Assembly: GCF_014023275.1 (NCBI RefSeq)
Contig: NZ_CP054698.1
Span: 7,649,001 to 7,713,000 of the forward strand
DNA length: 64,000 bases
Source of the DNA: Nostoc edaphicum CCNP1411
GTDB taxonomy: Bacteria > Cyanobacteriota > Cyanobacteriia > Cyanobacteriales > Nostocaceae
Reading direction: 5' to 3'
Shown here: positions 1 through 64,000 of the stretch, in pieces
Layout: the number at the start of each line of letters is the position of its first letter
How positions within the stretch are numbered: position 1 is the first letter of the stretch
Position numbers and translations under genes: made by a program
The notes under the pieces: generated by a model
Database searches by the model: none
The model's input: only the letters and a program-made list of their open reading frames with translations
Told to the model about the DNA's origin: nothing

Positions 1-3000
1 TGCGCTGTGCTGACGTTAGCCCTGTTACACCTGTGATATTCAGCCCTGCACAAAGTTTATAGCTAATTACCCGCAGACAGTCGCCAGTAGTTGCATCCCA
101 AATACGGATGGTTTCATCATAACTGCCACTGACAATGCGTTGACCGTCGGGGGAAAACGCCACTGAATAGACCGCAGAATCATGCCCCAAAAAGGGTTGA
201 CCAATGGGCTGACCATTCACATCCCACAACCGTACTGTCTGGTCAGAACTGCCACTGACAATCCGCTGACCGTCGGGGGAAAACGCCACTGAATAGACCC
301 CAGAATCATGCCCCAAAAAGGGTTGACCAATGGGCTGACCATTTACATCCCACAACCGTACTGTCTGGTCAGAACTGCCACTAACAATGCGCTGACCGTC
401 GGGGGAAAACGCCACTCCCCACACCGCAGAATCATGCCCCAAAAAGGGTTGACCAATGGGCTGACCATTCACATCCCACAACCATACTGTCTTGTCAGAA
501 CTGCCACTAACAATGCGCTGACCGTCGGGGGAAAACGCCACTCCCCAGACCACAGAATTATGTCCCAAAAAGGGTTGACTAATGGGTTGACCATTCACAT
601 CCCACAACCGTACTGTCTTGTCAAAACTGCCACCGACAATTCGCTCACAATCGGGGGAAAATGCCACCGAATTGACCTCAGAATCATGCCCCAAAAAGGG
701 TTGACCAATGGGCTGACCATTTACATCCCACAACCGTACTGTCTTGTCAGAACTGCCACTGACAATCCGTTGACCGTCAGAGGAAAACGCCACTCCCCAG
801 ACCGCAGAATCATGCCCCACAAAGGGTTGAGAAATGGGCTGACCATTCACATCCCACAACCGTACTGTGTCAGAACTGCCACTAACAATGCGCTGACCGT
901 CGGGGGAAAACGCCACTGAATAGACCGCAGAATCATGCCCCACAAAGGGTTGAGAAATGGGCTGACCATTCACATCCCACAACCGTACTGTCTTGTCATC
1001 ACTGCCACTGACAATGCGCTGACCGTCGGGGGAAAACGCCACTGAATTGACCTCATTTTCATGCCCCAAAAAGGGTTGAGAAATGGGCTGACCATTCACA
1101 TCCCACAACCGTACTGTCTTGTCATCACTGCCACTGACAATGCGCTGACCGTCGGGGGAAAACGCCACTGAATTGACCTCATTTTCATGCCCCAAAAAGG
1201 GTTGACCAATGGGCTGACCATTCACATCCCACAACCGTACTGTCTTGTCATCACTGCCACTGACAATGCGCTGACCGTCAGGGGAAAACGCCACGGATCT
1301 TACCCAATCTTCATGCCCGGCAAATGGTTGACCAATAGGCTGACCATTCACATTCCACAACCGTACTGTGTCAGAACTGCCACTAACAATGCGCTGACCG
1401 TCGGGGGAAAACGCCACTGAATTGACCCCAGAATCATGCCCGACAAAGGGTTGACCAATGGGCTGACCATTCACATCCCACAACCGTACTGTCTTGTCAT
1501 TACTGCCACTGACAATCCGCTGACCGTCGGGGGAAAACGCCACTGAATTGACCCCAGAATCATGCCCGACAAAGGGTTGACCAATGGGCTGACCATTCAC
1601 ATCCCACAACCGTACTGTGTTGTCATCACTGCCACTGACAATCCGCTGACCGTCGGGGGAAAACGCCACTGATCTGACCCAATCTTCATGCCCTTGAAGG
1701 AACAACAAGACTCTGCCAGAGGATGCTTCCCAAACTTGTACAGTACCCTTACTATCTCCAATCACCAATTTTTTGCCATCAGCACTAAATGCCACCGACA
1801 AGACCACTCCCAGAACTGGCGCAAAAACCGAGTTTGCGAGATCGGCTCCCATCAAATTTATCCACCGCAAGCTGGCATTAGCAAAATTTACGTCTGTAAT
1901 CACAGTATGGCTGAGATCAGATTTTTCCAGACTATAGGGATTTCTTGCTAGTAGTAATTTCACCAGGTTGCCACCTATATAACCCACCTGAGTCTGGTTT
2001 TTGCCACGAGTTGACTGAATTAGTGCGAGCAACCGTTGTTTAAATACTTGCTCATCTAACATTGGCACAGCTAAATCCAGCAAAGCTTTTGCCAAGGGAG
2101 CCGTACCAAAGTAATTAGATAATTTTTCTAGAGATGCTTTGGCAAATGAATTTAGCGGTGCTATTGAGAGCAGTTGCCTATCTTCTCCACACTGTCGTTG
2201 AAAGTATTCTGGCCAAGTGTAATCTTGTGGTGGAAGAGTATTTAAATAAGATTGTGCTTGAGCCAGTTCTGTGAAGTCGGGAGCTAAAACGCCTAACTCT
2301 GCCACTAGCTTATAGGCAGCAAAAAATTCCAATAACGAACGATGGGCAGGGCTATAGTCTCCTTCGGCATTACGAATTAGCATTGTCTGCCCCATCATGT
2401 CGTAATGCCAGTGGTCTAAATCTTTTTCTTCTTGGACTACAGCAGGAAATAAACGCCGAATCCGGTCGGGAAATTCTTTGTAGTTCATGCTCATCCGGTC
2501 TGTTGAGAGCATTTCCCAGGACAACTCACACAAAAAATAGAGCTTATCTGCCAATGAGGTAAAGGTGCGCTTGGTTTTGATATCTCTCTCCATCTTGTGC
2601 CGCACAGCATATAAATATACCCGTGATATATCTACTGGCTTGCCCGCCTCAATCTCTGGCAAAGCTTCTATAATCAATTCCGTCATTACCGGACGACGTG
2701 CCAAATCCCGCAATGTCGGATTACTCATTATCTGTTCTACTGTCTCAGGTTCAGCACGAAACGCTAATACTTGCCGAATTTGCTCGTCATCAAATTTTTC
2801 TAATTCCAGCACTTCAAAGCGCGGTGTCTCTAGAGGCAAGTTAATTGTAGAAGCTTGTAACTCTGCACTTAGCAAAGCCCTTCCTTCTTTGGCTTCTGGG
2901 AAATGTTCGGTGCGACAGGTGAGAATTACCTTTGCCCCTGGTACTACTACTTTGGCTAGTTCCCAGAAGTTGTTGATCATCTCTTGGCGATTGACTCTAG

Positions 3001-4624
3001 CTGCCATTTCATCAAAGCCATCAAAAATCAACAACACTTTACCCATACGGTTGAGTTGTTCAAAGGCAGAATAACCAGGCAGTGGGATTTCATGCTTGCG
3101 AAAAAAGAATTCTGAAAATAGCGATTCTACACTCACTGCTTTGGCATAGTCCCGTAAAGGTATGACTAATGGTAGACGTGGGCGTTCTACTCCCCGGCGT
3201 TGAGCATCCCGATAGCGTTGCAGGGCAGTCCAGGCATAATGCAACCCAAACCAGGTTTTGCCAGTGCCAAATTCACCCAAAATAGAAAGGTGTTCTTTGG
3301 CAGGATCATCAAGCCAGCGCTCAACATAACCATCAATCCAACCATCAGCTTGAGCGTAACGGCTCATGCCCATTTTTTGCTTTGATTTGGGATCGAACTC
3401 GTCTTTGGTACAAGCTAGGGGTACATAAGTGCGGTCAATTCCCCGTTGCTTGATTTCATTTTCTAGCCAGTTGAGGTAGCCACTAAAATCGGCATCCCTA
3501 TCCAGCAACTCATCAAGGGTGTAGCAAAATAAATTTTGATTTTCTTGCTTGTTTACCTCATCTTTGGCAGCGCGACTGACACGGCGATTGGTGATTAGCC
3601 AACCTATATCTGTTTTTCGGGTATTTACTGACTGTCGCAAGGCAGCAACATCTGCCATTCCGGCTTCTCCTGTAATGCCGCGCACCAAAACTCGGTTATA
3701 TCCCTTTTTCTCTACAGGGTTATTGACATTAATAATCCACTCAAAATAATTTTCATTGTTAATTTCATACTTTTCAAAGCCATAGCGCAAGGCAGTGAAC
3801 CAAGCCTGTAATTGCTCTGCCAATTTAGCTGTCTGATTTGGTGGACTCGAAGTTTGTACAGGCGCAGATTGAACAGCTTGCTTATTCGTTGTTTCTTTCC
3901 TAAAAAAGAGATTAATACACCCCAAATTGTTAGAGATGAATTTTTGGGGTGCTGTTTCTAATTCCTGCCGTAAGAATGCTACTAGGGTTTCGTTGGTGAC
4001 CCATTGGTTAGATAGTTCAGCCAATTCAAATCCGCGCAAAATCGCGCTAGTGAGTACACTACTGGCTGTACGCACATTTTCATTGGCTAACTCAAATTCT
4101 CTGCAAGCAGCAATAAAACAGCGATCGCGTGTATTTCCGCGATCGCCTGGATCAGCTTCTGTAAAATTGAATAGTTCCCCACTGTAACAACAGTCCAACC
4201 AAATAATTTGCTGCCGTACTGGGCTGTCTTGCAATAAATCACGCAGCCACTTTAATCGCAGTCCCCAGTTCCCATCACAATCGGTATCACTAGTAGCTAG
4301 AAAACCTTCTTTGCGCCGACCTTTACGAAGACCATGCCCAGAAAAATAGAAGAGGGCTGTATCTGGAACGCTTTTACCTTCAGGATCAAATAGTTGCTCT
4401 AAAGCCTTCTCTAAGTCTGCGACCTTGACTTCCTGATTCTTTGCTATGCGCGGTGCATCAGCTTCACGCGAATCTAGGAATTCAGGCAATCGCTTGACAT
4501 GAAAATTTCCAGCTTCACTGAGTCGCTTGGCGATCGCTTCTGCATCGTTAGCAGGCGATCGTAACGCTGACGCTCCTGGAAAATTATACTTATTAATGCC
4601 AACAACTAAAGCATCTCTACTCAT
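1..4624 (-). CDS. Caspase / nuclease-like / NACHT ATPase / WD40 repeat protein, 3' end cut by window edge
   Basis: Open without a stop from the ATG at 4624 to base 1 (1541 residues seen). The N-terminus is a caspase-like (peptidase C14) domain: FYFSGHG places His97 and LDCCYSG places Cys146 as the likely catalytic pair. About residues 270-400 resemble a restriction-endonuclease-like (Mrr-type) fold, with ITNRRVSRAAKDEV, but I see no clear catalytic E/QxK. A NACHT-type STAND ATPase follows: Walker A GEFGTGKT with Lys456, Walker B LLIFDGFDE near residue 534, then TCRTEHF. A short pentapeptide-like stretch (about 895-930) leads into some 14 WD40 units. The last visible residues, NITGVTGLTSAQ, match the usual C-terminal tail of cyanobacterial WD40/pentapeptide proteins, so only a few codons are missing. 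Inferred role: ligand sensing by the propellers, NTP-driven oligomerisation and protease activation in defence or programmed cell death. It is co-directional with the two genes upstream. Confidence 0.9.
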   Translation of the reverse strand, partial: MSRDALVVGINKYNFPGASALRSPANDAEAIAKRLSEAGNFHVKRLPEFLDSREADAPRIAKNQEVKVADLEKALEQLFDPEGKSVPDTALFYFSGHGLRKGRRKEGFLATSDTDCDGNWGLRLKWLRDLLQDSPVRQQIIWLDCCYSGELFNFTEADPGDRGNTRDRCFIAACREFELANENVRTASSVLTSAILRGFELAELSNQWVTNETLVAFLRQELETAPQKFISNNLGCINLFFRKETTNKQAVQSAPVQTSSPPNQTAKLAEQLQAWFTALRYGFEKYEINNENYFEWIINVNNPVEKKGYNRVLVRGITGEAGMADVAALRQSVNTRKTDIGWLITNRRVSRAAKDEVNKQENQNLFCYTLDELLDRDADFSGYLNWLENEIKQRGIDRTYVPLACTKDEFDPKSKQKMGMSRYAQADGWIDGYVERWLDDPAKEHLSILGEFGTGKTWFGLHYAWTALQRYRDAQRRGVERPRLPLVIPLRDYAKAVSVESLFSEFFFRKHEIPLPGYSAFEQLNRMGKVLLIFDGFDEMAARVNRQEMINNFWELAKVVVPGAKVILTCRTEHFPEAKEGRALLSAELQASTINLPLETPRFEVLELEKFDDEQIRQVLAFRAEPETVEQIMSNPTLRDLARRPVMTELIIEALPEIEAGKPVDISRVYLYAVRHKMERDIKTKRTFTSLADKLYFLCELSWEMLSTDRMSMNYKEFPDRIRRLFPAVVQEEKDLDHWHYDMMGQTMLIRNAEGDYSPAHRSLLEFFAAYKLVAELGVLAPDFTELAQAQSYLNTLPPQDYTWPEYFQRQCGEDRQLLSIAPLNSFAKASLEKLSNYFGTAPLAKALLDLAVPMLDEQVFKQRLLALIQSTRGKNQTQVGYIGGNLVKLLLARNPYSLEKSDLSHTVITDVNFANASLRWINLMGADLANSVFAPVLGVVLSVAFSADGKKLVIGDSKGTVQVWEASSGRVLLFLQGHEDWVRSVAFSPDGQRIVSGSDDNTVRLWDVNGQPIGQPFVGHDSGVNSVAFSPDGQRIVSGSNDKTVRLWDVNGQPIGQPFVGHDSGVNSVAFSPDGQRIVSGSSDTVRLWNVNGQPIGQPFAGHEDWVRSVAFSPDGQRIVSGSDDKTVRLWDVNGQPIGQPFLGHENEVNSVAFSPDGQRIVSGSDDKTVRLWDVNGQPISQPFLGHENEVNSVAFSPDGQRIVSGSDDKTVRLWDVNGQPISQPFVGHDSAVYSVAFSPDGQRIVSGSSDTVRLWDVNGQPISQPFVGHDSAVWGVAFSSDGQRIVSGSSDKTVRLWDVNGQPIGQPFLGHDSEVNSVAFSPDCERIVGGSFDKTVRLWDVNGQPISQPFLGHNSVVWGVAFSPDGQRIVSGSSDKTVWLWDVNGQPIGQPFLGHDSAVWGVAFSPDGQRIVSGSSDQTVRLWDVNGQPIGQPFLGHDSGVYSVAFSPDGQRIVSGSSDQTVRLWDVNGQPIGQPFLGHDSAVYSVAFSPDGQRIVSGSYDETIRIWDATTGDCLRVISYKLCAGLNITGVTGLTSAQR
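100..1735 (-). repeat. Tandem WD40-coding repeats, 126-bp period
   Basis: Thirteen nearly identical units plus one diverged unit at the N-terminal side. The SPDG codons recur near 141, 267, 393, 519, 645, 771, 894, 1020, 1146, 1272, 1395, 1521 and 1647. The step is 126 bp (42 residues), with two 123-bp steps caused by loss of one codon. Fourteen blades would suit two seven-bladed propellers. Differences concentrate in the residues after each Gly-His (for example HDSGVNSV, HENEVNSV, HEDWVRSV, HNSVVWGV), which lie on one propeller face. Confidence 0.93.
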
Positions 4625-4751
4625 TTAATATGCGACTTTTTATAAAAATTCGGGAAAATTTCTCAAAATTCTAGCTATTGTTTGATTTTAATCGTATTTT
4701 CACAGGCAAGAATCGAGTAAATATTCCTGACTAAATATTTACCCATGAGAG

Positions 4752-5672
4752 TCACTTTTCTTTTAGAGGCGTAAATATTGGTCTGTCGCCATCTAAACCT
4801 CGCAATAAATAAGTTGTCAATTGCTGACCTAACTCTTGTTCTTGCTTAGGATTAATAGGTATTCGCCAACGAAGAGATTTGTAAAGTTCTAAGCGATACA
4901 AATCAAACGCAGATTCCAATAAGCTACAGTAAATACTTGCGGCATCAACTGCCCAATAATAAGCAAAGATTGCCCCCACTAACCCAGCAGGGATAGCCCA
5001 CCAAGCCCAAACAGTCCAAACGATAAACAGCAAACTCCACAGCCAAAAACGGGCTGCTGTATTCAGATTTGAACGTGCTTCTTGTAATTCTTTCTTCACT
5101 CCATCCGGTAATAGTAGCCAGAGGCGAGACCAGCAAATTACAGCATCCAAGCCATATTTATCATAAGGGCGGCTTTCAGCGGCTCTGAGGATATTACCTA
5201 ACTTTGTAGGCATTAACCTATTAGGTTGAGATGGAAACTGCATAAGTTGTCCATCCAGCGTTACATATTCCTCTAATTCCTCGTTAGTTATAACTTGTTG
5301 ATCTTTTTTATCAGCCAGGGTTTGCCAACGCTTATCTTTTCGTTTCAAATCATGCTCTTTTTGCTGTATCATCCAGCGTCGTAAAGGTAGCAACCAAGCA
5401 GACCAATAGCCTTCTAAAAATCTTAAAATAAATAAATCGAACCTTTGAACCACAAAACCTGAGACAGCAATAATCAGCAAACCACTTACCATAACAACAA
5501 TCAGCAAAGATTCTGGTTGCTGTTTAAGCCAGTCTTCCAAAGGTTTTCGACCAAAACGCCACACCCAAGCTAGTAGTCCCCCAATCCAGAAAACAAAGGC
5601 TGGTGTTAGTATGTTCGCAGCCCAGTTTTCTGCCAGCTTTCCACCCAGACTTTCCAAAAATTTGGTTGGCAT
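4752..5672 (-). CDS. Four-helix membrane protein of the conflict module, function unknown
   Basis: 306 residues. Hydrophobic segments lie at about residues 20-38, 55-76, 205-222 and 224-245. Between the pairs is a charged soluble loop of roughly 125 residues rich in Lys and Glu, containing a YDKYGLDAVICWSRLWLLLP stretch. I do not recognise a named family with certainty. It starts 9 bp after the stop of the small zinc-ribbon-like gene and ends 127 bp before the caspase-NACHT-WD40 gene, all on the minus strand, so the three probably form one transcription unit. A membrane partner of a caspase/STAND protein could be an effector (pore) or an anchor; this is inference from context only. Confidence 0.7.
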   Translation of the reverse strand: MPTKFLESLGGKLAENWAANILTPAFVFWIGGLLAWVWRFGRKPLEDWLKQQPESLLIVVMVSGLLIIAVSGFVVQRFDLFILRFLEGYWSAWLLPLRRWMIQQKEHDLKRKDKRWQTLADKKDQQVITNEELEEYVTLDGQLMQFPSQPNRLMPTKLGNILRAAESRPYDKYGLDAVICWSRLWLLLPDGVKKELQEARSNLNTAARFWLWSLLFIVWTVWAWWAIPAGLVGAIFAYYWAVDAASIYCSLLESAFDLYRLELYKSLRWRIPINPKQEQELGQQLTTYLLRGLDGDRPIFTPLKEK

Positions 5673-5681
5673 ATTTTGTAA

Positions 5682-6062
5682 TTAATCAGCAGGTATTAAC
5701 GGGACATTATGAGTAGGACAGTTTGGTATAGCTGTTCCGACAGAGCGACGATACCAACTATAATCATCCCCTTGAGGACATCTATATTTTGAAGCAGATA
5801 TTGGTTGACCTTTACCTGGAAGTGGCTCAAAACCCTTTGTTATCGGTTTTTCACTGAGAAACTCAGCCATCCAGTCGTCAGTATCTGGGTAACTTTTGAG
5901 GATTTCCAAAATCTGGTCATGGACTTGCTGTCCAGCTTTAGCTTGTGCCAATAGTTCAGATAATTGTCGGTCTACTTGAACCGCATCATCTCCTAAAAGT
6001 TCTGGAAGAAAAGGACGAATCAAACGCGTTCCCTCCAGAATATCTTCAGGTTCAAACACCAC
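5682..6062 (-). CDS. Small conflict-module protein with C-terminal zinc-ribbon-like motif
   Basis: 126 residues, first gene of the minus-strand trio. The N-terminal two thirds are acidic and helical. The C-terminus has a Cys-containing YRCPQGDDYSWYRR stretch, then a conserved-looking IPNCPTHNVPLIPAD end. The spaced Cys...Cys-x2-His pattern suggests a metal-binding ribbon, though only two Cys and one or two His are visible. I recall similar short 'CP...W...CP.H..pL' proteins beside bacterial NTPase-based conflict systems, but cannot name the family. The function, perhaps adaptor or sensor, is inferred from its operon. Its upstream region lies in the proposed transposon end. Confidence 0.68.
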   Translation of the reverse strand: MVFEPEDILEGTRLIRPFLPELLGDDAVQVDRQLSELLAQAKAGQQVHDQILEILKSYPDTDDWMAEFLSEKPITKGFEPLPGKGQPISASKYRCPQGDDYSWYRRSVGTAIPNCPTHNVPLIPAD

Positions 6063-6414
6063 AACTTAAAACCTCATTATGTAAGATTAATGGCTAATTA
6101 TTTTATATATACACTGAAATAGATTAACATAATTAATTTTTGAGCATAGATGGAGCTTCTGCTAACATTAATGAATTTTTTACCCTTCTATAGAAATCAT
6201 ATAGGAATCCGCTTTGATTTCTGAACTAATTTGCGTAGGCAGGCAATAGTCAAGAAGGCTTCTTAGTTGTTGCCTGTTGCCTGCCTATCGCGCTTGCGCT
6301 GCGACACGCTCCGCGAACGCACACCACGCAAATTCGTTCAGAAATCAAAGCCCCTATATATCATTAAGTATTGTGAGCTTTCTTTGTGATATGAAGACTT
6401 GTACTAATAAGAAA

Positions 6415-6631
6415 GCGACATTAAATTTGTAAAGTTGATTAAAACGATAGTTTCTGCATCAAATAGAATAAGCGACATTTACAATTTGAAAATATTAGGT
6501 TTACGACCTTAAGTGTATGAAACAAGGTAAAATCACTATCGAATTTGAAAAACTTTTAAAAACTAGTTTAACTCTTGTATAGCAAGAGTTGTAAGGTTTA
6601 AAATTAGCGACATTTAATTTGTGAACATACA
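6415..6631. mobile_element. Putative Tn7-like (CAST-type) transposon right end
   Basis: Three same-direction repeats are present: GCGACATTAAATTTGTAA at 6415, GCGACATTTACAATTTGAA at 6472 and GCGACATTTAATTTGTGAAC at 6607. The last is followed by ATACA ending at 6631, so the terminus read inward is TGTATGTTCAC. Several CGACA...AATTTGT repeats next to a TGT/ACA terminus are how TnsB-binding ends of cyanobacterial Tn7-like and type V-K CRISPR-associated transposons look. The body would lie to the left and include the conflict module. No transposase gene is in the window, and the left end and the 5-bp target duplication (predicted ACATT) cannot be checked here. Confidence 0.55.
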
Positions 6632-6717
6632 ACATTCACGGTTGTTAAAAATCCTGGCAGATATAGCGATAACCTTTGGGCCTCCCAGATCGGGAGGCTT
6701 TCCTATGTTCCGCAGAC
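6632..6717. other. Short flank between transposon-end candidate and dienelactone hydrolase
   Basis: No reading frame is seen. The segment holds the hairpin listed separately. It would be the original chromosomal sequence next to the insertion site if the Tn7-like end at 6631 is real. Confidence 0.4.
6680..6703 (+). terminator. Hairpin with short T tract, plus-strand orientation
   Basis: GCCTCCC (6680-6686) pairs with GGGAGGC (6692-6698) across a 5-nt loop, followed by TTTCCT. No plus-strand gene lies upstream within the window, so if this is a terminator its gene has been separated from it. It lies 20 bp past the stop of the minus-strand hydrolase but lacks a T tract in that direction. Confidence 0.5.
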
Positions 6718-7551
6718 TTACACGCCATTCTGCTTAAACCATGCCAAGAGACGTTTCCAACCTTCCTTAGCTTCTTTCTCGCGGTAGGAGGGACGATAAT
6801 CGGCAAAAAATGCGTGGGGTGCATCGGGGTAGACGATGATTTCAGATTTGCTGCTGCTGGACTTTAAGCGATCGCGCATCTGCTCTACTGTATCTAATGG
6901 AATACCTGTATCCTTCCCACCATAGAGTCCGAGAACTGGGACTGTCAGTTTTGATGCAATATCCACGGGATACTTGGGCTGAAGTTCGGTAGCATCGCCC
7001 ACGAGTCGCCCGTACCAAGCCACACCAGCCTTCACCTTGGGATTGTGGACTGCGTATAACCAGGTAATGCGGCCGCCCCAGCAGAAGCCTGTAATCCCCA
7101 ATTTGTCGGCATTACCCTTAGCTGATTTCACTGCCCAGTTTACCGTAGCGTCAAGATCGGATAACACTTGAGCATCTGGAACTTTGGCAACAATTGGGCG
7201 AATTTCGTCTATGCTGCTTAATTTTAAGACATCGCCTTGACGCACAAATAATTCGGGTGCGATCGCTAAATACCCCAACTGAGCAAAGCGACGAGCGACA
7301 TCTTGAATATGCTCATGTACACCAAAGATTTCTTGGATTACCAGGACAATGGGAAAATTGTCACCAGTAGCAGGTGCTGCTCTGTAAGCAGGGATTTCGC
7401 CATCTTTAACGGGAATTTTCACCGCACCAGCTACCAATCCCTTAGCATCAGTGCTAATGACTTGGGCAGAAATGGGTTGCACTGCCAAGGCAAAACCCGT
7501 CGCCAGAGTGGTTGTTGCGATAAATTTGCGGCGTGTTATTTCTTTCATCAT
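6718..7551 (-). CDS. Dienelactone hydrolase family protein, exported (Tat-type leader)
   Basis: 277 residues, alpha/beta hydrolase of the dienelactone hydrolase (carboxymethylenebutenolidase) family. The expected triad is visible: Cys157 in GITGFCWGG, Asp214 in YGGKDTG and His246 in DAPHAFF. The N-terminus carries a twin-arginine motif, RRKFIA, and a hydrophobic stretch ending near ISAQ30, which suggests Tat export to the periplasm. The family hydrolyses lactones or esters; the natural substrate is unknown. It is monocistronic: convergent with nothing on the left and 230 bp from the next minus-strand gene upstream. Confidence 0.9.
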
Positions 7552-7781
7552 CTCTACCTTGAATTGGCGAAAACTTTAATTGTTGGTTATCCGTACAGTA
7601 CTACAATGAGATATACTACGGTTTACCCATAAGTTTACTGCAATACTAGCTGTCTTTGCTACTTCAGTTTTCGCCATCAAGAGCGATCGCCTCATCTTTC
7701 CCGATTTATCCAATCTTTTATACCAGCTAACTGCCTTCTGCCTCCTGCCCTCTGCCTTTCTTGAAATCTACAGCAAAGTAA

Positions 7782-8951
7782 TCAATCAAAATCTTTCAAG
7801 ATAATGTGTTTTTTTAAGTCAAAACTGATTACACCTTGCTCTTGTAATTTGCCCATCAATCGTGTAATTGTGACTCTCGTAGTACAGCAGGCACTAGCAA
7901 TATCTTCGTGAGTGAAGCGAACACTTAGACGAGTACCCTCCGGCACAGTTTCACCCACTTCTCGTTTCAAAAGTTGTAATAGATGCTGCAAACGCTCTTG
8001 TACCCGTCGTTTTCCACAAATGACTAAAAAAGATTCTGTTTGCTGTAACCGCTGATTAATTTTTGGTAAAAGAGTATGACTCAGATTTGGAGAAGCTGCT
8101 ATTTCTGACGCATAAATTGACACCAACTCAACATCAGAGAGGGCTGTTGCTTGGTAGATGTTTAAAGATGTCAAACTAGAGCCAAAAACCATTCCTGCTG
8201 TTGCCAATCCTATTAGCAGTTCTTCACCAGTTTCACTGTAGGTACTGAGTTTGACCAAACCCTGACAAACGTACCAAATTACTAATGGGTTGAGGGGAAT
8301 AGTTTCTCCTTTAGAGTGTTTATGTATGGGACGAGTATTGAAAAGATTGTTGTCATTCTTAATTACTACTGATTCAAACTGCTGACGCTCAGTAATATTA
8401 CGCACTATCCAGCGCAGAGAAATTGCTTTACCCTGGTGATTGCGGACAACTGCCACTGTCAAAGCTGCATCAAAAAACTCGCCATAATGTTGTTGTAAAC
8501 GTACCAATAACTCTTTAACTCTGTCTGATTGGGATAGCTGTACTAGTTCGTTGCGAATCTGCTGACGTTCTTCTAAAAGGACAAAATTAATCATTGATTT
8601 GCCCACCAAAAAATGCTTTGAAACATTGAGCAACTTAGCTGCGGTAAGATTAGCTTCTTGGATGATTCCTTCTGTATTAGTTACTAAATAACCGTCTGGA
8701 GCCAACTCGAATAATTCTTGATAGCGTTGGCGTTCCGCTTCTAACCAATCCCGTGTTTGTAATAGTTCCTCATTTTGCTGATACAGTTCCTCCGCCGCTA
8801 ATTGTACTATCTTTGAAGTGTTATAGAGTTCCTTGAAAGCTTGTGGTAGAAGATCCGCGGGAATCCAAGGTAATACATTTGCAGTTTGGTATAAATCTGC
8901 TAAACGCTTATGCAATGCTTCTGCGCGTTGGATAAATTTTTCTATGTTCAC
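7782..8951 (-). CDS. PAS domain / Crp-Fnr-like transcriptional regulator
   Basis: 389 residues. A coiled-coil-prone N-terminus (1-75) leads into a PAS domain (about 76-195, ending in the PAC-like IVRNITERQQFE). A cyclic-nucleotide-binding-like beta-barrel with weak conservation follows (about 215-300), then a Crp-type winged helix-turn-helix: EDIASACCTTRVTITRLMGKLQEQGVI. The pattern suggests a sensor-regulator that reads a signal through PAS and binds DNA like NtcA or Crp. I see no canonical cAMP-binding FGE...RxA motif, so the barrel may not bind a nucleotide. Target genes are unknown. The gene stands alone, with about 950 bp of apparently non-coding DNA upstream. Confidence 0.82.
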   Translation of the reverse strand: MNIEKFIQRAEALHKRLADLYQTANVLPWIPADLLPQAFKELYNTSKIVQLAAEELYQQNEELLQTRDWLEAERQRYQELFELAPDGYLVTNTEGIIQEANLTAAKLLNVSKHFLVGKSMINFVLLEERQQIRNELVQLSQSDRVKELLVRLQQHYGEFFDAALTVAVVRNHQGKAISLRWIVRNITERQQFESVVIKNDNNLFNTRPIHKHSKGETIPLNPLVIWYVCQGLVKLSTYSETGEELLIGLATAGMVFGSSLTSLNIYQATALSDVELVSIYASEIAASPNLSHTLLPKINQRLQQTESFLVICGKRRVQERLQHLLQLLKREVGETVPEGTRLSVRFTHEDIASACCTTRVTITRLMGKLQEQGVISFDLKKHIILKDFD

Positions 8952-9902
8952 CTTAAATTCCTGCTACTTGCTTGCAGAGGTTGAGCAAAAAATCTACTAA
9001 ATAAATTCTTGGAAAAATTGCAGCATTCCCAATTTTGCGGAATGAGAAATTTAACTAGTTGTAAACTGCAATTGTTATTCAATTGAACTTATAAAATACA
9101 TTTATTTTAGGTTTTTGACAATTTATGTCCTATAGCACTACAGATGGGCCAGTCTTTTAAATGAAACGTGTCGCATTCAACCTAGATGCTCAAAGTAAAT
9201 TGAATCTAGGAAATTACAAGGTGTCCATTGAAAACTTTTCGCCACTCAGATGCTTTTTACAAAAAAGATTACGGCATATTGCGAAGTATTACTTCTACCT
9301 CTGGTGGGAAAATTTACTCGACTCAGCTAAATAGGATCACCAAATCTGCTGATCTAAGAATTATGCTAATTAGTGACTAAACTTTTCAGCCCGTCAAGAT
9401 TATAACTAACAGATAAATTAGATGAGATACCACAGTCGGAAAACTCTGAATCTCAACCTTAATTTCTCACGATTGTTTAACCCGCTTTGTTATTTCCCCA
9501 ATGAATGATTTAGTGTTAATGATAATTGTTTCCATTTTTACCTACGATAACTGATCAGACTTTCTCCAACTTCCATCACAAGAATCAAGGTACTACTACC
9601 AAAGATATAGAACCTAAGTTAAGTTTGTTTGTGATCCTGAATACGTTCATTATTAATAAATTTCATAACGAGCTTCCCGATTTCTTTAAGAAGTTGGGAA
9701 TCTGAGCCTTTCGATTTTAAAATTTATTGCCTATTGCTTATTACCTGCCCACGCAAGTAAATTCAAACATCAAAGCGGATTCCTATATAGTAATCCTATT
9801 TGATTTGTGAAAATCCGCGGTGTCGAGATCCCCGACTTCTCAAAGAAGTCGGGGATCTAATTTTCCACGAATGATTTAGGACTCCTATATATACTATTCT
9901 TT
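8952..9902. other. Non-coding stretch between the PAS-Crp gene and dnaN
   Basis: About 950 bp, AT-rich, with no convincing reading frame on either strand. It holds the long hairpin at 9826-9858 and a related degenerate copy near 9676-9702 (CCCGATTTCTTTAAGAAGTTGGG). The 5' part is upstream of the PAS-Crp gene and should carry its promoter; no factor site was recognised. Confidence 0.6.
9826..9858. repeat. Perfect 15-bp stem hairpin downstream of dnaN
   Basis: AGATCCCCGACTTCT (9826-9840) is exactly complementary to 9844-9858, with a 3-nt loop. It lies 45 bp past the dnaN stop. It has no T tract on the dnaN side, so it is either a dispersed hairpin repeat or a transcript-end stabiliser. Confidence 0.7.
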
Positions 9903-11066
9903 TTAACTTCTAAGTTGCACAGGCATAGCTAAATAGGTCATTTTCAAACCACCCAATGGTGTAAAAATCACTGGAGTTAGGCTTTGATTTAAATGCATTT
10001 GAATTTCGGAAGATGGTAACTCTTTCAAGCCTTCCATCAAATATTTAATGTTAAAAGCAATTTCAATGTTTTCCCCAGAAATCTGTGCCGGCATTGACTC
10101 TCTACCACTGCCCACATCTTGAGCTTCACATGATAAAGTAATTTCTTGAGCTTCGCTATCAATACTGACCTTGACAATATTATTTTTCTGATCAGCTAGT
10201 ACAGCAATCCGTTCCAAGGTGCTGACGAATTGTCGCCGTTCTATTGTCACTTGCCGCTCAAATTGGCGGGGGATTAATTGTCGATAGGCAGGATATTGCC
10301 CTTCTAATGTGCGACTAGTCAAGCGTTGGTTTTGCCATGCAAATACAACTTGACCTTGATCGAAATATAAAGCTACAGGTTCATCCGAAGAGGCGCTATG
10401 AGCTAACATTCGTTGAAGTTCGCGTAATGCCCTAGCTGGTACTGTCACTTCTAGTTGACTAGTTCCGCCTAGAGGACGCTCGTTGCTAGTTTCTACTACT
10501 GCTAGGCGATGTCCGTCGGTAGCTGCAAATTCTAGGGTATCTTGTTTAACTGTTAAATGTACTCCCGTAAGTACTTGCTTGGTTTCATCACCACTCGTAG
10601 CAAACAATGAACCCCGTAATCCCTCAATTAATGCAGCAGTGGTGAGATGGATTACTTCGGTATTTTCAATTACAGGTAGTTCGGGAAATTCTTCAGGCCC
10701 CATTGCTCGGACTTGGTAATGTCCACTCTTGGGTGTGAGTGTAACTATTAAACCCTCTCCACCGGGTGTTGCACCTGTGAGGGCTGATTCATCATCTAAA
10801 GTGATTTCGCCTTCTGGAAGACGAGAGGTGATATCTACAAGTAACTTAGCAGGAAGTGCGATCGCACCTCCTTGCCATACCTCTGCGTTAAAGCTGGTGC
10901 GGATTCCCAAGCTGAGATCAAAGGCTGTTAAACTTACCTGGTTAGTTTCAGCATCCGCTTGTAGCAGCACATTGGCAAGTACTGGATGAGTTGGTCGTGA
11001 AGGCACTGCACGACTTACGAGTGAGAGATTTGTACTGAGATCGCTTTGGGAGCAAACTAATTTCAT
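9903..11066 (-). CDS. dnaN: DNA polymerase III beta subunit (sliding clamp)
   Basis: 387 residues, the usual DnaN length, with three repeated clamp domains. It begins MKLVCSQSDLSTNLSLVSRAVPSRPTHPVLANVLL, followed by ATDGHRLAVVE in the central domain and a C-terminal PVIFTPLGGLKMTYLAMPVQL tail. The protein dimerises into a ring that tethers the replicase to DNA and is the docking site for other replication and repair factors. No dnaA lies beside it on either side in the window, and I found no cluster of DnaA boxes, so this is not evidence for oriC. It is divergently oriented from the phytochrome gene, with about 320 bp between starts. Confidence 0.97.
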   Translation of the reverse strand: MKLVCSQSDLSTNLSLVSRAVPSRPTHPVLANVLLQADAETNQVSLTAFDLSLGIRTSFNAEVWQGGAIALPAKLLVDITSRLPEGEITLDDESALTGATPGGEGLIVTLTPKSGHYQVRAMGPEEFPELPVIENTEVIHLTTAALIEGLRGSLFATSGDETKQVLTGVHLTVKQDTLEFAATDGHRLAVVETSNERPLGGTSQLEVTVPARALRELQRMLAHSASSDEPVALYFDQGQVVFAWQNQRLTSRTLEGQYPAYRQLIPRQFERQVTIERRQFVSTLERIAVLADQKNNIVKVSIDSEAQEITLSCEAQDVGSGRESMPAQISGENIEIAFNIKYLMEGLKELPSSEIQMHLNQSLTPVIFTPLGGLKMTYLAMPVQLRS

Positions 11067-11390
11067 AAGTCAGATTCAGCTGGTGAAAGATATCCTAACA
11101 CCCTTATTGCTCATAGGCGATCGCTGTTTTTGAGTTAGTGCGTAGGCGGAGGCTGGGAACGAGGAAATGCTTATCAAGCTAGGTTTTTAGGACTTGTGTG
11201 TATACCGTAGCCAATACATACGGGGAGGGTTAGAGTGGGATATTTTTGTACTTCATTAACTTGCAATCTGCTGCAACCGTAATAAGTACAGTTGAGATGC
11301 GATCGCATTCATAACTTATCGGCATATACTTTAAAGAAATGTGACATTTAATTGCGCTATTGTAAAAGTCAGCTTTACATAAGTTCAGTT
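11067..11390. other. Divergent intergenic region, dnaN / phytochrome
   Basis: No gene. It contains a solo end of the CTACGGTGTACACACAAG repeat family (near 11191-11213, as GACTTGTGTGTATACCGTAG) and a HIP1-like GCGATCGC. Promoters for both flanking genes should lie here but no clear -35/-10 pair was picked out. Confidence 0.5.
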
Positions 11391-13706
11391 ATGAGCCAGC
11401 CTGAATATACTACAGCCCAAGCAACAGCCCTGACTAACCACGATCGCAAACCTATTCACATACCTGGCTCTATTCAACCTCATGGAGTTCTACTAGCACT
11501 CAGTACTCAGCTAGAGATACTGCAAGTTAGCAACAATACCCAAGCATATTTGGGCAAGGAGCCAGAAGATTTACTTGGCAAGCCTTTGAGCTATTTACTT
11601 AACTCTTTGCAAGTGGAAACTGTTAAGCAGTGCTTGGTGAAAAAAATTGGCAGTGCTAATGCTTTCAAAGTATTAATAAATACCTCGCATGAGGAACGAT
11701 ACTTTGACGCTATTGCTCATCGTACAGAAGAGGCTGTGATTCTGGAGCTAGAACCTACTGACTCAAAATCGGAGTTGAGTTTCTTAAGCTTCCATACTTT
11801 GGCAGGTGTTGCGATCGCAAAAATGCAAAGCACATCCAATCTGATAGAATTTTTGCATTTAATAGCTGAAGAAGTCCAAAAAATCATTGGTTTTGATCGG
11901 GTGATGGTCTATCAATTTGACCAGTCAGAAGCGGGTTCTGTTGTTGCAGAAGTCAAACGGGAAGATTTATCACCTTATTTAGGACTCCACTATCCCGCTA
12001 CAGACATTCCGGCTCAGGCTAGGGAGTTATACACGCGCTGCTTTCTCCGATTTCTCCCTGATTTGACTGCCGAACCTGTCAAACTAATTCCAACGGAAAA
12101 CCCGACAACACATCAGCATCTTGACTTAAGCTACTGTCTACTACGGAGTTTTGATTGGTGTTGTGCAGAATATCATCAAAATATGGGAGTAAAAGCTCTT
12201 TTGGTGATTTCGCTCATTCAAGAGCAGAAGCTTTGGGGATTAATATCCTGTCACCATCAAACACCAAAGTATATTTCTTACGAAGTCCGCAAGATGTGCG
12301 AATTTTTGGGACAAATCGTCTCTTCAGAATTAGCGCACAAAATTAGTCACTCAGAATGGGATTATAAGGTAAAACTCAAATCGCTACAGTCCGAGTTCCT
12401 TGAGTCTATTTCCCAAGCAGACAATTTTATCGATGCTCTAATTAAACCTGAAATCCGCTTGCTCGATCTTGTTAGTGCCTCTGGAGCGGCAGTTTGTCTA
12501 GATAATGAAATTACCCTTGTGGGAACAACACCGAATATTGATGAAGTTCGGGCGCTCATTGAATGGGCGGATATCCAAGTTAGTGACAACTTGTTTTCCA
12601 CTGATTCTCTACCCAAGCTTTACCCAGAGGCGCTGAGATTTAAAGATACTGCGAGTGGTTTGCTGCTACTGCGGATTTCTAAAATTCGCCGCTATTACAT
12701 CCTTTGGTTTCGTCCTGAAGTTCTCCAAACGGTACACTGGGCTGGAAATCCACAGGAATCTATTCAAACCAAGGCAGATGGTAGCCATACTTTATCTCCA
12801 CGAAAATCTTTTGAACAATGGCAAGAAACGGTTAGATTAACCTCTCTACCTTGGAAAGCTTGTGAACTTGATAGTGCGATCGCTCTCAATAATGCGATCG
12901 TTGGTATTGTACTCTCAAAGGCGGATGAGTTAGCTAAAATCAACCTGGAGTTAGAGCGCAGCAACCAAGAACTAGCATCCTTTGCCTACGCCGCTTCCCA
13001 TGATCTCAAGGAACCTTTGCGGGGCATTTATAACTTCTCGACAGTGCTGCTAGAAGATTATGGTCAACTATTAGATGATGAAGGAATTGAGTGCTTGCAA
13101 ACAGTAGTCTCATTGTCTGTACGCATGGAAACTCTCATTAATGCTTTGCTGCGACTCTCACAGTTAGGACAAGCGCACCTGCGAGAGCAAGCAACTAACC
13201 TCAACGAATTACTCACCCAAGTAATTGAAGTCTTTCGTGCTAGTCGCCAAGACTCTGGACTGATGGATATTCGTATTCCTCGGCCTTTGCCAACAGTTCA
13301 GTGTGACCGAGTTCTCGTTAATGAAGTCTTCAGTAATCTGCTTGGTAATGCCTTCAAATACAACGATAAAGCAAAGCAATGGGTTGAGATTGGCTATCTT
13401 TCTCAAGAAGAAGCAGAGGGGCGGAGGGAGCAGGGGGAGACAAGGGGAATAACCCATGCCCAATGCCCAATGCCCCATGCCCCATACCCAATCTTTTATA
13501 TCCGCGATAACGGTATTGGAATTCCACAGCATCACCTAGAAACCATTTTTAGATTATTTAAGCGGCTCCATTCCCAGGAAAAATACGGTGGAGGAGCAGG
13601 TGCTGGACTAGCTATTGTTAAGAAGATTGTTGAGCTTCACAACGGTAAAATTTGGGTTGAATCTACCCTAGGCGTTGGCTCAATGTTCTATTTTACGCTG
13701 GAATAG
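11391..13706 (+). CDS. Cyanobacterial phytochrome-like histidine kinase (PAS-GAF-PHY-HisKA-HATPase)
   Basis: 771 residues from the ATG at 11391; an upstream in-frame TTG at 11352 adds only residues atypical of the family. The PAS domain starts with HIPGSIQPHGVLLAL. The GAF domain has PATDIPAQARELY (the phytochrome P-x-SDIP motif) and SFDWCCAEYHQNMGVKA, where Cys257 aligns with the bilin-binding Cys of Cph1. The next residue, normally His, is Cys258. PHY follows, then HisKA with phospho-acceptor His537 in AASHDLKEPL and an HATPase with N-box NLLGNAFKYN and DNGIGIP. It is a red/far-red photosensor kinase, and a CheY-like partner follows 52 bp downstream. The HATPase domain carries an in-frame repeat insertion (see separate entry) that lengthens a loop just before DNGIGIP. 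Confidence 0.92.
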   Translation: MSQPEYTTAQATALTNHDRKPIHIPGSIQPHGVLLALSTQLEILQVSNNTQAYLGKEPEDLLGKPLSYLLNSLQVETVKQCLVKKIGSANAFKVLINTSHEERYFDAIAHRTEEAVILELEPTDSKSELSFLSFHTLAGVAIAKMQSTSNLIEFLHLIAEEVQKIIGFDRVMVYQFDQSEAGSVVAEVKREDLSPYLGLHYPATDIPAQARELYTRCFLRFLPDLTAEPVKLIPTENPTTHQHLDLSYCLLRSFDWCCAEYHQNMGVKALLVISLIQEQKLWGLISCHHQTPKYISYEVRKMCEFLGQIVSSELAHKISHSEWDYKVKLKSLQSEFLESISQADNFIDALIKPEIRLLDLVSASGAAVCLDNEITLVGTTPNIDEVRALIEWADIQVSDNLFSTDSLPKLYPEALRFKDTASGLLLLRISKIRRYYILWFRPEVLQTVHWAGNPQESIQTKADGSHTLSPRKSFEQWQETVRLTSLPWKACELDSAIALNNAIVGIVLSKADELAKINLELERSNQELASFAYAASHDLKEPLRGIYNFSTVLLEDYGQLLDDEGIECLQTVVSLSVRMETLINALLRLSQLGQAHLREQATNLNELLTQVIEVFRASRQDSGLMDIRIPRPLPTVQCDRVLVNEVFSNLLGNAFKYNDKAKQWVEIGYLSQEEAEGRREQGETRGITHAQCPMPHAPYPIFYIRDNGIGIPQHHLETIFRLFKRLHSQEKYGGGAGAGLAIVKKIVELHNGKIWVESTLGVGSMFYFTLE
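13413..13492 (+). repeat. Small dispersed repeat inserted in frame in the phytochrome kinase domain
   Basis: G-rich then C-rich low-complexity DNA of the form GGGGAGACAAGGGGAATAAC, then CCATGCCCAATGCCC repeated. It encodes EEAEGRREQGETRGITHAQ and a proline/histidine run between GYLS and FYIRDNGIG. The same sequence type occurs in the hybrid kinase (15300-15405) and intergenically at 25595-25682 and 32236-32322. Confidence 0.8.
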
Positions 13707-13758
13707 TTTAAGATAATGACTAAATATGTATTTTTGTTAAGCTCTTTTAAGACCACGA

Positions 13759-14232
13759 ATGACAAAAAAACTTCATGAACCGCTGCTCGTTGTTGAGGAC
13801 AGCAATGAAGATTTTCGGATGCTGCAACGCCTCATGCGGCGCATGGCTGTCCAAAACCCCATACACCGTTGTACTAATGGAGATGAGGTTTTAGAGTTCC
13901 TCTATCAACTGGGGAAAGATGCCTACGCTAAGGGCGAAGACTTACCCAACTCTAAAGTAGCATTACGACCCTCTGTGATCTTGCTCGATCTCAATCTGCC
14001 AGGTATTGATGGCCGTGAGATTTTAGATCGGCTCAAGCAAGACAAGAGTTTCAAGGGAATTCCCATCGTTGTTTTTACCACATCATCTAACCCCAAGGAT
14101 ATTGAATTGTGCTACCAAAAGGGCGCAAATGGATATCTGGTAAAGCCGATGGATGCTCAGGAATTAAAAAAGACGATCCAGGCATTTGTGGACTACTGGC
14201 TTGAAGCCAATACGCCGCCCGTCTTGGATTAA
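13759..14232 (+). CDS. CheY-like response regulator, phytochrome partner (Rcp1-like)
   Basis: 157 residues, a single receiver domain with no output domain. Acidic pocket residues are in VVEDSNEDF, the phospho-acceptor is Asp77 in VILLDLNLPG, Thr is in VVFTTSS and the conserved Lys is in LVKPMD. The long loop between helix 1 and strand 3 (LGKDAYAKGEDLPNSKVALRPSV) is typical of Rcp1-type regulators that follow cyanobacterial phytochrome genes. It starts 52 bp after the phytochrome stop on the same strand, which supports a cognate pair. Confidence 0.92.
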   Translation: MTKKLHEPLLVVEDSNEDFRMLQRLMRRMAVQNPIHRCTNGDEVLEFLYQLGKDAYAKGEDLPNSKVALRPSVILLDLNLPGIDGREILDRLKQDKSFKGIPIVVFTTSSNPKDIELCYQKGANGYLVKPMDAQELKKTIQAFVDYWLEANTPPVLD

Positions 14233-14494
14233 TTTGTTTATTTTCTGCTGATGAGACAGTAGGGACAATGGGATAACTAAGGAGACGGCTCAGAGGACAC
14301 AGCGACATTTTCCTCTTTGAGTCACTGTGTCTGCTTGTCTCTGATAGATGTGTTTTCCCCATTTTCCTGTTTTTTACTGATGCTCGACTGCTTGTATTAC
14401 TTTAGAATTACTAAAGAATTTAAGATTTTATTTATACTTATTTTATATTATTTTTAGAATTATGCAATAAAAACACAATCTGGATAAAAGGGAT

Positions 14495-14648
14495 CTATAT
14501 GGCTCTGACTTTTCACGTTATGTGGAAAACCTAACCCCCTAACCCCCTTCCCGATGCGGGAAGGGAGAAATTCAAAGTCTCTCATCCTTTTAGGAGAGAG
14601 ATTTAGAGAGAGGTTTTCCAGATGGCGTGAAAAGTCAGCTATATGGCT
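14495..14648. mobile_element. MITE with 13-bp perfect TIRs and a 10-bp direct repeat
   Basis: CTGACTTTTCACG (14505-14517) is the exact inverted complement of 14626-14638, and similarity continues inward to GGAAAACCT on both sides. The element is flanked by the direct repeat CTATATGGCT at 14495-14504 and 14639-14648, a likely target duplication. The inside has CCCCTAACCCCCTTCCC-type DNA and a GGAGAGAG hairpin, with no gene. It lies immediately upstream of the hybrid kinase, whose start is 20 bp beyond it. Confidence 0.8.
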
Positions 14649-14667
14649 CCCTGATCCTCATAACCTT

Positions 14668-16392
14668 ATGTTGGACATACGGACGCTACTCATCATCGAT
14701 GATTGTGCCGCCGATCGAAAAATCTATCGTCGGTATCTTTTGAAAGATCCGCACCAGTCCTACCAGATTTTGGAGGCAGATTGTGCCGAAGATGGACTTG
14801 CTTTGTGCCAAAAAGTCCGCTGCGATGTCATTCTGCTGGATTTTTGCCTACCTGATATGAGTGGGTTAGAACTCTTCGATCAGATGCAGCAGGAGATATT
14901 TGAGACTTCTGTCCCCGTAATTATGTTGACAGGGCGTGGCGATGAAGAGGTTGCTGTGCAAGTAATGAAACGGGGTGCTTTGGATTATTTAGTCAAGCAA
15001 CATTTGACACAGGATGTGCTGCAACTAGCAGTCCGCAACGCCATTAAGCAATCGTGCTTGCAAGCCCAACTCCAGAAAACTCAAGATAGACAGCGCCTAA
15101 TTGCCACGACTGCTTTACGAATTCGCCAGTCTCTTAACTTAGAGCAAATTTTGAATACGGCTGTAGCCGAGGTACAGCAACTCCTGAAGTGCGATCGCGT
15201 GATGGTCTATCAGTTCGCCCCAGATGCAGACGGTAAAATAGTTGCCTCATCAGTTGAATCATACCGCACTGTCGAATTGTGCGATCGCATTGGTGCGGGG
15301 ACTGGCGAAGAAGCTGGGGAGCAGGGAGCAGGGAGCAGGGGGAAAATTCCTCTCCTCTGCACTCTTCCCCCTGCTCCCATGTCTAATCCCCAATACCCAA
15401 TCCCTTATATTTATGAGCTTGGCTTGTGTAATTGTGTCAGCCTAAAAGAGCAATTTAATACTAAAGCAAATCTCGTAGTTCCAATTAATCTGAGTAATAA
15501 TGGGAACCCAACGCCCAAGCTTTGGGGTTTATTGATTGCTCACCATAATTCTGGGGAACGACACTGGCAAACTGATGATGCGGAGATGCTCAATGAAGTA
15601 TCAGTGCAACTAGCGATCGCTATTCAACAGGCGGAATTGTTAGCCCAAACTCAAGCAGCCCTTGCCAAAGAAAAGCAACTCAATGTATTTAAATCCCAAA
15701 TTATTGCAACGGTTTCCCATGAGTATCGCACGCCGCTAACTTCAATTTTGGCGGCTGCATCAACTTTGGCAAAACATAGTCAGCAACTAGATGAGTCTAA
15801 ACAACAGAGGTTTTTGGGAATCATTGAACAGAAAGCAAGGTATATGTCCAAACTTGTGGATAATATGCTTCTGGTTAACCAATTTGAACTAGAAAAACCC
15901 AAGTTTAAACCAATCCCACTCGATTTACTACATTTTTTCTCCGACCTCATAGAACAAGAGCGAGAAACAGCAGGCGATCGCCACGAATTGATTTTTAAAA
16001 TTACTGGCAAAAACCAGGAATTTTGGGGCGATCGCGGACTTTTACAGCAAATTTTTATTAACTTAATATCCAATGCAATTAAGTACTCTCCAGATGGAGG
16101 TACTGTGGAATTCCACCTCATCAGTAAAGAATCAGAAGTAATCTTTTACATCAAAGATCAGGGAATTGGCATCCCGATAGCAGATCAAGAAAATTTGTTT
16201 CAATCCTTCAGTCGTGGAAGTAACGTTGACACAATTCCTGGTACAGGCTTAGGGCTAGCGATCGCTAAAGGTTGTGTTGAGTTACATGGTGGTAATATTA
16301 CCTTGTCTAGTGAAGTGGGGCAAGGAACTAAAGTTACAGTCAACTTACCGAAGATATGCCCAATAGGTCAACTATCCCCATCATCAACTTGA
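14668..16392 (+). CDS. Hybrid sensor kinase: receiver-GAF-HisKA-HATPase
   Basis: 574 residues from the ATG at 14668; the open frame reaches back to 14554, but that part is the MITE. The receiver domain at the N-terminus has LLIIDDCAADR, phospho-acceptor Asp58 in VILLDFCLPD and Lys in YLVKQ. A phytochrome-type GAF follows (CDRVMVYQFAPDADGKIVAS), interrupted by an in-frame repeat. Next come HisKA (TVSHEYRTPL) and HATPase (NLISNAIKYSPDGG, DQGIGIP, GTGLGLAIAKG). GAF lacks an obvious chromophore Cys in the usual DxCF motif. It probably receives phosphate from, or crosstalks with, the upstream phytochrome pair. Output is unknown. Confidence 0.9.
   Translation: MLDIRTLLIIDDCAADRKIYRRYLLKDPHQSYQILEADCAEDGLALCQKVRCDVILLDFCLPDMSGLELFDQMQQEIFETSVPVIMLTGRGDEEVAVQVMKRGALDYLVKQHLTQDVLQLAVRNAIKQSCLQAQLQKTQDRQRLIATTALRIRQSLNLEQILNTAVAEVQQLLKCDRVMVYQFAPDADGKIVASSVESYRTVELCDRIGAGTGEEAGEQGAGSRGKIPLLCTLPPAPMSNPQYPIPYIYELGLCNCVSLKEQFNTKANLVVPINLSNNGNPTPKLWGLLIAHHNSGERHWQTDDAEMLNEVSVQLAIAIQQAELLAQTQAALAKEKQLNVFKSQIIATVSHEYRTPLTSILAAASTLAKHSQQLDESKQQRFLGIIEQKARYMSKLVDNMLLVNQFELEKPKFKPIPLDLLHFFSDLIEQERETAGDRHELIFKITGKNQEFWGDRGLLQQIFINLISNAIKYSPDGGTVEFHLISKESEVIFYIKDQGIGIPIADQENLFQSFSRGSNVDTIPGTGLGLAIAKGCVELHGGNITLSSEVGQGTKVTVNLPKICPIGQLSPSST
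15300..15405 (+). repeat. Small dispersed repeat inserted in frame in the hybrid-kinase GAF domain
   Basis: GGGGAGCAGGGAGCAGGGAG followed by a C-rich complement (CTCTTCCCCCTGCTCCC) and CCCAATACCCAATCCC. It encodes EEAGEQGAGSRGKIPLLC and a proline-rich stretch between DRIGAG and YIYELGLCN. The reading frame is kept. The two arms are partly complementary, so the transcript could form a hairpin. Confidence 0.8.
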
Positions 16393-16393
16393 T

Positions 16394-16903
16394 CTAATCT
16401 CTAATTTCTATCTTGCTAATCAGCCATTCTTTGATTGTTTTTCCGCAAGGTTCAGAACTTTGGCAATCACTGACGTTTTCTATCTGATAATACATTCGTA
16501 CTTTTTTATTCACGTATTTCTCTGGTTCGCAAACATCAAATGTTGCACCGACACCTTCATGTAATTTACCATTCTCATCGAGAACAGTAACGTAACATTT
16601 TAAGTCTCCATTTTGCATCTCTTTGATAGTACCCAATGTCGGTTTATCGTTAGGAACTTCATTAGTTTTATTGTTTTTAATAGGTGTTTTTTCATTTGAT
16701 GTTGAATTACTAGTTTTTTTGCTAGCTTCGATATTATCTATCTTTTCTTTATTTGCAGAGATAGATTCAGAATTAACTGGAGTAATTGTTGCAGTCTTTG
16801 CTTGATTAACTTGATTTTGTTGAGAAGCAGTATTGCCATCGCCACAACTTGCAATCAACATAGAACAAAGAATTAATGTAGTAGTGAAGATTGTTTTTTT
16901 CAT
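16394..16903 (-). CDS. Hypothetical lipoprotein
   Basis: 169 residues. A lipoprotein signal with lipobox LIASC (Cys20) is followed by a low-complexity Asn/Thr/Lys/Ser linker to about residue 85. A compact C-terminal domain has four Cys residues (LKCYV, DVCEPE, DCQSSEPCG), suggesting disulfides outside the cytoplasm. No family recognised. It converges tail to tail with the hybrid kinase, with 1 bp between stops. Confidence 0.7.
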   Translation of the reverse strand: MKKTIFTTTLILCSMLIASCGDGNTASQQNQVNQAKTATITPVNSESISANKEKIDNIEASKKTSNSTSNEKTPIKNNKTNEVPNDKPTLGTIKEMQNGDLKCYVTVLDENGKLHEGVGATFDVCEPEKYVNKKVRMYYQIENVSDCQSSEPCGKTIKEWLISKIEIRD

Positions 16904-17035
16904 TTTATGAATTTTCTATAAAATTTCTTTATTAATTACAATAATATGTATTGTCACTTATAAGTGACATCGTGGTATTTACTGTACATGCTCAACGTTA
17001 TCTGCGTTTTTTGTGCATTATTCGGTAAAGTACTT

Positions 17036-17379
17036 ATACCGTTTATTTGTGAAGTTGCATATATTTACCCCCCTTAATCCCCCCGATGCATTGGGGGGAA
17101 AAAAGAAATCTAGTTCCCTCCCCTTGTAAAGCTACAGTGTACACACAAGTCTGAAATAGCTGATTAACCAAGGTTTTACCCCACCCTAGCCCTCCGGGAG
17201 GGAACTAGATTTTCCGGCTTCCCCCCAATGCATCGGGGGGATTGAGGGGGGTAATTCGACTTGTGTGTACACCGTAGCCTTGTAAAGGGGAGGGTTAGGG
17301 TGGGGTAAAACCAGCGATTTCAGGCTTGTGTGTACAGCGTAGCCCTTAGCAAGGGTGCATCTTCATACAGAATTGGTAT
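17036..17379. mobile_element. Outer miniature element with ATACC...GGTAT ends
   Basis: It starts ATACCGTTTATTTGTGAAGT and ends GAATTGGTAT. The first and last 24 bp are imperfect inverted repeats (common core GAAG-TGCA). Inside are TTACCCCCCTTAATCCCCCC runs and an inserted second element at 17132-17277. Related copies are at 22995-23207 and, more degraded, about 18582-18895. Confidence 0.65.
17132..17277. mobile_element. MITE, CTACGGTGTACACACAAG family, copy A
   Basis: It begins CTACAGTGTACACACAAGTC and ends GACTTGTGTGTACACCGTAG, near-perfect terminal inverted repeats. It is flanked by CCTTGTAAAG at 17122-17131 and again at 17278-17287. Excising it restores a continuous CCTCCCCTTGTAAAGGGGAG repeat, which demonstrates insertion. 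Confidence 0.85.
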
Positions 17380-17507
17380 TAGAGAATGTATTTAGCCTAG
17401 TTGATGTGTATAAATTAATGCTTAATTAAGCCTTGATTACCAAATATTAATGCTTTGGGCATTAAATGAGTATTTAATAGAGTTTAGAAGCTGTAAGTAT
17501 TGATTTT

Positions 17508-18392
17508 GTGTTATTTCAAGGTTTTCTCAACTTAAACAAACCATCTGACTGGACTTCCCACGACTGCGTAGCGCGGGTGCGAAAATTATTGCGCCTCAAA
17601 CGTGTAGGACATGCGGGAACCTTAGATCCAGCCGCTACAGGGGTTTTACCGATCGCACTTGGTAAAGCCACAAGACTATTGCAATATCTCCCAGAAAACA
17701 AAGCTTACAAGGCTACGATTCGCCTGGGTGTGCGGACTACAACCGATGATTTAGAAGGTGAAATCATCAATTCTCAACCTTGTGCTGGATTGAGTTTGGC
17801 AGAGGTGAAAACTGTACTGGCACAATTTGAAGGCAAGATTGAGCAAATACCACCGAGTTACAGTGCAATTCAAGTAGATGGTAAACGCCTCTACGATTTA
17901 GCACGTAAAGGTGAAATAGTGGAAGTTCCAGTGCGGACAGTGGAAATTTTTCACATAGAAATTTTGGACTGGAGAGAAGGAGATTTTCCCGAATTGGATG
18001 TTGCGATCGCATGTGGATCTGGTACATATATTAGAGCGATCGCTCGTGACTTAGGTGCAATCTTAAAAACAGGTGGCACTCTTGCGGCTTTAATCCGCAC
18101 CCAAAGCAGTGGTTTCGATTTAACAGATAGTCTCACTTTGAGCGACTTAGAAACTAAACTGCAAGCCGGGACATTTCAACCTTTTGCCCCTGATGCAGCC
18201 TTGCAACATTTGTTGTCTGTTACTTTACCAGCAACATCTGCTCAAAAATGGTGTCAAGGTCAGCGAGTTTCTCTAAATTCTGATGTTACTGGGATGGTGC
18301 GAGTTTACGAAGAAGAGACTCGCTTTTTGGGTGTTGGAGAATTACAAGATGAAGTGTTGATTCCTCAAATGGTTTTTGAACCAATTTCTTGA
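17508..18392 (+). CDS. truB: tRNA pseudouridine(55) synthase
   Basis: 294 residues with a GTG start ([19 protein letters not shown]). The catalytic Asp is in [16 protein letters not shown], followed by the TruB motifs [39 protein letters not shown] and [15 protein letters not shown]. It isomerises U55 in the T-loop of most tRNAs. Length and order match bacterial TruB. It is flanked by repeat-rich spacers and not in an evident operon. Confidence 0.96.
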
Positions 18393-19209
18393 AGAAGAAT
18401 TCAGAAGTCAGAATTCAGAATTTAGGAGTGGAGCCGGAGAGGTTTCCGTTAGCTCCGGTAAGAATCAAGATGTTCTCTATGAGACACTGCGTGTAGCTTA
18501 CTTTGTTAGCTGTAAGGGTACGCGGACTCACTACCCTTGCACATAATTCAATTCTGACTCCTGACTTCTGAATTCTTTCTTTTTAAACCAATTTAATGTG
18601 AAGTTGCATATATCTTGATCCCCCTAAATCCCCCTTAAAAAGGGGGACTTTGATATGATATATGTTCTTCCGGTTCCCCCCCTTAATAACTACGGTGTAC
18701 ACACAAGTTGAATTACCCCCCTTAGTCCCCCCTTGGAAAGGGGGGAAAAAGAAATCTAGTTCCCTCCCCTTTGCAAGGGGAGGGTTAGGGTGGGGTAAAA
18801 CCTTGATTAATCAGCTATTTCAGACTTGTGTATACACCGTAGCCCTTAATAAGGGGGGCTAGTGGGGATCGAATTATATACAGCTTCATAAAAAATTGGT
18901 ATTAAACCAAATAACTTGTATTGGGTACGATCGCAAAAAAGGCATACTCATACCAAGCAAATCCATCGCTGACGTTTTTCGGAACTCAACTCATATTCAA
19001 ATGATAAGTAAAACCGTATTTAGAAGCAATACTTTGTACTTTCATCTGGATAGCAAATACCTTACCTGTATGGCGATATCTAGGGACAAGCCGCTTTGTT
19101 TTTACGCTATATCTGTTTTTTAAACACAATTAAAAATGTTTGATGGCAAACGCAATTTTATTGATAATTTTCAGGGCGCTGCTTATTTTCCCATCTCAGA
19201 GCATTCTCT
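18393..19209. other. Repeat-rich intergenic region, truB / cheR
   Basis: No convincing gene; an open frame of 75 codons at 18896-19123 has no family features. Positions 18400-18573 form one inverted-repeat element (AATTCAGAAGTCAGAATTCA against TTCTGACTCCTGACTTCTGAATT) enclosing GCGTAGCTT-type repeats. Copy B of the MITE follows at 18690-18842. Confidence 0.6.
18690..18842. mobile_element. MITE, CTACGGTGTACACACAAG family, copy B
   Basis: Ends are CTACGGTGTACACACAAGTT and CAGACTTGTGTATACACCGTAG. Direct repeats CCCTTAATAA flank it at 18680-18689 and 18843-18852. The inside is CCCCCTTAGTCCCCCC / AGGGTTAGGGTGGGG DNA like copy A. Confidence 0.85.
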
Positions 19210-20046
19210 TCAGCTACCTGCAATTTTTTTATATATTTTCTCGCCTTTGATTATCTCCTCATAGTATTGTTCATAGGGAGTAAACCTGATGGATTCTTGT
19301 CGTCCTAAACCTAAAATACCAAAGGTGCAGAGGCTATTATAAAACAGTTCATGTACCCGCTTTTGAAGTACCTGATTGAAATATATGAGGACGTTACGAC
19401 AAAGGATGACATTAAACTCATTAAAAGAACCGTCAGTTGCTAAATTGTGCTGGGCAAAAACAACATTTTCTCTTAGGGATGCTCGAAAAATAGCATTGTC
19501 ATAAGCTGCTGTATAATATTCTGAAAAAGACTTTTTGCCACCAGCTTTTAGATAAAGCTGAGTATATTCCTGCATCAATTTCAGGGAGAAAATCCCACTT
19601 TTGGCATTTTGTAATACCTTCTCATTCGTATCAGTAGCATATATACGGCAACGGTGGTAAAGTCCTTCTTCTTGCAGTAAAATTGCCATTGAATATACTT
19701 CTTCACCGGTTGAGCATCCAGCGTGCCAGATGCGAATAAATGGATAGGTTTGTAAGAAGGGAATAACTTGATTTCTGAAGGTGTTATAAAAGCTGGGATC
19801 GCGAAACATTGATGTTACATTCACCGTCAGAGCAAGCAAAAATCGTTCCAAATAGGCCCGGTTGTGGAGTAACCGCTCTTGCAATGCAGAAACATTTGCT
19901 AACCCCTCTAATTGCATGAAGCTATGAATGCGGCGCTTAAGTGAGGAAATAGCATAATCCCGAAAATCATAACCATAGTACTGATACATGCCTTCCAAAA
20001 GCAGATGTATTTCGATGTCCTCTAAGATCGGTTTGGGCAGAGGCAT
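19210..20046 (-). CDS. CheR-type protein-glutamate O-methyltransferase
   Basis: 278 residues. The N-terminal helical CheR domain has YYGYDFRDYAISSLKRRI. The SAM-binding domain has IRIWHAGCSTGEEVYSMAI, YATDTNEKVL and NVILCRNVLIYFN, all hallmarks of CheR. It methylates receptor glutamates using SAM. No chemotaxis genes are adjacent. In cyanobacteria such stand-alone CheR genes often serve motility or CheB/CheR-linked kinases; which one applies is not visible here. Confidence 0.9.
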   Translation of the reverse strand: MPLPKPILEDIEIHLLLEGMYQYYGYDFRDYAISSLKRRIHSFMQLEGLANVSALQERLLHNRAYLERFLLALTVNVTSMFRDPSFYNTFRNQVIPFLQTYPFIRIWHAGCSTGEEVYSMAILLQEEGLYHRCRIYATDTNEKVLQNAKSGIFSLKLMQEYTQLYLKAGGKKSFSEYYTAAYDNAIFRASLRENVVFAQHNLATDGSFNEFNVILCRNVLIYFNQVLQKRVHELFYNSLCTFGILGLGRQESIRFTPYEQYYEEIIKGEKIYKKIAGS

Positions 20047-20434
20047 AATAATTTGTAATTCGTAATTCGTAATTCGTAATTTGTAATTTGTAATTCGTAA
20101 TTATTACTCGTTAGCATTAATTAAGGATATCTTATCAATTAATAATTTTTTGACCATATAGCAATCACAGATAGTTCATGAACAAAAAATAATGAACACA
20201 AATCGCGTACTCCTACAGACAAGTAAGCTACGCGCAGCAAAGTTACTGGAACCACACAAAGTACAAAGACTCCTGCAAAGAAGTAAGCTAGCGCAGCAGA
20301 CGCACCAGAAGAAAGAAATAAAGAAAATGTTTACAAACAATTTAGCGTTACGGTAAAACCCAAATAGATTTTATGTCTAAAGTAGCTTGCTGGATCAATT
20401 AAACTTGATTGCGGTGCTACTTATGGGTTTCAGT
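20047..20434. other. Tandem TAATTCG repeats and non-coding spacer
   Basis: Positions 20050-20103 hold short tandem copies of GTAATTCGTAATTC/GTAATTTGT. The rest contains two partial copies of an AAGTAAGCTACGCGCAGC / AAGTAAGCTAGCGCAGC repeat (near 20221 and 20281). No gene seen. Confidence 0.6.
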
Positions 20435-20965
20435 TTAACCAATTGCTGCTACTCCTAAAACAGCGATCGCAATTATTGCAATCCCAGCTAGCCATCTCAC
20501 TTGGTAACGCAGATTTTTAATCTCTTGGCTCAGATTTTCTGTCTGTGGTATGGAATATGGTTGTAGTTCTGTAACTTCGATTGGTACTTGTTGGGGTGTA
20601 TTTGGTAGATTTCCAAAAGACACCTGTGTATGTAGCCAACTAGTAATTAGTTGGGGACAGTTTTTCTTAAACCAATTAAAAGCTAAAGTTTTAAAAACTG
20701 GTTTGGACATTCTGGCTATTAATTTCATCACCCTATTTAGAGGCTTTGAGCGAAGCTTTTGGTTGATCAGATTGACTGAACCAACATCATAGAGACAACC
20801 CAGAATTAATTTTACAGTGGCTTCTTCACTGTTAATCAAGTTTTGCAGTAAAAGCAGAACATCATGCATACGCTCTGCTTCAATATACTTTTCTGCCAAG
20901 TTTTCTGGAGGACTTACTGAAGAATTTACGTTTGTATTTAGGGTGTTTTGTCTTACTATCGTCAT
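20435..20965 (-). CDS. Hypothetical protein with C-terminal membrane anchor
   Basis: 176 residues from the ATG at 20965; a GTG at 21001 would add 12. The protein is mostly helical and soluble, ending in a basic NLRYQVRW then a single hydrophobic helix LAGIAIIAIAVLGVAAIG at the extreme C-terminus, that is a tail anchor. No family recognised. Monocistronic. Confidence 0.6.
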   Translation of the reverse strand: MTIVRQNTLNTNVNSSVSPPENLAEKYIEAERMHDVLLLLQNLINSEEATVKLILGCLYDVGSVNLINQKLRSKPLNRVMKLIARMSKPVFKTLAFNWFKKNCPQLITSWLHTQVSFGNLPNTPQQVPIEVTELQPYSIPQTENLSQEIKNLRYQVRWLAGIAIIAIAVLGVAAIG

Positions 20966-21150
20966 ATTGGTAAAATAGCAGCCATAATCATGTAAGTACA
21001 CCTATCTACCGAGGGAGAGATTTTTTGTCTAGAGAGAGAAACTAAAAGCAAAAATTTCTTTGTGAGAGATATGACTATATCGTGTCTTTAAAAAGGTTAT
21101 TTGTCTAGTTCCTATGAATTTTTTTTCTCCTTCTGGGTAAATAAAGTTTT

Positions 21151-21717
21151 TTATGAAGATGCTAATACCTCAATTTGTGCAACTACTCGTTCTAATTCGT
21201 CAATGATTACAGTGCTTTCAGTCTTTTTGAAGGCATCTACAAGCGCTCGGTAATACCAAAGAGTTCCTTCTTTACGCCCCTGAAAACGTTCCCAAAGTGA
21301 TTCGCCTAAAACGCGATAATCTTTAAGAATAGATTGGGCATTGTACAGTTTATCTGCTAATGACACAAGCAGAACTGATGGAGAAGCGGTAGGAATATGA
21401 GCAATATAAGCTTCTTTGCGCTGTCGCCAGGGGGGTTTTGGAGTTGTATCAGCGTCAGTACAACCATCTACAATTGCTGTTACATTGTCACCAAAGCGAC
21501 GGCGAATTTCTTCCCGTGTCGCGGCGCCGCCCTGGTCTTCGATCGCATCGTGTAAGAGGGCTGCGATCGCTTCATCTTCATTTGCCCCGTATTCTAAAGC
21601 AATACTGGCGACACCTAATAAGTGGGCAACATAGGGGACGCCTGAACCTTTACGAACTTGGTTAGCGTGCAGTTGGGTGGCATAAGTTAGGGCTGCGGTA
21701 AAGCGTTCTGAGAGCAT
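21151..21717 (-). CDS. HD-domain phosphohydrolase, SpoT/MESH1-like
   Basis: 188 residues from the ATG at 21717; the frame extends upstream to 21804, but the family start is MLSERFTAALTYATQLHANQ. Metal-binding HD motifs are visible: AHLLGVASIALEYGANEDEAIAALLHDAIED (His, HD, ED) and LVSLADKLYNAQ with the second Asp. The pattern matches the (p)ppGpp hydrolase half of RelA/SpoT and small MESH1-like hydrolases. No synthetase domain is present, so (p)ppGpp or a related nucleotide hydrolysis is the likely role. Confidence 0.85.
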   Translation of the reverse strand: MLSERFTAALTYATQLHANQVRKGSGVPYVAHLLGVASIALEYGANEDEAIAALLHDAIEDQGGAATREEIRRRFGDNVTAIVDGCTDADTTPKPPWRQRKEAYIAHIPTASPSVLLVSLADKLYNAQSILKDYRVLGESLWERFQGRKEGTLWYYRALVDAFKKTESTVIIDELERVVAQIEVLASS

Positions 21718-21923
21718 TGTATAAAAGGAGTCAGAATAACTCCGCCGAATAAAGAAAGGGCTTGTGTCAATTTTATAACAAACCGCTCCAAGTCCAGAGG
21801 TCACAAAGGATAACAGGGGTACAGAGCTAAAATTGAAATATTTATCAAGCTTGCTACGGCGTTATCATCAACAGTGAAAAAATAGCGGTGCAGTCTTTGT
21901 ATGCTGTCACTAATGAATAATTA

Positions 21924-22180
21924 ATGCTGATGAGTTCGCAAAACCCAGAACTGCCGTTTGAACTCAATGCTAATAGTACTTTAGAAATGATGCTCCAACT
22001 GGTAGATTTTCTGGTGGTCGAGAAATCAAAGTAGGAGCCTATGTATTTAATTGCCTAGAAAGTCAGAATTTAGGTGAAGTTTTTGAGCTAAGTGCTAGTT
22101 GCCAAAGAATGCGTCTACGTCTTCACAAATCTGGATATAAAAGCATTTTTTTATTGCAAATACTATCATTATACTTTTAG
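21924..22180 (+). pseudogene. Possible frameshifted small gene
   Basis: An ATG at 21924 opens a frame (SSQNPELPFELNANSTLEMM) that stops at 22034. The next frame continues from about 22010 as GGREIKVGAYVFNCLE and runs to about 22180. Joining the two needs a single frameshift near 22005-22012. No family recognised, so this could be chance. The rest of the 21805-22443 gap shows nothing coding apart from very short frames near 22290. Confidence 0.25.
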
Positions 22181-22443
22181 ATAGACAACATTTAAACCCA
22201 TATTACATCGCTAGATAGATAAAAATATGATGGAATTTTATTAAATTACCTTCAAGATATGTTGTTTTCAGCAGGAGTTAAATTAATCATGCAAAATAGT
22301 TCTAGATTAAGAGAACAGGTGCTGAATAAACCAGTAGAAAAACTAAAAGTATAACTAGACAAAGTAACCCTACAAGCTGAAGCTTATGTTAAAAAAATCT
22401 TTTAGCTTCAAAATATAACGCTCATAAATTCAGGATACTAATA

Positions 22444-22995
22444 ATGGAAACTACAGAAACAACACAAACAAATTCAACACCTTTTCCAAATATTCCACCA
22501 GTTATTGAAAGTAACGACAGTGAGTATCGTGATACTGGCGTACCTAGCACAGTTGCGATCGCAGGACATCCTCTACACCCATTGAGTGTGATCTTTCCCA
22601 TCGCCTTTTTAGCCGCCGCCTTGGGAAGTGACATCGGCTACTGGTTAACTGGTGACTTCTTTTGGGCTAGGGCTTCGCTATGGTTAATCGGACTCGGATT
22701 AGCTGGAGGCGTACTTGCATCTGCGATCGGCCTCAGCGACTTTTTGAAAATTGAACGAGTCCGCAAGCGTACTGCCGGTTGGGCGCATTTGATACTTAAC
22801 GTTTCTATTTTAGTTTTATCACTCATCAATTTTCTCCTGCGTTGGGGCGACGCTGAATCCCGAATAGTACCTTGGGGACTTTTAATCTCGCTTATTGTCG
22901 GTACACTAACTAGTGTTTCCGGGTGGTTCGGTGCCGAACTCTCCTATCGCCACAAAATCGGTGTAGTGGGTGCAGGTAGCAGAAGATATCCTTAA
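22444..22995 (+). CDS. DUF2231 membrane protein
   Basis: 183 residues. The start matches DUF2231: VAIAGHPLHPLSVIFPIAFLAAALGSDIGYWLTG. Four hydrophobic segments lie at about 42-62, 70-92, 105-128 and 133-155. The conserved GHPLHPL motif precedes helix 1, and WGAELSYRH-like FGAELSYRHKIGV closes the last. Family function is unknown. A miniature element begins exactly at the stop codon, so the native 3' flank is lost. Confidence 0.85.
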   Translation: METTETTQTNSTPFPNIPPVIESNDSEYRDTGVPSTVAIAGHPLHPLSVIFPIAFLAAALGSDIGYWLTGDFFWARASLWLIGLGLAGGVLASAIGLSDFLKIERVRKRTAGWAHLILNVSILVLSLINFLLRWGDAESRIVPWGLLISLIVGTLTSVSGWFGAELSYRHKIGVVGAGSRRYP

Positions 22996-23207
22996 TACCG
23001 TTTATTTGTGAAGTTGCATATATTTACCCCCCTTAATCCCCCCGATGCATTGGGGGGAAACCGGAAAATCTAGTTCCCTCCCCAATGCATCGGGGAGGGT
23101 TAGGGTGGGGTAAAACCTTAATTAATCAGCGATTTCAGACTTGTGTGTACACCGTAGCCCAAAACATCGGGGGGACTATTATGTGCATCTTCCTACAGAA
23201 TTGGTAT
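22995..23207. mobile_element. Outer ATACC...GGTAT element, second copy
   Basis: It starts ATACCGTTTATTTGTGAAGT and ends GAATTGGTAT, as at 17036-17379. A single right end of the CTACGG family (CAGACTTGTGTGTACACCGTAG, near 23137-23158) is embedded. The element begins at the final base of the preceding gene's stop. Confidence 0.65.
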
Positions 23208-23289
23208 AACGTGTAATATCCCAAATTACGAATTATTGACAAAGGGATAGTAGAGGCTAAAATTTTGCTTAGTCTCTATTCTGTAGCAA

Positions 23290-23706
23290 ATGCGCCAAAA
23301 CCGTAACCAAACAATATTTATTATTCTTTCTGCGCTCATCGTTATACCGATGGGCTTTTTGTTTAAGTATTATAATGGGCCTGCTGATCAGTGGTTTAAT
23401 GACTACGGAGCAGCTGTATTTTATGAAATATTTTGGTGTCTGTTCGCATTTTGGTTTTTCAGAAGTCGGGCAGCGATAATCCAAATTCCTATATGGGTTT
23501 TTGTCATCACCTGTATACTAGAATTCTTGCAACTTTGGCATCCGCCACTATTAGAGGAGATTCGCGCCACTTTGATAGGTAAATTGCTACTTGGCACCAC
23601 CTTTGTTTGGTGGGATTTTCCTCATTATCTATTGGGTTGTGTTTTAGGTTGGTTGTGGCTGCGACAATTACACGGAATAGGTTATGCAAAAAAAAGTCAA
23701 GGTTAA
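23290..23706 (+). CDS. DUF2809 family membrane protein
   Basis: 138 residues with four hydrophobic segments. The family pattern is visible in [28 protein letters not shown] and [41 protein letters not shown]. Function is unknown. It overlaps the next gene by 23 bp, so the two are translationally coupled. Confidence 0.85.
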
Positions 23707-23911
23707 ACCTAATTCAAAACAGCAAAAGATTGAAGAACAACCTGATGGCAGTCTGACTGTGTATTTAAAATCTCCCCCAGTTGATGGTAAGGCTAATGAA
23801 GAGTTAATTAAACTACTAGCAGAGAAATTTGATTTACCCAAATCTCATATCAGAATTAAGTCAGGTTTGTCCTCGCGGCAAAAGCTGTTAGAAATTGATA
23901 CAGATACTTAG
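23684..23911 (+). CDS. DUF167 / UPF0235 family protein (YggU-like)
   Basis: 75 residues: [24 protein letters not shown], then [20 protein letters not shown] and [14 protein letters not shown], the complete YggU signature. It is a small cytosolic alpha/beta protein of unknown role. Its start lies inside the DUF2809 gene. Confidence 0.9.
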
Positions 23912-24037
23912 TTGCTGCTTACTAACACCTTTTTTGAAAACTCTTCTGCCTCTTGAAGAATGTGAGGCTATATCTCACCCAGTAAATGCTCTACTAGAAC
24001 CAAGAAACGAGAGACAGAAACTCACAAAATCTAATTT

Positions 24038-24649
24038 TTATGCTTGTGTAATACTGATATACCTTGATTGAGCTTTGACTCTTTCTATCCACGCTTGGAT
24101 AGCAGGAAATTGTGTCAAATCAAACCCACCTTCATCAGCTACATGAGTGTAGGCGAACAAGGCGATATCAGCGATCGTGTAACGCTCCCCTACAAAAAAA
24201 GTGTGAGAAGTTAAGTGTTTGTCCATCAAGTTTAGTGCTGCATAACCTGGTTCACGGTTTTGATTGATAGCTTCACTATATTCTTCAGTTTTACCTAAAA
24301 TAGAAATCCAAAATCTTGATTTAGCAATAAAAGGTTCATGGCTATATTGTTCAAAGCATAACCATTGCAGCACTTGCGCTCGTAAAAAGCGATCATAAGG
24401 TAAAAACTCTGTGCCTTCACTTAGATACACTAATATGGCATTTGATTCTGCCAAATATTTCCCTGGCTCGATTTCCAGAACAGGTATCTTACCGTTGGGA
24501 TTTTTACTTAAAAATTCTGGTGTTCGAGTCTCGCCTTTCAAGATGTTAAGCTCTATCCTCTCAAAAGGCATACCTAGTTGTGTCAATAAAAGACGTATCT
24601 TATAGCCATTGCCAGAAGGTAAAAAATCGTACAGACGCAGTAGTTTCAT
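24038..24649 (-). CDS. Glutathione S-transferase family protein
   Basis: 203 residues. The thioredoxin-like N-domain (MKLLRLYDFLPSGNGYKIRLLL) has cis-Pro NGKIPVLE and glutathione-contacting LAESNAI. The helical C-domain has the ERYTIADIALFAY N-capping motif. Ser12 is the probable catalytic residue. Substrate unknown. It is separate from the GST group in the organosulfur island. Confidence 0.9.
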   Translation of the reverse strand: MKLLRLYDFLPSGNGYKIRLLLTQLGMPFERIELNILKGETRTPEFLSKNPNGKIPVLEIEPGKYLAESNAILVYLSEGTEFLPYDRFLRAQVLQWLCFEQYSHEPFIAKSRFWISILGKTEEYSEAINQNREPGYAALNLMDKHLTSHTFFVGERYTIADIALFAYTHVADEGGFDLTQFPAIQAWIERVKAQSRYISITQA

Positions 24650-24849
24650 GCTAAAATACAGCTAGGAATATGTTGATAACTGAAGGTTCAAAATACAATA
24701 TCTTACCAAAAGATTTTCCCAAAACCGGATATTTTTTTTAATATTTAGCATCTGAGCGTACTACATAAAATTATCTGAGAAAATAAAAAAAATTATTATT
24801 TATTTCTAGAATGAGATGTTTAATACAGTCAATGGTCGAGAATAAAAGT

Positions 24850-25575
24850 ATGTGTGGAAGATTTACTCTAAACCAGTCGTCAGAAGGATTATCTCAAGTT
24901 TTCCATGTAGAGTCAGTTCCAGATTTAGCAGCCGAATATAATATTGCACCTACGCAAATGGTGGCAACAGTGTTACAAAATCCCGAAAGCGAAAAGCGTG
25001 AATTTAAGCAGTTGCATTGGGGGTTAATTCCGTCATGGGCGAAAGATGCAGGCATGGGGGCAAAGCTGATTAACGCGAGAGCAGAAACTGTTGCCGAAAA
25101 ACCCGCTTTTCGCTCGGCTTTTAAGCACAGACGCTGTTTAGTGCTAGCTGATGGCTTTTATGAGTGGCAACGTCAAGAAGGTAAGAAGCAGCCGTTTTAT
25201 TTTCGTCTCCAAGATGGGCAACCCTTCGGCTTTGCAGGTTTGTGGGAGAGATGGCGATGCCTACGGCAACCCGAAGCGGGAACGCCTGCCAACGAGGAAA
25301 TAATCTCTTGTACAATTTTGACAACGGCAGCTAACGAATTACTCCAACCCATCCACGAGCGGATGCCAGTGATTTTGGAGCCACAAGATTACGATTTATG
25401 GCTAGATTCGCAAGTGCAAACGCCCCAAACCCTACAGCAGCTATTGCGTCCCTATCCAGCGCTAGCAATGGTTGCCTATCCAGTTAGCACCTTGGTAAAC
25501 AACTCTCGGCATAATAGCGCGGAATGTATCATACCCCTAAGTGAGAAGAATGCACCCGCAAATCAGTTAAATTAG
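24850..25575 (+). CDS. SRAP domain protein (YedK/HMCES-like)
   Basis: 241 residues from the ATG at 24850, chosen because SRAP proteins need Cys2 exposed after Met removal (MCGRFTL). An upstream GTG/ATG frame from 24811 would bury it. Conserved motifs are NIAPTQ, HWGLIPSWAKD, NARAETVAEKPAFRSAF, CLVLADGFYEWQ and HERMPVIL. It forms a thiazolidine crosslink with abasic sites in single-stranded DNA to protect them. Positions about 25245-25292 carry an in-frame small repeat (RCLRQPEAGTPAN) where the family is shorter. Confidence 0.93.
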   Translation: MCGRFTLNQSSEGLSQVFHVESVPDLAAEYNIAPTQMVATVLQNPESEKREFKQLHWGLIPSWAKDAGMGAKLINARAETVAEKPAFRSAFKHRRCLVLADGFYEWQRQEGKKQPFYFRLQDGQPFGFAGLWERWRCLRQPEAGTPANEEIISCTILTTAANELLQPIHERMPVILEPQDYDLWLDSQVQTPQTLQQLLRPYPALAMVAYPVSTLVNNSRHNSAECIIPLSEKNAPANQLN

Positions 25576-25594
25576 CTATTGAGTGAACTAAGGA

Positions 25595-25682
25595 ATTGGG
25601 GAGATGAGGGAGACAAGGGGGAAAAGAGAATAACCCATGCCCAATGCCCCATGCCCAATACCCCATGCCCAATACCCAGAGA
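25595..25682 (+). repeat. Dispersed CCCATGCCC repeat upstream of ycf3
   Basis: GGGGAGATGAGGGAGACAAG then CCCATGCCCAATGCCCCATG units. It is the same type as the in-frame copy in the phytochrome gene and ends 6 bp before the ycf3 start. Confidence 0.8.
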
Positions 25683-25687
25683 CAAAT

Positions 25688-26209
25688 ATGCCAAGAACAC
25701 AAAAAAACGATAATTTTGTTGACAAATCCTTTACAGTGATGGCAGATATCATCCTGAAGATCCTGCCAACCAACAAAAAAGCTAAAGAAGCGTTTGTTTA
25801 TTATCGAGATGGGATGTCGGCCCAAGCGGAAGGGGAATATGCAGAGGCATTGGAATACTATGAAGAAGCCCTAACACTAGAGGAAGATACTAACGATCGC
25901 GGCTATATTTTCTACAATATGGGGCTAATTTATGCCAGCAATGGTGACCACGAAAAGGCTTTAGAACTATATCACCAGGCAGTTGAGTTAAACCCACGTA
26001 TGCCCCAAGCCTTGAACAACATCGCCGTGATTTATCACTACCAAGGCGAAAAGGAGAAAGAAGCGGGAGATAACGAGGCTGGCGAAGCACTTTTTGACCA
26101 AGCCGCAGACTATTGGATTCGAGCTATTCGCATGGCTCCCAATAACTACATCGAAGCCCAAAACTGGCTGAAAACCACCGGGCGATCGCAAATTGACGTA
26201 TTCTTCTAA
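25688..26209 (+). CDS. ycf3: Photosystem I assembly protein Ycf3
   Basis: 173 residues from the ATG at 25688 ([27 protein letters not shown], the standard N-terminus). The frame opens earlier, in repeat DNA. Three tetratricopeptide repeats are seen: [42 protein letters not shown] and [15 protein letters not shown]. It is a thylakoid-associated chaperone for PSI subunit assembly. Confidence 0.97.
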
Positions 26210-26225
26210 AAGTGAAGAGTTAGGA

Positions 26226-26276
26226 ATTATTAACTCCTAACTCCTAACTCCTAACTCCTAACTTCTCACTCCTAAC
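26226..26276. repeat. Tandem CTCCTAACT repeat
   Basis: About five 9-10-bp units of AACTCCTAACTCCTAACT between ycf3 and gatC. Related DNA is at 27205-27243. Confidence 0.8.
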
Positions 26277-26286
26277 TAAAAAAAAG

Positions 26287-26577
26287 ATGATTGACCAAGA
26301 ACAAGTTCACAGAGTAGCTAATCTTGCTCGTTTAGAATTGACTCCAGAAGAGGAAGAACAATTCACTACCCAGTTGGGAAGTATTCTGGACTATATCGAA
26401 CAACTGAATGAACTTGATGTCAGTAATGTACCGCCAACAACACGGGCAATTGATGTCAGCAATGTCACACGGGTGGATGAATTGCAACCCTATCCTGACC
26501 GCGAAAGCATTCTCAACAGTGCGCCTGAACAAGAAGGCGAATTTTTCAAAGTGCCAAAAATCCTTAATGCTGAATAA
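26287..26577 (+). CDS. gatC: Asp-tRNA(Asn)/Glu-tRNA(Gln) amidotransferase subunit C
   Basis: 96 residues: [39 protein letters not shown], then [18 protein letters not shown] and [11 protein letters not shown], the full GatC pattern. It is the small stabilising subunit of GatCAB, which amidates mischarged tRNAs. gatA and gatB are not in the window. Confidence 0.95.
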
Positions 26578-26625
26578 TCAAACTGCAATGCGAGAGTTAT
26601 TAGTCATTTGTCATTTGTCATTTGT

Positions 26626-26667
26626 CTAATTCAAACCACGCCCAGTTTTTAACGTGGTTTGAATTAG
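26626..26667. terminator. 15-bp stem hairpin downstream of gatC
   Basis: CTAATTCAAACCACG (26626-26640) pairs exactly with 26653-26667, loop 12 nt. It lies 49 bp after gatC. No T tract follows, so termination is plausible but not certain. Confidence 0.45.
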
Positions 26668-26738
26668 TCCTATGAAAGGCAAAGTTTTTAACCACCATAA
26701 AAGTAGAGCTACTGTTATCGCAAGGACAGGTTATGCAT

Positions 26739-26781
26739 CAATGACCAATGACCAATGACCAATGACCAATGACTAATGACC
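26739..26781. repeat. Tandem AATGACC heptamer repeat
   Basis: Six near-identical AATGACC units, a short tandemly repeated sequence typical of Nostocaceae. A TCATTTG triplicate sits at 26604-26624. Confidence 0.85.
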
Positions 26782-26868
26782 AAAGTTATTAATGTATAAT
26801 AAACCTCAAGAGTTCAGGGTGCTTTTCAAGTATTAAACCACTTGGTGGTACTGCCAAAGATATGTTGT

Positions 26869-27129
26869 ATGTCTAAATCTGCAATCACTGTTACCGTCAA
26901 ATTGTTCGCTGCTTATCAAGAAGCCTTTAAGGTTTCGGAACTGGTACTGGAGTTTCCTAATAGTATGCCAGTCAAAGCAGTATGCGATCGCCTCATAGCT
27001 GAACACCCTGAACTCTCCCAATGGCGTGATGTCACCCGCTTTGGAATTAATCTAATATTTGTCGAACCAGATACCCTACTGCAAGATGGGGATGAAGTTG
27101 TCTTAATTCCCCCAGTTAGCGGCGGGTGA
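26869..27129 (+). CDS. MoaD/ThiS family sulfur-carrier protein
   Basis: 86 residues from the ATG at 26869 (the frame opens earlier at 26842). Ubiquitin-like fold: ITVTVKLFAAYQEAFKVSEL, DGDEVVLIPPVSGG with the C-terminal Gly-Gly that is adenylated and thiocarboxylated. It most resembles MoaD, the small subunit of molybdopterin synthase; partners are not adjacent. Confidence 0.85.
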   Translation: MSKSAITVTVKLFAAYQEAFKVSELVLEFPNSMPVKAVCDRLIAEHPELSQWRDVTRFGINLIFVEPDTLLQDGDEVVLIPPVSGG

Positions 27130-27244
27130 GTAAAATCAGCTTTGGGTTAAAGGCTTATCGACGCGGGGATGGGGAGATAGGGAGATGAGGGAGATAATAG
27201 CTTCTAACTCCTAACTCAGCACTCCTAACTCAGCACTCAGCACT

Positions 27245-30193
27245 CTACTTCACCCTGGCGCGGAAACGGACAAAACCGTAAAAATCTTTGGCTAAATTGG
27301 GTAAATCTGGACTGCGCGTGATGCTTACTACCACAGCTCCATTGGTGTTAGCACCACAGTATGATGGCGCTAGTTCGTTAGCAGTATAAAAACGTCCGCG
27401 ATCGCTTGCATCCTCTATATTGGTGAGGTAAACTGTGGGACTGCTAGAACCAAGGGCAAGGGCAATACCTTGATCTGCGACTGTTAAACCACCATCACCA
27501 GGAGTATTGCCATTAAACGCAGTGGAAATAAAAGTAGTACTGCTAGGTACTAAGTCGCAGAATTTAACGTTAGTAGCATTACTTGGTCCCTGGGAGAGGA
27601 AGTAGATAGTGTATTCCAACTCATCTCCTGGTTTGACGGTTCCAGCATTAATCAATCCCCGCAGGTAGCCAGCCGGCCATGTAATATAGTTATCATCAGA
27701 GGCGAATGGTTCTGGGACATAATTAGCAGCAGTAACAGCAACGTTGCTCAGACCATCGACAATATCAGTTAAATCTTGGTTATTGATGCGGGTGATGCGT
27801 TTCACTAACAAAAGCTTTGCATTCACAGCAGTAGCACCGTTATTACTTTCCCCAACACTGGTAACACGATTAGCTATAGTATCAGTGTCTCTAGTTGGTA
27901 GGTAATTTGTACACCGTGTGCTAGAGTTCCCAGTGGTGGTTGCTTCCCAGCAAGCACTAACATTAGTATCCTGGCCATTGGGGGTCAAGCTGATAGATTG
28001 TCCATTGCTAGCCCCAATTAAGGAAGACTGATATGTGTTGTCCCAAAGATTGAGAACACTTGCAGGAGGTGTATTAACCTCACTACCACTGCCATAGGCA
28101 ATATAGTCAATAATTTTATCCTGATTATCGTACAACCAAATATCATCACCGGAGTTGTTGAGTTTGGGAGTCTGTCCCAACCAAGCTTGGAAAGCTGCTG
28201 CTGTGGCTTGGTGGTTGGCGTTGTTATCCCCAATCCAAATCACAGCATATTGCCCCGGTTGTAAAGTTGTGCCGTTAGGAAATGTATAAGTAAAGCCATT
28301 AGTACCATCATTATCACTAGCAGTCAGATGTCCATCTGCTAACTTCAAACCACTCAAATCTACAGTTGATGAGGAAGGATTATAGAGTTCAATAAACTCA
28401 TCGTTAGTGTTAGTAGCAGTACCAGTTTCGCTGTACAAAACTTCATTGATCATGACTTTGCCAACAGTTGGTGAAACTATATCAATGATGTTTAATGGAG
28501 TTGGTTGAGTTTCACCCGGATAATAAGTCCACAAATCCAACCCTTTGGTATCTCCAAAAGAGCCATTGCATGATGTCCCAGCATTACCAGCGTTACCATT
28601 CTGACCAAATTTCCGGTCATTGCTAGCGGTGTCAAAACCATTAATTGGGTCACTGAAGGCTGGGTTTGGTGGATTAATTCCACAGAGTACTTGACCAGAA
28701 GTACCGATTTGAGTGCCACCTATAGTTTTATAACCGCGATCGTCGTAAAATCCTCTACTGTTGCCTATGGGGTTAGTAGCATTCAGCATTGTAATGGTAG
28801 GTCCACCAGTAAAATTGTTTTCCGCATCCAGCAAGGGAAAGTGATATTCACCTCCATAAGTTCTGATACGAACTTTGTAATCACTGCCAACCGGGAAAAA
28901 ATTGCCACTGTTATCTTTACCATCCCAACTCATTGCTTGTTGTCCCGTTGCAGTCATAATCCCTCGCAAAAAGCGATTTTGGGAGTTAGTGGGGTCAAAA
29001 TTGCTGCCATCTCGACTGATAGTGAGTTCGTAATTACCTATGACGTTGCTGCCAAAGGATAAAGTACCGCCCGTACCGAAAGAACTGTTATTTCCGACAA
29101 CTGTGCCGTTGAATTGTAAATTACTAACAGCAGGAATAATTGGGCTAAGGGGAATGCCAGTTCCTTCTAAAGTGCCATCTCGTTTGTAACGGTCAACGTA
29201 TGGAAGCACGTTGGTGTCGATGGAGTTGAAAAAGGTAGCGTATTGGGGACGAGCCAAGCTAACACTACCTTGAGGATTTGCCAACTGACTATCTGCCCCT
29301 AGTATATCGTGATACAGAGGTGATATCCCGTCACTGTCAAAAAAGCCAGTTTGATTACCATAGAGAACGAATCCATTCGGATCTGTGCCTCTGAGTTCTA
29401 CTTTATATCGGAATCCATCTATGGTTACTGGATACACCGGAAAGTTGAGATATCGACCGTTATTACCAGTAAATAAAGCTAGATAATAGCTAAATAACCG
29501 TCCGTTAAAGTCAGTTATTGAAGTTTGATCGCTACTTCGTACCGTCACATCCCAAGCTGCAACACTAGTTTTTTGTTGATCATTAAAGTTGTTCCCATTA
29601 CTCAAATCAATTTCACCTGTGGGAGCCCCATTAGCGGAAGAGTTACCCCCATCAGGGCCGTAGAAAACTATGTCATAAACTCCAGTGGATGGAGCTTGGT
29701 AATAGCAGGGAATATAGCCGTTGGGATTACCTCCGCCAGAAATAGCACGGGGGCCATTTAACTCCTGTTGGCGAGTTGAGATAAAGCCCCGCCCAGCTTG
29801 AGAAGTACACAAAAAATCTTCTGGTGTACCAGGAACAGTTTCACTGCCAATCTTGCCACTAACACGACCGGGGTTGTAAACGCGGATATTACCGTTATTT
29901 ACCCCAACCGCACTGGAACCCAAAAGAATATACTCATCTTTATTGGCATAGACTTTCAGCAAAGTTCGTCGCAGCACAAGACCGCCATAAGTATCAGTAC
30001 GCCACTCTAGATTAGCTCTGCTACTGCTGGCTGGGGCGCCACTGGGATATAGGGTGCGACTACCTTCAGCCTGAGCAGCTTGTATGCCAAAACTCAGGGT
30101 GCACAGTGAGAGAGCAAGGCTACTTAGTAGTTTTTTATAACGGTTGAGGGGGTTGTGATTGACCGCTAAAAGACATTTTAACAGTAGACTCAT
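27245..30193 (-). CDS. Large exported protein with lamin-tail and DUF11-like domains
   Basis: 982 residues. A long signal peptide (hydrophobic LLSSLALSLCTLSFG, cleavage near QAAQA-EGS) indicates export. Around residues 385-450 is a FlgD-like Ig segment (MSWDGKDNSGNFFPVGSDYKVRI). Around 575-690 is a lamin-tail domain: VMINEVLYSETG...DEFIELYNPSSSTVDLSGLKL and LQPGQYAVIW. The C-terminal part (about 850-982) is DUF11-like (PGDELEYTIYFLSQGPSNATNV). It is probably a surface or extracellular adhesion or scaffold protein. The function is not determinable. Monocistronic. Confidence 0.8.
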   Translation of the reverse strand: MSLLLKCLLAVNHNPLNRYKKLLSSLALSLCTLSFGIQAAQAEGSRTLYPSGAPASSSRANLEWRTDTYGGLVLRRTLLKVYANKDEYILLGSSAVGVNNGNIRVYNPGRVSGKIGSETVPGTPEDFLCTSQAGRGFISTRQQELNGPRAISGGGNPNGYIPCYYQAPSTGVYDIVFYGPDGGNSSANGAPTGEIDLSNGNNFNDQQKTSVAAWDVTVRSSDQTSITDFNGRLFSYYLALFTGNNGRYLNFPVYPVTIDGFRYKVELRGTDPNGFVLYGNQTGFFDSDGISPLYHDILGADSQLANPQGSVSLARPQYATFFNSIDTNVLPYVDRYKRDGTLEGTGIPLSPIIPAVSNLQFNGTVVGNNSSFGTGGTLSFGSNVIGNYELTISRDGSNFDPTNSQNRFLRGIMTATGQQAMSWDGKDNSGNFFPVGSDYKVRIRTYGGEYHFPLLDAENNFTGGPTITMLNATNPIGNSRGFYDDRGYKTIGGTQIGTSGQVLCGINPPNPAFSDPINGFDTASNDRKFGQNGNAGNAGTSCNGSFGDTKGLDLWTYYPGETQPTPLNIIDIVSPTVGKVMINEVLYSETGTATNTNDEFIELYNPSSSTVDLSGLKLADGHLTASDNDGTNGFTYTFPNGTTLQPGQYAVIWIGDNNANHQATAAAFQAWLGQTPKLNNSGDDIWLYDNQDKIIDYIAYGSGSEVNTPPASVLNLWDNTYQSSLIGASNGQSISLTPNGQDTNVSACWEATTTGNSSTRCTNYLPTRDTDTIANRVTSVGESNNGATAVNAKLLLVKRITRINNQDLTDIVDGLSNVAVTAANYVPEPFASDDNYITWPAGYLRGLINAGTVKPGDELEYTIYFLSQGPSNATNVKFCDLVPSSTTFISTAFNGNTPGDGGLTVADQGIALALGSSSPTVYLTNIEDASDRGRFYTANELAPSYCGANTNGAVVVSITRSPDLPNLAKDFYGFVRFRARVK

Positions 30194-30508
30194 TTATGCT
30201 TCACTAGCTCCTGATTTTAATTGAATGAGTGCAATGTCTGCGACAAGGCACTCTGTGTCTACGCAATACTGTATTCACCGAGTAAGGCAAAAGTGGCGAT
30301 CGCTTACTTTTAGGTTGCCCAATATATCTGAGAACCTACCATCTTGATTCACATTCACTGTGGAGTAGTTTAGCTTTACCCACCGTAGACATCGCTCAGA
30401 CGGGAACAGCAATGCTGTGCCCGTCATTTACCTGAAAATGGTCTTGAGAGTGGGACGCTGCGTGAAGGGCTTTTGTTTTGCAGTAGGTAAACTAAATTAT
30501 ATGTATCA
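30194..30508. other. Intergenic with palindromic hairpin
   Basis: No gene. Positions 30399-30425 form GACGGGAACAGCA / TGCTGTGCCCGTC, an almost perfect palindrome with one mismatch, resembling a dispersed hairpin repeat. The AT-rich part next to 30193 should carry the promoter of the lamin-tail gene. Confidence 0.5.
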
Positions 30509-31369
30509 TCATAGAGAATTGGCTTTAGCAGTTAGCTTCACTAAGTGATCTAACTCTTGCTGCATCTGACTAACAACTAATTCATAACATTCATTGACAT
30601 AGTGGCGATCGCTAGCTGCTTCTCGACCGTAGCGTTCAAATACAATTGGCGGACAAACCCGTGTGTACATGGGCACAGGTAATGGAATGTTGGGCAACGG
30701 GCCAATTGCTAATCCCCAAGGTAGTCCGAGATAGATCGGAAAAACTTCCGGATCAATCCCCAACAGCCAAGGCATCCCCCACTCGTGGAGTTGCTGCATA
30801 ACTTTGTAAATGTCAGCAAGCACAATTAGCGTATCGTGAGCACCCCAGGAAATCACAGGCACAATCGGCACATTTTCCCGTAACGCTAACTTGATAAATC
30901 CTTGCCGCCCCGCAAAGTAGATTTTGTTACGTAAATAACACGGTCGAAAGACATCTTCGGCTCCACCTGGATAAACTAGCACACTAGCTCCAGAGTGCAA
31001 GGCGGTATAAGCCATTTTCGGATGGGCAATGATTGCTCCAGCCTTGGCGGCCAGTTGCGCTAGTGGCGGACTAACCTGCCAAGCTTTGGGATGCATCAAA
31101 CCATAAATGGGTTGCTCCACACCAAATCGGCGGAACCAGTCGTACATCACCATTGCCATGTCGGGTGCCGCGAGTCCCCCATTGTGCGAACCGACAAATA
31201 GAACTTTTTGTTGGGATGGAATGTTATCCCAGCCACTAGTTTGAACTCGGAAATAGTAGTTATACAAAAAGCCAAACACGGGCATCAGAGATTCTATGAA
31301 CTTTGGATCTCGCTCATCCAAAGACCAACCGGGTTTTTTGTTTAAGAGATGTTGCTTTTTTGACATCAA
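30509..31369 (-). CDS. Lysophospholipid acyltransferase-like protein (PlsC superfamily)
   Basis: 286 residues. It has KVLFVGSHNGGLAAPDMAM in place of the acyltransferase HxxxxD block and VLVYPGGAEDVFRP as the second block. FIKLALRENVPIVPVISWGAHDT is typical of membrane glycerol- or diacylglycerol-acyltransferase-like proteins. A hydrophobic segment lies near the N-terminus (MPVFGFLYNYYF). It probably transfers fatty acyl groups to a lipid acceptor; which one is unknown. The spacer downstream of its start (31370-31662) holds GCGTTAGCGAGTCCGCGAGC-type dispersed repeats. Confidence 0.82.
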   Translation of the reverse strand: MMSKKQHLLNKKPGWSLDERDPKFIESLMPVFGFLYNYYFRVQTSGWDNIPSQQKVLFVGSHNGGLAAPDMAMVMYDWFRRFGVEQPIYGLMHPKAWQVSPPLAQLAAKAGAIIAHPKMAYTALHSGASVLVYPGGAEDVFRPCYLRNKIYFAGRQGFIKLALRENVPIVPVISWGAHDTLIVLADIYKVMQQLHEWGMPWLLGIDPEVFPIYLGLPWGLAIGPLPNIPLPVPMYTRVCPPIVFERYGREAASDRHYVNECYELVVSQMQQELDHLVKLTAKANSL

Positions 31370-31662
31370 TGCATTTTAACAGGATTGGCAAAGGTCAAAC
31401 AATCCTTTGTAGGTATAATTAGTTTTGCTCTATGCACAAAACCTGATTTCTTTAAAGACTTTATTAAAGAAGGCAGGAGGCAGATAGCGCAGCGTTAGCG
31501 AGTCCGCGAGCGTCGGGCAGGAGGCAGGAGGGAAACTGCCCGACGCTCGTTCGCCCTTGGGAGATATCAAAACTGTTGGTGTTAAATGCATTGTACTATG
31601 TTGTACTATAATGACTGATTTTCCTTAATTGCGATCGCATAATCATTGCCACATCACGGCGA

Positions 31663-32160
31663 TTATTTTGGTGATGAGGATGGAGTGATTGCTGGTTTTG
31701 AACGCTGTTGCTGGTAAAAACCCACAACTTTTTGAAGATATGCACCAGTAAATCCGCTGTTGCAGCCTGTATAGTTACCAGTCATCCACCAACAACCGAC
31801 GCCACGCACAGCGGCGGTTTCATTATTGCTGCTGGCGATAAACTGCTTATTTAACTCTCGGCGGGTGATACAGGATATAACTTGGCGTGCTGTCGCAGGG
31901 CTGTTTTCAAACTGCGTCGGTGTTAGTTCTTTTTTGAGACAATGTTTCGACCAGCCTTTTAAGGTTTCTGGTTTAACTTGCCATTCACTGTAAAGTCCAT
32001 CATTTGCGATGCCGGTCTGCGGTGCAGCTAGTCGCAGCGCCTCTACCATCGCCGCGACTTGGGCATCAGAAACCTGTTGTTGTGCTTGAGCTAACAATGA
32101 TGACAGTCCAAAACTGACAATCACTCCGCTAATTAGTAATCCTATGGGGTTTTTCCTCAT
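31663..32160 (-). CDS. Hypothetical secreted protein
   Basis: 165 residues from the ATG at 32160 (MRKNPIGLLISGVIVSFGLSSLLAQAQQQ), which gives a good signal peptide; the frame extends to 32226. The mature part has six Cys (KHCLKKEL, VISCITRREL, GCWWMTGNYTGCNSG), which suggests disulfide bonds, and a recognisable repeated theme NYTGCNSGFTGAYL. No family named. Confidence 0.65.
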   Translation of the reverse strand: MRKNPIGLLISGVIVSFGLSSLLAQAQQQVSDAQVAAMVEALRLAAPQTGIANDGLYSEWQVKPETLKGWSKHCLKKELTPTQFENSPATARQVISCITRRELNKQFIASSNNETAAVRGVGCWWMTGNYTGCNSGFTGAYLQKVVGFYQQQRSKPAITPSSSPK

Positions 32161-32235
32161 GATTCTGGAATTATTTTTATATACCAGTATGTAGGATACT
32201 ACGTTTTTACACTTAGCAATTCTCAAAGATTAGAT

Positions 32236-32322
32236 TGAATTGGGCATTGGGCATGGGGCATTGGGCATGGGAAAGAGGCAGAGGAGAAAATTCTTCTCCC
32301 CTGCTCCCCTGCTTGATTCCCC
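32236..32322. repeat. Dispersed GGGCATGGGGCATTGGGC repeat
   Basis: Reverse-complement copy of the CCCATGCCC family with its GGCAGAGGAGAAAATTCTTC / CCCCTGCTCCCC partner. It lies between the secreted hypothetical gene and the carotenoid oxygenase. Confidence 0.8.
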
Positions 32323-32328
32323 AAATTG

Positions 32329-33783
32329 TTAAGCTGGGTTCCAAGTGCCGTGAAAGCTGTGGGGAATTACGCTAGGTAATCCTAGTTTGCAAACGGGTTC
32401 TGCATCCAGGCGATCGCTATCAAATATCCAAACTTCACTACTATGAGAATTACCATCGTATACAACGGTTAGCAGCCAGCCTTGTTCAGGGTTTTGGGCA
32501 TCTTGGGCGTGGATGGGTTCTGAAGGATAGCGGTTTTCTCCTAAGTCGGCTTCGGTGAGGGTTTCGGTTTTGTAGTCGAAGCGGGCGATCGCACTGAAGG
32601 ATTCTTTGTCTGTATCTGTTCTTTGGGGCATTAATAATATGTAAGTATAACGCCAAGGTTGCCCAACTTGCGTAGCTTGCCGCCGTAGGCATCGCTGTAC
32701 TACAGGAAATTCACACTTTTGCTTGACAACTTCCTGTGTTTCTGTAACTTTACCAGTTTGGGGATTGAGACGTACTTGCCACAATGTTCCTTTAGTAACT
32801 GTGTGCGTCTCACCACTGGCAAATTCTCTGAGATATTCATTAGTTTGGTGAAAATCTGAATATCGCACCATGTCCAGAATTACTGAACCGTCTTGATCTT
32901 CATAGCCATTGCCAAAATGCCAATTAAACCAAGGATCGGTTTCGCCACGACTAACTAAGGATAAGTTTTCCCGGTCAAATATTAACACCTGGGTTCCTAA
33001 CTGAGGTTCCCACAACAGAGATTCACTAAAGGTATTCAGACCTAGCATCATTGGCAGCATTTTCATCCGCATCGGTGGCATGAAAAACACCAGATATCTT
33101 TGAGTTAAAACAAAATCATGCATTATAGAGTAGCGATCTAGCTTAAAAGCAGTTTTTTGAATAATTTTGCCAGTGCGATCGCTTTTGTAGAGATTCAGTT
33201 GTACAGAACTTCCGATACTGATTCCAAAGTTAAAAATTTCGCCTGTTTGTGAATCACGTTTGTAATGAGCAGAATAAGGTAATCCGTTATCTAAAGCGCC
33301 TAAATCATCCAATCCCTTTGTTTCTAAAGTTTGTAAATCAAGGGCATAAGGATTGGTTGCTTCCCATAAAGCCAACAATTTATCAGGTAAAGCCAACACT
33401 GAAGTATTCGCAGCATTCTTGATCTGTTGACCCCAGCGCTTCCAAATCGGCCCTGGCGTATGCATCCCATAGACACCATAAAGAAACTTATCGGCTTGAG
33501 TTTCAGCTTGGTATTCTGCTGTTTGCACATAGCGATAGATTCCACTGGCTCCTGCATCCGTGAAATGGACGCCGAGAATTGCCCCATCTCCATCAAACCA
33601 GTGTCCCACACGCTCACCACCGCGTTCTAACCGTGCGGGGCCATTGCGGTAAAGTGTGCCACGCAAACCCTCTGGAATTTCGCCAGAAAGAATTGACAGT
33701 TGAGTAAGAGGAAATTCTTTTGCCGGTTCTGCGATCGCATTAGCCCAAGCTTTTTTTGTTGACTTTTTAGTTATGGTATGCAT
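32329..33783 (-). CDS. Carotenoid oxygenase family protein
   Basis: 484 residues, the usual length of this beta-propeller family. Iron-ligand His regions are visible: LPYSAHYKRD, SIMHDFVLT, FNWHFGNGYED and the C-terminal HSFHGTWNPA. The N-terminal motif GTLYRNGPAR is diagnostic. It cleaves carotenoids or apocarotenoids with O2 to give aldehydes such as retinal. Around 32664-32705 an extra QRCLRRQATQ is encoded by a dispersed-repeat fragment, absent from the family pattern EFPVV...VGQPWRYTY. Confidence 0.93.
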   Translation of the reverse strand: MHTITKKSTKKAWANAIAEPAKEFPLTQLSILSGEIPEGLRGTLYRNGPARLERGGERVGHWFDGDGAILGVHFTDAGASGIYRYVQTAEYQAETQADKFLYGVYGMHTPGPIWKRWGQQIKNAANTSVLALPDKLLALWEATNPYALDLQTLETKGLDDLGALDNGLPYSAHYKRDSQTGEIFNFGISIGSSVQLNLYKSDRTGKIIQKTAFKLDRYSIMHDFVLTQRYLVFFMPPMRMKMLPMMLGLNTFSESLLWEPQLGTQVLIFDRENLSLVSRGETDPWFNWHFGNGYEDQDGSVILDMVRYSDFHQTNEYLREFASGETHTVTKGTLWQVRLNPQTGKVTETQEVVKQKCEFPVVQRCLRRQATQVGQPWRYTYILLMPQRTDTDKESFSAIARFDYKTETLTEADLGENRYPSEPIHAQDAQNPEQGWLLTVVYDGNSHSSEVWIFDSDRLDAEPVCKLGLPSVIPHSFHGTWNPA

Positions 33784-34037
33784 ATTAAAATATTGCCCGA
33801 TACGATGTACACAGTTACATATATTTATTGTTGCTATTTTTTAATCTGACCGGAGCTAACGGAAACGTCTCCGGCTTTGCTTCTGACTTCTGAATTCTTC
33901 TTCAACAAGAAAGGCTGTTTTCCTCCTGCCTCCTGCCTTCTGCCTCCTGCCTCCTCCTTACTACTCTGGTAAAAAATGCTGAAACTATTAAGATTAGAAG
34001 CATCTGCCTACTGAATATTTACTAATCTTTCCCAGCC

Positions 34038-35588
34038 ATGCCTCTGTCACGCATAGTAACGCTGATTGTTGGTCTGATCGTCATTTTGGGGCTAGCCCTG
34101 TGGCTAATTGATTCCCTATCACGGCTCTACTGGCAATTGTCCTATTCGCCTTTGTTAGGCAATTTGCTGCTGTTACTGCTGATTGTCCTCATTGGAGCCT
34201 TGGTTGCAGCTTTCGTCTATTATGTACTGGTGATTCAATCTGGGGAAAAGCGATCGCGCCGTAACCCTAAACGAGTGACTGCGGCACAAATTCCTGCTGG
34301 CAAATCTGATGCTGCTTCTACAACTCTCCAAGCTGTGCGCCAACAGGTAGGGCAAATTCAAGATGAAGTAGCACGTCAAGCTTTATTAAGTAAATCACGA
34401 GAGATTGAAGCCAATCTAGCACGGGGTGAAATTCAAGTAGTGGTATTTGGTACAGGAAGTGCTGGTAAAACTTCCCTGGTAAATGCGATTATGGGACGCA
34501 TGGTCGGTCAAGTGGATGCACCGATGGGTACAACTCAGGTTGGGGAAACTTATTGTCTGCGGTTGAAGGGATTAGAACGCAAGATTTTAATTACAGATAC
34601 GCCAGGAATTTTAGAAGCGGGTGTAGCGGGAACGGAACGGGAACAAATGGCGCGAGAACTGGCAACAGAAGCAGATTTACTGTTGTTTGTGGTAGATAAT
34701 GATTTACGACGCTCAGAATATGAGCCGCTGCGGGGGTTGGCAGAAATTGGGAAGCGATCGCTTTTGGTTCTCAACAAAACCGATTTATATACAGATGAAG
34801 ATAAAGAATCCATCCTCGCTAGGTTGCGTCAACGGGTACGGGGATTTATTGCTACTAATGATGTGGTAGCGATCGCTGCAAATCCCCAATCTGCACAACT
34901 AGAAACTGGCGAAACCTTCCAGCCGGAACCAGATATTGTTCCTTTACTGCGGCGCACCGCTGCTGTTTTACGCGCCGAGGGTGAAGATTTGGTGGCGGAT
35001 AACATTCTTTTACAATCTCTGCGATTGGGAGACGAGGCGCGAAAACTCATTGATGGCCAGCGTCGCCGTCAAGCTGACAAAATCGTGGAACGGTTTCAAT
35101 GGATTGGTGCTGGTGTAGTATCAGTGACACCTATACCAGTCGTAGATTTATTGGCGACAGCCGCAGTCAACGCTCAAATGGTTGTAGAGATTGGCAGAGT
35201 GTACGGCTGTGAATTGAATATGGAACGGGGACGAGAGTTAGCCCTTTCTTTAGCGAAAACCATCGCGAGTTTAGGTATTGTCAAAGGAGCAATTCAATTA
35301 TTATCTACAGCTTTGCAACTCAATGTTGCCACCTTTATTATTGGTAGGGCGATTCAAGGTGTGACAGCAGCTTATTTAACGCGAATAGCTGGTAAAAGTT
35401 TCATTGAATATTTTCGTCATGACCAAGATTGGGGTGATGGTGGAATGACAGAAGTTGTACAGCGACAGTTTCAAATTAATCGCAGAGATGAATTTATCAA
35501 AGCTTTTATTCAAGAAGCGATCGCGCGGGTAGTGAAGCCGTTACAAGATAAATCTGAAGCGATGGAGGAAGAAGAAAGTAGAGAATAA
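34038..35588 (+). CDS. Membrane-anchored Era/dynamin-like GTPase with DUF697 domain
   Basis: 516 residues. Two N-terminal transmembrane helices (5-27, 43-65) precede a basic linker. The GTPase domain has G1 FGTGSAGKTS, G3 DTPGIL, and G4 LNKTDL. The C-terminal DUF697 region has GAGVVSVTPIPVVDLLATAAVNAQMV and amphipathic helices. The pattern is common in cyanobacteria and plastid relatives; a role in membrane dynamics or ion/protein homeostasis is a guess. Monocistronic. Confidence 0.85.
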   Translation: MPLSRIVTLIVGLIVILGLALWLIDSLSRLYWQLSYSPLLGNLLLLLLIVLIGALVAAFVYYVLVIQSGEKRSRRNPKRVTAAQIPAGKSDAASTTLQAVRQQVGQIQDEVARQALLSKSREIEANLARGEIQVVVFGTGSAGKTSLVNAIMGRMVGQVDAPMGTTQVGETYCLRLKGLERKILITDTPGILEAGVAGTEREQMARELATEADLLLFVVDNDLRRSEYEPLRGLAEIGKRSLLVLNKTDLYTDEDKESILARLRQRVRGFIATNDVVAIAANPQSAQLETGETFQPEPDIVPLLRRTAAVLRAEGEDLVADNILLQSLRLGDEARKLIDGQRRRQADKIVERFQWIGAGVVSVTPIPVVDLLATAAVNAQMVVEIGRVYGCELNMERGRELALSLAKTIASLGIVKGAIQLLSTALQLNVATFIIGRAIQGVTAAYLTRIAGKSFIEYFRHDQDWGDGGMTEVVQRQFQINRRDEFIKAFIQEAIARVVKPLQDKSEAMEEEESRE

Positions 35589-35982
35589 TCTCAATAACTA
35601 TAAAATTTTTCTACAAACTAGTGTCAAAAATGCTCCTATAGGACTCCTATTTAATTTTTGAACAAGACTCAGTACGGATCTATGCTTTCTTTCCTATTCC
35701 CTATTCCCTATTCCCTACCCACACAAGTAAAAAGTATAGGAATCCGGTTTGATTCCTATACTTTTTTGCAAAGATATTGAAGTTTTCCTCAGAAAAAATA
35801 TTTTGTTGGATAAACAGCAAATTATTTCATGTCCGCTAAATTACCCATCATAAAAAGTTTGTAGTGGGGACTTCAGCCCCCAAAGCCAGGACTAAAGTCC
35901 TTACTACAAACTTTAATTCTTGTAGAGACGTAGCAGTGCTACGTCTCTACATTCTTTTTCAATAGATGTCTATTCAATTAGT
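35589..35982. other. Convergent spacer with hairpins
   Basis: It lies between a plus-strand GTPase gene and a minus-strand PEP-CTERM gene. Positions 35854-35915 form a long hairpin (AAAGTTTGTAG against CTACAAACTTT). Positions 35921-35951 form TGTAGAGACGTAG / CTACGTCTCTACA with a 5-nt loop and a downstream TTCTTTTTC. The second is a plausible bidirectional terminator. Confidence 0.6.
35921..35951 (+). terminator. 13-bp perfect hairpin with T-rich tail
   Basis: Stem arms 35921-35933 and 35939-35951 with loop CAGTG, followed by TTCTTTTTC. It serves the upstream GTPase gene. The same hairpin sequence type is a known-looking dispersed repeat (TAGAGACGTAGC), so it may also be mobile. Confidence 0.55.
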
Positions 35983-36678
35983 CTATACGGTTTGAAACGC
36001 TTTTCTTTTGCGCTTTAGGCATAAGCCCGTAATACCAACAAGAACTGCTCCGCCAAGAGTCCCAGGTTCTGGAACGGTGGTTATATCAGTATCAACCACA
36101 AGTGTTGCAGACGAACCAAGACCACTAAATCCAAACAGATACTGATCTACAATTCCAAGATCGCCCAAAAGCGCACCTCCAATTGAGAAAAATTGCCCAC
36201 TGTTGGCGTTAATATCTGCAATAGCATCCGAGTTGAGAACAAAACTTAGGATTTCATTTTGATCGCCAGAGGTGCTGACTTTAAAAGTACCGTAGTTTTT
36301 ACCACTTCCCAAATCGTTATAAATATCGATATCAGGGTTATTAACTTTTTGACTAAGTACATCAGCAGATGTTGAAACATCAAACAAACCTAAAGTCTGT
36401 ATTGGATCTCCTGAACCTTCAAATCGTTGAACTTGCAAAGTTGCTGAGGAGACTCCAGCTAGAGCGCCAAGATCGAATGTAAAAAAGCTACGATAACCGT
36501 TACCAGTGACATTTGCAGTTATATAGTTGTCGTTCAAGTTATTGTTAGTATCGCGCGTATTCCACCAACCTTGATTTGAGCTACTTAAACTAACAGTTGC
36601 TGCTTGCGCTACGTTCAGCGTTCCTAATCCGAATCCAACAATAGCAGCCGTCATTGCCAGTTTGTAAAAGTTTTTCAT
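35983..36678 (-). CDS. PEP-CTERM sorting-signal protein, extracellular
   Basis: 231 residues. A signal peptide (MTAAIVGFGLGTLNVAQAA) is followed by a beta-rich DNRLRE-like body with FTFDLGALAGVSSATLQVQRFEG. The C-terminus is the exosortase sorting signal TVPEPGTLGGAVLVGITGLCLKRKRK (PEP motif, hydrophobic helix, basic tail). It would be exported and processed by an exosortase; exact role unknown. Confidence 0.88.
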   Translation of the reverse strand: MKNFYKLAMTAAIVGFGLGTLNVAQAATVSLSSSNQGWWNTRDTNNNLNDNYITANVTGNGYRSFFTFDLGALAGVSSATLQVQRFEGSGDPIQTLGLFDVSTSADVLSQKVNNPDIDIYNDLGSGKNYGTFKVSTSGDQNEILSFVLNSDAIADINANSGQFFSIGGALLGDLGIVDQYLFGFSGLGSSATLVVDTDITTVPEPGTLGGAVLVGITGLCLKRKRKAFQTV

Positions 36679-37478
36679 GGAATATGCCTCTAAATTTGAA
36701 CCTGTTTAAGTGAAATTCACAAAAACTCTCCCTATGCAATAACTGTTTTTTAAAAGACGCAGTTTCTCCCCAATCAGAGTAACTAAACGCAGCAAAAAAT
36801 TCAGTATTGAACTAGGGTTTTATCGAACAGAATTCAGGAGTCAGGAGTCAGAATTCAGCAATGTTTTCTGTACGACTGGCGGATAGCGCAGCGTTAACGA
36901 GTATTCGAGCGTCGCGTCTGAATAATCGGCGTTTTTGCACCCCCACCAAATCGTAGATTTGGTGGTCAACAAGAAAGTCGCAGGTCTGAATCCCCGACTG
37001 ATTTATTCTGACTCCTGTTAGCGGTAGCGGGGCGTTTAGCCCATTCTGACTCCTGAATCCTTCTTCAAGGCATTGCAAATGATGTGTTAAATCAAACAAT
37101 ACTGTTATTGGCATGGTAGTGTAAAAAATATTATCGCCAGCAAAAGAATATAAACTTTACATAAAAGTTACACATTTTTTATGAATTCTTCATTTTTTAT
37201 TTTCAATTACATCTAAATTCCCTTACAACGAGACAAAAAATAGCTTTGAAGTTGGAAATTTTTTATTCGTTATCTAAAAACATATCTTAGATATTAACAT
37301 TCAATAACTTTCATAAATTTTGAGCAGGTGAAATCCTCTTTTTTTTAAGTAAAAATACTGGAATAAATCAATATTGCATCTAAGTAGTTAAGTTCAGTAA
37401 ATCTATTCTTCAAGCATTCCGGAAACAGGAGGGAATGTCAGAAAAACTAAATAAAAGGACTTACTGAGTAACCAGGTC
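36679..37478. other. Non-coding 800 bp upstream of the Ser/Thr kinase
   Basis: An 88-codon minus-strand open frame (36848-37114) runs through repeat DNA (ATTCTGACTCCTG, GCGCAGCGTTAACGAGTATT) and is judged spurious. A 10-bp stem hairpin CCACCAAATC-gta-GATTTGGTGG lies at 36943-36965. The AT-rich 37140-37470 should be the kinase promoter region. Nothing else seen. Confidence 0.55.
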
Positions 37479-39272
37479 ATGACCCACCACATAATCGGTA
37501 AATTACTACAAGGGCGTTACCAAATTGTCCAAAGCCTTGGTGCAGGGGTATTTGGACAAACATACATTGCTGTTGACGTAGATTATCCAGAGAATCCCAA
37601 ATGCGTTGTTAAACAGATTAAGGTTAGCAGTTGCGAATCCGACTACTTGGATATGTTGAGGTTAATGTTTCTGACTGAAACTGAAACCCTTAAGCTTCTG
37701 GGAAGCCATCAGCAAATTCCCGAATTCATCGCTTGCTTTGAAGAAAATGAGCGATTTTATTTAGTGCAAGAGCTTATTGAAGGACATCCGCTGACTGGGG
37801 AATTACCTATTGATCAACATTGGGGGTGTCTGTGGAGTGAAAGGGAAGTTGTAGAATTTCTGATAGATGTCTTAGGTATTCTAGAATTTGTTCACTCTCA
37901 AGGCGTGATTCATTGTGATATCAAGCCAGAAAACTTAATCAGACGCACTAGCGATACCTATGGCAACGATAAAGCTTTACGCAAGTTAGTTTTGATTGAC
38001 TTTGGCTCAATCCAGTCTATCGATTTTGGGATAGGTGCGGAATTGCCTATTTATAGAATTCCCGTCACTTCATTGGGATATATACCACCGGAGCAATTTA
38101 TTGGACAAACACAGCCCAACAGTGATATTTATGCTTTGGGCATGATTGCCATCCAGGCTTTGACTGGGTTAGAACCATTACAATTAAAAGCTGATCCTTA
38201 TACTAATGAAATTTTTTGGCGTTCTCAAAACACGCCAGTTAACGATTATCTAGCTGCTGTTCTCAGCCAAATGATCCGCTACAATTACCAAGACCGCTTT
38301 CAGTCTGCGGGTGAGGTGCTGCGGATACTTAAACAAATAATATGGGAAACTGAGCCATCACAAATATTAGAAACAGATGATAAATTTCCTCTAGAGGTGG
38401 CGATTGAGGATAATAATTCTCCAAACCCTGTATCTGGCAAATCATCCCCATTATTCACAGGGATGAAAGTAGGACTGGCGGCTAATTCTTTATTGATGGG
38501 ATTTGGTGTATATTCTTTAGTTAATACTGCACCTGCATATTCAGAAACAGACACTTTATATCAAGCGAAAAAAGAATATCAAACTGGGGATTTACAAGAA
38601 GCGATCGCATTAGCGAAATCAATTCCCTCCTACAGCAATGTTTATCCAGAAGCGCAAGCAACAATTGAAGAATGGCAACAGCAATGGCAAGTTGCGGCAC
38701 AGCAACACCAAATAGCACAGATAGCTTTTCATGAGAGCAGATGGTCAGATGTTCTTCATGCTGCTGCTAAAGTTCCAGATATTTTATATTGGCAATCTAG
38801 AACAGATAAACTAGTTCAAAAAGCATACGTCAATATTGAAGTACAGACGCAAGATTTATTAGCAAAAGCTTACGAAAGAGCAACTGAAAAAGATTTTTCT
38901 ACTGCATTACAATATCTGCGGCAAATTCCTAAAGAAAGTTCTGCTGGTGCTTTAGTTCAAGACAAGTTAGCTGAATACAATCGAAAGCGGCAGATCAGAG
39001 CAGCTTACTTTTTACAAAAAGCTTACAAGAAAGCATCTATTGGTGATTTTAATCGAGCTGTAAAATTTCTCCGAAATATTCCCCAAGATACTCTAGTTTA
39101 TGCTCAAGCTCAAATCAAATTGAATGAGTATACTCAAAAGCAACGTGTCCTGGCTGACAATCAAAAGGTAGCTTCTGTAAAAAGAATAAATTCATCCATC
39201 CCTAAAAACTCAGCTACTAGAATTGAATATTTTCAGGGAGTAAATTACCTGCAAGAGGTTAATATACGTTAA
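37479..39272 (+). CDS. Serine/threonine protein kinase with transmembrane segment and helical repeats
   Basis: 597 residues. The kinase domain (about 10-285) has glycine loop LGAGVFGQTY, Lys45 in VVKQIK, catalytic HCDIKPENL (Asp147) and DFG at 174. The usual HRD Arg is Cys146, making it a non-RD type. A transmembrane helix (about 330-348, GLAANSLLMGFGVYSLV) separates it from a C-terminal periplasmic part of three tetratricopeptide-like repeats (QAKKEYQTGDLQEAIALAKSIP, AYERATEKDFSTALQYLRQIP, AYKKASIGDFNRAVKFLRNIP). Ligands and substrates are unknown. Confidence 0.9.
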   Translation: MTHHIIGKLLQGRYQIVQSLGAGVFGQTYIAVDVDYPENPKCVVKQIKVSSCESDYLDMLRLMFLTETETLKLLGSHQQIPEFIACFEENERFYLVQELIEGHPLTGELPIDQHWGCLWSEREVVEFLIDVLGILEFVHSQGVIHCDIKPENLIRRTSDTYGNDKALRKLVLIDFGSIQSIDFGIGAELPIYRIPVTSLGYIPPEQFIGQTQPNSDIYALGMIAIQALTGLEPLQLKADPYTNEIFWRSQNTPVNDYLAAVLSQMIRYNYQDRFQSAGEVLRILKQIIWETEPSQILETDDKFPLEVAIEDNNSPNPVSGKSSPLFTGMKVGLAANSLLMGFGVYSLVNTAPAYSETDTLYQAKKEYQTGDLQEAIALAKSIPSYSNVYPEAQATIEEWQQQWQVAAQQHQIAQIAFHESRWSDVLHAAAKVPDILYWQSRTDKLVQKAYVNIEVQTQDLLAKAYERATEKDFSTALQYLRQIPKESSAGALVQDKLAEYNRKRQIRAAYFLQKAYKKASIGDFNRAVKFLRNIPQDTLVYAQAQIKLNEYTQKQRVLADNQKVASVKRINSSIPKNSATRIEYFQGVNYLQEVNIR

Positions 39273-39362
39273 TTATAAGTATGAAAAACAAAACCCATCT
39301 AGAAAGTATCTAAATGGGAAAAAATCTGGTTAATTTTTGAATTTTCTAACAGGATAAGATTC

Positions 39363-40142
39363 TTAACTGAATGCATATTTCAGAGGTAAGCCGTCCTGAA
39401 AAACTAGTAATTCTCCCGGTTGAATTTGTGTCCAAACTTCGTTGTCAGTGAGGGGAGTGGTAGCAATCACAGCGACGCGATCGCGTTCAGTAGTCACTTC
39501 TCGAAAATCTACAGTCATGTCTTGGTCAATTAAATGGGCAGCCGCAAAGGGCGCTTGGCGAACAATGTAGCTGAGTTTAGTTGAGCAATAAGCAAAAAAG
39601 TGTTCTCCATCTGACAATAAGTAATTAAATATACCCAATTTTGCAATTGTGTAAGTAATCTCTTGCAGCACAGAGTACAGTTCCTTTATGTCGGGCTTAC
39701 CTTCAGGAAAACGCGATCGCAATGTTTCTAGCATCATACAGAATGCTTTTTCGCTATCAGTGTTACCTACAGCTTGATAAAAGCCCAAATTTTCCGGTTC
39801 AAAATCTGGCAAATTACCATTGTGGGCAAACACCCAATACTGACCCCACAATTCTCTGCGGAAAGGATGGCAGTTGTGTAAGGCAACTTCACCCTGAGTA
39901 GCTTTGCGGATATGGGCTATGACATGGGTTGAGTGGATGGGATAATTCCGCACCAACTCCGCTACCGGAGAAGCAACAGAAGGTTGGGCATCTAAAAACA
40001 TTCGACATCCCTTTCCTTCAAAGAAAGCAATGCCCCAACCATCGCTATGATGATCCGTTCTTCCTCCCCGTGCAGAAAACCCTTCAAAAGAAAAGCAAAT
40101 ATCCGTTGGAACATTGCAGTTCATTCCGAGCAATTGGCACAT
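39363..40142 (-). CDS. Class II glutamine amidotransferase (YafJ-like)
   Basis: 259 residues from the ATG at 40142, chosen because Cys2 must be N-terminal (MCQLLGMNCNVPTDI). Other motifs are RGGRTDHHSDGWGIAFFEGKG, HVIAHIRKATQG, NCHPFRRELWGQYWVFAHNGNL and NTDSEKAFCMML, diagnostic of Ntn-hydrolase class II amidotransferases of the YafJ/EgtC type. It hydrolyses an amide such as a gamma-glutamyl bond. Its partner is not visible. Confidence 0.93.
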   Translation of the reverse strand: MCQLLGMNCNVPTDICFSFEGFSARGGRTDHHSDGWGIAFFEGKGCRMFLDAQPSVASPVAELVRNYPIHSTHVIAHIRKATQGEVALHNCHPFRRELWGQYWVFAHNGNLPDFEPENLGFYQAVGNTDSEKAFCMMLETLRSRFPEGKPDIKELYSVLQEITYTIAKLGIFNYLLSDGEHFFAYCSTKLSYIVRQAPFAAAHLIDQDMTVDFREVTTERDRVAVIATTPLTDNEVWTQIQPGELLVFQDGLPLKYAFS

Positions 40143-40709
40143 GGATGTTGTAGCTCTCAATTTTTGACTAAGACCTCACGATCAAGATACTTCAGAATGC
40201 TGCATTGATTCTGGAGCGATCGCTTCAATATTGGAATTTCGTGGAGATTGGGGATACTACGGTGCATATACAAGTCTAATTACCCCCCTTAATCCCCCCT
40301 TGCCAAGGGGGGAAATAGAAAATCTAGTTCCCTCCCCAATGCATCCTACGGTGTACACACAAGTCCTAAAAACCTTGACTTTCCTCGTTCCCAGGCAGAG
40401 CCTGGGAATGCATTCATTGAGTCTCTGACTCAATATCTGACTGGAGGCAGAGCCTCTAAATCAGGCATTCCCATGCGGAGCTTGTGTTCGAGATCAACGA
40501 GAAAACAATGGAAAATCAAGCTTTTTTCGACTTGTGTGTACACCGTAGCCAATGCATCGGGGAGGGTTAGGGTGGGGTAAAACCTTGGGTTTTTCAGCGA
40601 TTTCAGACTTGTGTGTACACCGTAGCTTTACAAGGGGGGTAAAAGATGTACTTCATTTCTAAGCAAAATGCTGTATTACCTTAAACAGCAAGAAATCTTT
40701 GTCTATTGT
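40143..40709. other. Repeat-filled spacer with nested MITEs
   Basis: No gene. Most of 40257-40625 is repeat DNA (next entry). The right flank ends in a short G-run and a degenerate ATACC-type end near 40641-40680. Confidence 0.6.
40257..40625. mobile_element. MITE of the CTACGG family interrupted by a second copy (C)
   Basis: The outer element starts CTACGGTGCATATACAAGTC at 40257 and ends GACTTGTGTGTACACCGTAG at 40625. Inside it, copy C spans 40346-40548 with the same ends, flanked by CCAATGCATC at 40336-40345 and 40549-40558. Removing C restores a continuous CCTCCCCAATGCATCGGGGA. C carries a different interior (CAGGCAGAGCCTGGG hairpin). This is a nested insertion. Confidence 0.8.
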
Positions 40710-41822
40710 TCAGCACTCATTGAGATAACAATGACAATCTGGCTTATCAATCAATGATTCCACCAAAGCATTTAGGGCAGTTGCAGCTAAAGCGCCACCT
40801 CCCAAAGTTCCTTCAACTGTAATATAAGGTATCCCTTGTTGCATCAGTTGTCGCTTGGCTGCGGGAGCATGGCTAAAGCCAATGGGCATTCCTATTACTA
40901 ATGCAGGCTGAATTTTCTGGTTAGCGATTGCTTCACAAATTTCTACAAGTACTGAGGGAGCATAACCGACTACCAGCACACAACCCGGACTTACTTGCTG
41001 CAATTTTTCTCGCCATTGTCGATGTTGCCAAAAAGCGAGTTCTGCTTCTGTGGCGGTGGTAATATGAGGGTTATCAATCAAGGTTTCAATGCGACATCCC
41101 AAGTGAACTAATCGGGTTTGATCTAAAGCAGCAGCAACCGTTTGGGTATCGACAACAATTTGACAACTTGAAGATAGAGCTGCTCGACTAGCTGCGATCG
41201 CACCTCGACTCAATTTGACAAAGGACACCAAACTCACATCGCCACAAGCCAAAACCAACTGAGAAATTAGGTGTTGTTCAATTTCTGAACGATGAGACAA
41301 ATCAGGTAGTAAGCGTTGTAGCGATTCAGTAAAAGCTTCTGAATGGGTATGAATTTCGGCATCCAAGCCACTCCACAGATTTTCCAATCCCCCCAATCCG
41401 GCTTGGGTTTCGACATCCAGTAACTTGAGTTGTGCCAAAACTTCCGCCTGGATAATTTGACAATGGCGATCGCGACCCAATAATCCTTCTAATGCTGATG
41501 CAGTTTGCCGCAGTTGAGAAATTTGTTGCATCACCGCCCGATATTGTTGCTGGAGTTGTCCCATGAGGTTAACAGTTGTATCCGCCTCTGGTTCCACCTC
41601 CAAAATATTGCGGATGTGGTTTAGCTGAAACCCTTGCTGCTTCAATGCTACAATCCGTTGCAACCGGAGAATATCTTTTTTGGTATAGAGACGGTAATTG
41701 CTAGGCGATCGCACTGGTTGAGGTAGCAGTCCCAATTGATGGTAATGGCGCACCATCCGCGGAGTTAAACCGCCTCCTACTGCATCAGTGAGTTCTTTAA
41801 TGGTTAAGCAATCAGCATTCAT
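40710..41822 (-). CDS. coaR: CoaR-like cobalt-responsive MerR regulator with CbiC domain
   Basis: 370 residues. The N-terminal MerR winged helix (LTIKELTDAVGGGLTPRMVRHYHQLGLLP...YRLYTKKDILRL) is followed by a coiled coil. A precorrin-8X methylmutase (CbiC)-like domain has VLVVGYAPSVLVEICEAI, VIGMPIGFSHAPAAKRQL and IPYITVEGTLGGGALAATALNAL. The C-terminus has a CHC metal motif (Cys363-His364-Cys365). This architecture is that of CoaR of Synechocystis, a cobalt sensor that controls the cobalt exporter coaT. Here it faces an organosulfur gene group instead, with a palindromic operator between, and no coaT is visible. Confidence 0.85.
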   Translation of the reverse strand: MNADCLTIKELTDAVGGGLTPRMVRHYHQLGLLPQPVRSPSNYRLYTKKDILRLQRIVALKQQGFQLNHIRNILEVEPEADTTVNLMGQLQQQYRAVMQQISQLRQTASALEGLLGRDRHCQIIQAEVLAQLKLLDVETQAGLGGLENLWSGLDAEIHTHSEAFTESLQRLLPDLSHRSEIEQHLISQLVLACGDVSLVSFVKLSRGAIAASRAALSSSCQIVVDTQTVAAALDQTRLVHLGCRIETLIDNPHITTATEAELAFWQHRQWREKLQQVSPGCVLVVGYAPSVLVEICEAIANQKIQPALVIGMPIGFSHAPAAKRQLMQQGIPYITVEGTLGGGALAATALNALVESLIDKPDCHCYLNEC

Positions 41823-42108
41823 GAGACTTCTTGCAGAAGTGGGGGAAAGGGGAAGGGGTAAAGGGAAAAGGGATGGAATTTTCCCTTTACCTTTGACTTT
41901 TGACTTTTGACTTCCGCCTTGCGGTACTAGCTATCTATTATACGGAAATTTCCCGTATAACCACTCTATTAGAAGTGATTATACGGAATAAGACTTGATT
42001 TTATATAAATTTCTGTGATACTCTGCCTCTAGATACAAACTACAGTTACTTGATAAAATAACCGTAGTTTGTGGACATACAGTGTGCATCAAACGGGAAT
42101 CACCCCCT
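41823..42108. promoter_or_regulatory. Divergent coaR / methyltransferase control region
   Basis: 286 bp between the coaR start and the methyltransferase ATG at 42109. It holds repeated CTTTTGACT units (41898-41921) and the palindrome at 41938-41960. A second half-site TTATACGG lies at 41979-41986, so one regulator could bind both. Confidence 0.6.
41938..41960. promoter_or_regulatory. Palindromic operator candidate for the CoaR-like regulator
   Basis: TTATACGG (41938-41945) and its exact inverse CCGTATAA (41953-41960) flank the 7-nt centre AAATTTC. It lies 116 bp upstream of the coaR start and 149 bp upstream of the methyltransferase. MerR-family proteins bind such dyads within promoters. Confidence 0.6.
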
Positions 42109-42765
42109 ATGCCAAAAGATTGGTATGAATGGCACGATCTCTACAACACTGAGCCAAAATTGCGGCAGCGTCTAGAAATCGTGCAGGAATATATTGCTTA
42201 TAGCTTAAATGCGTCTCCATCTGGCGCTATCCGAATAGTGAGTGTTTGTGCGGGTGATGGACGAGATTTACTAGGAACTTTAAAAAATCACCCTCGTGCG
42301 AAGGATGTTTCTGCAAGACTGGTTGAAATAAATTCAAATTTAGTTGAGCGTGGACGAGCAACTATAGAGTCTTTGGGTTTAGCCAAGCAAATTGAGTTTA
42401 TCAATGATGATGCAACTCTTGCTACTAACTATGTAGGAGCAGTGCCGGCTGATATTGTGATTGTTTGTGGTGTCTTTGGCAATCTGGCACAGGAAGCTGA
42501 ACTCAATCGCTTACTAGATAACCTGAGTTTTCTGAGTAAACCAGGTGCTTTTGTCATTTGGACTCGTGGACACTCCAACGGTATTACCTACTCTGACAAT
42601 GTGCGGAAAATTTTAAGTGCATCTGGATTTGAGGAAGTGAACTTCAAGCTTACGGCTACGGGAGACATGGGTGTAGGTCTTCATCGATACCTTGGTGAAA
42701 ACTTACCTCAACCCAAAGAGCAACAATTATTTGTGTTTTCTGGCATTCCTAGTAAAGCGAGGTAA
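42109..42765 (+). CDS. Class I SAM-dependent methyltransferase, first gene of the island operon
   Basis: 218 residues from the ATG at 42109 (MPKDWYEWHDLYNTEP); an upstream GTG at 42082 adds nine. The nucleotide-binding motif is IRIVSVCAGDGRDLLGTL, with acidic ARLVEINSN after strand 2 and ADIVIVCGVFGNL later. Substrate is unknown. It is 3 bp upstream of the GST gene, so the two are co-transcribed. It lies downstream of the proposed CoaR operator. Confidence 0.8.
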   Translation: MPKDWYEWHDLYNTEPKLRQRLEIVQEYIAYSLNASPSGAIRIVSVCAGDGRDLLGTLKNHPRAKDVSARLVEINSNLVERGRATIESLGLAKQIEFINDDATLATNYVGAVPADIVIVCGVFGNLAQEAELNRLLDNLSFLSKPGAFVIWTRGHSNGITYSDNVRKILSASGFEEVNFKLTATGDMGVGLHRYLGENLPQPKEQQLFVFSGIPSKAR

Positions 42766-42768
42766 AAA

Positions 42769-43992
42769 ATGTCTATTCAAAACACAGTGTCAACTTGGGA
42801 AGAAGTTTTAGAGACTGCTAGAAAAAATACCTCTGCACGTAGGGTAAAGAGAACAGGACAATCTCCTTCTACTGCACCAATACCCAGCAGTTTAGAGAAA
42901 CTTCCCCCAAATACAGAACCGCCAATCTTGCTTTATCGAGATACTAATTCCTGGTGTCCTTTCTGCGAGAGAGTTTGGTTTGCTCTCGAAGAAAAGGAAA
43001 TTCCCTTTGCAACGGAGTTTATTGATTTAACTAATAAACCCAAATGGTACACTGACTTAGTTCCTACAACCCTTGTGCCAGCAGCAAAAATTGAGGGAAA
43101 GTTAGTATACGAATCTAAAGATATTCTCTTGGCTTTAGAAGAAAGGTTTCCTACTCCTGCATTATTGCCTGAGAATTCAGAGGAAAACGCTGTTGCTAGG
43201 CAGTTGGTTGAGGAGGCTGAGACTAACGGTTTTAGAGAAATTGCTTACAAATTCCTGAGAGAAGCACCTGTAGATGCTGATGAGTTGGCAAACTCACAAG
43301 CAGCATTTGAGGCTAAGTTAGATGAACTTGAGCAAGCTTTGGCTAAATATCCCGGCCCTTACTTTGTCAGTACATTTAGCTTAGTTGACATTCTGTATAG
43401 CCCCCATCTAGATAGATTGGCGGCTAATTTACCTGTATATCGGGGATATCACCTCAAAGGAAATCCTCGCTTTCCTCGCATTAATGCTTGGTTTGATGCA
43501 CTTAATCAGCGTCCTGCTTATCACAGAGTAAAATCGGATAATATCACCAATAATTTATTGTTGCGTCGCAGATGGGGTGTAGAACCGATTGGAAATCCTT
43601 TACCTCTGGATGTGGCAGATAGTGAGAAAATTCAATATCGCGCCGAAGCCGCTGAGAGATTGAGCGATAATCGGGAAGTTGCGATCGCAGATGTTATCAA
43701 AAATTCTGGAGTCCAAGCTTTAGCCGCAGACGGTGATTTTACCACAGTTAAAGACGCTGTTGATTTTCACCTGCGACAACTAGCTAATTATCTGATTCAT
43801 GGCAATGGTGCAACTTTACCGGGTGGAAGGACTGGTGGTAAAAATAGCAGCGTTGATCCTATCTTCGCTGCTGTGGGTGCTATTACTTTCGCATATTTGA
43901 GAAATCGCATCTGCGCCCCCCGTGATATGAGTGCTGGTGCAGCAACAGCGTTTCGATCTGCGATCGATAAATTGTTGACATCTGTTTATTAA
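42769..43992 (+). CDS. Large glutathione S-transferase-like protein with CPFC motif
   Basis: 407 residues, long for a GST. A glutaredoxin-type domain (about 48-135, ILLYRDTNSWCPFCERVWFALEE with CxxC) is followed by PTTLVPAAKIEGKLVYESKDI, a GST C-terminal domain (about 145-260), and an unassigned 140-residue C-terminal extension (LSDNREVAIADVIKNSGVQAL...). The CPFC motif suggests a redox-active or omega-like enzyme that cleaves or forms thioether or disulfide bonds with glutathione. It follows the methyltransferase with a 3-bp gap and precedes the flavoprotein by 87 bp. Confidence 0.85.
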   Translation: MSIQNTVSTWEEVLETARKNTSARRVKRTGQSPSTAPIPSSLEKLPPNTEPPILLYRDTNSWCPFCERVWFALEEKEIPFATEFIDLTNKPKWYTDLVPTTLVPAAKIEGKLVYESKDILLALEERFPTPALLPENSEENAVARQLVEEAETNGFREIAYKFLREAPVDADELANSQAAFEAKLDELEQALAKYPGPYFVSTFSLVDILYSPHLDRLAANLPVYRGYHLKGNPRFPRINAWFDALNQRPAYHRVKSDNITNNLLLRRRWGVEPIGNPLPLDVADSEKIQYRAEAAERLSDNREVAIADVIKNSGVQALAADGDFTTVKDAVDFHLRQLANYLIHGNGATLPGGRTGGKNSSVDPIFAAVGAITFAYLRNRICAPRDMSAGAATAFRSAIDKLLTSVY

Positions 43993-44079
43993 TTTTGTGG
44001 GCGTTGCCTCATGCAGAGACGCAGCGAAAAGTTGGAGCGCTTCTGACTCCTGAATTCTGACTTTATTGAGGAAAGGGAA

Positions 44080-45729
44080 TTGCTAACAGTCCATAGTGAA
44101 AATGAACTACAGTTAACTGCTGATGTACTGGTAATTGGTGGTGGCCCTGCCGCTGCGTGGGCAGCATGGGCAGCCGCATCCCAAGGAGTCAAAGTCATCA
44201 TTGTTGATAAAGGTTTTCTGGGTACAAGCGGTGCTGCTGCTGCTAGTGGTAACGGCATCATGGCTCCGTCTCCAGAGAATTGGGAAAAAGTTTTAGCGGA
44301 GCGTTATCGCGTAGGAAAAAACCTCGCTAACTCACGTTGGATCGAGCGTGTTATCGAAAAAACTTGGCTGAGTTTGCCCCTAGTGGAAAGTTGGGGCTAT
44401 CGTTTCCCTAAAGAAGATGGAGAATCTGTGCGTCAGAGCTATTATGGCCCTGAATATATGCGGGTACTTCGCAAAAACCTTTTGCGTGTTGGTGTGCAGA
44501 TTCTCGACCAAAGTCCCGCTTTAGAGCTTTTATTGGCTGACGACGGCTCAGTAGCGGGAGCAAGAGGTGTGCAGAGGCAACATCATCGTACCTATACCGT
44601 TCGTGCTGGTGCAGTAGTCTTAGCGAATGGCGGTTGTGCATTCTTGAGTAAAGCATTAGGTTGCAATACCAATACAGGTGATGGGCTGCTGATGGCAGTG
44701 GAAGCTGGTGGAGAACTTTCTAGTATGGAAGCTTCTAATCACTATGCGATTTCGACGGCTTTCAATGCGACTGTAACCAGGGGTGTTCCCTTTGGTTGGG
44801 CCAGTTATACCGATGAAGCAGGCAATGATCTGGGTGGCTATATCAATGGTCGTCGTGATCCATCGTTCCTCCCTAATGCACTCTTGAAAGGCCCCGTTTA
44901 TGCTCGTTTGGATCGAGCCACACCGGAAGTTAAAGCAGTGGTTGAAAAGTCTCATTTCATCGCTTTTCTACCCTATACAAAAGCTGGTATTGATCCCTAT
45001 ACAGAACGAGTGCCTGTAACACTTGTTTTAGAAGGTACAGTCCGTGGTACAGGTGGGATTCGGATTGTGAATGATGATTGCGCGACAAAAGTTCCTGGCC
45101 TCTACGCTGCTGGTGATGCAGCATCGCGGGAGTTTTTAGCCGGTTTAGCTTCTGGGGGTGGTGGCCCCAATGCTGCCTGGGCAATCTCCACAGGACAATG
45201 GGCTGGAGTTGGAGCAGCGGACTTTGCTAAGAGTCTGGGCGCTCATGCAAATGAACGGGTTGCGCGTCCTGCTGGTCAAGTGGGATTGGGATCATCGCCC
45301 TCACCCACTTCTGAAACATTCGATAGTGAGGCGATCGTGCATGGTGTACAAGCCGAGATGTTCCCGTTGGAGAAGAATTACTTGCGTTCTGAGCAAGGAC
45401 TTTTGGATTCTCTCGCTAAATTAGAGAAACTATGGGAGCAAGTACAAGGGAACCCAAAACAAGATACAGTGCGCGATGTGGAATTTTCTCGTCGAGCGGC
45501 TGCTTTGACAGCTGTAGCACGATGGGCATATTTTAGCGCGTTACATCGCACGGAAACGCGCAGCGAACATATTCGTGTGGACTATCCTGAAACCGATCCA
45601 AATCAGCGTTATTACCAAGCAACAGGCGGCTTAGATAAGCTTTGGGTGAGGCGTGATTGGATTACGGATGCAATTGCTACACCACCAGTACAAACCACTC
45701 AAACCACACCTACTGTATCAAAGTTGTAG
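44080..45729 (+). CDS. FAD-dependent oxidoreductase of the fumarate reductase/AprA type
   Basis: 549 residues with a TTG start at 44080 preceded by GAGGAAAGGG. FAD motif is ADVLVIGGGPAAAWAAWAAASQGVKVIIVDKG. Later motifs are SGAAAASGNGIMAP, VVLANGGCAF, and VPGLYAAGDAASREFLAGLASGGGGPNAAWAISTG. Such flavoproteins with an adjacent two-[4Fe-4S] ferredoxin recall adenylylsulfate reductase AprAB and are found in cyanobacterial sulfonate gene groups, as far as I recall. The APS-specific active-site residues were not checked. It probably carries out oxidation or reduction of a sulfur compound with the ferredoxin as partner. Confidence 0.85.
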   Translation: MLTVHSENELQLTADVLVIGGGPAAAWAAWAAASQGVKVIIVDKGFLGTSGAAAASGNGIMAPSPENWEKVLAERYRVGKNLANSRWIERVIEKTWLSLPLVESWGYRFPKEDGESVRQSYYGPEYMRVLRKNLLRVGVQILDQSPALELLLADDGSVAGARGVQRQHHRTYTVRAGAVVLANGGCAFLSKALGCNTNTGDGLLMAVEAGGELSSMEASNHYAISTAFNATVTRGVPFGWASYTDEAGNDLGGYINGRRDPSFLPNALLKGPVYARLDRATPEVKAVVEKSHFIAFLPYTKAGIDPYTERVPVTLVLEGTVRGTGGIRIVNDDCATKVPGLYAAGDAASREFLAGLASGGGGPNAAWAISTGQWAGVGAADFAKSLGAHANERVARPAGQVGLGSSPSPTSETFDSEAIVHGVQAEMFPLEKNYLRSEQGLLDSLAKLEKLWEQVQGNPKQDTVRDVEFSRRAAALTAVARWAYFSALHRTETRSEHIRVDYPETDPNQRYYQATGGLDKLWVRRDWITDAIATPPVQTTQTTPTVSKL

Positions 45730-45741
45730 CAGGAGCATATC

Positions 45742-46083
45742 ATGATCGAGCTTGTCAGCCATAAACTCTGTATTAATTGCAATTTGTGCGTCCAAGTCTG
45801 TCCTACCAATGTCTTTGACTCCGTACCTAATCAACCACCTGCGATCGCCCGTAAGGAAGACTGTCAAACTTGTTTCATGTGTGAGGCATATTGCCCTGCG
45901 GATGCACTTTATGTTGCGCCTGAATCTCATACCAGTGTTGCAGTCAATGAGGATGATTTAATTGAAAGTGGCATCATGGGTGAATATCGTAGCCTCTTGG
46001 GGTGGGGATATGGCAGAAAAAACAATAGCGAATTGGATACGGCTCATAAACTGCGCCAATTGCCGCGTCCTTATCAAAGTTAA
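45742..46083 (+). CDS. Two-[4Fe-4S] ferredoxin, partner of the flavoprotein
   Basis: 113 residues. Two complete clusters are seen: CINCNLCVQVCP (residues 10-21) and CQTCFMCEAYCP about 35 residues on. A C-terminal tail (YRSLLGWGYGRKNNSELDTAHKLRQLPRPYQS) extends beyond the fold. It starts 12 bp after the flavoprotein stop, so it is probably its dedicated electron carrier, as AprB serves AprA. Confidence 0.92.
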   Translation: MIELVSHKLCINCNLCVQVCPTNVFDSVPNQPPAIARKEDCQTCFMCEAYCPADALYVAPESHTSVAVNEDDLIESGIMGEYRSLLGWGYGRKNNSELDTAHKLRQLPRPYQS

Positions 46084-46121
46084 TTTCGGTGTTTGGGGAT
46101 TGGGGATTAGGGAGTGAGTTT

Positions 46122-47153
46122 TTATTCAGCACTTTCAAGCACTTTTTGGCGTAGTTCTGGAAATACTTTGGAGACTTTATTCAAGAGATATTCGCCATAA
46201 GTCCCGCGAAATTCGTGAACACTAGCTTTATCCCAGCGATCGCTTTTATCATCATTCACTACCACATCCTTCAGTTCAATGGGTTTGACTTCAACGTTAA
46301 AGTTGGGATCAAAGAAGAACGGGAACGAAAGGCGATTACTCGTTGATAAGTTCTGAACGCGGTGGGGTGTTGAGCGATACAGTCCTCGTGTCATGCGATC
46401 GAGCATATCCCCAATGTTGCATACGAATGAACCAGGAATAGGAGGTGCATCTATCCAACCAGACTTGGACTTGACTTGTAATCCACCGACATTATCTTGC
46501 TTGAGAATAGTTAATACTCCATAATCTGTATGTTCGCCAACGCCCCATTCAGATTTAGATAATGATGAATTAGGAGGGTAATTGAAAATCCGAAATAATA
46601 TCAATGGGTCTTTTGTATAACGATCTGCAAAGTAGGACTTTTCTAATCCCAAACTTAGAGCAATACCAGCCATTAGAGTGTGTCCAAGTTTGGTCATTGA
46701 GTATATGTATTCAAGTACTGTTTCCCTAAATTGGGGAATGTTGGATGGAAAAAGATTGCGACCGTGCATTGGTGTACCAGCTTTCACAAGTGGATGGTCT
46801 TCTGCTAGTTCTCCACCAAAGTAAATACCTTCTTTTAAATCAGGTCTACCTGATGTCAACTCGTTACCCACGGGGAAATATCCTCGCCATGCTCTACCAC
46901 CAAGAGCCATACGAATCTTCAGTTTAGTTTCTAAATCCTGTGCGAAGAACTGTTGACTTAGATCCTCTAATTGCTCTTGTAGTTGTTCATCAACTCCATG
47001 TCCGACGATATAGAAGAAACCGAAATCTTGGCACGCTTGTCTGATTTGGTCTGCAATTACACAAGAAGAGTTGCTAGTTTGAGAAATCAGCGCACTAATA
47101 TCAATGATGGGAACTTTTGAAAACTCTTTGTCTACAACTTGTAAGATTGTCAT
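46122..47153 (-). CDS. 2-oxoglutarate/Fe(II) oxygenase, isopenicillin N synthase-like
   Basis: 343 residues. Iron ligands His208 and Asp210 (GEHTDYG) and His264 (STPHRV), with R274-x-S276 (RLSF) for 2-oxoglutarate. The N-terminus (VPIIDISAL...ACQDFGFFYIVGHGV) is typical of the family. It hydroxylates or oxidatively rearranges a small molecule; substrate unknown. It is on the opposite strand from its neighbours, convergent with the ferredoxin. Confidence 0.92.
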   Translation of the reverse strand: MTILQVVDKEFSKVPIIDISALISQTSNSSCVIADQIRQACQDFGFFYIVGHGVDEQLQEQLEDLSQQFFAQDLETKLKIRMALGGRAWRGYFPVGNELTSGRPDLKEGIYFGGELAEDHPLVKAGTPMHGRNLFPSNIPQFRETVLEYIYSMTKLGHTLMAGIALSLGLEKSYFADRYTKDPLILFRIFNYPPNSSLSKSEWGVGEHTDYGVLTILKQDNVGGLQVKSKSGWIDAPPIPGSFVCNIGDMLDRMTRGLYRSTPHRVQNLSTSNRLSFPFFFDPNFNVEVKPIELKDVVVNDDKSDRWDKASVHEFRGTYGEYLLNKVSKVFPELRQKVLESAE

Positions 47154-47477
47154 GTTCAGGTTCTCCTAGTCGTGTGTAGCCTAATAACTAGGTTACACAG
47201 AAAATTATATCGATAACCATAATGTTGGTTATGGCGATCGCCTACAAATAAACCAACCAAATATTGACATTTGTCAAGTATCAAAATAGATGTTTATTAA
47301 AATAATTTTGTTAATTTTGTTTTAAACACAAGTAAACTGATGTGCATACCGTAGTATTATCTAAATAATTATCATTGGTTCTCAAGAGAAAATATTTCAC
47401 AGCAGAAGCAGTAATTATTAAGCAATGCAAACTGAGTAATAAAAATTGTCAATTCAATAATGAACATATCCAAAAAT
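47154..47477. promoter_or_regulatory. Divergent promoter region, 2OG oxygenase / aldo-keto reductase
   Basis: About 320 bp, AT-rich, no gene. It contains a degenerate copy of the CTACGG-family end (GTGCATACCGTAG near 47342-47354) and AATAATTATCATT at 47366-47378, weakly like a Fur box. No regulator is assigned. Confidence 0.4.
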
Positions 47478-48515
47478 ATGCAGTATAACCAATTAGGCAA
47501 TAGTGACCTCAATGTTTCCGACATTTGCCTTGGCACAATGACTTATGGGCAACAAAATACTATAGAAGAAGCCCACCAGCAGCTAGATTATGCCATTAGC
47601 CAGGGAATCAACTTCATTGATGCGGCAGAGATGTATCCAGTACCAACCAGTGGTGAAACTTATGGCTTAACCGAAACTTATATTGGAGAATGGTTAAAAC
47701 ATCAACAGCGAGATCAACTAATAATTGCTACTAAAATTGCAGGGCCGGGTCGAGGCTTTAAGTGGGTACGTGGTGGAGCGAAAGCAATTGATCGGGACAA
47801 TATCAAACAAGCTGTAGATGATAGTCTTACAAGGTTACAGACAGACTATATTGATTTATATCAAATCCATTGGCCAGATCGTTATGTACCTCGTTTTGGA
47901 CAAACAGTTTTTGACCCCACTCAGGTAAAAGAAACAGTTTCCATCACTGAACAACTAGAAGTTTTTGCTGATGTCATCAATGCAGGTAAAATTCGCTATA
48001 TCGGCTTAAGTAATGAAACCCCTTGGGGCGTTGCTCAATTTAGCCACGCAGCTAAACAATTAGGATTACCTAAAGTCGTCTCAATTCAAAATGCCTACAA
48101 TTTAATCAATCGAATTTTTGATGGCGCTCTTGCAGAAGCAGCTTATTACGAAAACGTTCCTTTACTAGCTTACAGCCCTTTGGGATTTGGCTATTTAACT
48201 GGTAAATACCTTAACGACAAACCAGAGAAAGCAAGAGTTACTTTATTTGAAAACTTTGGTCAGCGATATTTAAAACCAAATGTGAGTAAAGCAGTAGCCG
48301 CTTATGTAGAAATTGCCAAACGCCATCAAATAAGTCCTGCACAATTAGCGATCGCATTTGTAAGGAGTCGTTGGTTTGTTGCTAGTACGATTATTGGTGC
48401 TACTACACTCGAACAACTCAAAGAAAATATAGACAGTATCAATGTAGTTCTCGACAAAGATATCTTGGCTGAATTGGACGCAGTTCATACTCAATATCCA
48501 AATCCAGCACCATAA
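47478..48515 (+). CDS. Aldo/keto reductase (Tas-like)
   Basis: 345 residues from the ATG at 47478 (MQYNQLGNSDLNVSDICLGTMTYGQQNT), which matches the family start; an ATG 18 bp upstream is also in frame. Catalytic motifs are NFIDAAEMYP (Asp, Tyr), IIATKIAG (Lys) and YQIHWPDRYVP (His). The NADPH-binding C-terminus has IIGATTLEQLKENI. It reduces aldehydes or ketones. Here it sits between a 2OG oxygenase and the arylsulfotransferase-like gene; its substrate in this pathway is unknown. Confidence 0.93.
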   Translation: MQYNQLGNSDLNVSDICLGTMTYGQQNTIEEAHQQLDYAISQGINFIDAAEMYPVPTSGETYGLTETYIGEWLKHQQRDQLIIATKIAGPGRGFKWVRGGAKAIDRDNIKQAVDDSLTRLQTDYIDLYQIHWPDRYVPRFGQTVFDPTQVKETVSITEQLEVFADVINAGKIRYIGLSNETPWGVAQFSHAAKQLGLPKVVSIQNAYNLINRIFDGALAEAAYYENVPLLAYSPLGFGYLTGKYLNDKPEKARVTLFENFGQRYLKPNVSKAVAAYVEIAKRHQISPAQLAIAFVRSRWFVASTIIGATTLEQLKENIDSINVVLDKDILAELDAVHTQYPNPAP

Positions 48516-48585
48516 GAGTGCTGAGTGTTGAGTGCTGAGTAGTTATTTTCCCAGTCCCTAGTTCCCAATCCCTAATCTGAAAACT

Positions 48586-49707
48586 ATGACGATCGCAACA
48601 GCATCAGTTGACCAAAATACTATTCGTCGCCGTGGTACTGGTTTAAGAGCTTATAATCCTGACAAGGCATTCAAGGGTTATACACTTTTTACACCACTTA
48701 CAGGTAAGGGAGAAGTATATCTTCTGAATCTAGAAGGAGAAGTAGTACATCAATGGAATCTGCCATATTCACCGGGTTTATATGCTTATCTTTTACCCAA
48801 TGGCAACCTTTTTTATAATGGTAAGACACTAGATGTTCCGCCACATTTTCCTTTGTGGGCTGCCTTTAAAGGTGGCGTTGTCTTAGAAGCAGATCCCAAG
48901 GGAAATATTATTTGGGAATATAAACATCCAGATCATCATCACGACGGACGCAGACTACGCAACGGTAACACGATTTTATTGGCTATTGAAAAGATACCTC
49001 AATCTTTGATTCCTCATATCAAAGGCGGTGTAGCGGGAACAGAAGCAGACGGTGATATCTATGCTGATGTACTTTATGAAGTTACTCCTGGGGGTGAAAT
49101 TGTTTGGACTTGGCACGCCCACGAACACTTAGATCCAGATGTTTTTACTATCACTCCCCAAGATCAACGACACGAATGGACTCATGGCAATACTGTAGGC
49201 GAACTCGCTGACGGCAATATTATCGTTAGCTTTCGTAACATCTCTACCGTCGCAATTATTGATCGCCAAACAGGAAAAATTATCTGGACACTCGGAGATG
49301 ATGTATTAGCACAGCAACACTTTCCTAACGAATTAGCTAACGGCAATATCCTAATTTTTGATAATGGCGCACATCGCCGTCACACTGCGCTGAATTTCTC
49401 TCGTGTGATTGAAGTCAACCGTCAAACGAAAGAAATAGTTTGGCAATACACTGACAACCCACCTCAAAATTTCTTCAGTTCGTATATATCAGGCGCACAG
49501 CGTCTAGCGAATGGCAACACTTTAATTACAGAAGGTGCTTTCGGTCGTATATTTGAGGTGACAGTTACAGGAGAGATTGTTTGGGAATATGTTAATCCTC
49601 ACTTTGCTGTTCGGAATCTTGGAGAGAAGTCAGCAGTAGCTAGTGGAGAGCAAAATTCAGTATTCCGCGCTTTTCGTTATGCGCCTGAAGAAGTGCCTTG
49701 GCTTTAG
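48586..49707 (+). CDS. Arylsulfotransferase-like (ASST) propeller protein
   Basis: 373 residues. Repeated PQQ-like blades, each ending G-x-I-V/I-W-x-W/Y (GEVVHQWNLPY, GNIIWEYKHP, GEIVWTWHAH, GKIIWTLGDD, KEIVWQYTDN, GEIVWEYVNP), and LANGNTLI turns. His residues in DHHHDGRR, HAHEHLD and RHEWTHGNT are where ASST places its catalytic His. No signal peptide, so cytosolic, unlike classical periplasmic ASST. Inferred function is transfer or hydrolysis of a sulfate ester. It follows the aldo/keto reductase by 70 bp of repeat DNA. Confidence 0.8.
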   Translation: MTIATASVDQNTIRRRGTGLRAYNPDKAFKGYTLFTPLTGKGEVYLLNLEGEVVHQWNLPYSPGLYAYLLPNGNLFYNGKTLDVPPHFPLWAAFKGGVVLEADPKGNIIWEYKHPDHHHDGRRLRNGNTILLAIEKIPQSLIPHIKGGVAGTEADGDIYADVLYEVTPGGEIVWTWHAHEHLDPDVFTITPQDQRHEWTHGNTVGELADGNIIVSFRNISTVAIIDRQTGKIIWTLGDDVLAQQHFPNELANGNILIFDNGAHRRHTALNFSRVIEVNRQTKEIVWQYTDNPPQNFFSSYISGAQRLANGNTLITEGAFGRIFEVTVTGEIVWEYVNPHFAVRNLGEKSAVASGEQNSVFRAFRYAPEEVPWL

Positions 49708-49781
49708 TTCAATTTTAGATTTTGAATTGAATTAATTTCCAAAGCTAATAAACCAATCCTATTCATAGAGGAATAATCAAC

Positions 49782-50447
49782 ATGGCTGAAATCAAGGTAT
49801 ATAGTGCGGTTGTTTGCCCTTATGCTCACCGTTCGCGTTTGGTATTGCAAGAAAAAGGCGTCGAATTTGACTTGATTGAAATTAATTTGCAGAACAAGCC
49901 AGAGGGATTTACAGATATTTCTCCTTATGGAAAAGTGCCTGCGATCGCACATAATAATAACCGAGTTTGGGAATCGGCAGTAATTAACGAATATCTCAAC
50001 GAGGTATTTCCAAATCCGCCGCTTTTGCCTAGCAGTCCCATTGCTAAAGCACAAGCTCGGATCTGGATTGATTTTGCTAATACTCGATTTGTTCCAGCTT
50101 TTTCTACTCTCTTGCGTAGTTCCGATATCCAACAGCAAGAAGCAGCTAAAAAAGAACTATACCAACATCTGGAATTTATCGAGAATGAAGCTTTAGGGAA
50201 GTTATCAGGAGACGGCCCTTACTGGTTTGGCGAATCCGTCAGTCTGGTTGATTTCACCTTTTACCCCTGGTTTGAGCGTTGGCCTGCACTGAAGCACTAT
50301 CGAGGCTTTGGTATACCAGAGGAATTTACTCGTCTACGTCAGTGGAAAAAGGCTGTAAAACAACGTGATTCTGTAGTGGCGATCGCTAATAGCAAGGAGT
50401 TCTACATAGAGCGATATGCTAGATTTGCTACTCCTGTTGCTGCATAG
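49782..50447 (+). CDS. Glutathione S-transferase
   Basis: 221 residues. Thioredoxin-like domain: YSAVVCPYAHRSRLVLQEKGVEF with Cys at the active-site loop, GKVPAI (cis-Pro) and WESAVINEYL. The C-domain has GESVSLVDFTFYPWFERW. It is strongly similar to the GST at 51966 (both have [25 protein letters not shown] / [13 protein letters not shown]), which suggests duplication inside the island. The substrate is unknown. Confidence 0.92.
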   Translation: MAEIKVYSAVVCPYAHRSRLVLQEKGVEFDLIEINLQNKPEGFTDISPYGKVPAIAHNNNRVWESAVINEYLNEVFPNPPLLPSSPIAKAQARIWIDFANTRFVPAFSTLLRSSDIQQQEAAKKELYQHLEFIENEALGKLSGDGPYWFGESVSLVDFTFYPWFERWPALKHYRGFGIPEEFTRLRQWKKAVKQRDSVVAIANSKEFYIERYARFATPVAA

Positions 50448-50488
50448 CACAGCTTTTTGGTAGTCAAAATAATTTATCTTTCCCTAAG

Positions 50489-50523
50489 TTTTCGCCGCCC
50501 AAAATCTTTTTGAGCGGCGAAAA
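50489..50523 (+). terminator. Terminator hairpin after the GST
   Basis: TTTTCGCCGC (50489-50498) pairs with GCGGCGAAAA (50514-50523), 10-bp stem and 15-nt loop, 42 bp past the GST stop. Its flanks are A/T-rich on both sides, so it could stop transcription in either direction. Confidence 0.7.
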
Positions 50524-50836
50524 AATAAATATAGGGGTCGTCAAGTCGCTTCTCTACGAGACGCTGCGCGAACGCTCCAATTAAAAATTAAAAATTATTA
50601 ATTAAAAATTGCAAGACGCGACGCTCCTGCGTCGCTAACGCTTCGCTATCGTGGACTCGCTAACGCTGCGCTATCAGTGGGGGCTTGTACCCCAAATTAA
50701 TTAATTAAAAAAAGGTCATTTGTCCTTTGTCATTCTTCATTGGTAAGGGTTTTAGGCATGTTTACTTTTAGTAACATAATTTGGTTTATTCCCACCTATT
50801 TACTTAGCGATTTATAAAGTAGTGTGTATCTCGCTG
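50524..50836. other. Repeat-containing spacer
   Basis: No gene. It has CTACGAGACGCTGCGCGAAC and CGACGCTCCTGCGTCGCTAA / CTAACGCTGCGCTATCAG fragments, plus AATTAAAAATT tandem units at 50578-50610. Confidence 0.55.
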
Positions 50837-51685
50837 TCAGACTGCTACCTTTTTACCAATAGCCATAATGTGAGCGCTCACACCTAATGTAGAAGGTTCT
50901 GTCTCTAGCCAGCGAATAGCTTGTAGGAGTCTTTGACGGCGACTTTGTTCACTCCAATGTTCCTCAAAATTTTGTAGTAATTTGCCTGGGCCTTCTATGG
51001 CTAAAAGCTTTTCACAAGATAACCCTGCTTCTTCTACCTCTGCTTTTAGTTCATCAGGGTGATGAAAGAAGGCTGTTGTAAAGTAAGCAGGATGGTTACT
51101 CGGATTACGATGCTGCCCTTCCAGCAAGTCCCGATGAACAATTTCTACAAACTCTGGATCGTCTAGCCATCCCCGAAATAAACCGTCTAAGAGCGAAGCA
51201 AAGCGAGAACAACCAACGGCAAAGACAAGACCTCCACTCTTTAAAACACGATCAGCCTCGCGTAACACTGCTATGCGATCGCTATGTTCTATCAAATGAT
51301 ACAGTGGCCCAAATAAAAGAACAGCATCAACGCTGTTGTTTGCTTGATTTAACTGACGGGCATCTCCAACCTCTGCACTTGCAAGTGGATAATCTGGCTG
51401 AACCTGAGAAGCAGAACGGGCTTGTTCTACGTGCAAGGGAACTGGATCAATAAGATGAACTTTATACCCTAGCTGGGCAAGCCAACAAGCATAGATGCCT
51501 GAGCCGCCACCAACATCGAAAATCACTGCGGGAGGAGGAGGCAAGTAGCGGCTAAGAAGCTCTTGGGTGCGAACTAGTTCAATCGGATTTGTACGCTTTG
51601 ATAAGCGTTCAAATTCCAAACCACGCTCATAATAAGCTAGTACCTCATCTAAAAGCAGGTTTTGTAAATTAGACTTGTCTGACAT
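50837..51685 (-). CDS. Class I SAM-dependent methyltransferase
   Basis: 282 residues. Motif I is AVIFDVGGGSGIYACWLAQLGY, then HLIDPVP, GDARQL and VDAVLLFGPLYHLIE, typical of UbiE/COQ5-like enzymes. A later HPDELKAEVEEAGLS segment supports a small-molecule methyltransferase. It is on the minus strand between two GST genes; the substrate is unknown. Confidence 0.88.
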   Translation of the reverse strand: MSDKSNLQNLLLDEVLAYYERGLEFERLSKRTNPIELVRTQELLSRYLPPPPAVIFDVGGGSGIYACWLAQLGYKVHLIDPVPLHVEQARSASQVQPDYPLASAEVGDARQLNQANNSVDAVLLFGPLYHLIEHSDRIAVLREADRVLKSGGLVFAVGCSRFASLLDGLFRGWLDDPEFVEIVHRDLLEGQHRNPSNHPAYFTTAFFHHPDELKAEVEEAGLSCEKLLAIEGPGKLLQNFEEHWSEQSRRQRLLQAIRWLETEPSTLGVSAHIMAIGKKVAV

Positions 51686-51965
51686 GAAATTTCCTATTTT
51701 TAAAATTTAGTCTATGAAAACCTCTACATTTATTTAGTTACACTAACAATTAGGTATGCATCTTTTCATAAAAACTGTATAATAATATTCAAACTACGCT
51801 AAACCGACCGACAAACTGTAATATATCATCTAACTGATGTAGATACCTACCAGTCAATTATTTAACTGCACTAATCAACACATCTCACTTCTGTCTTATT
51901 GCTTTAGTTTGAGTTGTGCAATCTCAAACAGTCTGTATTCACGATGATTACAAGGAAAAGATTTC
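51686..51965. other. Promoter spacer, divergent methyltransferase / GST
   Basis: 280 bp of AT-rich DNA with no gene or repeat recognised. It must contain promoters for both sides and for the 51966-55963 operon. Confidence 0.45.
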
Positions 51966-52637
51966 ATGAGCAACATACAACTGTACTTCGCCAAAGCCTC
52001 TACCTTCTCTCAACGGACTCGTGTCGTCTTACTGGAAAAAGGTATTGACTTCACCCCAATAGAAATTGACTTACAGAACAAACCAGATGGGTACACGCAA
52101 ATTTCGCGCTATGGTAAAGTTCCGGCTATCAAACATGGGGATATTGAAATTTACGAGTCAGCTATTATCAATGAATATCTAGATGAAGTTTTTCCAGAAC
52201 CACCATTGTTACCTCGCGATCCGGCAGCTAAAGCGATCGCTCGGATTTGGATAGACTACGCCAATACTCGCTTTGTCCCAGCTTTTAACAAATTTCTGCG
52301 CGGTAAAGATAGCACCGAACAGGAAGAAGGACGAAGAGAGTTCACAGAAGCACTTCTATATATTGAGAAGGAAGGATTAGGCAAGGGTGATTACTTATTA
52401 GGAGATCAGTTTAGCCTAGTTGATATCAGTTTCTATCCTTGGTTTGAACGTTTACCACTCTTAGAACACTTCCGCAAATTCACATTACCAGCAGAAACAC
52501 CTCATTTGCAGACATGGTGGAATCTGGTACGCGATCGCTCCTCAATTCAAGCAGTTGCAAACCCTGTGGACTTCTATTTGCAAAGATTCGCCAAAGTTCT
52601 CGGTGAACCTCTTCCCGTTGGTACAGCACAAAAATAG
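51966..52637 (+). CDS. Glutathione S-transferase, paralogue of the 49782 gene
   Basis: 223 residues. [23 protein letters not shown] (Ser in the active-site loop, where its paralogue has Cys), [28 protein letters not shown], and [18 protein letters not shown]. It leads a plus-strand operon with the CmcJ-like and TauD-like oxygenases (48-bp then 77-bp gaps). Glutathione conjugation or glutathione-dependent cleavage within the pathway is likely. Confidence 0.92.
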
Positions 52638-52685
52638 GACACAGGGATTGACAGAAATTAACCAAAATCCAAGATGGGATAACTT

Positions 52686-53552
52686 ATGAGCTTAAATAAC
52701 CAAGTTCTAGACAAACCAATTTTCGCAGAACTGCCATACGTAGAGGCTAACCTCAGTTACCTGATTCCAACGGCAGAAAAACCTGTCAACTATACCTACG
52801 AACCGCCAGCCGGAATTCCTCGCACGAATGCAACTTATCAGACGCATAAACTGCCAATTTACAATGCTCGTTCTATCTCAGAGAACATCTCATTAGATCG
52901 GGAAGGATTTGCCTTGACTGGACATAATACCAATGTCCGCAACTTTTACGATGAAGACGAAGTACGCCGCGTCTACTATCCAGAAGCCGAGCAATTGTTA
53001 AAAGAGGTAACAGGTGCAACGAAAGTAGTGATATTCGATCACACACTTCGTAATGCTGGGAACTCTAAACCAGGTGAGAATAATATTAAAGAACCTGCCA
53101 AGCGTGTACACAACGACTTCACCGCCAAATCAGGCTATACTCGCGCCCGTTTGGAACTAGCAGCGCAGGGCATAGATGATATTGATACGTTACTAAAACA
53201 ACGATTTGCCATCATTAATGTTTGGCGAGCGATCGCACAACCAATTCAAGAGTCACCCTTAGCAGTGTGTGACGCGCAAAGCATTGCAATAACAGACCTT
53301 GTAGCTGGTGATTTAGTGTACCGCGATCGCGTCGGTGAGACATACGGAGTCACGTATAACTCTAAACATAAATGGTTCTACTTCCCGCAAATGCACAGAG
53401 ACGAAGCACTATTTATCAAGTGTTTCGACTCCGCAGAAGAGGGACATGCACGTTTTGCCGCCCATACAGCCTTTGAAGACCCCACCAGCCCAGCTAACGC
53501 TCCCCCACGAGAAAGCATCGAACTAAGGACATTCGTTTTTTACCCCGCATAG
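52686..53552 (+). CDS. CmcJ/NvfI-type oxygenase family protein
   Basis: 288 residues. Family motifs are HDHTLR-like IFDHTLRN, RVHNDFTAKSGYTR, FAIINVWRAIAQPIQESPLAVCDAQS, YGVTYNSKHKWFYFPQMHRDEALFIKCFDS and ARFAAHTAFEDP. His and Asp in VHNDFT plus the later His are probable iron ligands. The family contains cephamycin CmcJ and fungal NvfI-type 2-oxoglutarate enzymes. Substrate unknown. It is between a GST and a TauD-like gene in one operon. Confidence 0.85.
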   Translation: MSLNNQVLDKPIFAELPYVEANLSYLIPTAEKPVNYTYEPPAGIPRTNATYQTHKLPIYNARSISENISLDREGFALTGHNTNVRNFYDEDEVRRVYYPEAEQLLKEVTGATKVVIFDHTLRNAGNSKPGENNIKEPAKRVHNDFTAKSGYTRARLELAAQGIDDIDTLLKQRFAIINVWRAIAQPIQESPLAVCDAQSIAITDLVAGDLVYRDRVGETYGVTYNSKHKWFYFPQMHRDEALFIKCFDSAEEGHARFAAHTAFEDPTSPANAPPRESIELRTFVFYPA

Positions 53553-53629
53553 ATAGCAAAAACTTCTCTCAAATTCCTACTCTCTGAGCCTCTGCATAAA
53601 ACAAATTAACCCTTGGAGACACAAATATC

Positions 53630-54544
53630 ATGACTTCCCAATACTTTGACATCAAACCAATTGCCGGACGTATCGGTGCAAAAATTATTGGTGTTGACTT
53701 GAGCAATAACCTCAGCAACGAAATCATCAGTGATATCCGTAAAGCTTTAGTTAAACACAAAGTCATTTTCTTCCGAGAGCAAAAGCTTGACGCTCAAGGA
53801 CAAGTAGCCTTCGCCCGTCGCTTTGGAGAAGTCACTACAGCCCATCCCACCGTTCCCTCATTGCCAGAAAACCCAGAAGTTCTTGACCTGAATTACGGCA
53901 AGACTGTGAGCCGTGCCAACACTTGGCACACCGATGTCACATTTGTAGATCGTCCTCCCCTTGGTTCTATTTTGCGGGCGCTTGTCATCCCACCATCAGG
54001 AGGTGATACGATTTGGGCAAACTCTGTGACTGCCTACGAAGATTTACCAACTCACCTACGTAATCTTGCTGACCAACTCTGGGCAGTACACAGCAACGCT
54101 TACGATTATGCAGCAGCAGCAGTTGACTTACCACAAGAAGTCTTAGAGTATCGAGCTGTTTTCACCTCGACTGTATACGAAACCCTGCATCCAGTTGTCC
54201 GCGTCCATCCTGAATCCGGTGAACGTGGGTTATTTATTGGTGGGTTCGTGCGCCGTCTGCGTGGTTTATCACAGAATGAATCGGATGAAATCGTAGAATT
54301 GTTGCAAGCTTACATCACACGTCCAGAGAACACAGTCCGGTGGCGCTGGAAAGTAGGCGATGTGGCTTTCTGGGACAATCGCGCTACTCAACATTATGCG
54401 ATCGCAGACTACGGTAATCAACCTCGCCACGTTCAACGAGTCACACTTGTGGGTGACATTCCTGTTGGTATTGATGGTAAGCAGAGTGAGGCTATTAAGG
54501 GAGATTCTTCTGCATATAACCGACGTGAGGCTGTCACTGCTTAA
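53630..54544 (+). CDS. TauD/TfdA-type 2-oxoglutarate dioxygenase
   Basis: 304 residues. Iron ligands His100, Asp102 (NTWHTDVTF) and His255 (RATQHYAIADYGNQPRHVQRVTL), positions almost those of E. coli TauD. Also KHKVIFFREQ and SGGDTIWANSVTAYEDL. The family desulfonates taurine or alkyl sulfates (AtsK), releasing sulfite or sulfate, which fits the neighbouring sulfonate transporter. Whether the substrate is a sulfonate or sulfate ester cannot be told. Confidence 0.93.
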   Translation: MTSQYFDIKPIAGRIGAKIIGVDLSNNLSNEIISDIRKALVKHKVIFFREQKLDAQGQVAFARRFGEVTTAHPTVPSLPENPEVLDLNYGKTVSRANTWHTDVTFVDRPPLGSILRALVIPPSGGDTIWANSVTAYEDLPTHLRNLADQLWAVHSNAYDYAAAAVDLPQEVLEYRAVFTSTVYETLHPVVRVHPESGERGLFIGGFVRRLRGLSQNESDEIVELLQAYITRPENTVRWRWKVGDVAFWDNRATQHYAIADYGNQPRHVQRVTLVGDIPVGIDGKQSEAIKGDSSAYNRREAVTA

Positions 54545-54628
54545 GATAATTGTCATTAGTTCTTTGCCATTGGTCTTGACAAAGTGGAAAGGATAACACT
54601 CACGAGTGAGTGTGCATACACGCGTAAT

Positions 54629-55342
54629 ATGGCCAATACACGTAATAGGGTTCTGGAAACAATAGCTGATATTTTAGACAAACGTGCCACATCTCTCCCT
54701 GCTCGTGTTTTGCGCGTGGCTGTCACTGGCATTACTGCTAGTGGCAAATCCACGTTGGCAGAAGAGTTAGAGCAGACTTTAAAAAGACGTGGGCGAAACT
54801 GTGTCCACATTGCAGTAGATGATTTCCATAATCCGCGTGACCTGCGCTATCGCCAAGGTCGTGAATCTGCCGAAGGCTATTATTTCGACGCTTATAACTA
54901 TCCACTCCTCAAAAAGTTTGTCCTTGAGCCACTTGCCGCTGGAGGCAACCTAATGTATCAAGCGCATGGGTTTGATTTGGAAACAGATACCCTGATAACA
55001 GAGGAGCCTAAAAAGGCCAATACCGGAGACATTTTTCTATTTGCTGCCAGTTTTCTACTGCGACCAGAATTGGTATCCTACTTTGATTATCGAATCTATG
55101 TAGATACAGATTTTGAGGTAGCTGAACAGCGTGGAGTAGAGAGAGATTTGGTACGACTTGGATCTTGGGAAAATGCAGTCCGCCTGTATCGTCAGCGTTA
55201 TCATGCTGCACAACGAATCTACTTTGCAGAATCTAATCCTGTGCAATATGCCGATGCTTTATTGAAGAACAACAATTTGGCGGAACCAATTCTCTTCTTT
55301 AGAGCAAATGATTGTAAAAATAACGATCGCGCTTTTTTATGA
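54629..55342 (+). CDS. P-loop kinase, uridine kinase/phosphoribulokinase-like
   Basis: 237 residues from the ATG at 54629; a GTG at 54584 in frame would add 15 residues. Walker A is VAVTGITASGKSTLAEEL. Then HIAVDDFHNPRD and a DAYNYPLLKKF, as in uridine kinases, DIFLFAASFLLRPEL, and YRQRYHAAQRIYFAESNPVQYAD. It probably phosphorylates a small molecule. Its stop overlaps the next ATG (ATGA at 55339-55342), so it is translationally coupled to the frameshifted GST. Confidence 0.82.
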   Translation: MANTRNRVLETIADILDKRATSLPARVLRVAVTGITASGKSTLAEELEQTLKRRGRNCVHIAVDDFHNPRDLRYRQGRESAEGYYFDAYNYPLLKKFVLEPLAAGGNLMYQAHGFDLETDTLITEEPKKANTGDIFLFAASFLLRPELVSYFDYRIYVDTDFEVAEQRGVERDLVRLGSWENAVRLYRQRYHAAQRIYFAESNPVQYADALLKNNNLAEPILFFRANDCKNNDRAFL

Positions 55343-55963
55343 AACTCTTCTATACACCTAACTCACCCTATCTATGCACGCATAGCAAGAATAGCTTCAC
55401 TAGAACTGAATCTCAGCGATCGCATCGAAATGCAAAAAGTGACTGTGCGAGATCCCAACAGCGAGCTACTGAATTACAACCCCACAGGTAAAGTCCCAAC
55501 ACTAGCAACTGATGACGGATTTATTGTGAGTGATACACGCATAATATGCGTTTATTTAAATCAATTCAATCCCGAAATCAAATTATTTGCTGATATTTCT
55601 GATGGTTTTTTACAGCAACTTGAAGGTATAGCTAGTGGGTTCATAGATGGTATCGCTGTCTGGGTAAGGGAATTACGGCGTTCTTCAAGTGAGCAGTCAC
55701 CAGGGATAATCGAGTTAGAGCGATGTCTGACGACAAGCCGCTTTGCGTCTACACGTGCTTTAAGAATCTTGGACTACTTTGAGAAGATTTCTGATAAATT
55801 CGACCAAACTCCTAAACTTGCTCATATCACCCTTGCCTCTGCACTTGGTTTGGAGATTCGTCTACCTGAACTGCAATGGCGACTAAGTTACCCCAAACTT
55901 GCACAATGGTATGATGAATTCTCCGGGCAACCTTCCCTGCAAGCGACGAAACCAGACTCCTAA
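55339..55963 (+). pseudogene. Glutathione S-transferase broken by a 4-bp duplication
   Basis: ATG at 55339 (MKLFYTPNSPY) overlaps the upstream stop. At 55368-55375 the sequence CTATCTAT shifts the frame; removing one CTAT gives MKLFYTPNSPYARIARIASL and continues unbroken into IEMQKVTVRDPNSELLNYNPTGKVPTL to the stop at 55963. The C-terminal 177 residues are otherwise open from an internal ATG at 55430, so a truncated product could be made. It would have lacked the glutathione-binding first strand. A sequencing error is possible. Confidence 0.75.
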
Positions 55964-56040
55964 AGATAATTAGTAATTCGTAGTTAAGATTCCAATTACG
56001 ATTTGTTTACTCTTGGGATAATAATTACGAATTAACAATT

Positions 56041-56991
56041 ATGTTCACGGTTCTTTTATCCGCCTTCATCTTGACGTTTCACAACGTTACAGTACGAATT
56101 TTATTTTCAGAACATCTCGTACTGGGTTTATTTGTACTCGGTGGATACGTTAAACCGGATTTACAGAACTCATTATTGCTGATGTTTATGCGAATGCTAC
56201 TGGTGGTTCCACTTATGGCATCTCTAGCATTTAAGCTATATCCATCTGCTGGAAAAGAATTGCGAGATTTATTCAGGCGCGAACGCACTGATGTTTTGCT
56301 CCAAGCATTGGGCTGTGGAGTCTTAATGTTTGTGTATATTGCGTTACTCTACATTGCAATTGGCTTAATTCCTACTGGAATTGCCATGACTCTATTCTTT
56401 ACCTATCCCGTGTTTACGGCACTGCTTGCTTGGAGGTTTTTTGGCGAACGTCCAACACTTTTCCGTTGGCTGGTGATGGCGATTATTCTGGGGGGTGGAG
56501 TACTCACAATTCCTCAATCTTCTGCTGCTTACAGTAGTGATATTATTACTAATGGAATTTTCGCCAGCATTGGATCTGGAGTTGTTTACGCCTTTTATAA
56601 GGTTATGGCCCAAAAATGTTTGGAAAAATTCCATCCAGTTCCTTTCACCTGGATTAGTTTTACCTGCACCCTACTGTTTTCTGGTGTCAGCTTACTGTTC
56701 TGGCCACCTTCCAGTACTCAACTGGATTGGACACCTCTGTGGATTGGCAGTATTTTTTCTGGTTTAGTTAGTTTCATAGGGCACACTTTCAATAATGTAG
56801 GAATTCGCATGATTGGTGCAACTAAAGCCTCAATCGTCGGCGCTAGCAGTCCAGCATTAACAGTATTAGTCGCATGGGTCACAATTAGCGAAACTTTAAA
56901 CTTGATTCAAAGTTTGGGGATTCTAATTGTCACATTAGGGATCGCGTTGTTGAGTGGAGAAGGCTTTGTGCGTAAACGTAGCACTTCATAG
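56041..56991 (+). CDS. DMT/EamA family transporter
   Basis: 316 residues with about ten hydrophobic segments and two EamA repeats. The first repeat has YIALLYIAIGLIPTGIAMTLFFTYPVFTALLAWRFFGERPT; the second has ASIVGASSPALTVLVAWVTISETLNLIQSLGILIVTLGIALLS. It is an inner-membrane metabolite exporter or importer. Its place at the end of the operon suggests handling of an island product. Confidence 0.92.
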   Translation: MFTVLLSAFILTFHNVTVRILFSEHLVLGLFVLGGYVKPDLQNSLLLMFMRMLLVVPLMASLAFKLYPSAGKELRDLFRRERTDVLLQALGCGVLMFVYIALLYIAIGLIPTGIAMTLFFTYPVFTALLAWRFFGERPTLFRWLVMAIILGGGVLTIPQSSAAYSSDIITNGIFASIGSGVVYAFYKVMAQKCLEKFHPVPFTWISFTCTLLFSGVSLLFWPPSSTQLDWTPLWIGSIFSGLVSFIGHTFNNVGIRMIGATKASIVGASSPALTVLVAWVTISETLNLIQSLGILIVTLGIALLSGEGFVRKRSTS

Positions 56992-57354
56992 AAATCTTAG
57001 AAATTCACTAGACCAAAAAGTTATACGATTGCTCTGGAATAGTGAATTCTTATAGATTGTTCTTAATTCAAAAAATGTAAGGAGTATTACATTAATTCTA
57101 TCTTCTTTATTGTCCAATACAGTTCAGATAAGACCAAAACACTTGTAGAGACGGCGATTTATCGCGTCTTGAAAACCCAAAATTTTTGCCAGCCGCCCCA
57201 ATACTGCTCGGTTAAGGAATTTATTGGCTGAGGCAAGCAGGGGGAGCAGGGGGAGAAATGGGGGCTGGCATTGAGTTTCGCCTCCCTTGCTTCCCCTGCC
57301 TCCCCTGCTTATCCGAGCAGTATTGCCAGCCGCCCTTAACTGAACCGTATTGCC
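56992..57354. repeat. Inverted-repeat element between the transporter and PEP-CTERM genes
   Basis: AATACTGCTCGG (57200-57211) is the inverse of 57313-57324, bounded by CCAGCCGCC on both sides. The inside is GGGGGAGCAGGGGGAG / CCTTGCTTCCCCTGCC DNA. No gene; it resembles a miniature element. Confidence 0.55.
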
Positions 57355-58143
57355 TTATTGTCTAATAATATTTCTTTTTCTCAAAGCTAAACTTGCACCT
57401 AAAAATCCTAATGTTATACCCAAAATCGATGCAGGTTCTGGAATTTGAGTTGCGTCTAATTTCACATTATCGAAATTGATTTCTATACCATCACTCTCTA
57501 AAATATTCAGCAATCGGATTTCTAACGCTTGTCCTAAGTTTGGGTTATTAGCTGAAGTAGTATACGAAATACTAGAGGTAACAAAAGCTCCTTCTATAAT
57601 GCTCAGGCTATTAAAATCTTGAGTAAGTAAAGTTCCTCCAGCTAATAATTGAATAGCATAGCCAGGGAAACCATCTAAAATAGTGAAACCATTCACAGGT
57701 GGAATATTGGCTATTTCAACCTGTAAGGTATATTTCGTATTAGCTGTTAATAGACTGGTAAGGGTTTGTGATATTCCCACAGGACCACTTCCAGGCGGAT
57801 AAGTGAGGTAAACATATCCAACATTATTTCCTTCTGGAGCTTCGTTAAAATAAACGTCTGCTGTAGGATTATATGCACCATAAATTGGCTCACCAATACC
57901 TATACTGGCAGATGTCAGGTTAGATGGATCATATAATGTCCAGCCAGGTAACACATTAGTAGTAAAGTCTCCTTCTCCTATTATTGGTTCTTCAAAACCT
58001 GCATTAACTATACTTAAGCTTGCTGCATTTGCTGTATGAGTTTTAGTGATAGCTGCAATATTTATAGCTGCACAAATAGCAGTAATATAAGCAATTTTTG
58101 CGGAGATTTTTTTGGGAATCATAATTTTAGTGGTAGATAGCAT
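57355..58143 (-). CDS. PEP-CTERM sorting-signal protein
   Basis: 262 residues. A signal peptide (AKIAYITAICAAINIAAITKTHTANA) precedes a body starting ASLSIVNAGFEEPIIGEGDFTTNVLPGWTLYD, like other choice-of-anchor proteins. The C-terminus is IPEPASILGITLGFLGASLALRKRN, the exosortase signal. Role unknown. It is unrelated in strand and theme to the sulfur genes around it. Confidence 0.88.
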   Translation of the reverse strand: MLSTTKIMIPKKISAKIAYITAICAAINIAAITKTHTANAASLSIVNAGFEEPIIGEGDFTTNVLPGWTLYDPSNLTSASIGIGEPIYGAYNPTADVYFNEAPEGNNVGYVYLTYPPGSGPVGISQTLTSLLTANTKYTLQVEIANIPPVNGFTILDGFPGYAIQLLAGGTLLTQDFNSLSIIEGAFVTSSISYTTSANNPNLGQALEIRLLNILESDGIEINFDNVKLDATQIPEPASILGITLGFLGASLALRKRNIIRQ

Positions 58144-58458
58144 GAGAAAAAATTTAGTAAGTAGTGAGTCAAATTTTATTTCCTAATTACTAAATTCGTA
58201 AAAATCAGAATTTACGTAATACTTCGTTATTCTAATTATTCAGATGCTAGCACTGCCTTAAAAAAGCATTATTAAGTTTGCAAGATGTTTTGGTATAATC
58301 TTCAACAAATTTAATTTAGCTGAACTTTAGATTAAAAATTAGTTCTTAACAGTAACTTCATTTAAACAATGTTCAGTACTGATGTTGCTAAACCACAAGA
58401 AGCGAATATGGCTGTGGCAGCTTTAGGATATTGTGTATTTAGGAGGTAGAGTTACAAA
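58144..58458. other. Divergent spacer
   Basis: No gene or repeat recognised. A strong ribosome-binding site AGGAGGT is at 58441-58447, 12 bp before the methyltransferase ATG at 58459. Confidence 0.5.
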
Positions 58459-59223
58459 ATGCCAGATAAATGGAATCCAGAATTATATGAACGGTTTCAA
58501 TCCCAAAGAAGTCGCCCATTTTATGATTTGGTAGACATGGTACATCGACAAGAAAACTTACGAGTTCTAGATTTAGGATCTGGAACGGGAAAGTTAACTA
58601 AATATCTGCACGATACACTAGCAGCACAAGAAACTCTGGGAATAGATGCTTCTGAAAATATGCTGCAAAAAGCACGGCAATATGAAGGTAACGGACTACG
58701 GTTTGAGCAAGGAAAAATAGAGGATAACCCAGGAGAAGGAGAGTTTGATTTAATCTTTTCTAATGCCGCTTTGCAATGGTTAACAGGACACGAAGCTTTA
58801 TTTGAAAAATTACGCCGCAAGTTACGTCAAGGTGGACAACTGGCTATACAAATCCCAACGATGGACGATGAACCAGTACATCAGTTAGCGCTTGAAACAG
58901 CCAAAGATTTTAGTCAAGAATTAGGGGGATATGTACGGCGATTGGAAGTACTGACTCCAGCAAATTATGCCAAACTACTGTATAGTCTGGGGTTTATTAA
59001 ACAGGAAGTAAAACTTCAGATTTATGGTCATGTTCTACCGTCACGAGAATCCGTAGTGGAATGGTATCGTGGTACGCTACTAACGGCATACGAGTCGTGC
59101 TTAGATACCCAGACTTATGAACGATTTGTAAAACGGTATAGGGAAAAGTTATTTGAAAAATTGGAAGATGAACAACCTTTCTTTTTCCCTTACAAACGCA
59201 TTTTAATGTGGGGAAGTATTTAA
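58459..59223 (+). CDS. Trans-aconitate 2-methyltransferase-like protein
   Basis: 254 residues. Motif I LRVLDLGSGTGKLTKYL, then LGIDASENMLQKAR, FDLIFSNAALQWLTGHEALFEKLRRKLRQGGQLAIQIP. The N-terminal WNPELYERFQSQRSRPFYDLV and the QWL motif are typical of the Tam family. The AGGAGGT ribosome-binding site confirms the start. It methylates a carboxylate; its link to the island is unclear. Confidence 0.88.
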   Translation: MPDKWNPELYERFQSQRSRPFYDLVDMVHRQENLRVLDLGSGTGKLTKYLHDTLAAQETLGIDASENMLQKARQYEGNGLRFEQGKIEDNPGEGEFDLIFSNAALQWLTGHEALFEKLRRKLRQGGQLAIQIPTMDDEPVHQLALETAKDFSQELGGYVRRLEVLTPANYAKLLYSLGFIKQEVKLQIYGHVLPSRESVVEWYRGTLLTAYESCLDTQTYERFVKRYREKLFEKLEDEQPFFFPYKRILMWGSI

Positions 59224-59509
59224 CTAATTCGTAATTCGTAATTGATTTTGGATTTGCGATCGCATTCCGTCCACCGTAGGCGATCGCAGCTGAGTTATTC
59301 ACAGAAGCGATCTCTACGACGGGCTGTGACGCTTACGGAGATATCACTTAGAACACTACCTGTCAAAATTAATCTGCTTGACTACTAGCTAGGCAAACTC
59401 AAAAGACTGACTCGCCTCAAAAACTTTAATCTTGACTAAATACGTGCAGATACCGGAAAATAAACGTTACTTATAAAATTTACGTCCTGTTCAGGGAATA
59501 ACACAGATC
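59224..59509. other. Spacer with dispersed repeats
   Basis: TAATTCGTAATTCG at 59225 and a CCGTAGGCGATCGCAGC / CGCTTACGGAGATATCAC fragment at 59272-59345. No gene. Confidence 0.5.
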
Positions 59510-60451
59510 ATGAGTAACTCTGTAACACTCAAGAAGATCAAGAATGAGATCAGTGGAACTGTGTTCTCATTGCCATATTACGTAGCTCGCGATCAAGGCT
59601 ACTTCGCAGATGAGGGGATTGATATTGAGTTCGTTAAACGCAACTCTAGCGATCGCGCACCTGATATTAAACTGATTGAAGATCATCACCAAGTCAACTC
59701 TTTTGGCGGCAAATCACTATTCGAGCAGGGAGAAACTACCCTCTACCGTGCTTGTGAATGGGGACAAGTACGACGCACCTATGACAGTTCTCGCGGTGGT
59801 CAGGTTGTAGCCAAACGTGCTGCAATTGCCAGCCAAGCAATCATCGTGCGACCCGATTCCCCCTACAATATCCCTCAAGACCTAGCTAACGTACCAGTTG
59901 GTGTCAACTTTCACCACGGCTCCCACTATATAGCGATTCAAACTCTTGAAGGTTTCCTACCCAAAGAAGAAATCAAAGTGGTACATATCGATGGTGGCGG
60001 TCAAGGAAAGCGTTTCAACCGCTTTGTCGCTTTGCGTGACGGACTTGTTGATGCAGTTGCCGTCATGGAACCGTGGATTACAGTAGCAGAAAAACTTGGC
60101 TACAAAATTATCGCCGAGGCACACTATGTAGGGCTAGAGATTGGTAGCCCCGATTTGGATGCAGAGACATTCGAGGCGATTAATAGGGCAATCCGTCGAG
60201 CTGTAAAAGACCTACAAAAAGACCCTTTCCAGTATGTGAAGTATCTGATCGATGACGTAGCAGAGGATATTGTACAGCTCGAACCCTCAGACTTTCGTCG
60301 TAACCGATTGCGCTACGCCGACCCAGCACCATACCCTGAAGCTGACTTCCGTCGTACCTACAACTGGATGGTGAACTGGGGACTGATAGAGCCTGATGCC
60401 ACTTTCGAGCAGATCGTCAATAACCGAGTTGCTTCGTTATCTATCTCTTAG
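59510..60451 (+). CDS. Leaderless SsuA/THI5-like binding-protein-fold protein
   Basis: 313 residues. The periplasmic-binding-protein fold of SsuA/NMT1 type is seen in SLPYYVARDQGYFADEGIDIEFVKR, IIVRPDSPYNIPQDLANVPVGVNFHHGSHYIAIQTLEG, and LVDAVAVMEPWITVAEKLGYK. There is no signal peptide, so it should stay in the cytosol. Cytosolic members of this fold include enzymes (THI5, desulfinase DszB). It may be an enzyme or sensor acting on the imported sulfur compound. It precedes ssuABC but is separated from it by 590 bp. Confidence 0.8.
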   Translation: MSNSVTLKKIKNEISGTVFSLPYYVARDQGYFADEGIDIEFVKRNSSDRAPDIKLIEDHHQVNSFGGKSLFEQGETTLYRACEWGQVRRTYDSSRGGQVVAKRAAIASQAIIVRPDSPYNIPQDLANVPVGVNFHHGSHYIAIQTLEGFLPKEEIKVVHIDGGGQGKRFNRFVALRDGLVDAVAVMEPWITVAEKLGYKIIAEAHYVGLEIGSPDLDAETFEAINRAIRRAVKDLQKDPFQYVKYLIDDVAEDIVQLEPSDFRRNRLRYADPAPYPEADFRRTYNWMVNWGLIEPDATFEQIVNNRVASLSIS

Positions 60452-61040
60452 CTGACTTGAACATCGAGAGTGGGGAGTAATACCAATTTGTAATTCGTAA
60501 TTCGTAATTAAGAGAACGCTGTGTGCAACTTTTACTCGAACCTAACCCCTCAGCCCCCTTCCCTACCAGGCAAGGGAGGAGAATTCAAAGCCTCTCTCCT
60601 GCAAGGCTACGGTGTACACAGAAGTTATTGAATCACTACCAGTCCTCGAATTACCCCACCCTAACCCTCCCCGATGCAAAGGGGAGGGAACAAGATTTTC
60701 CGGTTTCCCCCCTTGGCAAGGGGGGATTAAGGGGGGTAAAACCCGGATCTCAAAGTAACTCCGATTTGTGTGTACACCTTAGCCTGCAAGGAGAGAGGAA
60801 TGGAAGTGAGGTCAAAAATTAAGTTGCACATCGCGTAAGAGAGTCAGATTTAATCTAGTTTTTCAGGTTTGTATCTGTAGCTTTCATTTGCAGAATTGGT
60901 ATAAGGGATATTTTTTGCACCTTTGCACAAAACTCATCCCATCAATCAACAACGCCAAAAATACTACTCCCTACTCTTTACTCCCTTTTTCATTCGTTCT
61001 GGTGTACGCAGTTCCCAACGGATATATCTGAAATAAACCT
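60452..61040. other. Repeat-filled spacer before ssuA
   Basis: No gene. It contains TAATTCGTAATTCGTAATT at 60490-60508, an AACCCCTCAGCCCCCTTCCC block, copy D of the MITE and a GGTAT-type end near 60893. The region just upstream of 61041 should hold the ssuA promoter. Confidence 0.55.
60607..60782. mobile_element. MITE, CTACGGTGTACACACAAG family, copy D
   Basis: It starts CTACGGTGTACACAGAAGTT and ends ATTTGTGTGTACACCTTAG, flanked by CCTGCAAGG at 60598-60606 and 60783-60791. Excision restores CCTCTCTCCTGCAAGGAGAG, an older perfect hairpin repeat, so the insertion is nested. Confidence 0.85.
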
Positions 61041-62081
61041 ATGCCTTCACGTAGAGACTTTTTAAAATACACTTCTATAGGATTAACAACTGCTTTAACT
61101 ACAATCTCTTGTGACAATAACACTGTTAGTCAATCTGTCGCCGATCAGGGAACTCAGGGTACTATTAAAGTCAGACTAGGAGCAGTAAGCGGGATTAACT
61201 CCATTGATGTTTGGATTCCAGAGGATTTGGGTTACTTCAAGGAAGCGGGCTTAAGTGCAGAAGTGATTCAATTTCAAGGCGGTGGGAAAATGCGAGATGC
61301 TCTAATTGCCGGAGAAATCGATTTTTCTGCCCAAGCACCTTTACACGTCTATCTCTCTCAGCTTAAGGGAGTCCCTCTGAATGTTGTAGCCAATCGGCGT
61401 AATCTTGTAGATACTTCCTTAGTAGTACGTTCTAATTTGCAATCCCAAATCAAGACAGTGAACGACCTGAAGGGGAAAAAGTTTTCGGTCGGTGAGGTTG
61501 GCTCTTGGGGCTGGGCAGTATCAGTCAAGTACCTGCGTCAACATGGACTAAGTGAAAAAGATGTTCAATATGTGCAAAGTAGTAATGCTACAACTTATAC
61601 ACTGCTCACTAGTGGTCAGGTAGATGCGGCTGTGACTGGTGCGCCCGACTTGCATAAACTACTCAAAGAAGGAACAGTTTTTCAATTAGTTAATGCTCTT
61701 GAACCGGAGACTCATAAAAAATATTTTGGCGCTCCTGAAGCGATGACCCGTGCTTGGCTGAGTCATGAGCGTGTTACTTCCCAAAACCCTGAAGCCGTTA
61801 AGAGATTGGTTGCAGCAGTAAACCGCACATTTGAATATATGCATCAAACCTCACCTGAAAAAATTCTAGATGCAGTTGGAAAACGTTTTCAAGGTGCCAA
61901 TTTAGATGCGATTCTGACCGGTCTTCAGACTGAACTGCAACAATCAGTTCCTAGAAATGCCTCTATTAGTGAGGCAGCATATCTTGCAGACCAGCAGGTA
62001 TTCATTGATGCCGGGATTATTAAAAAATTAGTTCCCTACTCTCAAGCGGTGTTCGATAAGTATGCAGGTCATAGAGCTTAA
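61041..62081 (+). CDS. ssuA: Aliphatic sulfonate ABC transporter substrate-binding protein (SsuA-like)
   Basis: 346 residues. MPSRRDFLKYTSIGLTTALTTISC has twin arginines and a lipobox Cys (TISC), so it is likely a Tat-exported lipoprotein. The mature part has TIKVRLGAVSGINSIDVWIPEDLGYFKEAGL, DFSAQAPLHVYLSQLKG, and DLKGKKFSVGEVGSWGWAVSVKYL, typical of SsuA/NMT1 binding proteins. It captures sulfonates or related anions for SsuBC. It heads the transporter operon. Confidence 0.88.
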   Translation: MPSRRDFLKYTSIGLTTALTTISCDNNTVSQSVADQGTQGTIKVRLGAVSGINSIDVWIPEDLGYFKEAGLSAEVIQFQGGGKMRDALIAGEIDFSAQAPLHVYLSQLKGVPLNVVANRRNLVDTSLVVRSNLQSQIKTVNDLKGKKFSVGEVGSWGWAVSVKYLRQHGLSEKDVQYVQSSNATTYTLLTSGQVDAAVTGAPDLHKLLKEGTVFQLVNALEPETHKKYFGAPEAMTRAWLSHERVTSQNPEAVKRLVAAVNRTFEYMHQTSPEKILDAVGKRFQGANLDAILTGLQTELQQSVPRNASISEAAYLADQQVFIDAGIIKKLVPYSQAVFDKYAGHRA

Positions 62082-62219
62082 TTCGTAATTCGTAATTCGT
62101 AATGACGCTCTCTACGAACGCGGGAGCGTGTCGTTCGCGGTAGCGTTGCGTAGCAAAGACAGACGCTAAAAGCGTAGCTTACTTAAGAGTAGTTTAATGT
62201 TCCCTTGGGATTTTTGCTT

Positions 62220-63017
62220 ATGTCAACCCCTATGATCACTACTCAAAATCTCTCCATTTCTTATTGGAGTAAGAATAAGCGAGTTGAAGCATTACAAGAT
62301 ATCAGCTTGACTATCAATGCTGGTGAATTTGTCACGCTGATTGGGCCAAGTGGCTGTGGTAAGAGTACTTTACTTAATGTGATTGCGGGGTTAATTCGTC
62401 CTGGGACAGATGTCAAGGGCACCTTTAATAATAGTGGCATCAAAGAAATTGGCTACTTGTTTCAAAAGCAAACCCTACTACCCTGGCGGACAGTCCTAGG
62501 TAATGTCACTGCTCCTTTGGAAATTCGTGGTGTACCGCGAAATGAAGGACGGGAAAAGGCTTTGGCACTGTTAGCAAAGTATGGCTTGTATGGTTTTGAG
62601 CAGAGTTTTCCGAGAGAATTGTCGGGTGGGATGCAGCAGCGCGTTTTGCTGATTCGGACGCTGATTTATGAACCAGATGTTGTGTTACTTGATGAACCTC
62701 TTAGTAGTCTTGATGCTCAAACACGCGCTCTTTTACAGGATGAATTCCTGCGATTATGGCGCGATACGGGATGCACCTTTATTTTGGTAACTCACGACCT
62801 CGATGAAGCGATCGCACTTTCGCAAAGAGTATTTTTATTGAGTTCACGTCCTGGTAAAATTGTCAAGGAATTTCAGATTGAGTTACCAACAGAACGTTCT
62901 GCGATCGCAATTCGCACAGATCCCCGATTTCAAAAAATCCAGCGTGAGATGTGGTCAGATTTAACCGCACAGGTATTGCAACAGCAAGATCGAGGATTCG
63001 CACTCTTTAAAACTTAA
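62220..63017 (+). CDS. ssuB: ABC transporter ATP-binding protein (SsuB-like)
   Basis: 265 residues from the ATG at 62220 (MSTPMITTQNLSISYW); a TTG frame from 62205 adds five. Walker A GPSGCGKST, Q-loop FQKQTLLPWRTV, signature LSGGMQQR, Walker B VVLLDEPLSSLD and H-loop THDLDE. The FQKQ.LLPW pattern is that of nitrate/sulfonate/taurine importers. Spacing to ssuA is 138 bp, filled partly by dispersed repeats at 62082-62190. Confidence 0.93.
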   Translation: MSTPMITTQNLSISYWSKNKRVEALQDISLTINAGEFVTLIGPSGCGKSTLLNVIAGLIRPGTDVKGTFNNSGIKEIGYLFQKQTLLPWRTVLGNVTAPLEIRGVPRNEGREKALALLAKYGLYGFEQSFPRELSGGMQQRVLLIRTLIYEPDVVLLDEPLSSLDAQTRALLQDEFLRLWRDTGCTFILVTHDLDEAIALSQRVFLLSSRPGKIVKEFQIELPTERSAIAIRTDPRFQKIQREMWSDLTAQVLQQQDRGFALFKT

Positions 63018-63028
63018 TAGAGAATCAC

Positions 63029-63913
63029 ATGAGCAATATCCGCAATAGAACCTTAAGCATCGGGCAATCTGCTCTCTCTCCTACTAATGAAAACACAAAC
63101 CTTTCGGGTTCTAACCCCCAAAAAACCAACTGGCAAAAACGTTTAATACAACTAGCGATACAGCTAACACCACTCGTTGTAATTTTGTTGGTGTGGGAAC
63201 TTGGTACGGGAGCATTTGATATTCCTAAGTTTATTGAACCGGCACTTGTAGGTAAACCAAGTAACATTGTTCAAGAGTTAAAGCAACTATTCCTGAGTGG
63301 TAGTATCTTTCAACATATTTTTGTCACTTTTCAAGAAGCGATGGGTGGACTGTTTCTGGCGGTGACTGGTGGTATCAGCCTGGGAATTATATTAGCTTAT
63401 TCTCCATCAGGGGCAAAGATAACTCTTCCTTACGTCCAGGTATTTAATTCTCTACCTCGCATTGCCCTAGCGCCCTTTTTTATTATCTGGTTTGGGATTG
63501 GATTGGTTTCTAAAGTTTTTCTAGCAGCTTTGAGTGCTTTTTTCCCCATTTTTTTTACTACGTATCAAGGACTCCAGAGCATTGATCGTGAATTAATTTC
63601 TGCTTTTCAGGTTATGGGTGCTAATCGATGGCAGATGTTGTATATGGTTGTACTACCTTCAGTGATCAGTTGGGTAATTGCGGGGATTCGTACTAGTTTG
63701 GGTATGGCTCTAGTAGGGGCGCTTGTAGCTGAGTATGTTGGTTCAACTCAGGGTTTAGGCTATCTATTGATGTCAGCACAGGGAATTTTGAACGTTGATC
63801 AAGCTTGGGCAATACTGGTAGTCTTAGCAGTCATTAGTGTTTTCCTCGATTGGGGTGTTCGCGCTTTAGAAACCTACGTTTTACGCTGGCGACCCAACCC
63901 TGGGGAATTATAA
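63029..63913 (+). CDS. ssuC: ABC transporter permease (SsuC-like)
   Basis: 294 residues. Six or so membrane segments. The EAA loop is GLQSIDRELISAFQVMGANRWQMLYMVVLPSVISWVIAGIRTSLGMAL, and LPRIALAPFFIIWFGIGLVSKVF is typical of sulfonate/nitrate/taurine permeases. It starts 11 bp after ssuB. The window ends 87 bp after its stop, and any further genes of the operon lie outside. Confidence 0.93.
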   Translation: MSNIRNRTLSIGQSALSPTNENTNLSGSNPQKTNWQKRLIQLAIQLTPLVVILLVWELGTGAFDIPKFIEPALVGKPSNIVQELKQLFLSGSIFQHIFVTFQEAMGGLFLAVTGGISLGIILAYSPSGAKITLPYVQVFNSLPRIALAPFFIIWFGIGLVSKVFLAALSAFFPIFFTTYQGLQSIDRELISAFQVMGANRWQMLYMVVLPSVISWVIAGIRTSLGMALVGALVAEYVGSTQGLGYLLMSAQGILNVDQAWAILVVLAVISVFLDWGVRALETYVLRWRPNPGEL

Positions 63914-64000
63914 AATCCTTGCCAGCAAAGGGTGTAGGGGAGAGAGTTGATTTTTCAGTATGGTTGTTTGGTTTTCCATCTTTCCCTTATAACGGCTTTG

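Follow-up and report, generated by a model that had tools for sequence, protein, structure and literature searches.

What do two small genes without a family name do beside a large gene that joins a caspase to an NLR-like receptor? The question is raised by positions 1-6062 of the window, i.e. of the whole 64,000-nucleotide stretch that was analysed (C6:7649001-7713000; the genome spans 8.3 Mb on 6 contigs), where the open reading frames define a minus-strand trio. Its members encode a zinc-ribbon-like protein (ZR), a four-segment membrane protein (TM4) and the large caspase protein. An earlier note had interpreted the two small products as a membrane-linked death effector with its own sensor adaptor, an interpretation that is partly supported by the analysis described here. 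Statements on published systems, cited by PubMed Central number, draw on parts of the respective texts.

Anatomy of the locus

The coordinates of the genes and domains are collected in Table 1. The three genes and the lengths of ZR and TM4 agree with the earlier description, and the gaps amount to 9 nt between ZR and TM4 and 127 nt between TM4 and the large gene. The stop codon of the latter lies 31 nt beyond the window edge, and the whole gene is found at L009:10969-15624.

Table 1 Genes and domains of the trio, in positions of the window
Feature	Position	Strand	Description or evidence
ZR, 126 aa, GTG start	5682..6062	-	three-helix N-terminal part (~1-70), linker (72-86), zinc-ribbon-like C-terminal part
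TM4, 306 aa membrane protein	4752..5672	-	four hydrophobic segments
Caspase / NA-iREase1 / NACHT / WD40 protein	1..4624	-	1541 of 1551 aa within the window
Caspase domain, residues ~1-235, His97 and Cys146	3920..4624	-	PF00656, 59.7 bits, above the Pfam cut-off; motif positions
NA-iREase1 domain, residues 268-375	3500..3823	-	PF22722, 1.1e-40
NACHT NTPase domain	2765..3286	-	PF05729, 33.5 bits, above cut-off
WD40 array, 13 GH-anchored units, 11 of exactly 42 aa	62..1693	-	variation focused on unit positions 3, 4, 5, 7, 23 and 25

Most of the domain reading proposed for the large protein is borne out. The predicted catalytic residues His97 and Cys146 are both in place, the caspase and NACHT matches exceed their cut-offs, and the estimate of about 14 WD40 units is matched by 14 stretches in Pfam and 13 GH-anchored units in a pattern search. 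The segment described as Mrr-like does contain a domain, but its actual identity is NA-iREase1, a NACHT-associated inactive restriction-endonuclease domain. Caspase-NTPase-repeat proteins are, as stated in the earlier note, known in bacteria, and the caspase-NACHT-WD40 architecture is already in print: metacaspase-NACHT-WD40 proteins have been described from cyanobacteria and other bacteria (PMC3501461), and the window protein shares their architecture, combining caspase, NACHT and WD40 in one chain together with the catalytic His and Cys. A ZR-TM4 partner is unmentioned in the available part of that source.

The neighbours of the trio are ordinary, namely a dienelactone-hydrolase-like gene and a dnaN-looking gene, and no defence island is evident. 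A promoter and terminator scan of the locus returned sites no more numerous than in shuffled sequences and is uninformative with regard to an operon. Upstream of ZR, a near-perfect 25-nt inverted repeat was noticed by eye (window 6212-6236 / 6326-6350, ~90 nt apart), which may represent either a regulatory stem or a small mobile element. To the left of the window, genes for proteins of 187 aa and 125 aa directly follow the large gene (L009:9925-10919); of the other loci searched, only the close relative L127 has both.

The four-helix membrane assignment of TM4 is confirmed by hydrophobic segments at residues ~17-37, 53-75, 205-223 and 224-245. Between segments two and three lies a conserved stretch (~residues 154-189, MPTxLGNxLRAAE...YGLDAxxCWxRLWLLLP), and the AlphaFold2 model is all helical (mean pLDDT 90.1, pTM 0.83). 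Neither the TM4 nor the ZR of the window, a combination that the earlier note could not name, matches a Pfam or NCBIfam family at E <= 0.1. Scanned singly against Pfam, 68 TM4 relatives gave scattered weak matches only (best E 0.0074), none of them convincing and none to a gasdermin family. At E <= 0.001, 1428 relatives of TM4 were collected, and none of the best 120 of these carries a Pfam domain. No solved structure matches TM4 by sequence, and Foldseek returned nothing for the model at E <= 0.001, with no recognised pore, channel or toxin fold. Gasdermin is likewise absent from the Foldseek and VIA-align lists for the predicted model, though a missing match does not exclude that fold. TM4 was absent from 50,697 phage records.

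For ZR, the zinc-ribbon-like label is justified by its relatives, some of which (e.g. L056 and L050) bear two CxxC/C-x-x-H knuckles, with complete zinc ribbons as in L056. Two Cys residues are invariant across 53 aligned relatives, and the window ZR retains both, together with a CPTH motif. A single-sequence search gave 24 relatives of ZR, and a profile search gave 28 among 8000 scored candidates. In the AlphaFold2 model (mean pLDDT 81.5, pTM 0.50), the three helices are joined to the zinc-ribbon-like tail by a linker of low confidence (residues 72-86). Single scans of the 53 relatives against Pfam gave scattered weak matches (best E 0.0018), none convincing and none to a gasdermin family; a convincing solved-structure match was not obtained by sequence, and Foldseek found nothing for the model at E <= 0.001. 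An xxLPG motif recurs in the linker. This motif need not be a cleavage site, because it is common to ZRs with CHAT and with caspase partners.

The proposed role of ZR as a sensor adaptor found no support. A profile of its helical part, run against open reading frames of more than 250 aa in 68 loci, matched only ZR-bearing frames. Within the loci searched, the protease proteins thus contain no ZR-like domain, i.e. no related copy of a putative adaptor in a neighbouring effector or sensor, and a homotypic link of the EAD type is unsupported. One match to the helical profile, in L015, was rejected as an artefact of repeats.

The ZR-TM4 pair and its protease neighbours

Two TM4 peptide patterns, applied to one genome per species, gave 67 confirmed loci; with the window and 23 further genome-survey excerpts, 91 loci were examined. 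From these, 62 distinct intact TM4 genes were kept (at least 240 aligned residues in one frame, DNA-identical repeats dropped), of which 61 could be judged for an upstream partner on the basis of at least 1 kb of upstream DNA; in L049 this stretch was too short. TM4 is immediately preceded by a ZR gene of the same orientation in 56/61 cases, with a median gap of 33.5 nt. The five TM4 genes without a recognised ZR are L071 and the distant L134-L137. The locus labels span six phyla (Cyanobacteriota, Actinomycetota, Chloroflexota, Pseudomonadota, Thermodesulfobacteriota and Acidobacteriota), and several loci stem from metagenome bins, while Streptomyces, Actinoplanes, Lentzea and Thermanaerothrix are isolates according to their titles. 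Separate searches of 292 cyanobacterial genomes found TM4 in 7, ZR in 7 and both in 6, adjacent in all six (Fisher 6e-11); the exceptions are a broken TM4 with CHAT (G215) and a ZR alone (G170). Sequence distances of TM4 and ZR are correlated (r 0.79, 55 loci), which is evidence of co-inheritance of the two proteins and not of contact between them.

The members L134-L137 form a distant TM4 subfamily in which the place of ZR is taken by CBS-like and RcpC-like proteins. L137 also encodes an AAA ATPase, and the excerpts of L134, L136 and L137 contain CHAT genes.

Protease neighbours were counted in the 49 of 62 loci with enough flanking DNA (2.5 kb upstream, 2 kb downstream), the 13 left out including the window's own excerpt, L009. 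A clan-CD protease is encoded within 2.5 kb of TM4 in 42/49 loci: 31 have CHAT only, 10 caspase only and one has both, and seven (L018, L030, L040, L045, L134, L135 and L137) have neither within this distance. L033 was scored as caspase only, though CHAT genes are found slightly further away. By Pfam, the first six CHAT partners inspected have a TPR-CHAT architecture, as do those in L017 and L027; among the first six, the motif H[FL][AS]CHG is present in 6/6 and LSAC[EK]T in 5/6. Against a background of 13-38 CHAT genes and 3-10 caspase genes per genome (11 genomes), the chance that a random spot has a CHAT domain within 4 kb is ~2-6% (11 genomes), and for caspase it is <1% (3 genomes). The adjacency of the pair to a protease thus recurs in distant bacteria and exceeds chance.

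A tree of the 62 TM4 proteins indicates that the protease type has changed repeatedly. The caspase label changes, in one direction or the other, three times by parsimony, and at least two of these changes are forced by well-supported branches; 11 rows had no protease at the distance used for the labels. Caspase partners other than that of the window include a caspase-nSTAND1 protein (L013) and a caspase-nSTAND1-WD40 protein (L016).

The linkage of the three genes was also viewed from the side of the caspase. A search with the caspase-iREase part of the large gene in 217 Nostocaceae genomes gave eight places with at least 79% identity, the window included, and all eight lie beside TM4, with one copy broken by truncation of TM4 (G397) and another by an in-frame stop (G411). 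The other caspase matches listed, which show 49-62% identity and cover no more than the caspase domain, lie away from TM4, except in G470 and G471, where a second, tandem caspase-nSTAND1-WD40 gene also adjoins it. The three-gene unit of the earlier note consequently holds in one direction: the small genes do not occur mostly apart from the large gene when the latter is the starting point, but from their own side the usual partner is TPR-CHAT (31/49, compared to 10 with caspase only). Because this is the commonest protease neighbour, ZR-TM4 is to be regarded as a portable pair rather than an accessory of caspase-NACHT proteins.

TM4 was found in 18/217 Nostocaceae genomes, and one copy resides on a Nostoc plasmid, probably with a second on the largest contig of the same genome. 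The patchy presence (7/292 and 18/217), the decayed copies and the plasmid copy fit a mobile conflict system.

Several loci show further arrangements. In L033 (Candidatus Thiomargarita, 1309-9870), two CHAT genes, a caspase, a fusion of a ParA/MinD-like NTPase with ZR, and TM4 follow in series on the same strand. Tandem caspase-STAND-WD40 genes, one with NA-iREase1-NACHT and one with nSTAND1, are found after ZR-TM4 in L012:10041-18544 and in L125. A gene 1.2 kb downstream of a CHAT-ZR-TM4 set (L015:11186-15814) combines caspase, NB-ARC, an APAF-1 helical match (PF17908, 22.4 bits at a cut-off of 22.8) and many short repeats, a bacterial apoptosome-like architecture.

Variation within the WD40 array

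Differences between the 42-aa WD40 units of the window protein fall mainly at six positions (Table 1). In the fungal HNWD receptors HET-D, HET-E and HET-R (PMC12222747, PMC4986451), a NACHT domain is likewise combined with closely similar WD40 repeats whose variation is focused on few surface positions, and high dN/dS has been reported at positions 10, 11, 12, 14, 30, 32 and 39 (PMC12222747). Shifted by seven, these become 3, 4, 5, 7, 23, 25 and 32, so that the spacing matches. The two groups differ in that the fungal receptors carry an N-terminal HET domain, whereas the window protein is bacterial and has an N-terminal caspase.

When the HNWD spacing was slid over all 42 cyclic registers, the shift-by-seven register scored best in each of the seven genes tested, i.e. 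those with at least four regular units; two of nine (L011 and L016) had too few. For the window gene, a summed entropy at least this high has a chance of 1e-5; the corresponding values are 2e-5 to 2.5e-4 in five further genes and 0.005 in L012, and they are not independent as the seven genes are related. The six most variable positions of the window gene are all among the seven HNWD-matching sites, and in both L012 genes just three of the top six positions coincide with such sites. A crude count of extra amino-acid against extra synonymous codon types in the window gene gives 19 to 1 at the seven sites, compared to 20 to 18 for the remaining positions; across whole WD40 units, pN/pS is 0.140/0.178. 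The sensor surface is a rapidly varying one. Variation at predicted hotspots in highly repetitive WD40 proteins has been noted earlier in general (PMC5587647), to which the present data add that the variable positions of a bacterial caspase-NACHT receptor coincide with those of HNWD.

Because the WD40 units of the protease protein vary most at the HNWD-matching sites, the sequence data suggest that the sensor is located in this protein and ZR-TM4 downstream of it. In general, sensing is likely to fall to the WD40 or TPR portion of the protein that carries the protease.

Proposed function and competing explanations

We propose, at a probability of roughly 0.48, that ZR-TM4 is the constant membrane output of a cleavage-gated defence or cell-death module, with an interchangeable clan-CD sensor-protease as input. 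The pair is taken as the effector, with the ZR linker as the foremost candidate cut site, because the pair is constant, the class of protease changes, and the sensor and an NTPase switch are part of the protease protein. A membrane-linked effector role is further what we infer because the arrangement is that of protease-activated membrane effectors, as in fungal gasdermins; a TPR-CHAT protease with a neighbouring gene for its substrate is also known from type III-E CRISPR (PMC10028731). The input protease would usually be TPR-CHAT, and in the window a caspase on an NLR-like NACHT/WD40 receptor. Here, the WD40 sensor would bind a non-self or damage signal, upon which the NACHT part would oligomerise and activate the caspase. 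The caspase would then cut ZR, most likely in the flexible linker, or a cytoplasmic part of TM4, and the cut would free TM4 to permeabilise or depolarise the membrane. We infer this order of activation, the cleavage and its site, the membrane damage, and phage as the presumed trigger.

Such a mechanism would be gasdermin-like in logic, not in fold. In bacteria and fungi, gasdermins are proposed to be protease-activated effectors, and they share with TM4 the position of a membrane protein gene beside a protease gene of changing class (PMC10989679). In fungi, ~80% of gasdermin genes are near a protease gene, mostly subtilase-like and in ~17% CHAT (PMC10989679). TM4 differs by the lack of a gasdermin match and by an all-helical model with built-in TM segments, and ZR is without counterpart.

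The main competing explanation assigns the killing to the protease itself, with ZR-TM4 as a membrane anchor or a sensor of membrane state that switches it. This is the logic proposed for the EACC1-caspase system (Kaur et al. 2020, PMC7159879), in which a small membrane protein, with a suggested sensor role, is encoded adjacent to a member of the caspase superfamily that bears variable additional domains in its C-terminal part. EACC1-linked caspase proteins sometimes carry nSTAND1 (PMC8195603), and caspases with membrane parts occur in several described conflict systems (PMC7159879). The window caspase resembles the EACC1-associated NCBIfam subfamily NF047832 but stays below its curated cut-off (90.5 bits compared to 140). 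Likewise, EACC1 has one conserved TM helix with short extensions (PMC7159879), whereas TM4 has four TM segments, with an extensive conserved region separating segments two and three, is accompanied by ZR, and mostly has a TPR-CHAT partner. A clearly varying sensor surface is, moreover, already present within the protease protein. Pfam includes an EACC1 model, and no EACC1-marking Pfam match was obtained for TM4. On balance, an anchor or sensor role of this kind appears rather unlikely.

Alternatively, ZR-TM4 could be the target of regulated proteolysis in signalling, the freed fragment altering transcription or another enzyme. Precedent comes from type III-E CRISPR, where the TPR-CHAT protein Csx29 is encoded beside its own substrate, together with Csx30, Csx31 and a sigma factor, and cleaves the sigma-factor inhibitor Csx30, so that control of transcription through a neighbour-gene substrate is established (PMC10028731). 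The zinc-ribbon-like tail and flexible linker of ZR would suit this role. The partners differ from those of ZR-TM4, however, and Pfam searches on part of the loci revealed no regular sigma-factor or DNA-binding neighbour, leaving signalling an improbable explanation. A housekeeping or envelope-stress role, in which proteases are merely frequent neighbours of the pair and defence has no part, would agree with the abundance of CHAT genes in each of the 11 genomes and with a window locus outside any evident island, but is a poor prospect given the patchy presence, decayed and plasmid copies, and adjacency far over background.

Returning to ZR-TM4 as a cleavage-gated output, the kind of system is already known, and the pair itself is new as far as searched. 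No paper on a zinc-ribbon/four-TM pair with CHAT or caspase was found in the open-licence PubMed Central literature, a body of text that largely excludes subscription papers and preprints, and an unnamed mention may exist elsewhere. More tentatively, the pair may represent an unnamed, multi-phylum family of protease-gated membrane effectors served by two classes of clan-CD sensor-protease. In heterocyst-forming cyanobacteria, this family would be joined to an NLR-like receptor whose WD40 repeats diversify at the residues used by fungal non-self receptors, combining the logic of pyroptosis with a membrane protein of its own.

Multicellular bacteria are rich in caspase-like and CHAT proteases, whose targets are known in few cases. 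ZR-TM4 is conserved in sequence, keeps either protease adjacent and is small enough for expression, and it thereby offers a direct handle on protease targets. The WD40 pattern leads to a testable claim, namely that bacterial and fungal NLR-like receptors change recognition at the same propeller positions. If TM4 is the membrane executor, it would be a second, unrelated bacterial solution to the receptor-protease-pore logic of pyroptosis, and ZR-TM4 may thus be a so far unnamed route from danger sensing to membrane damage.
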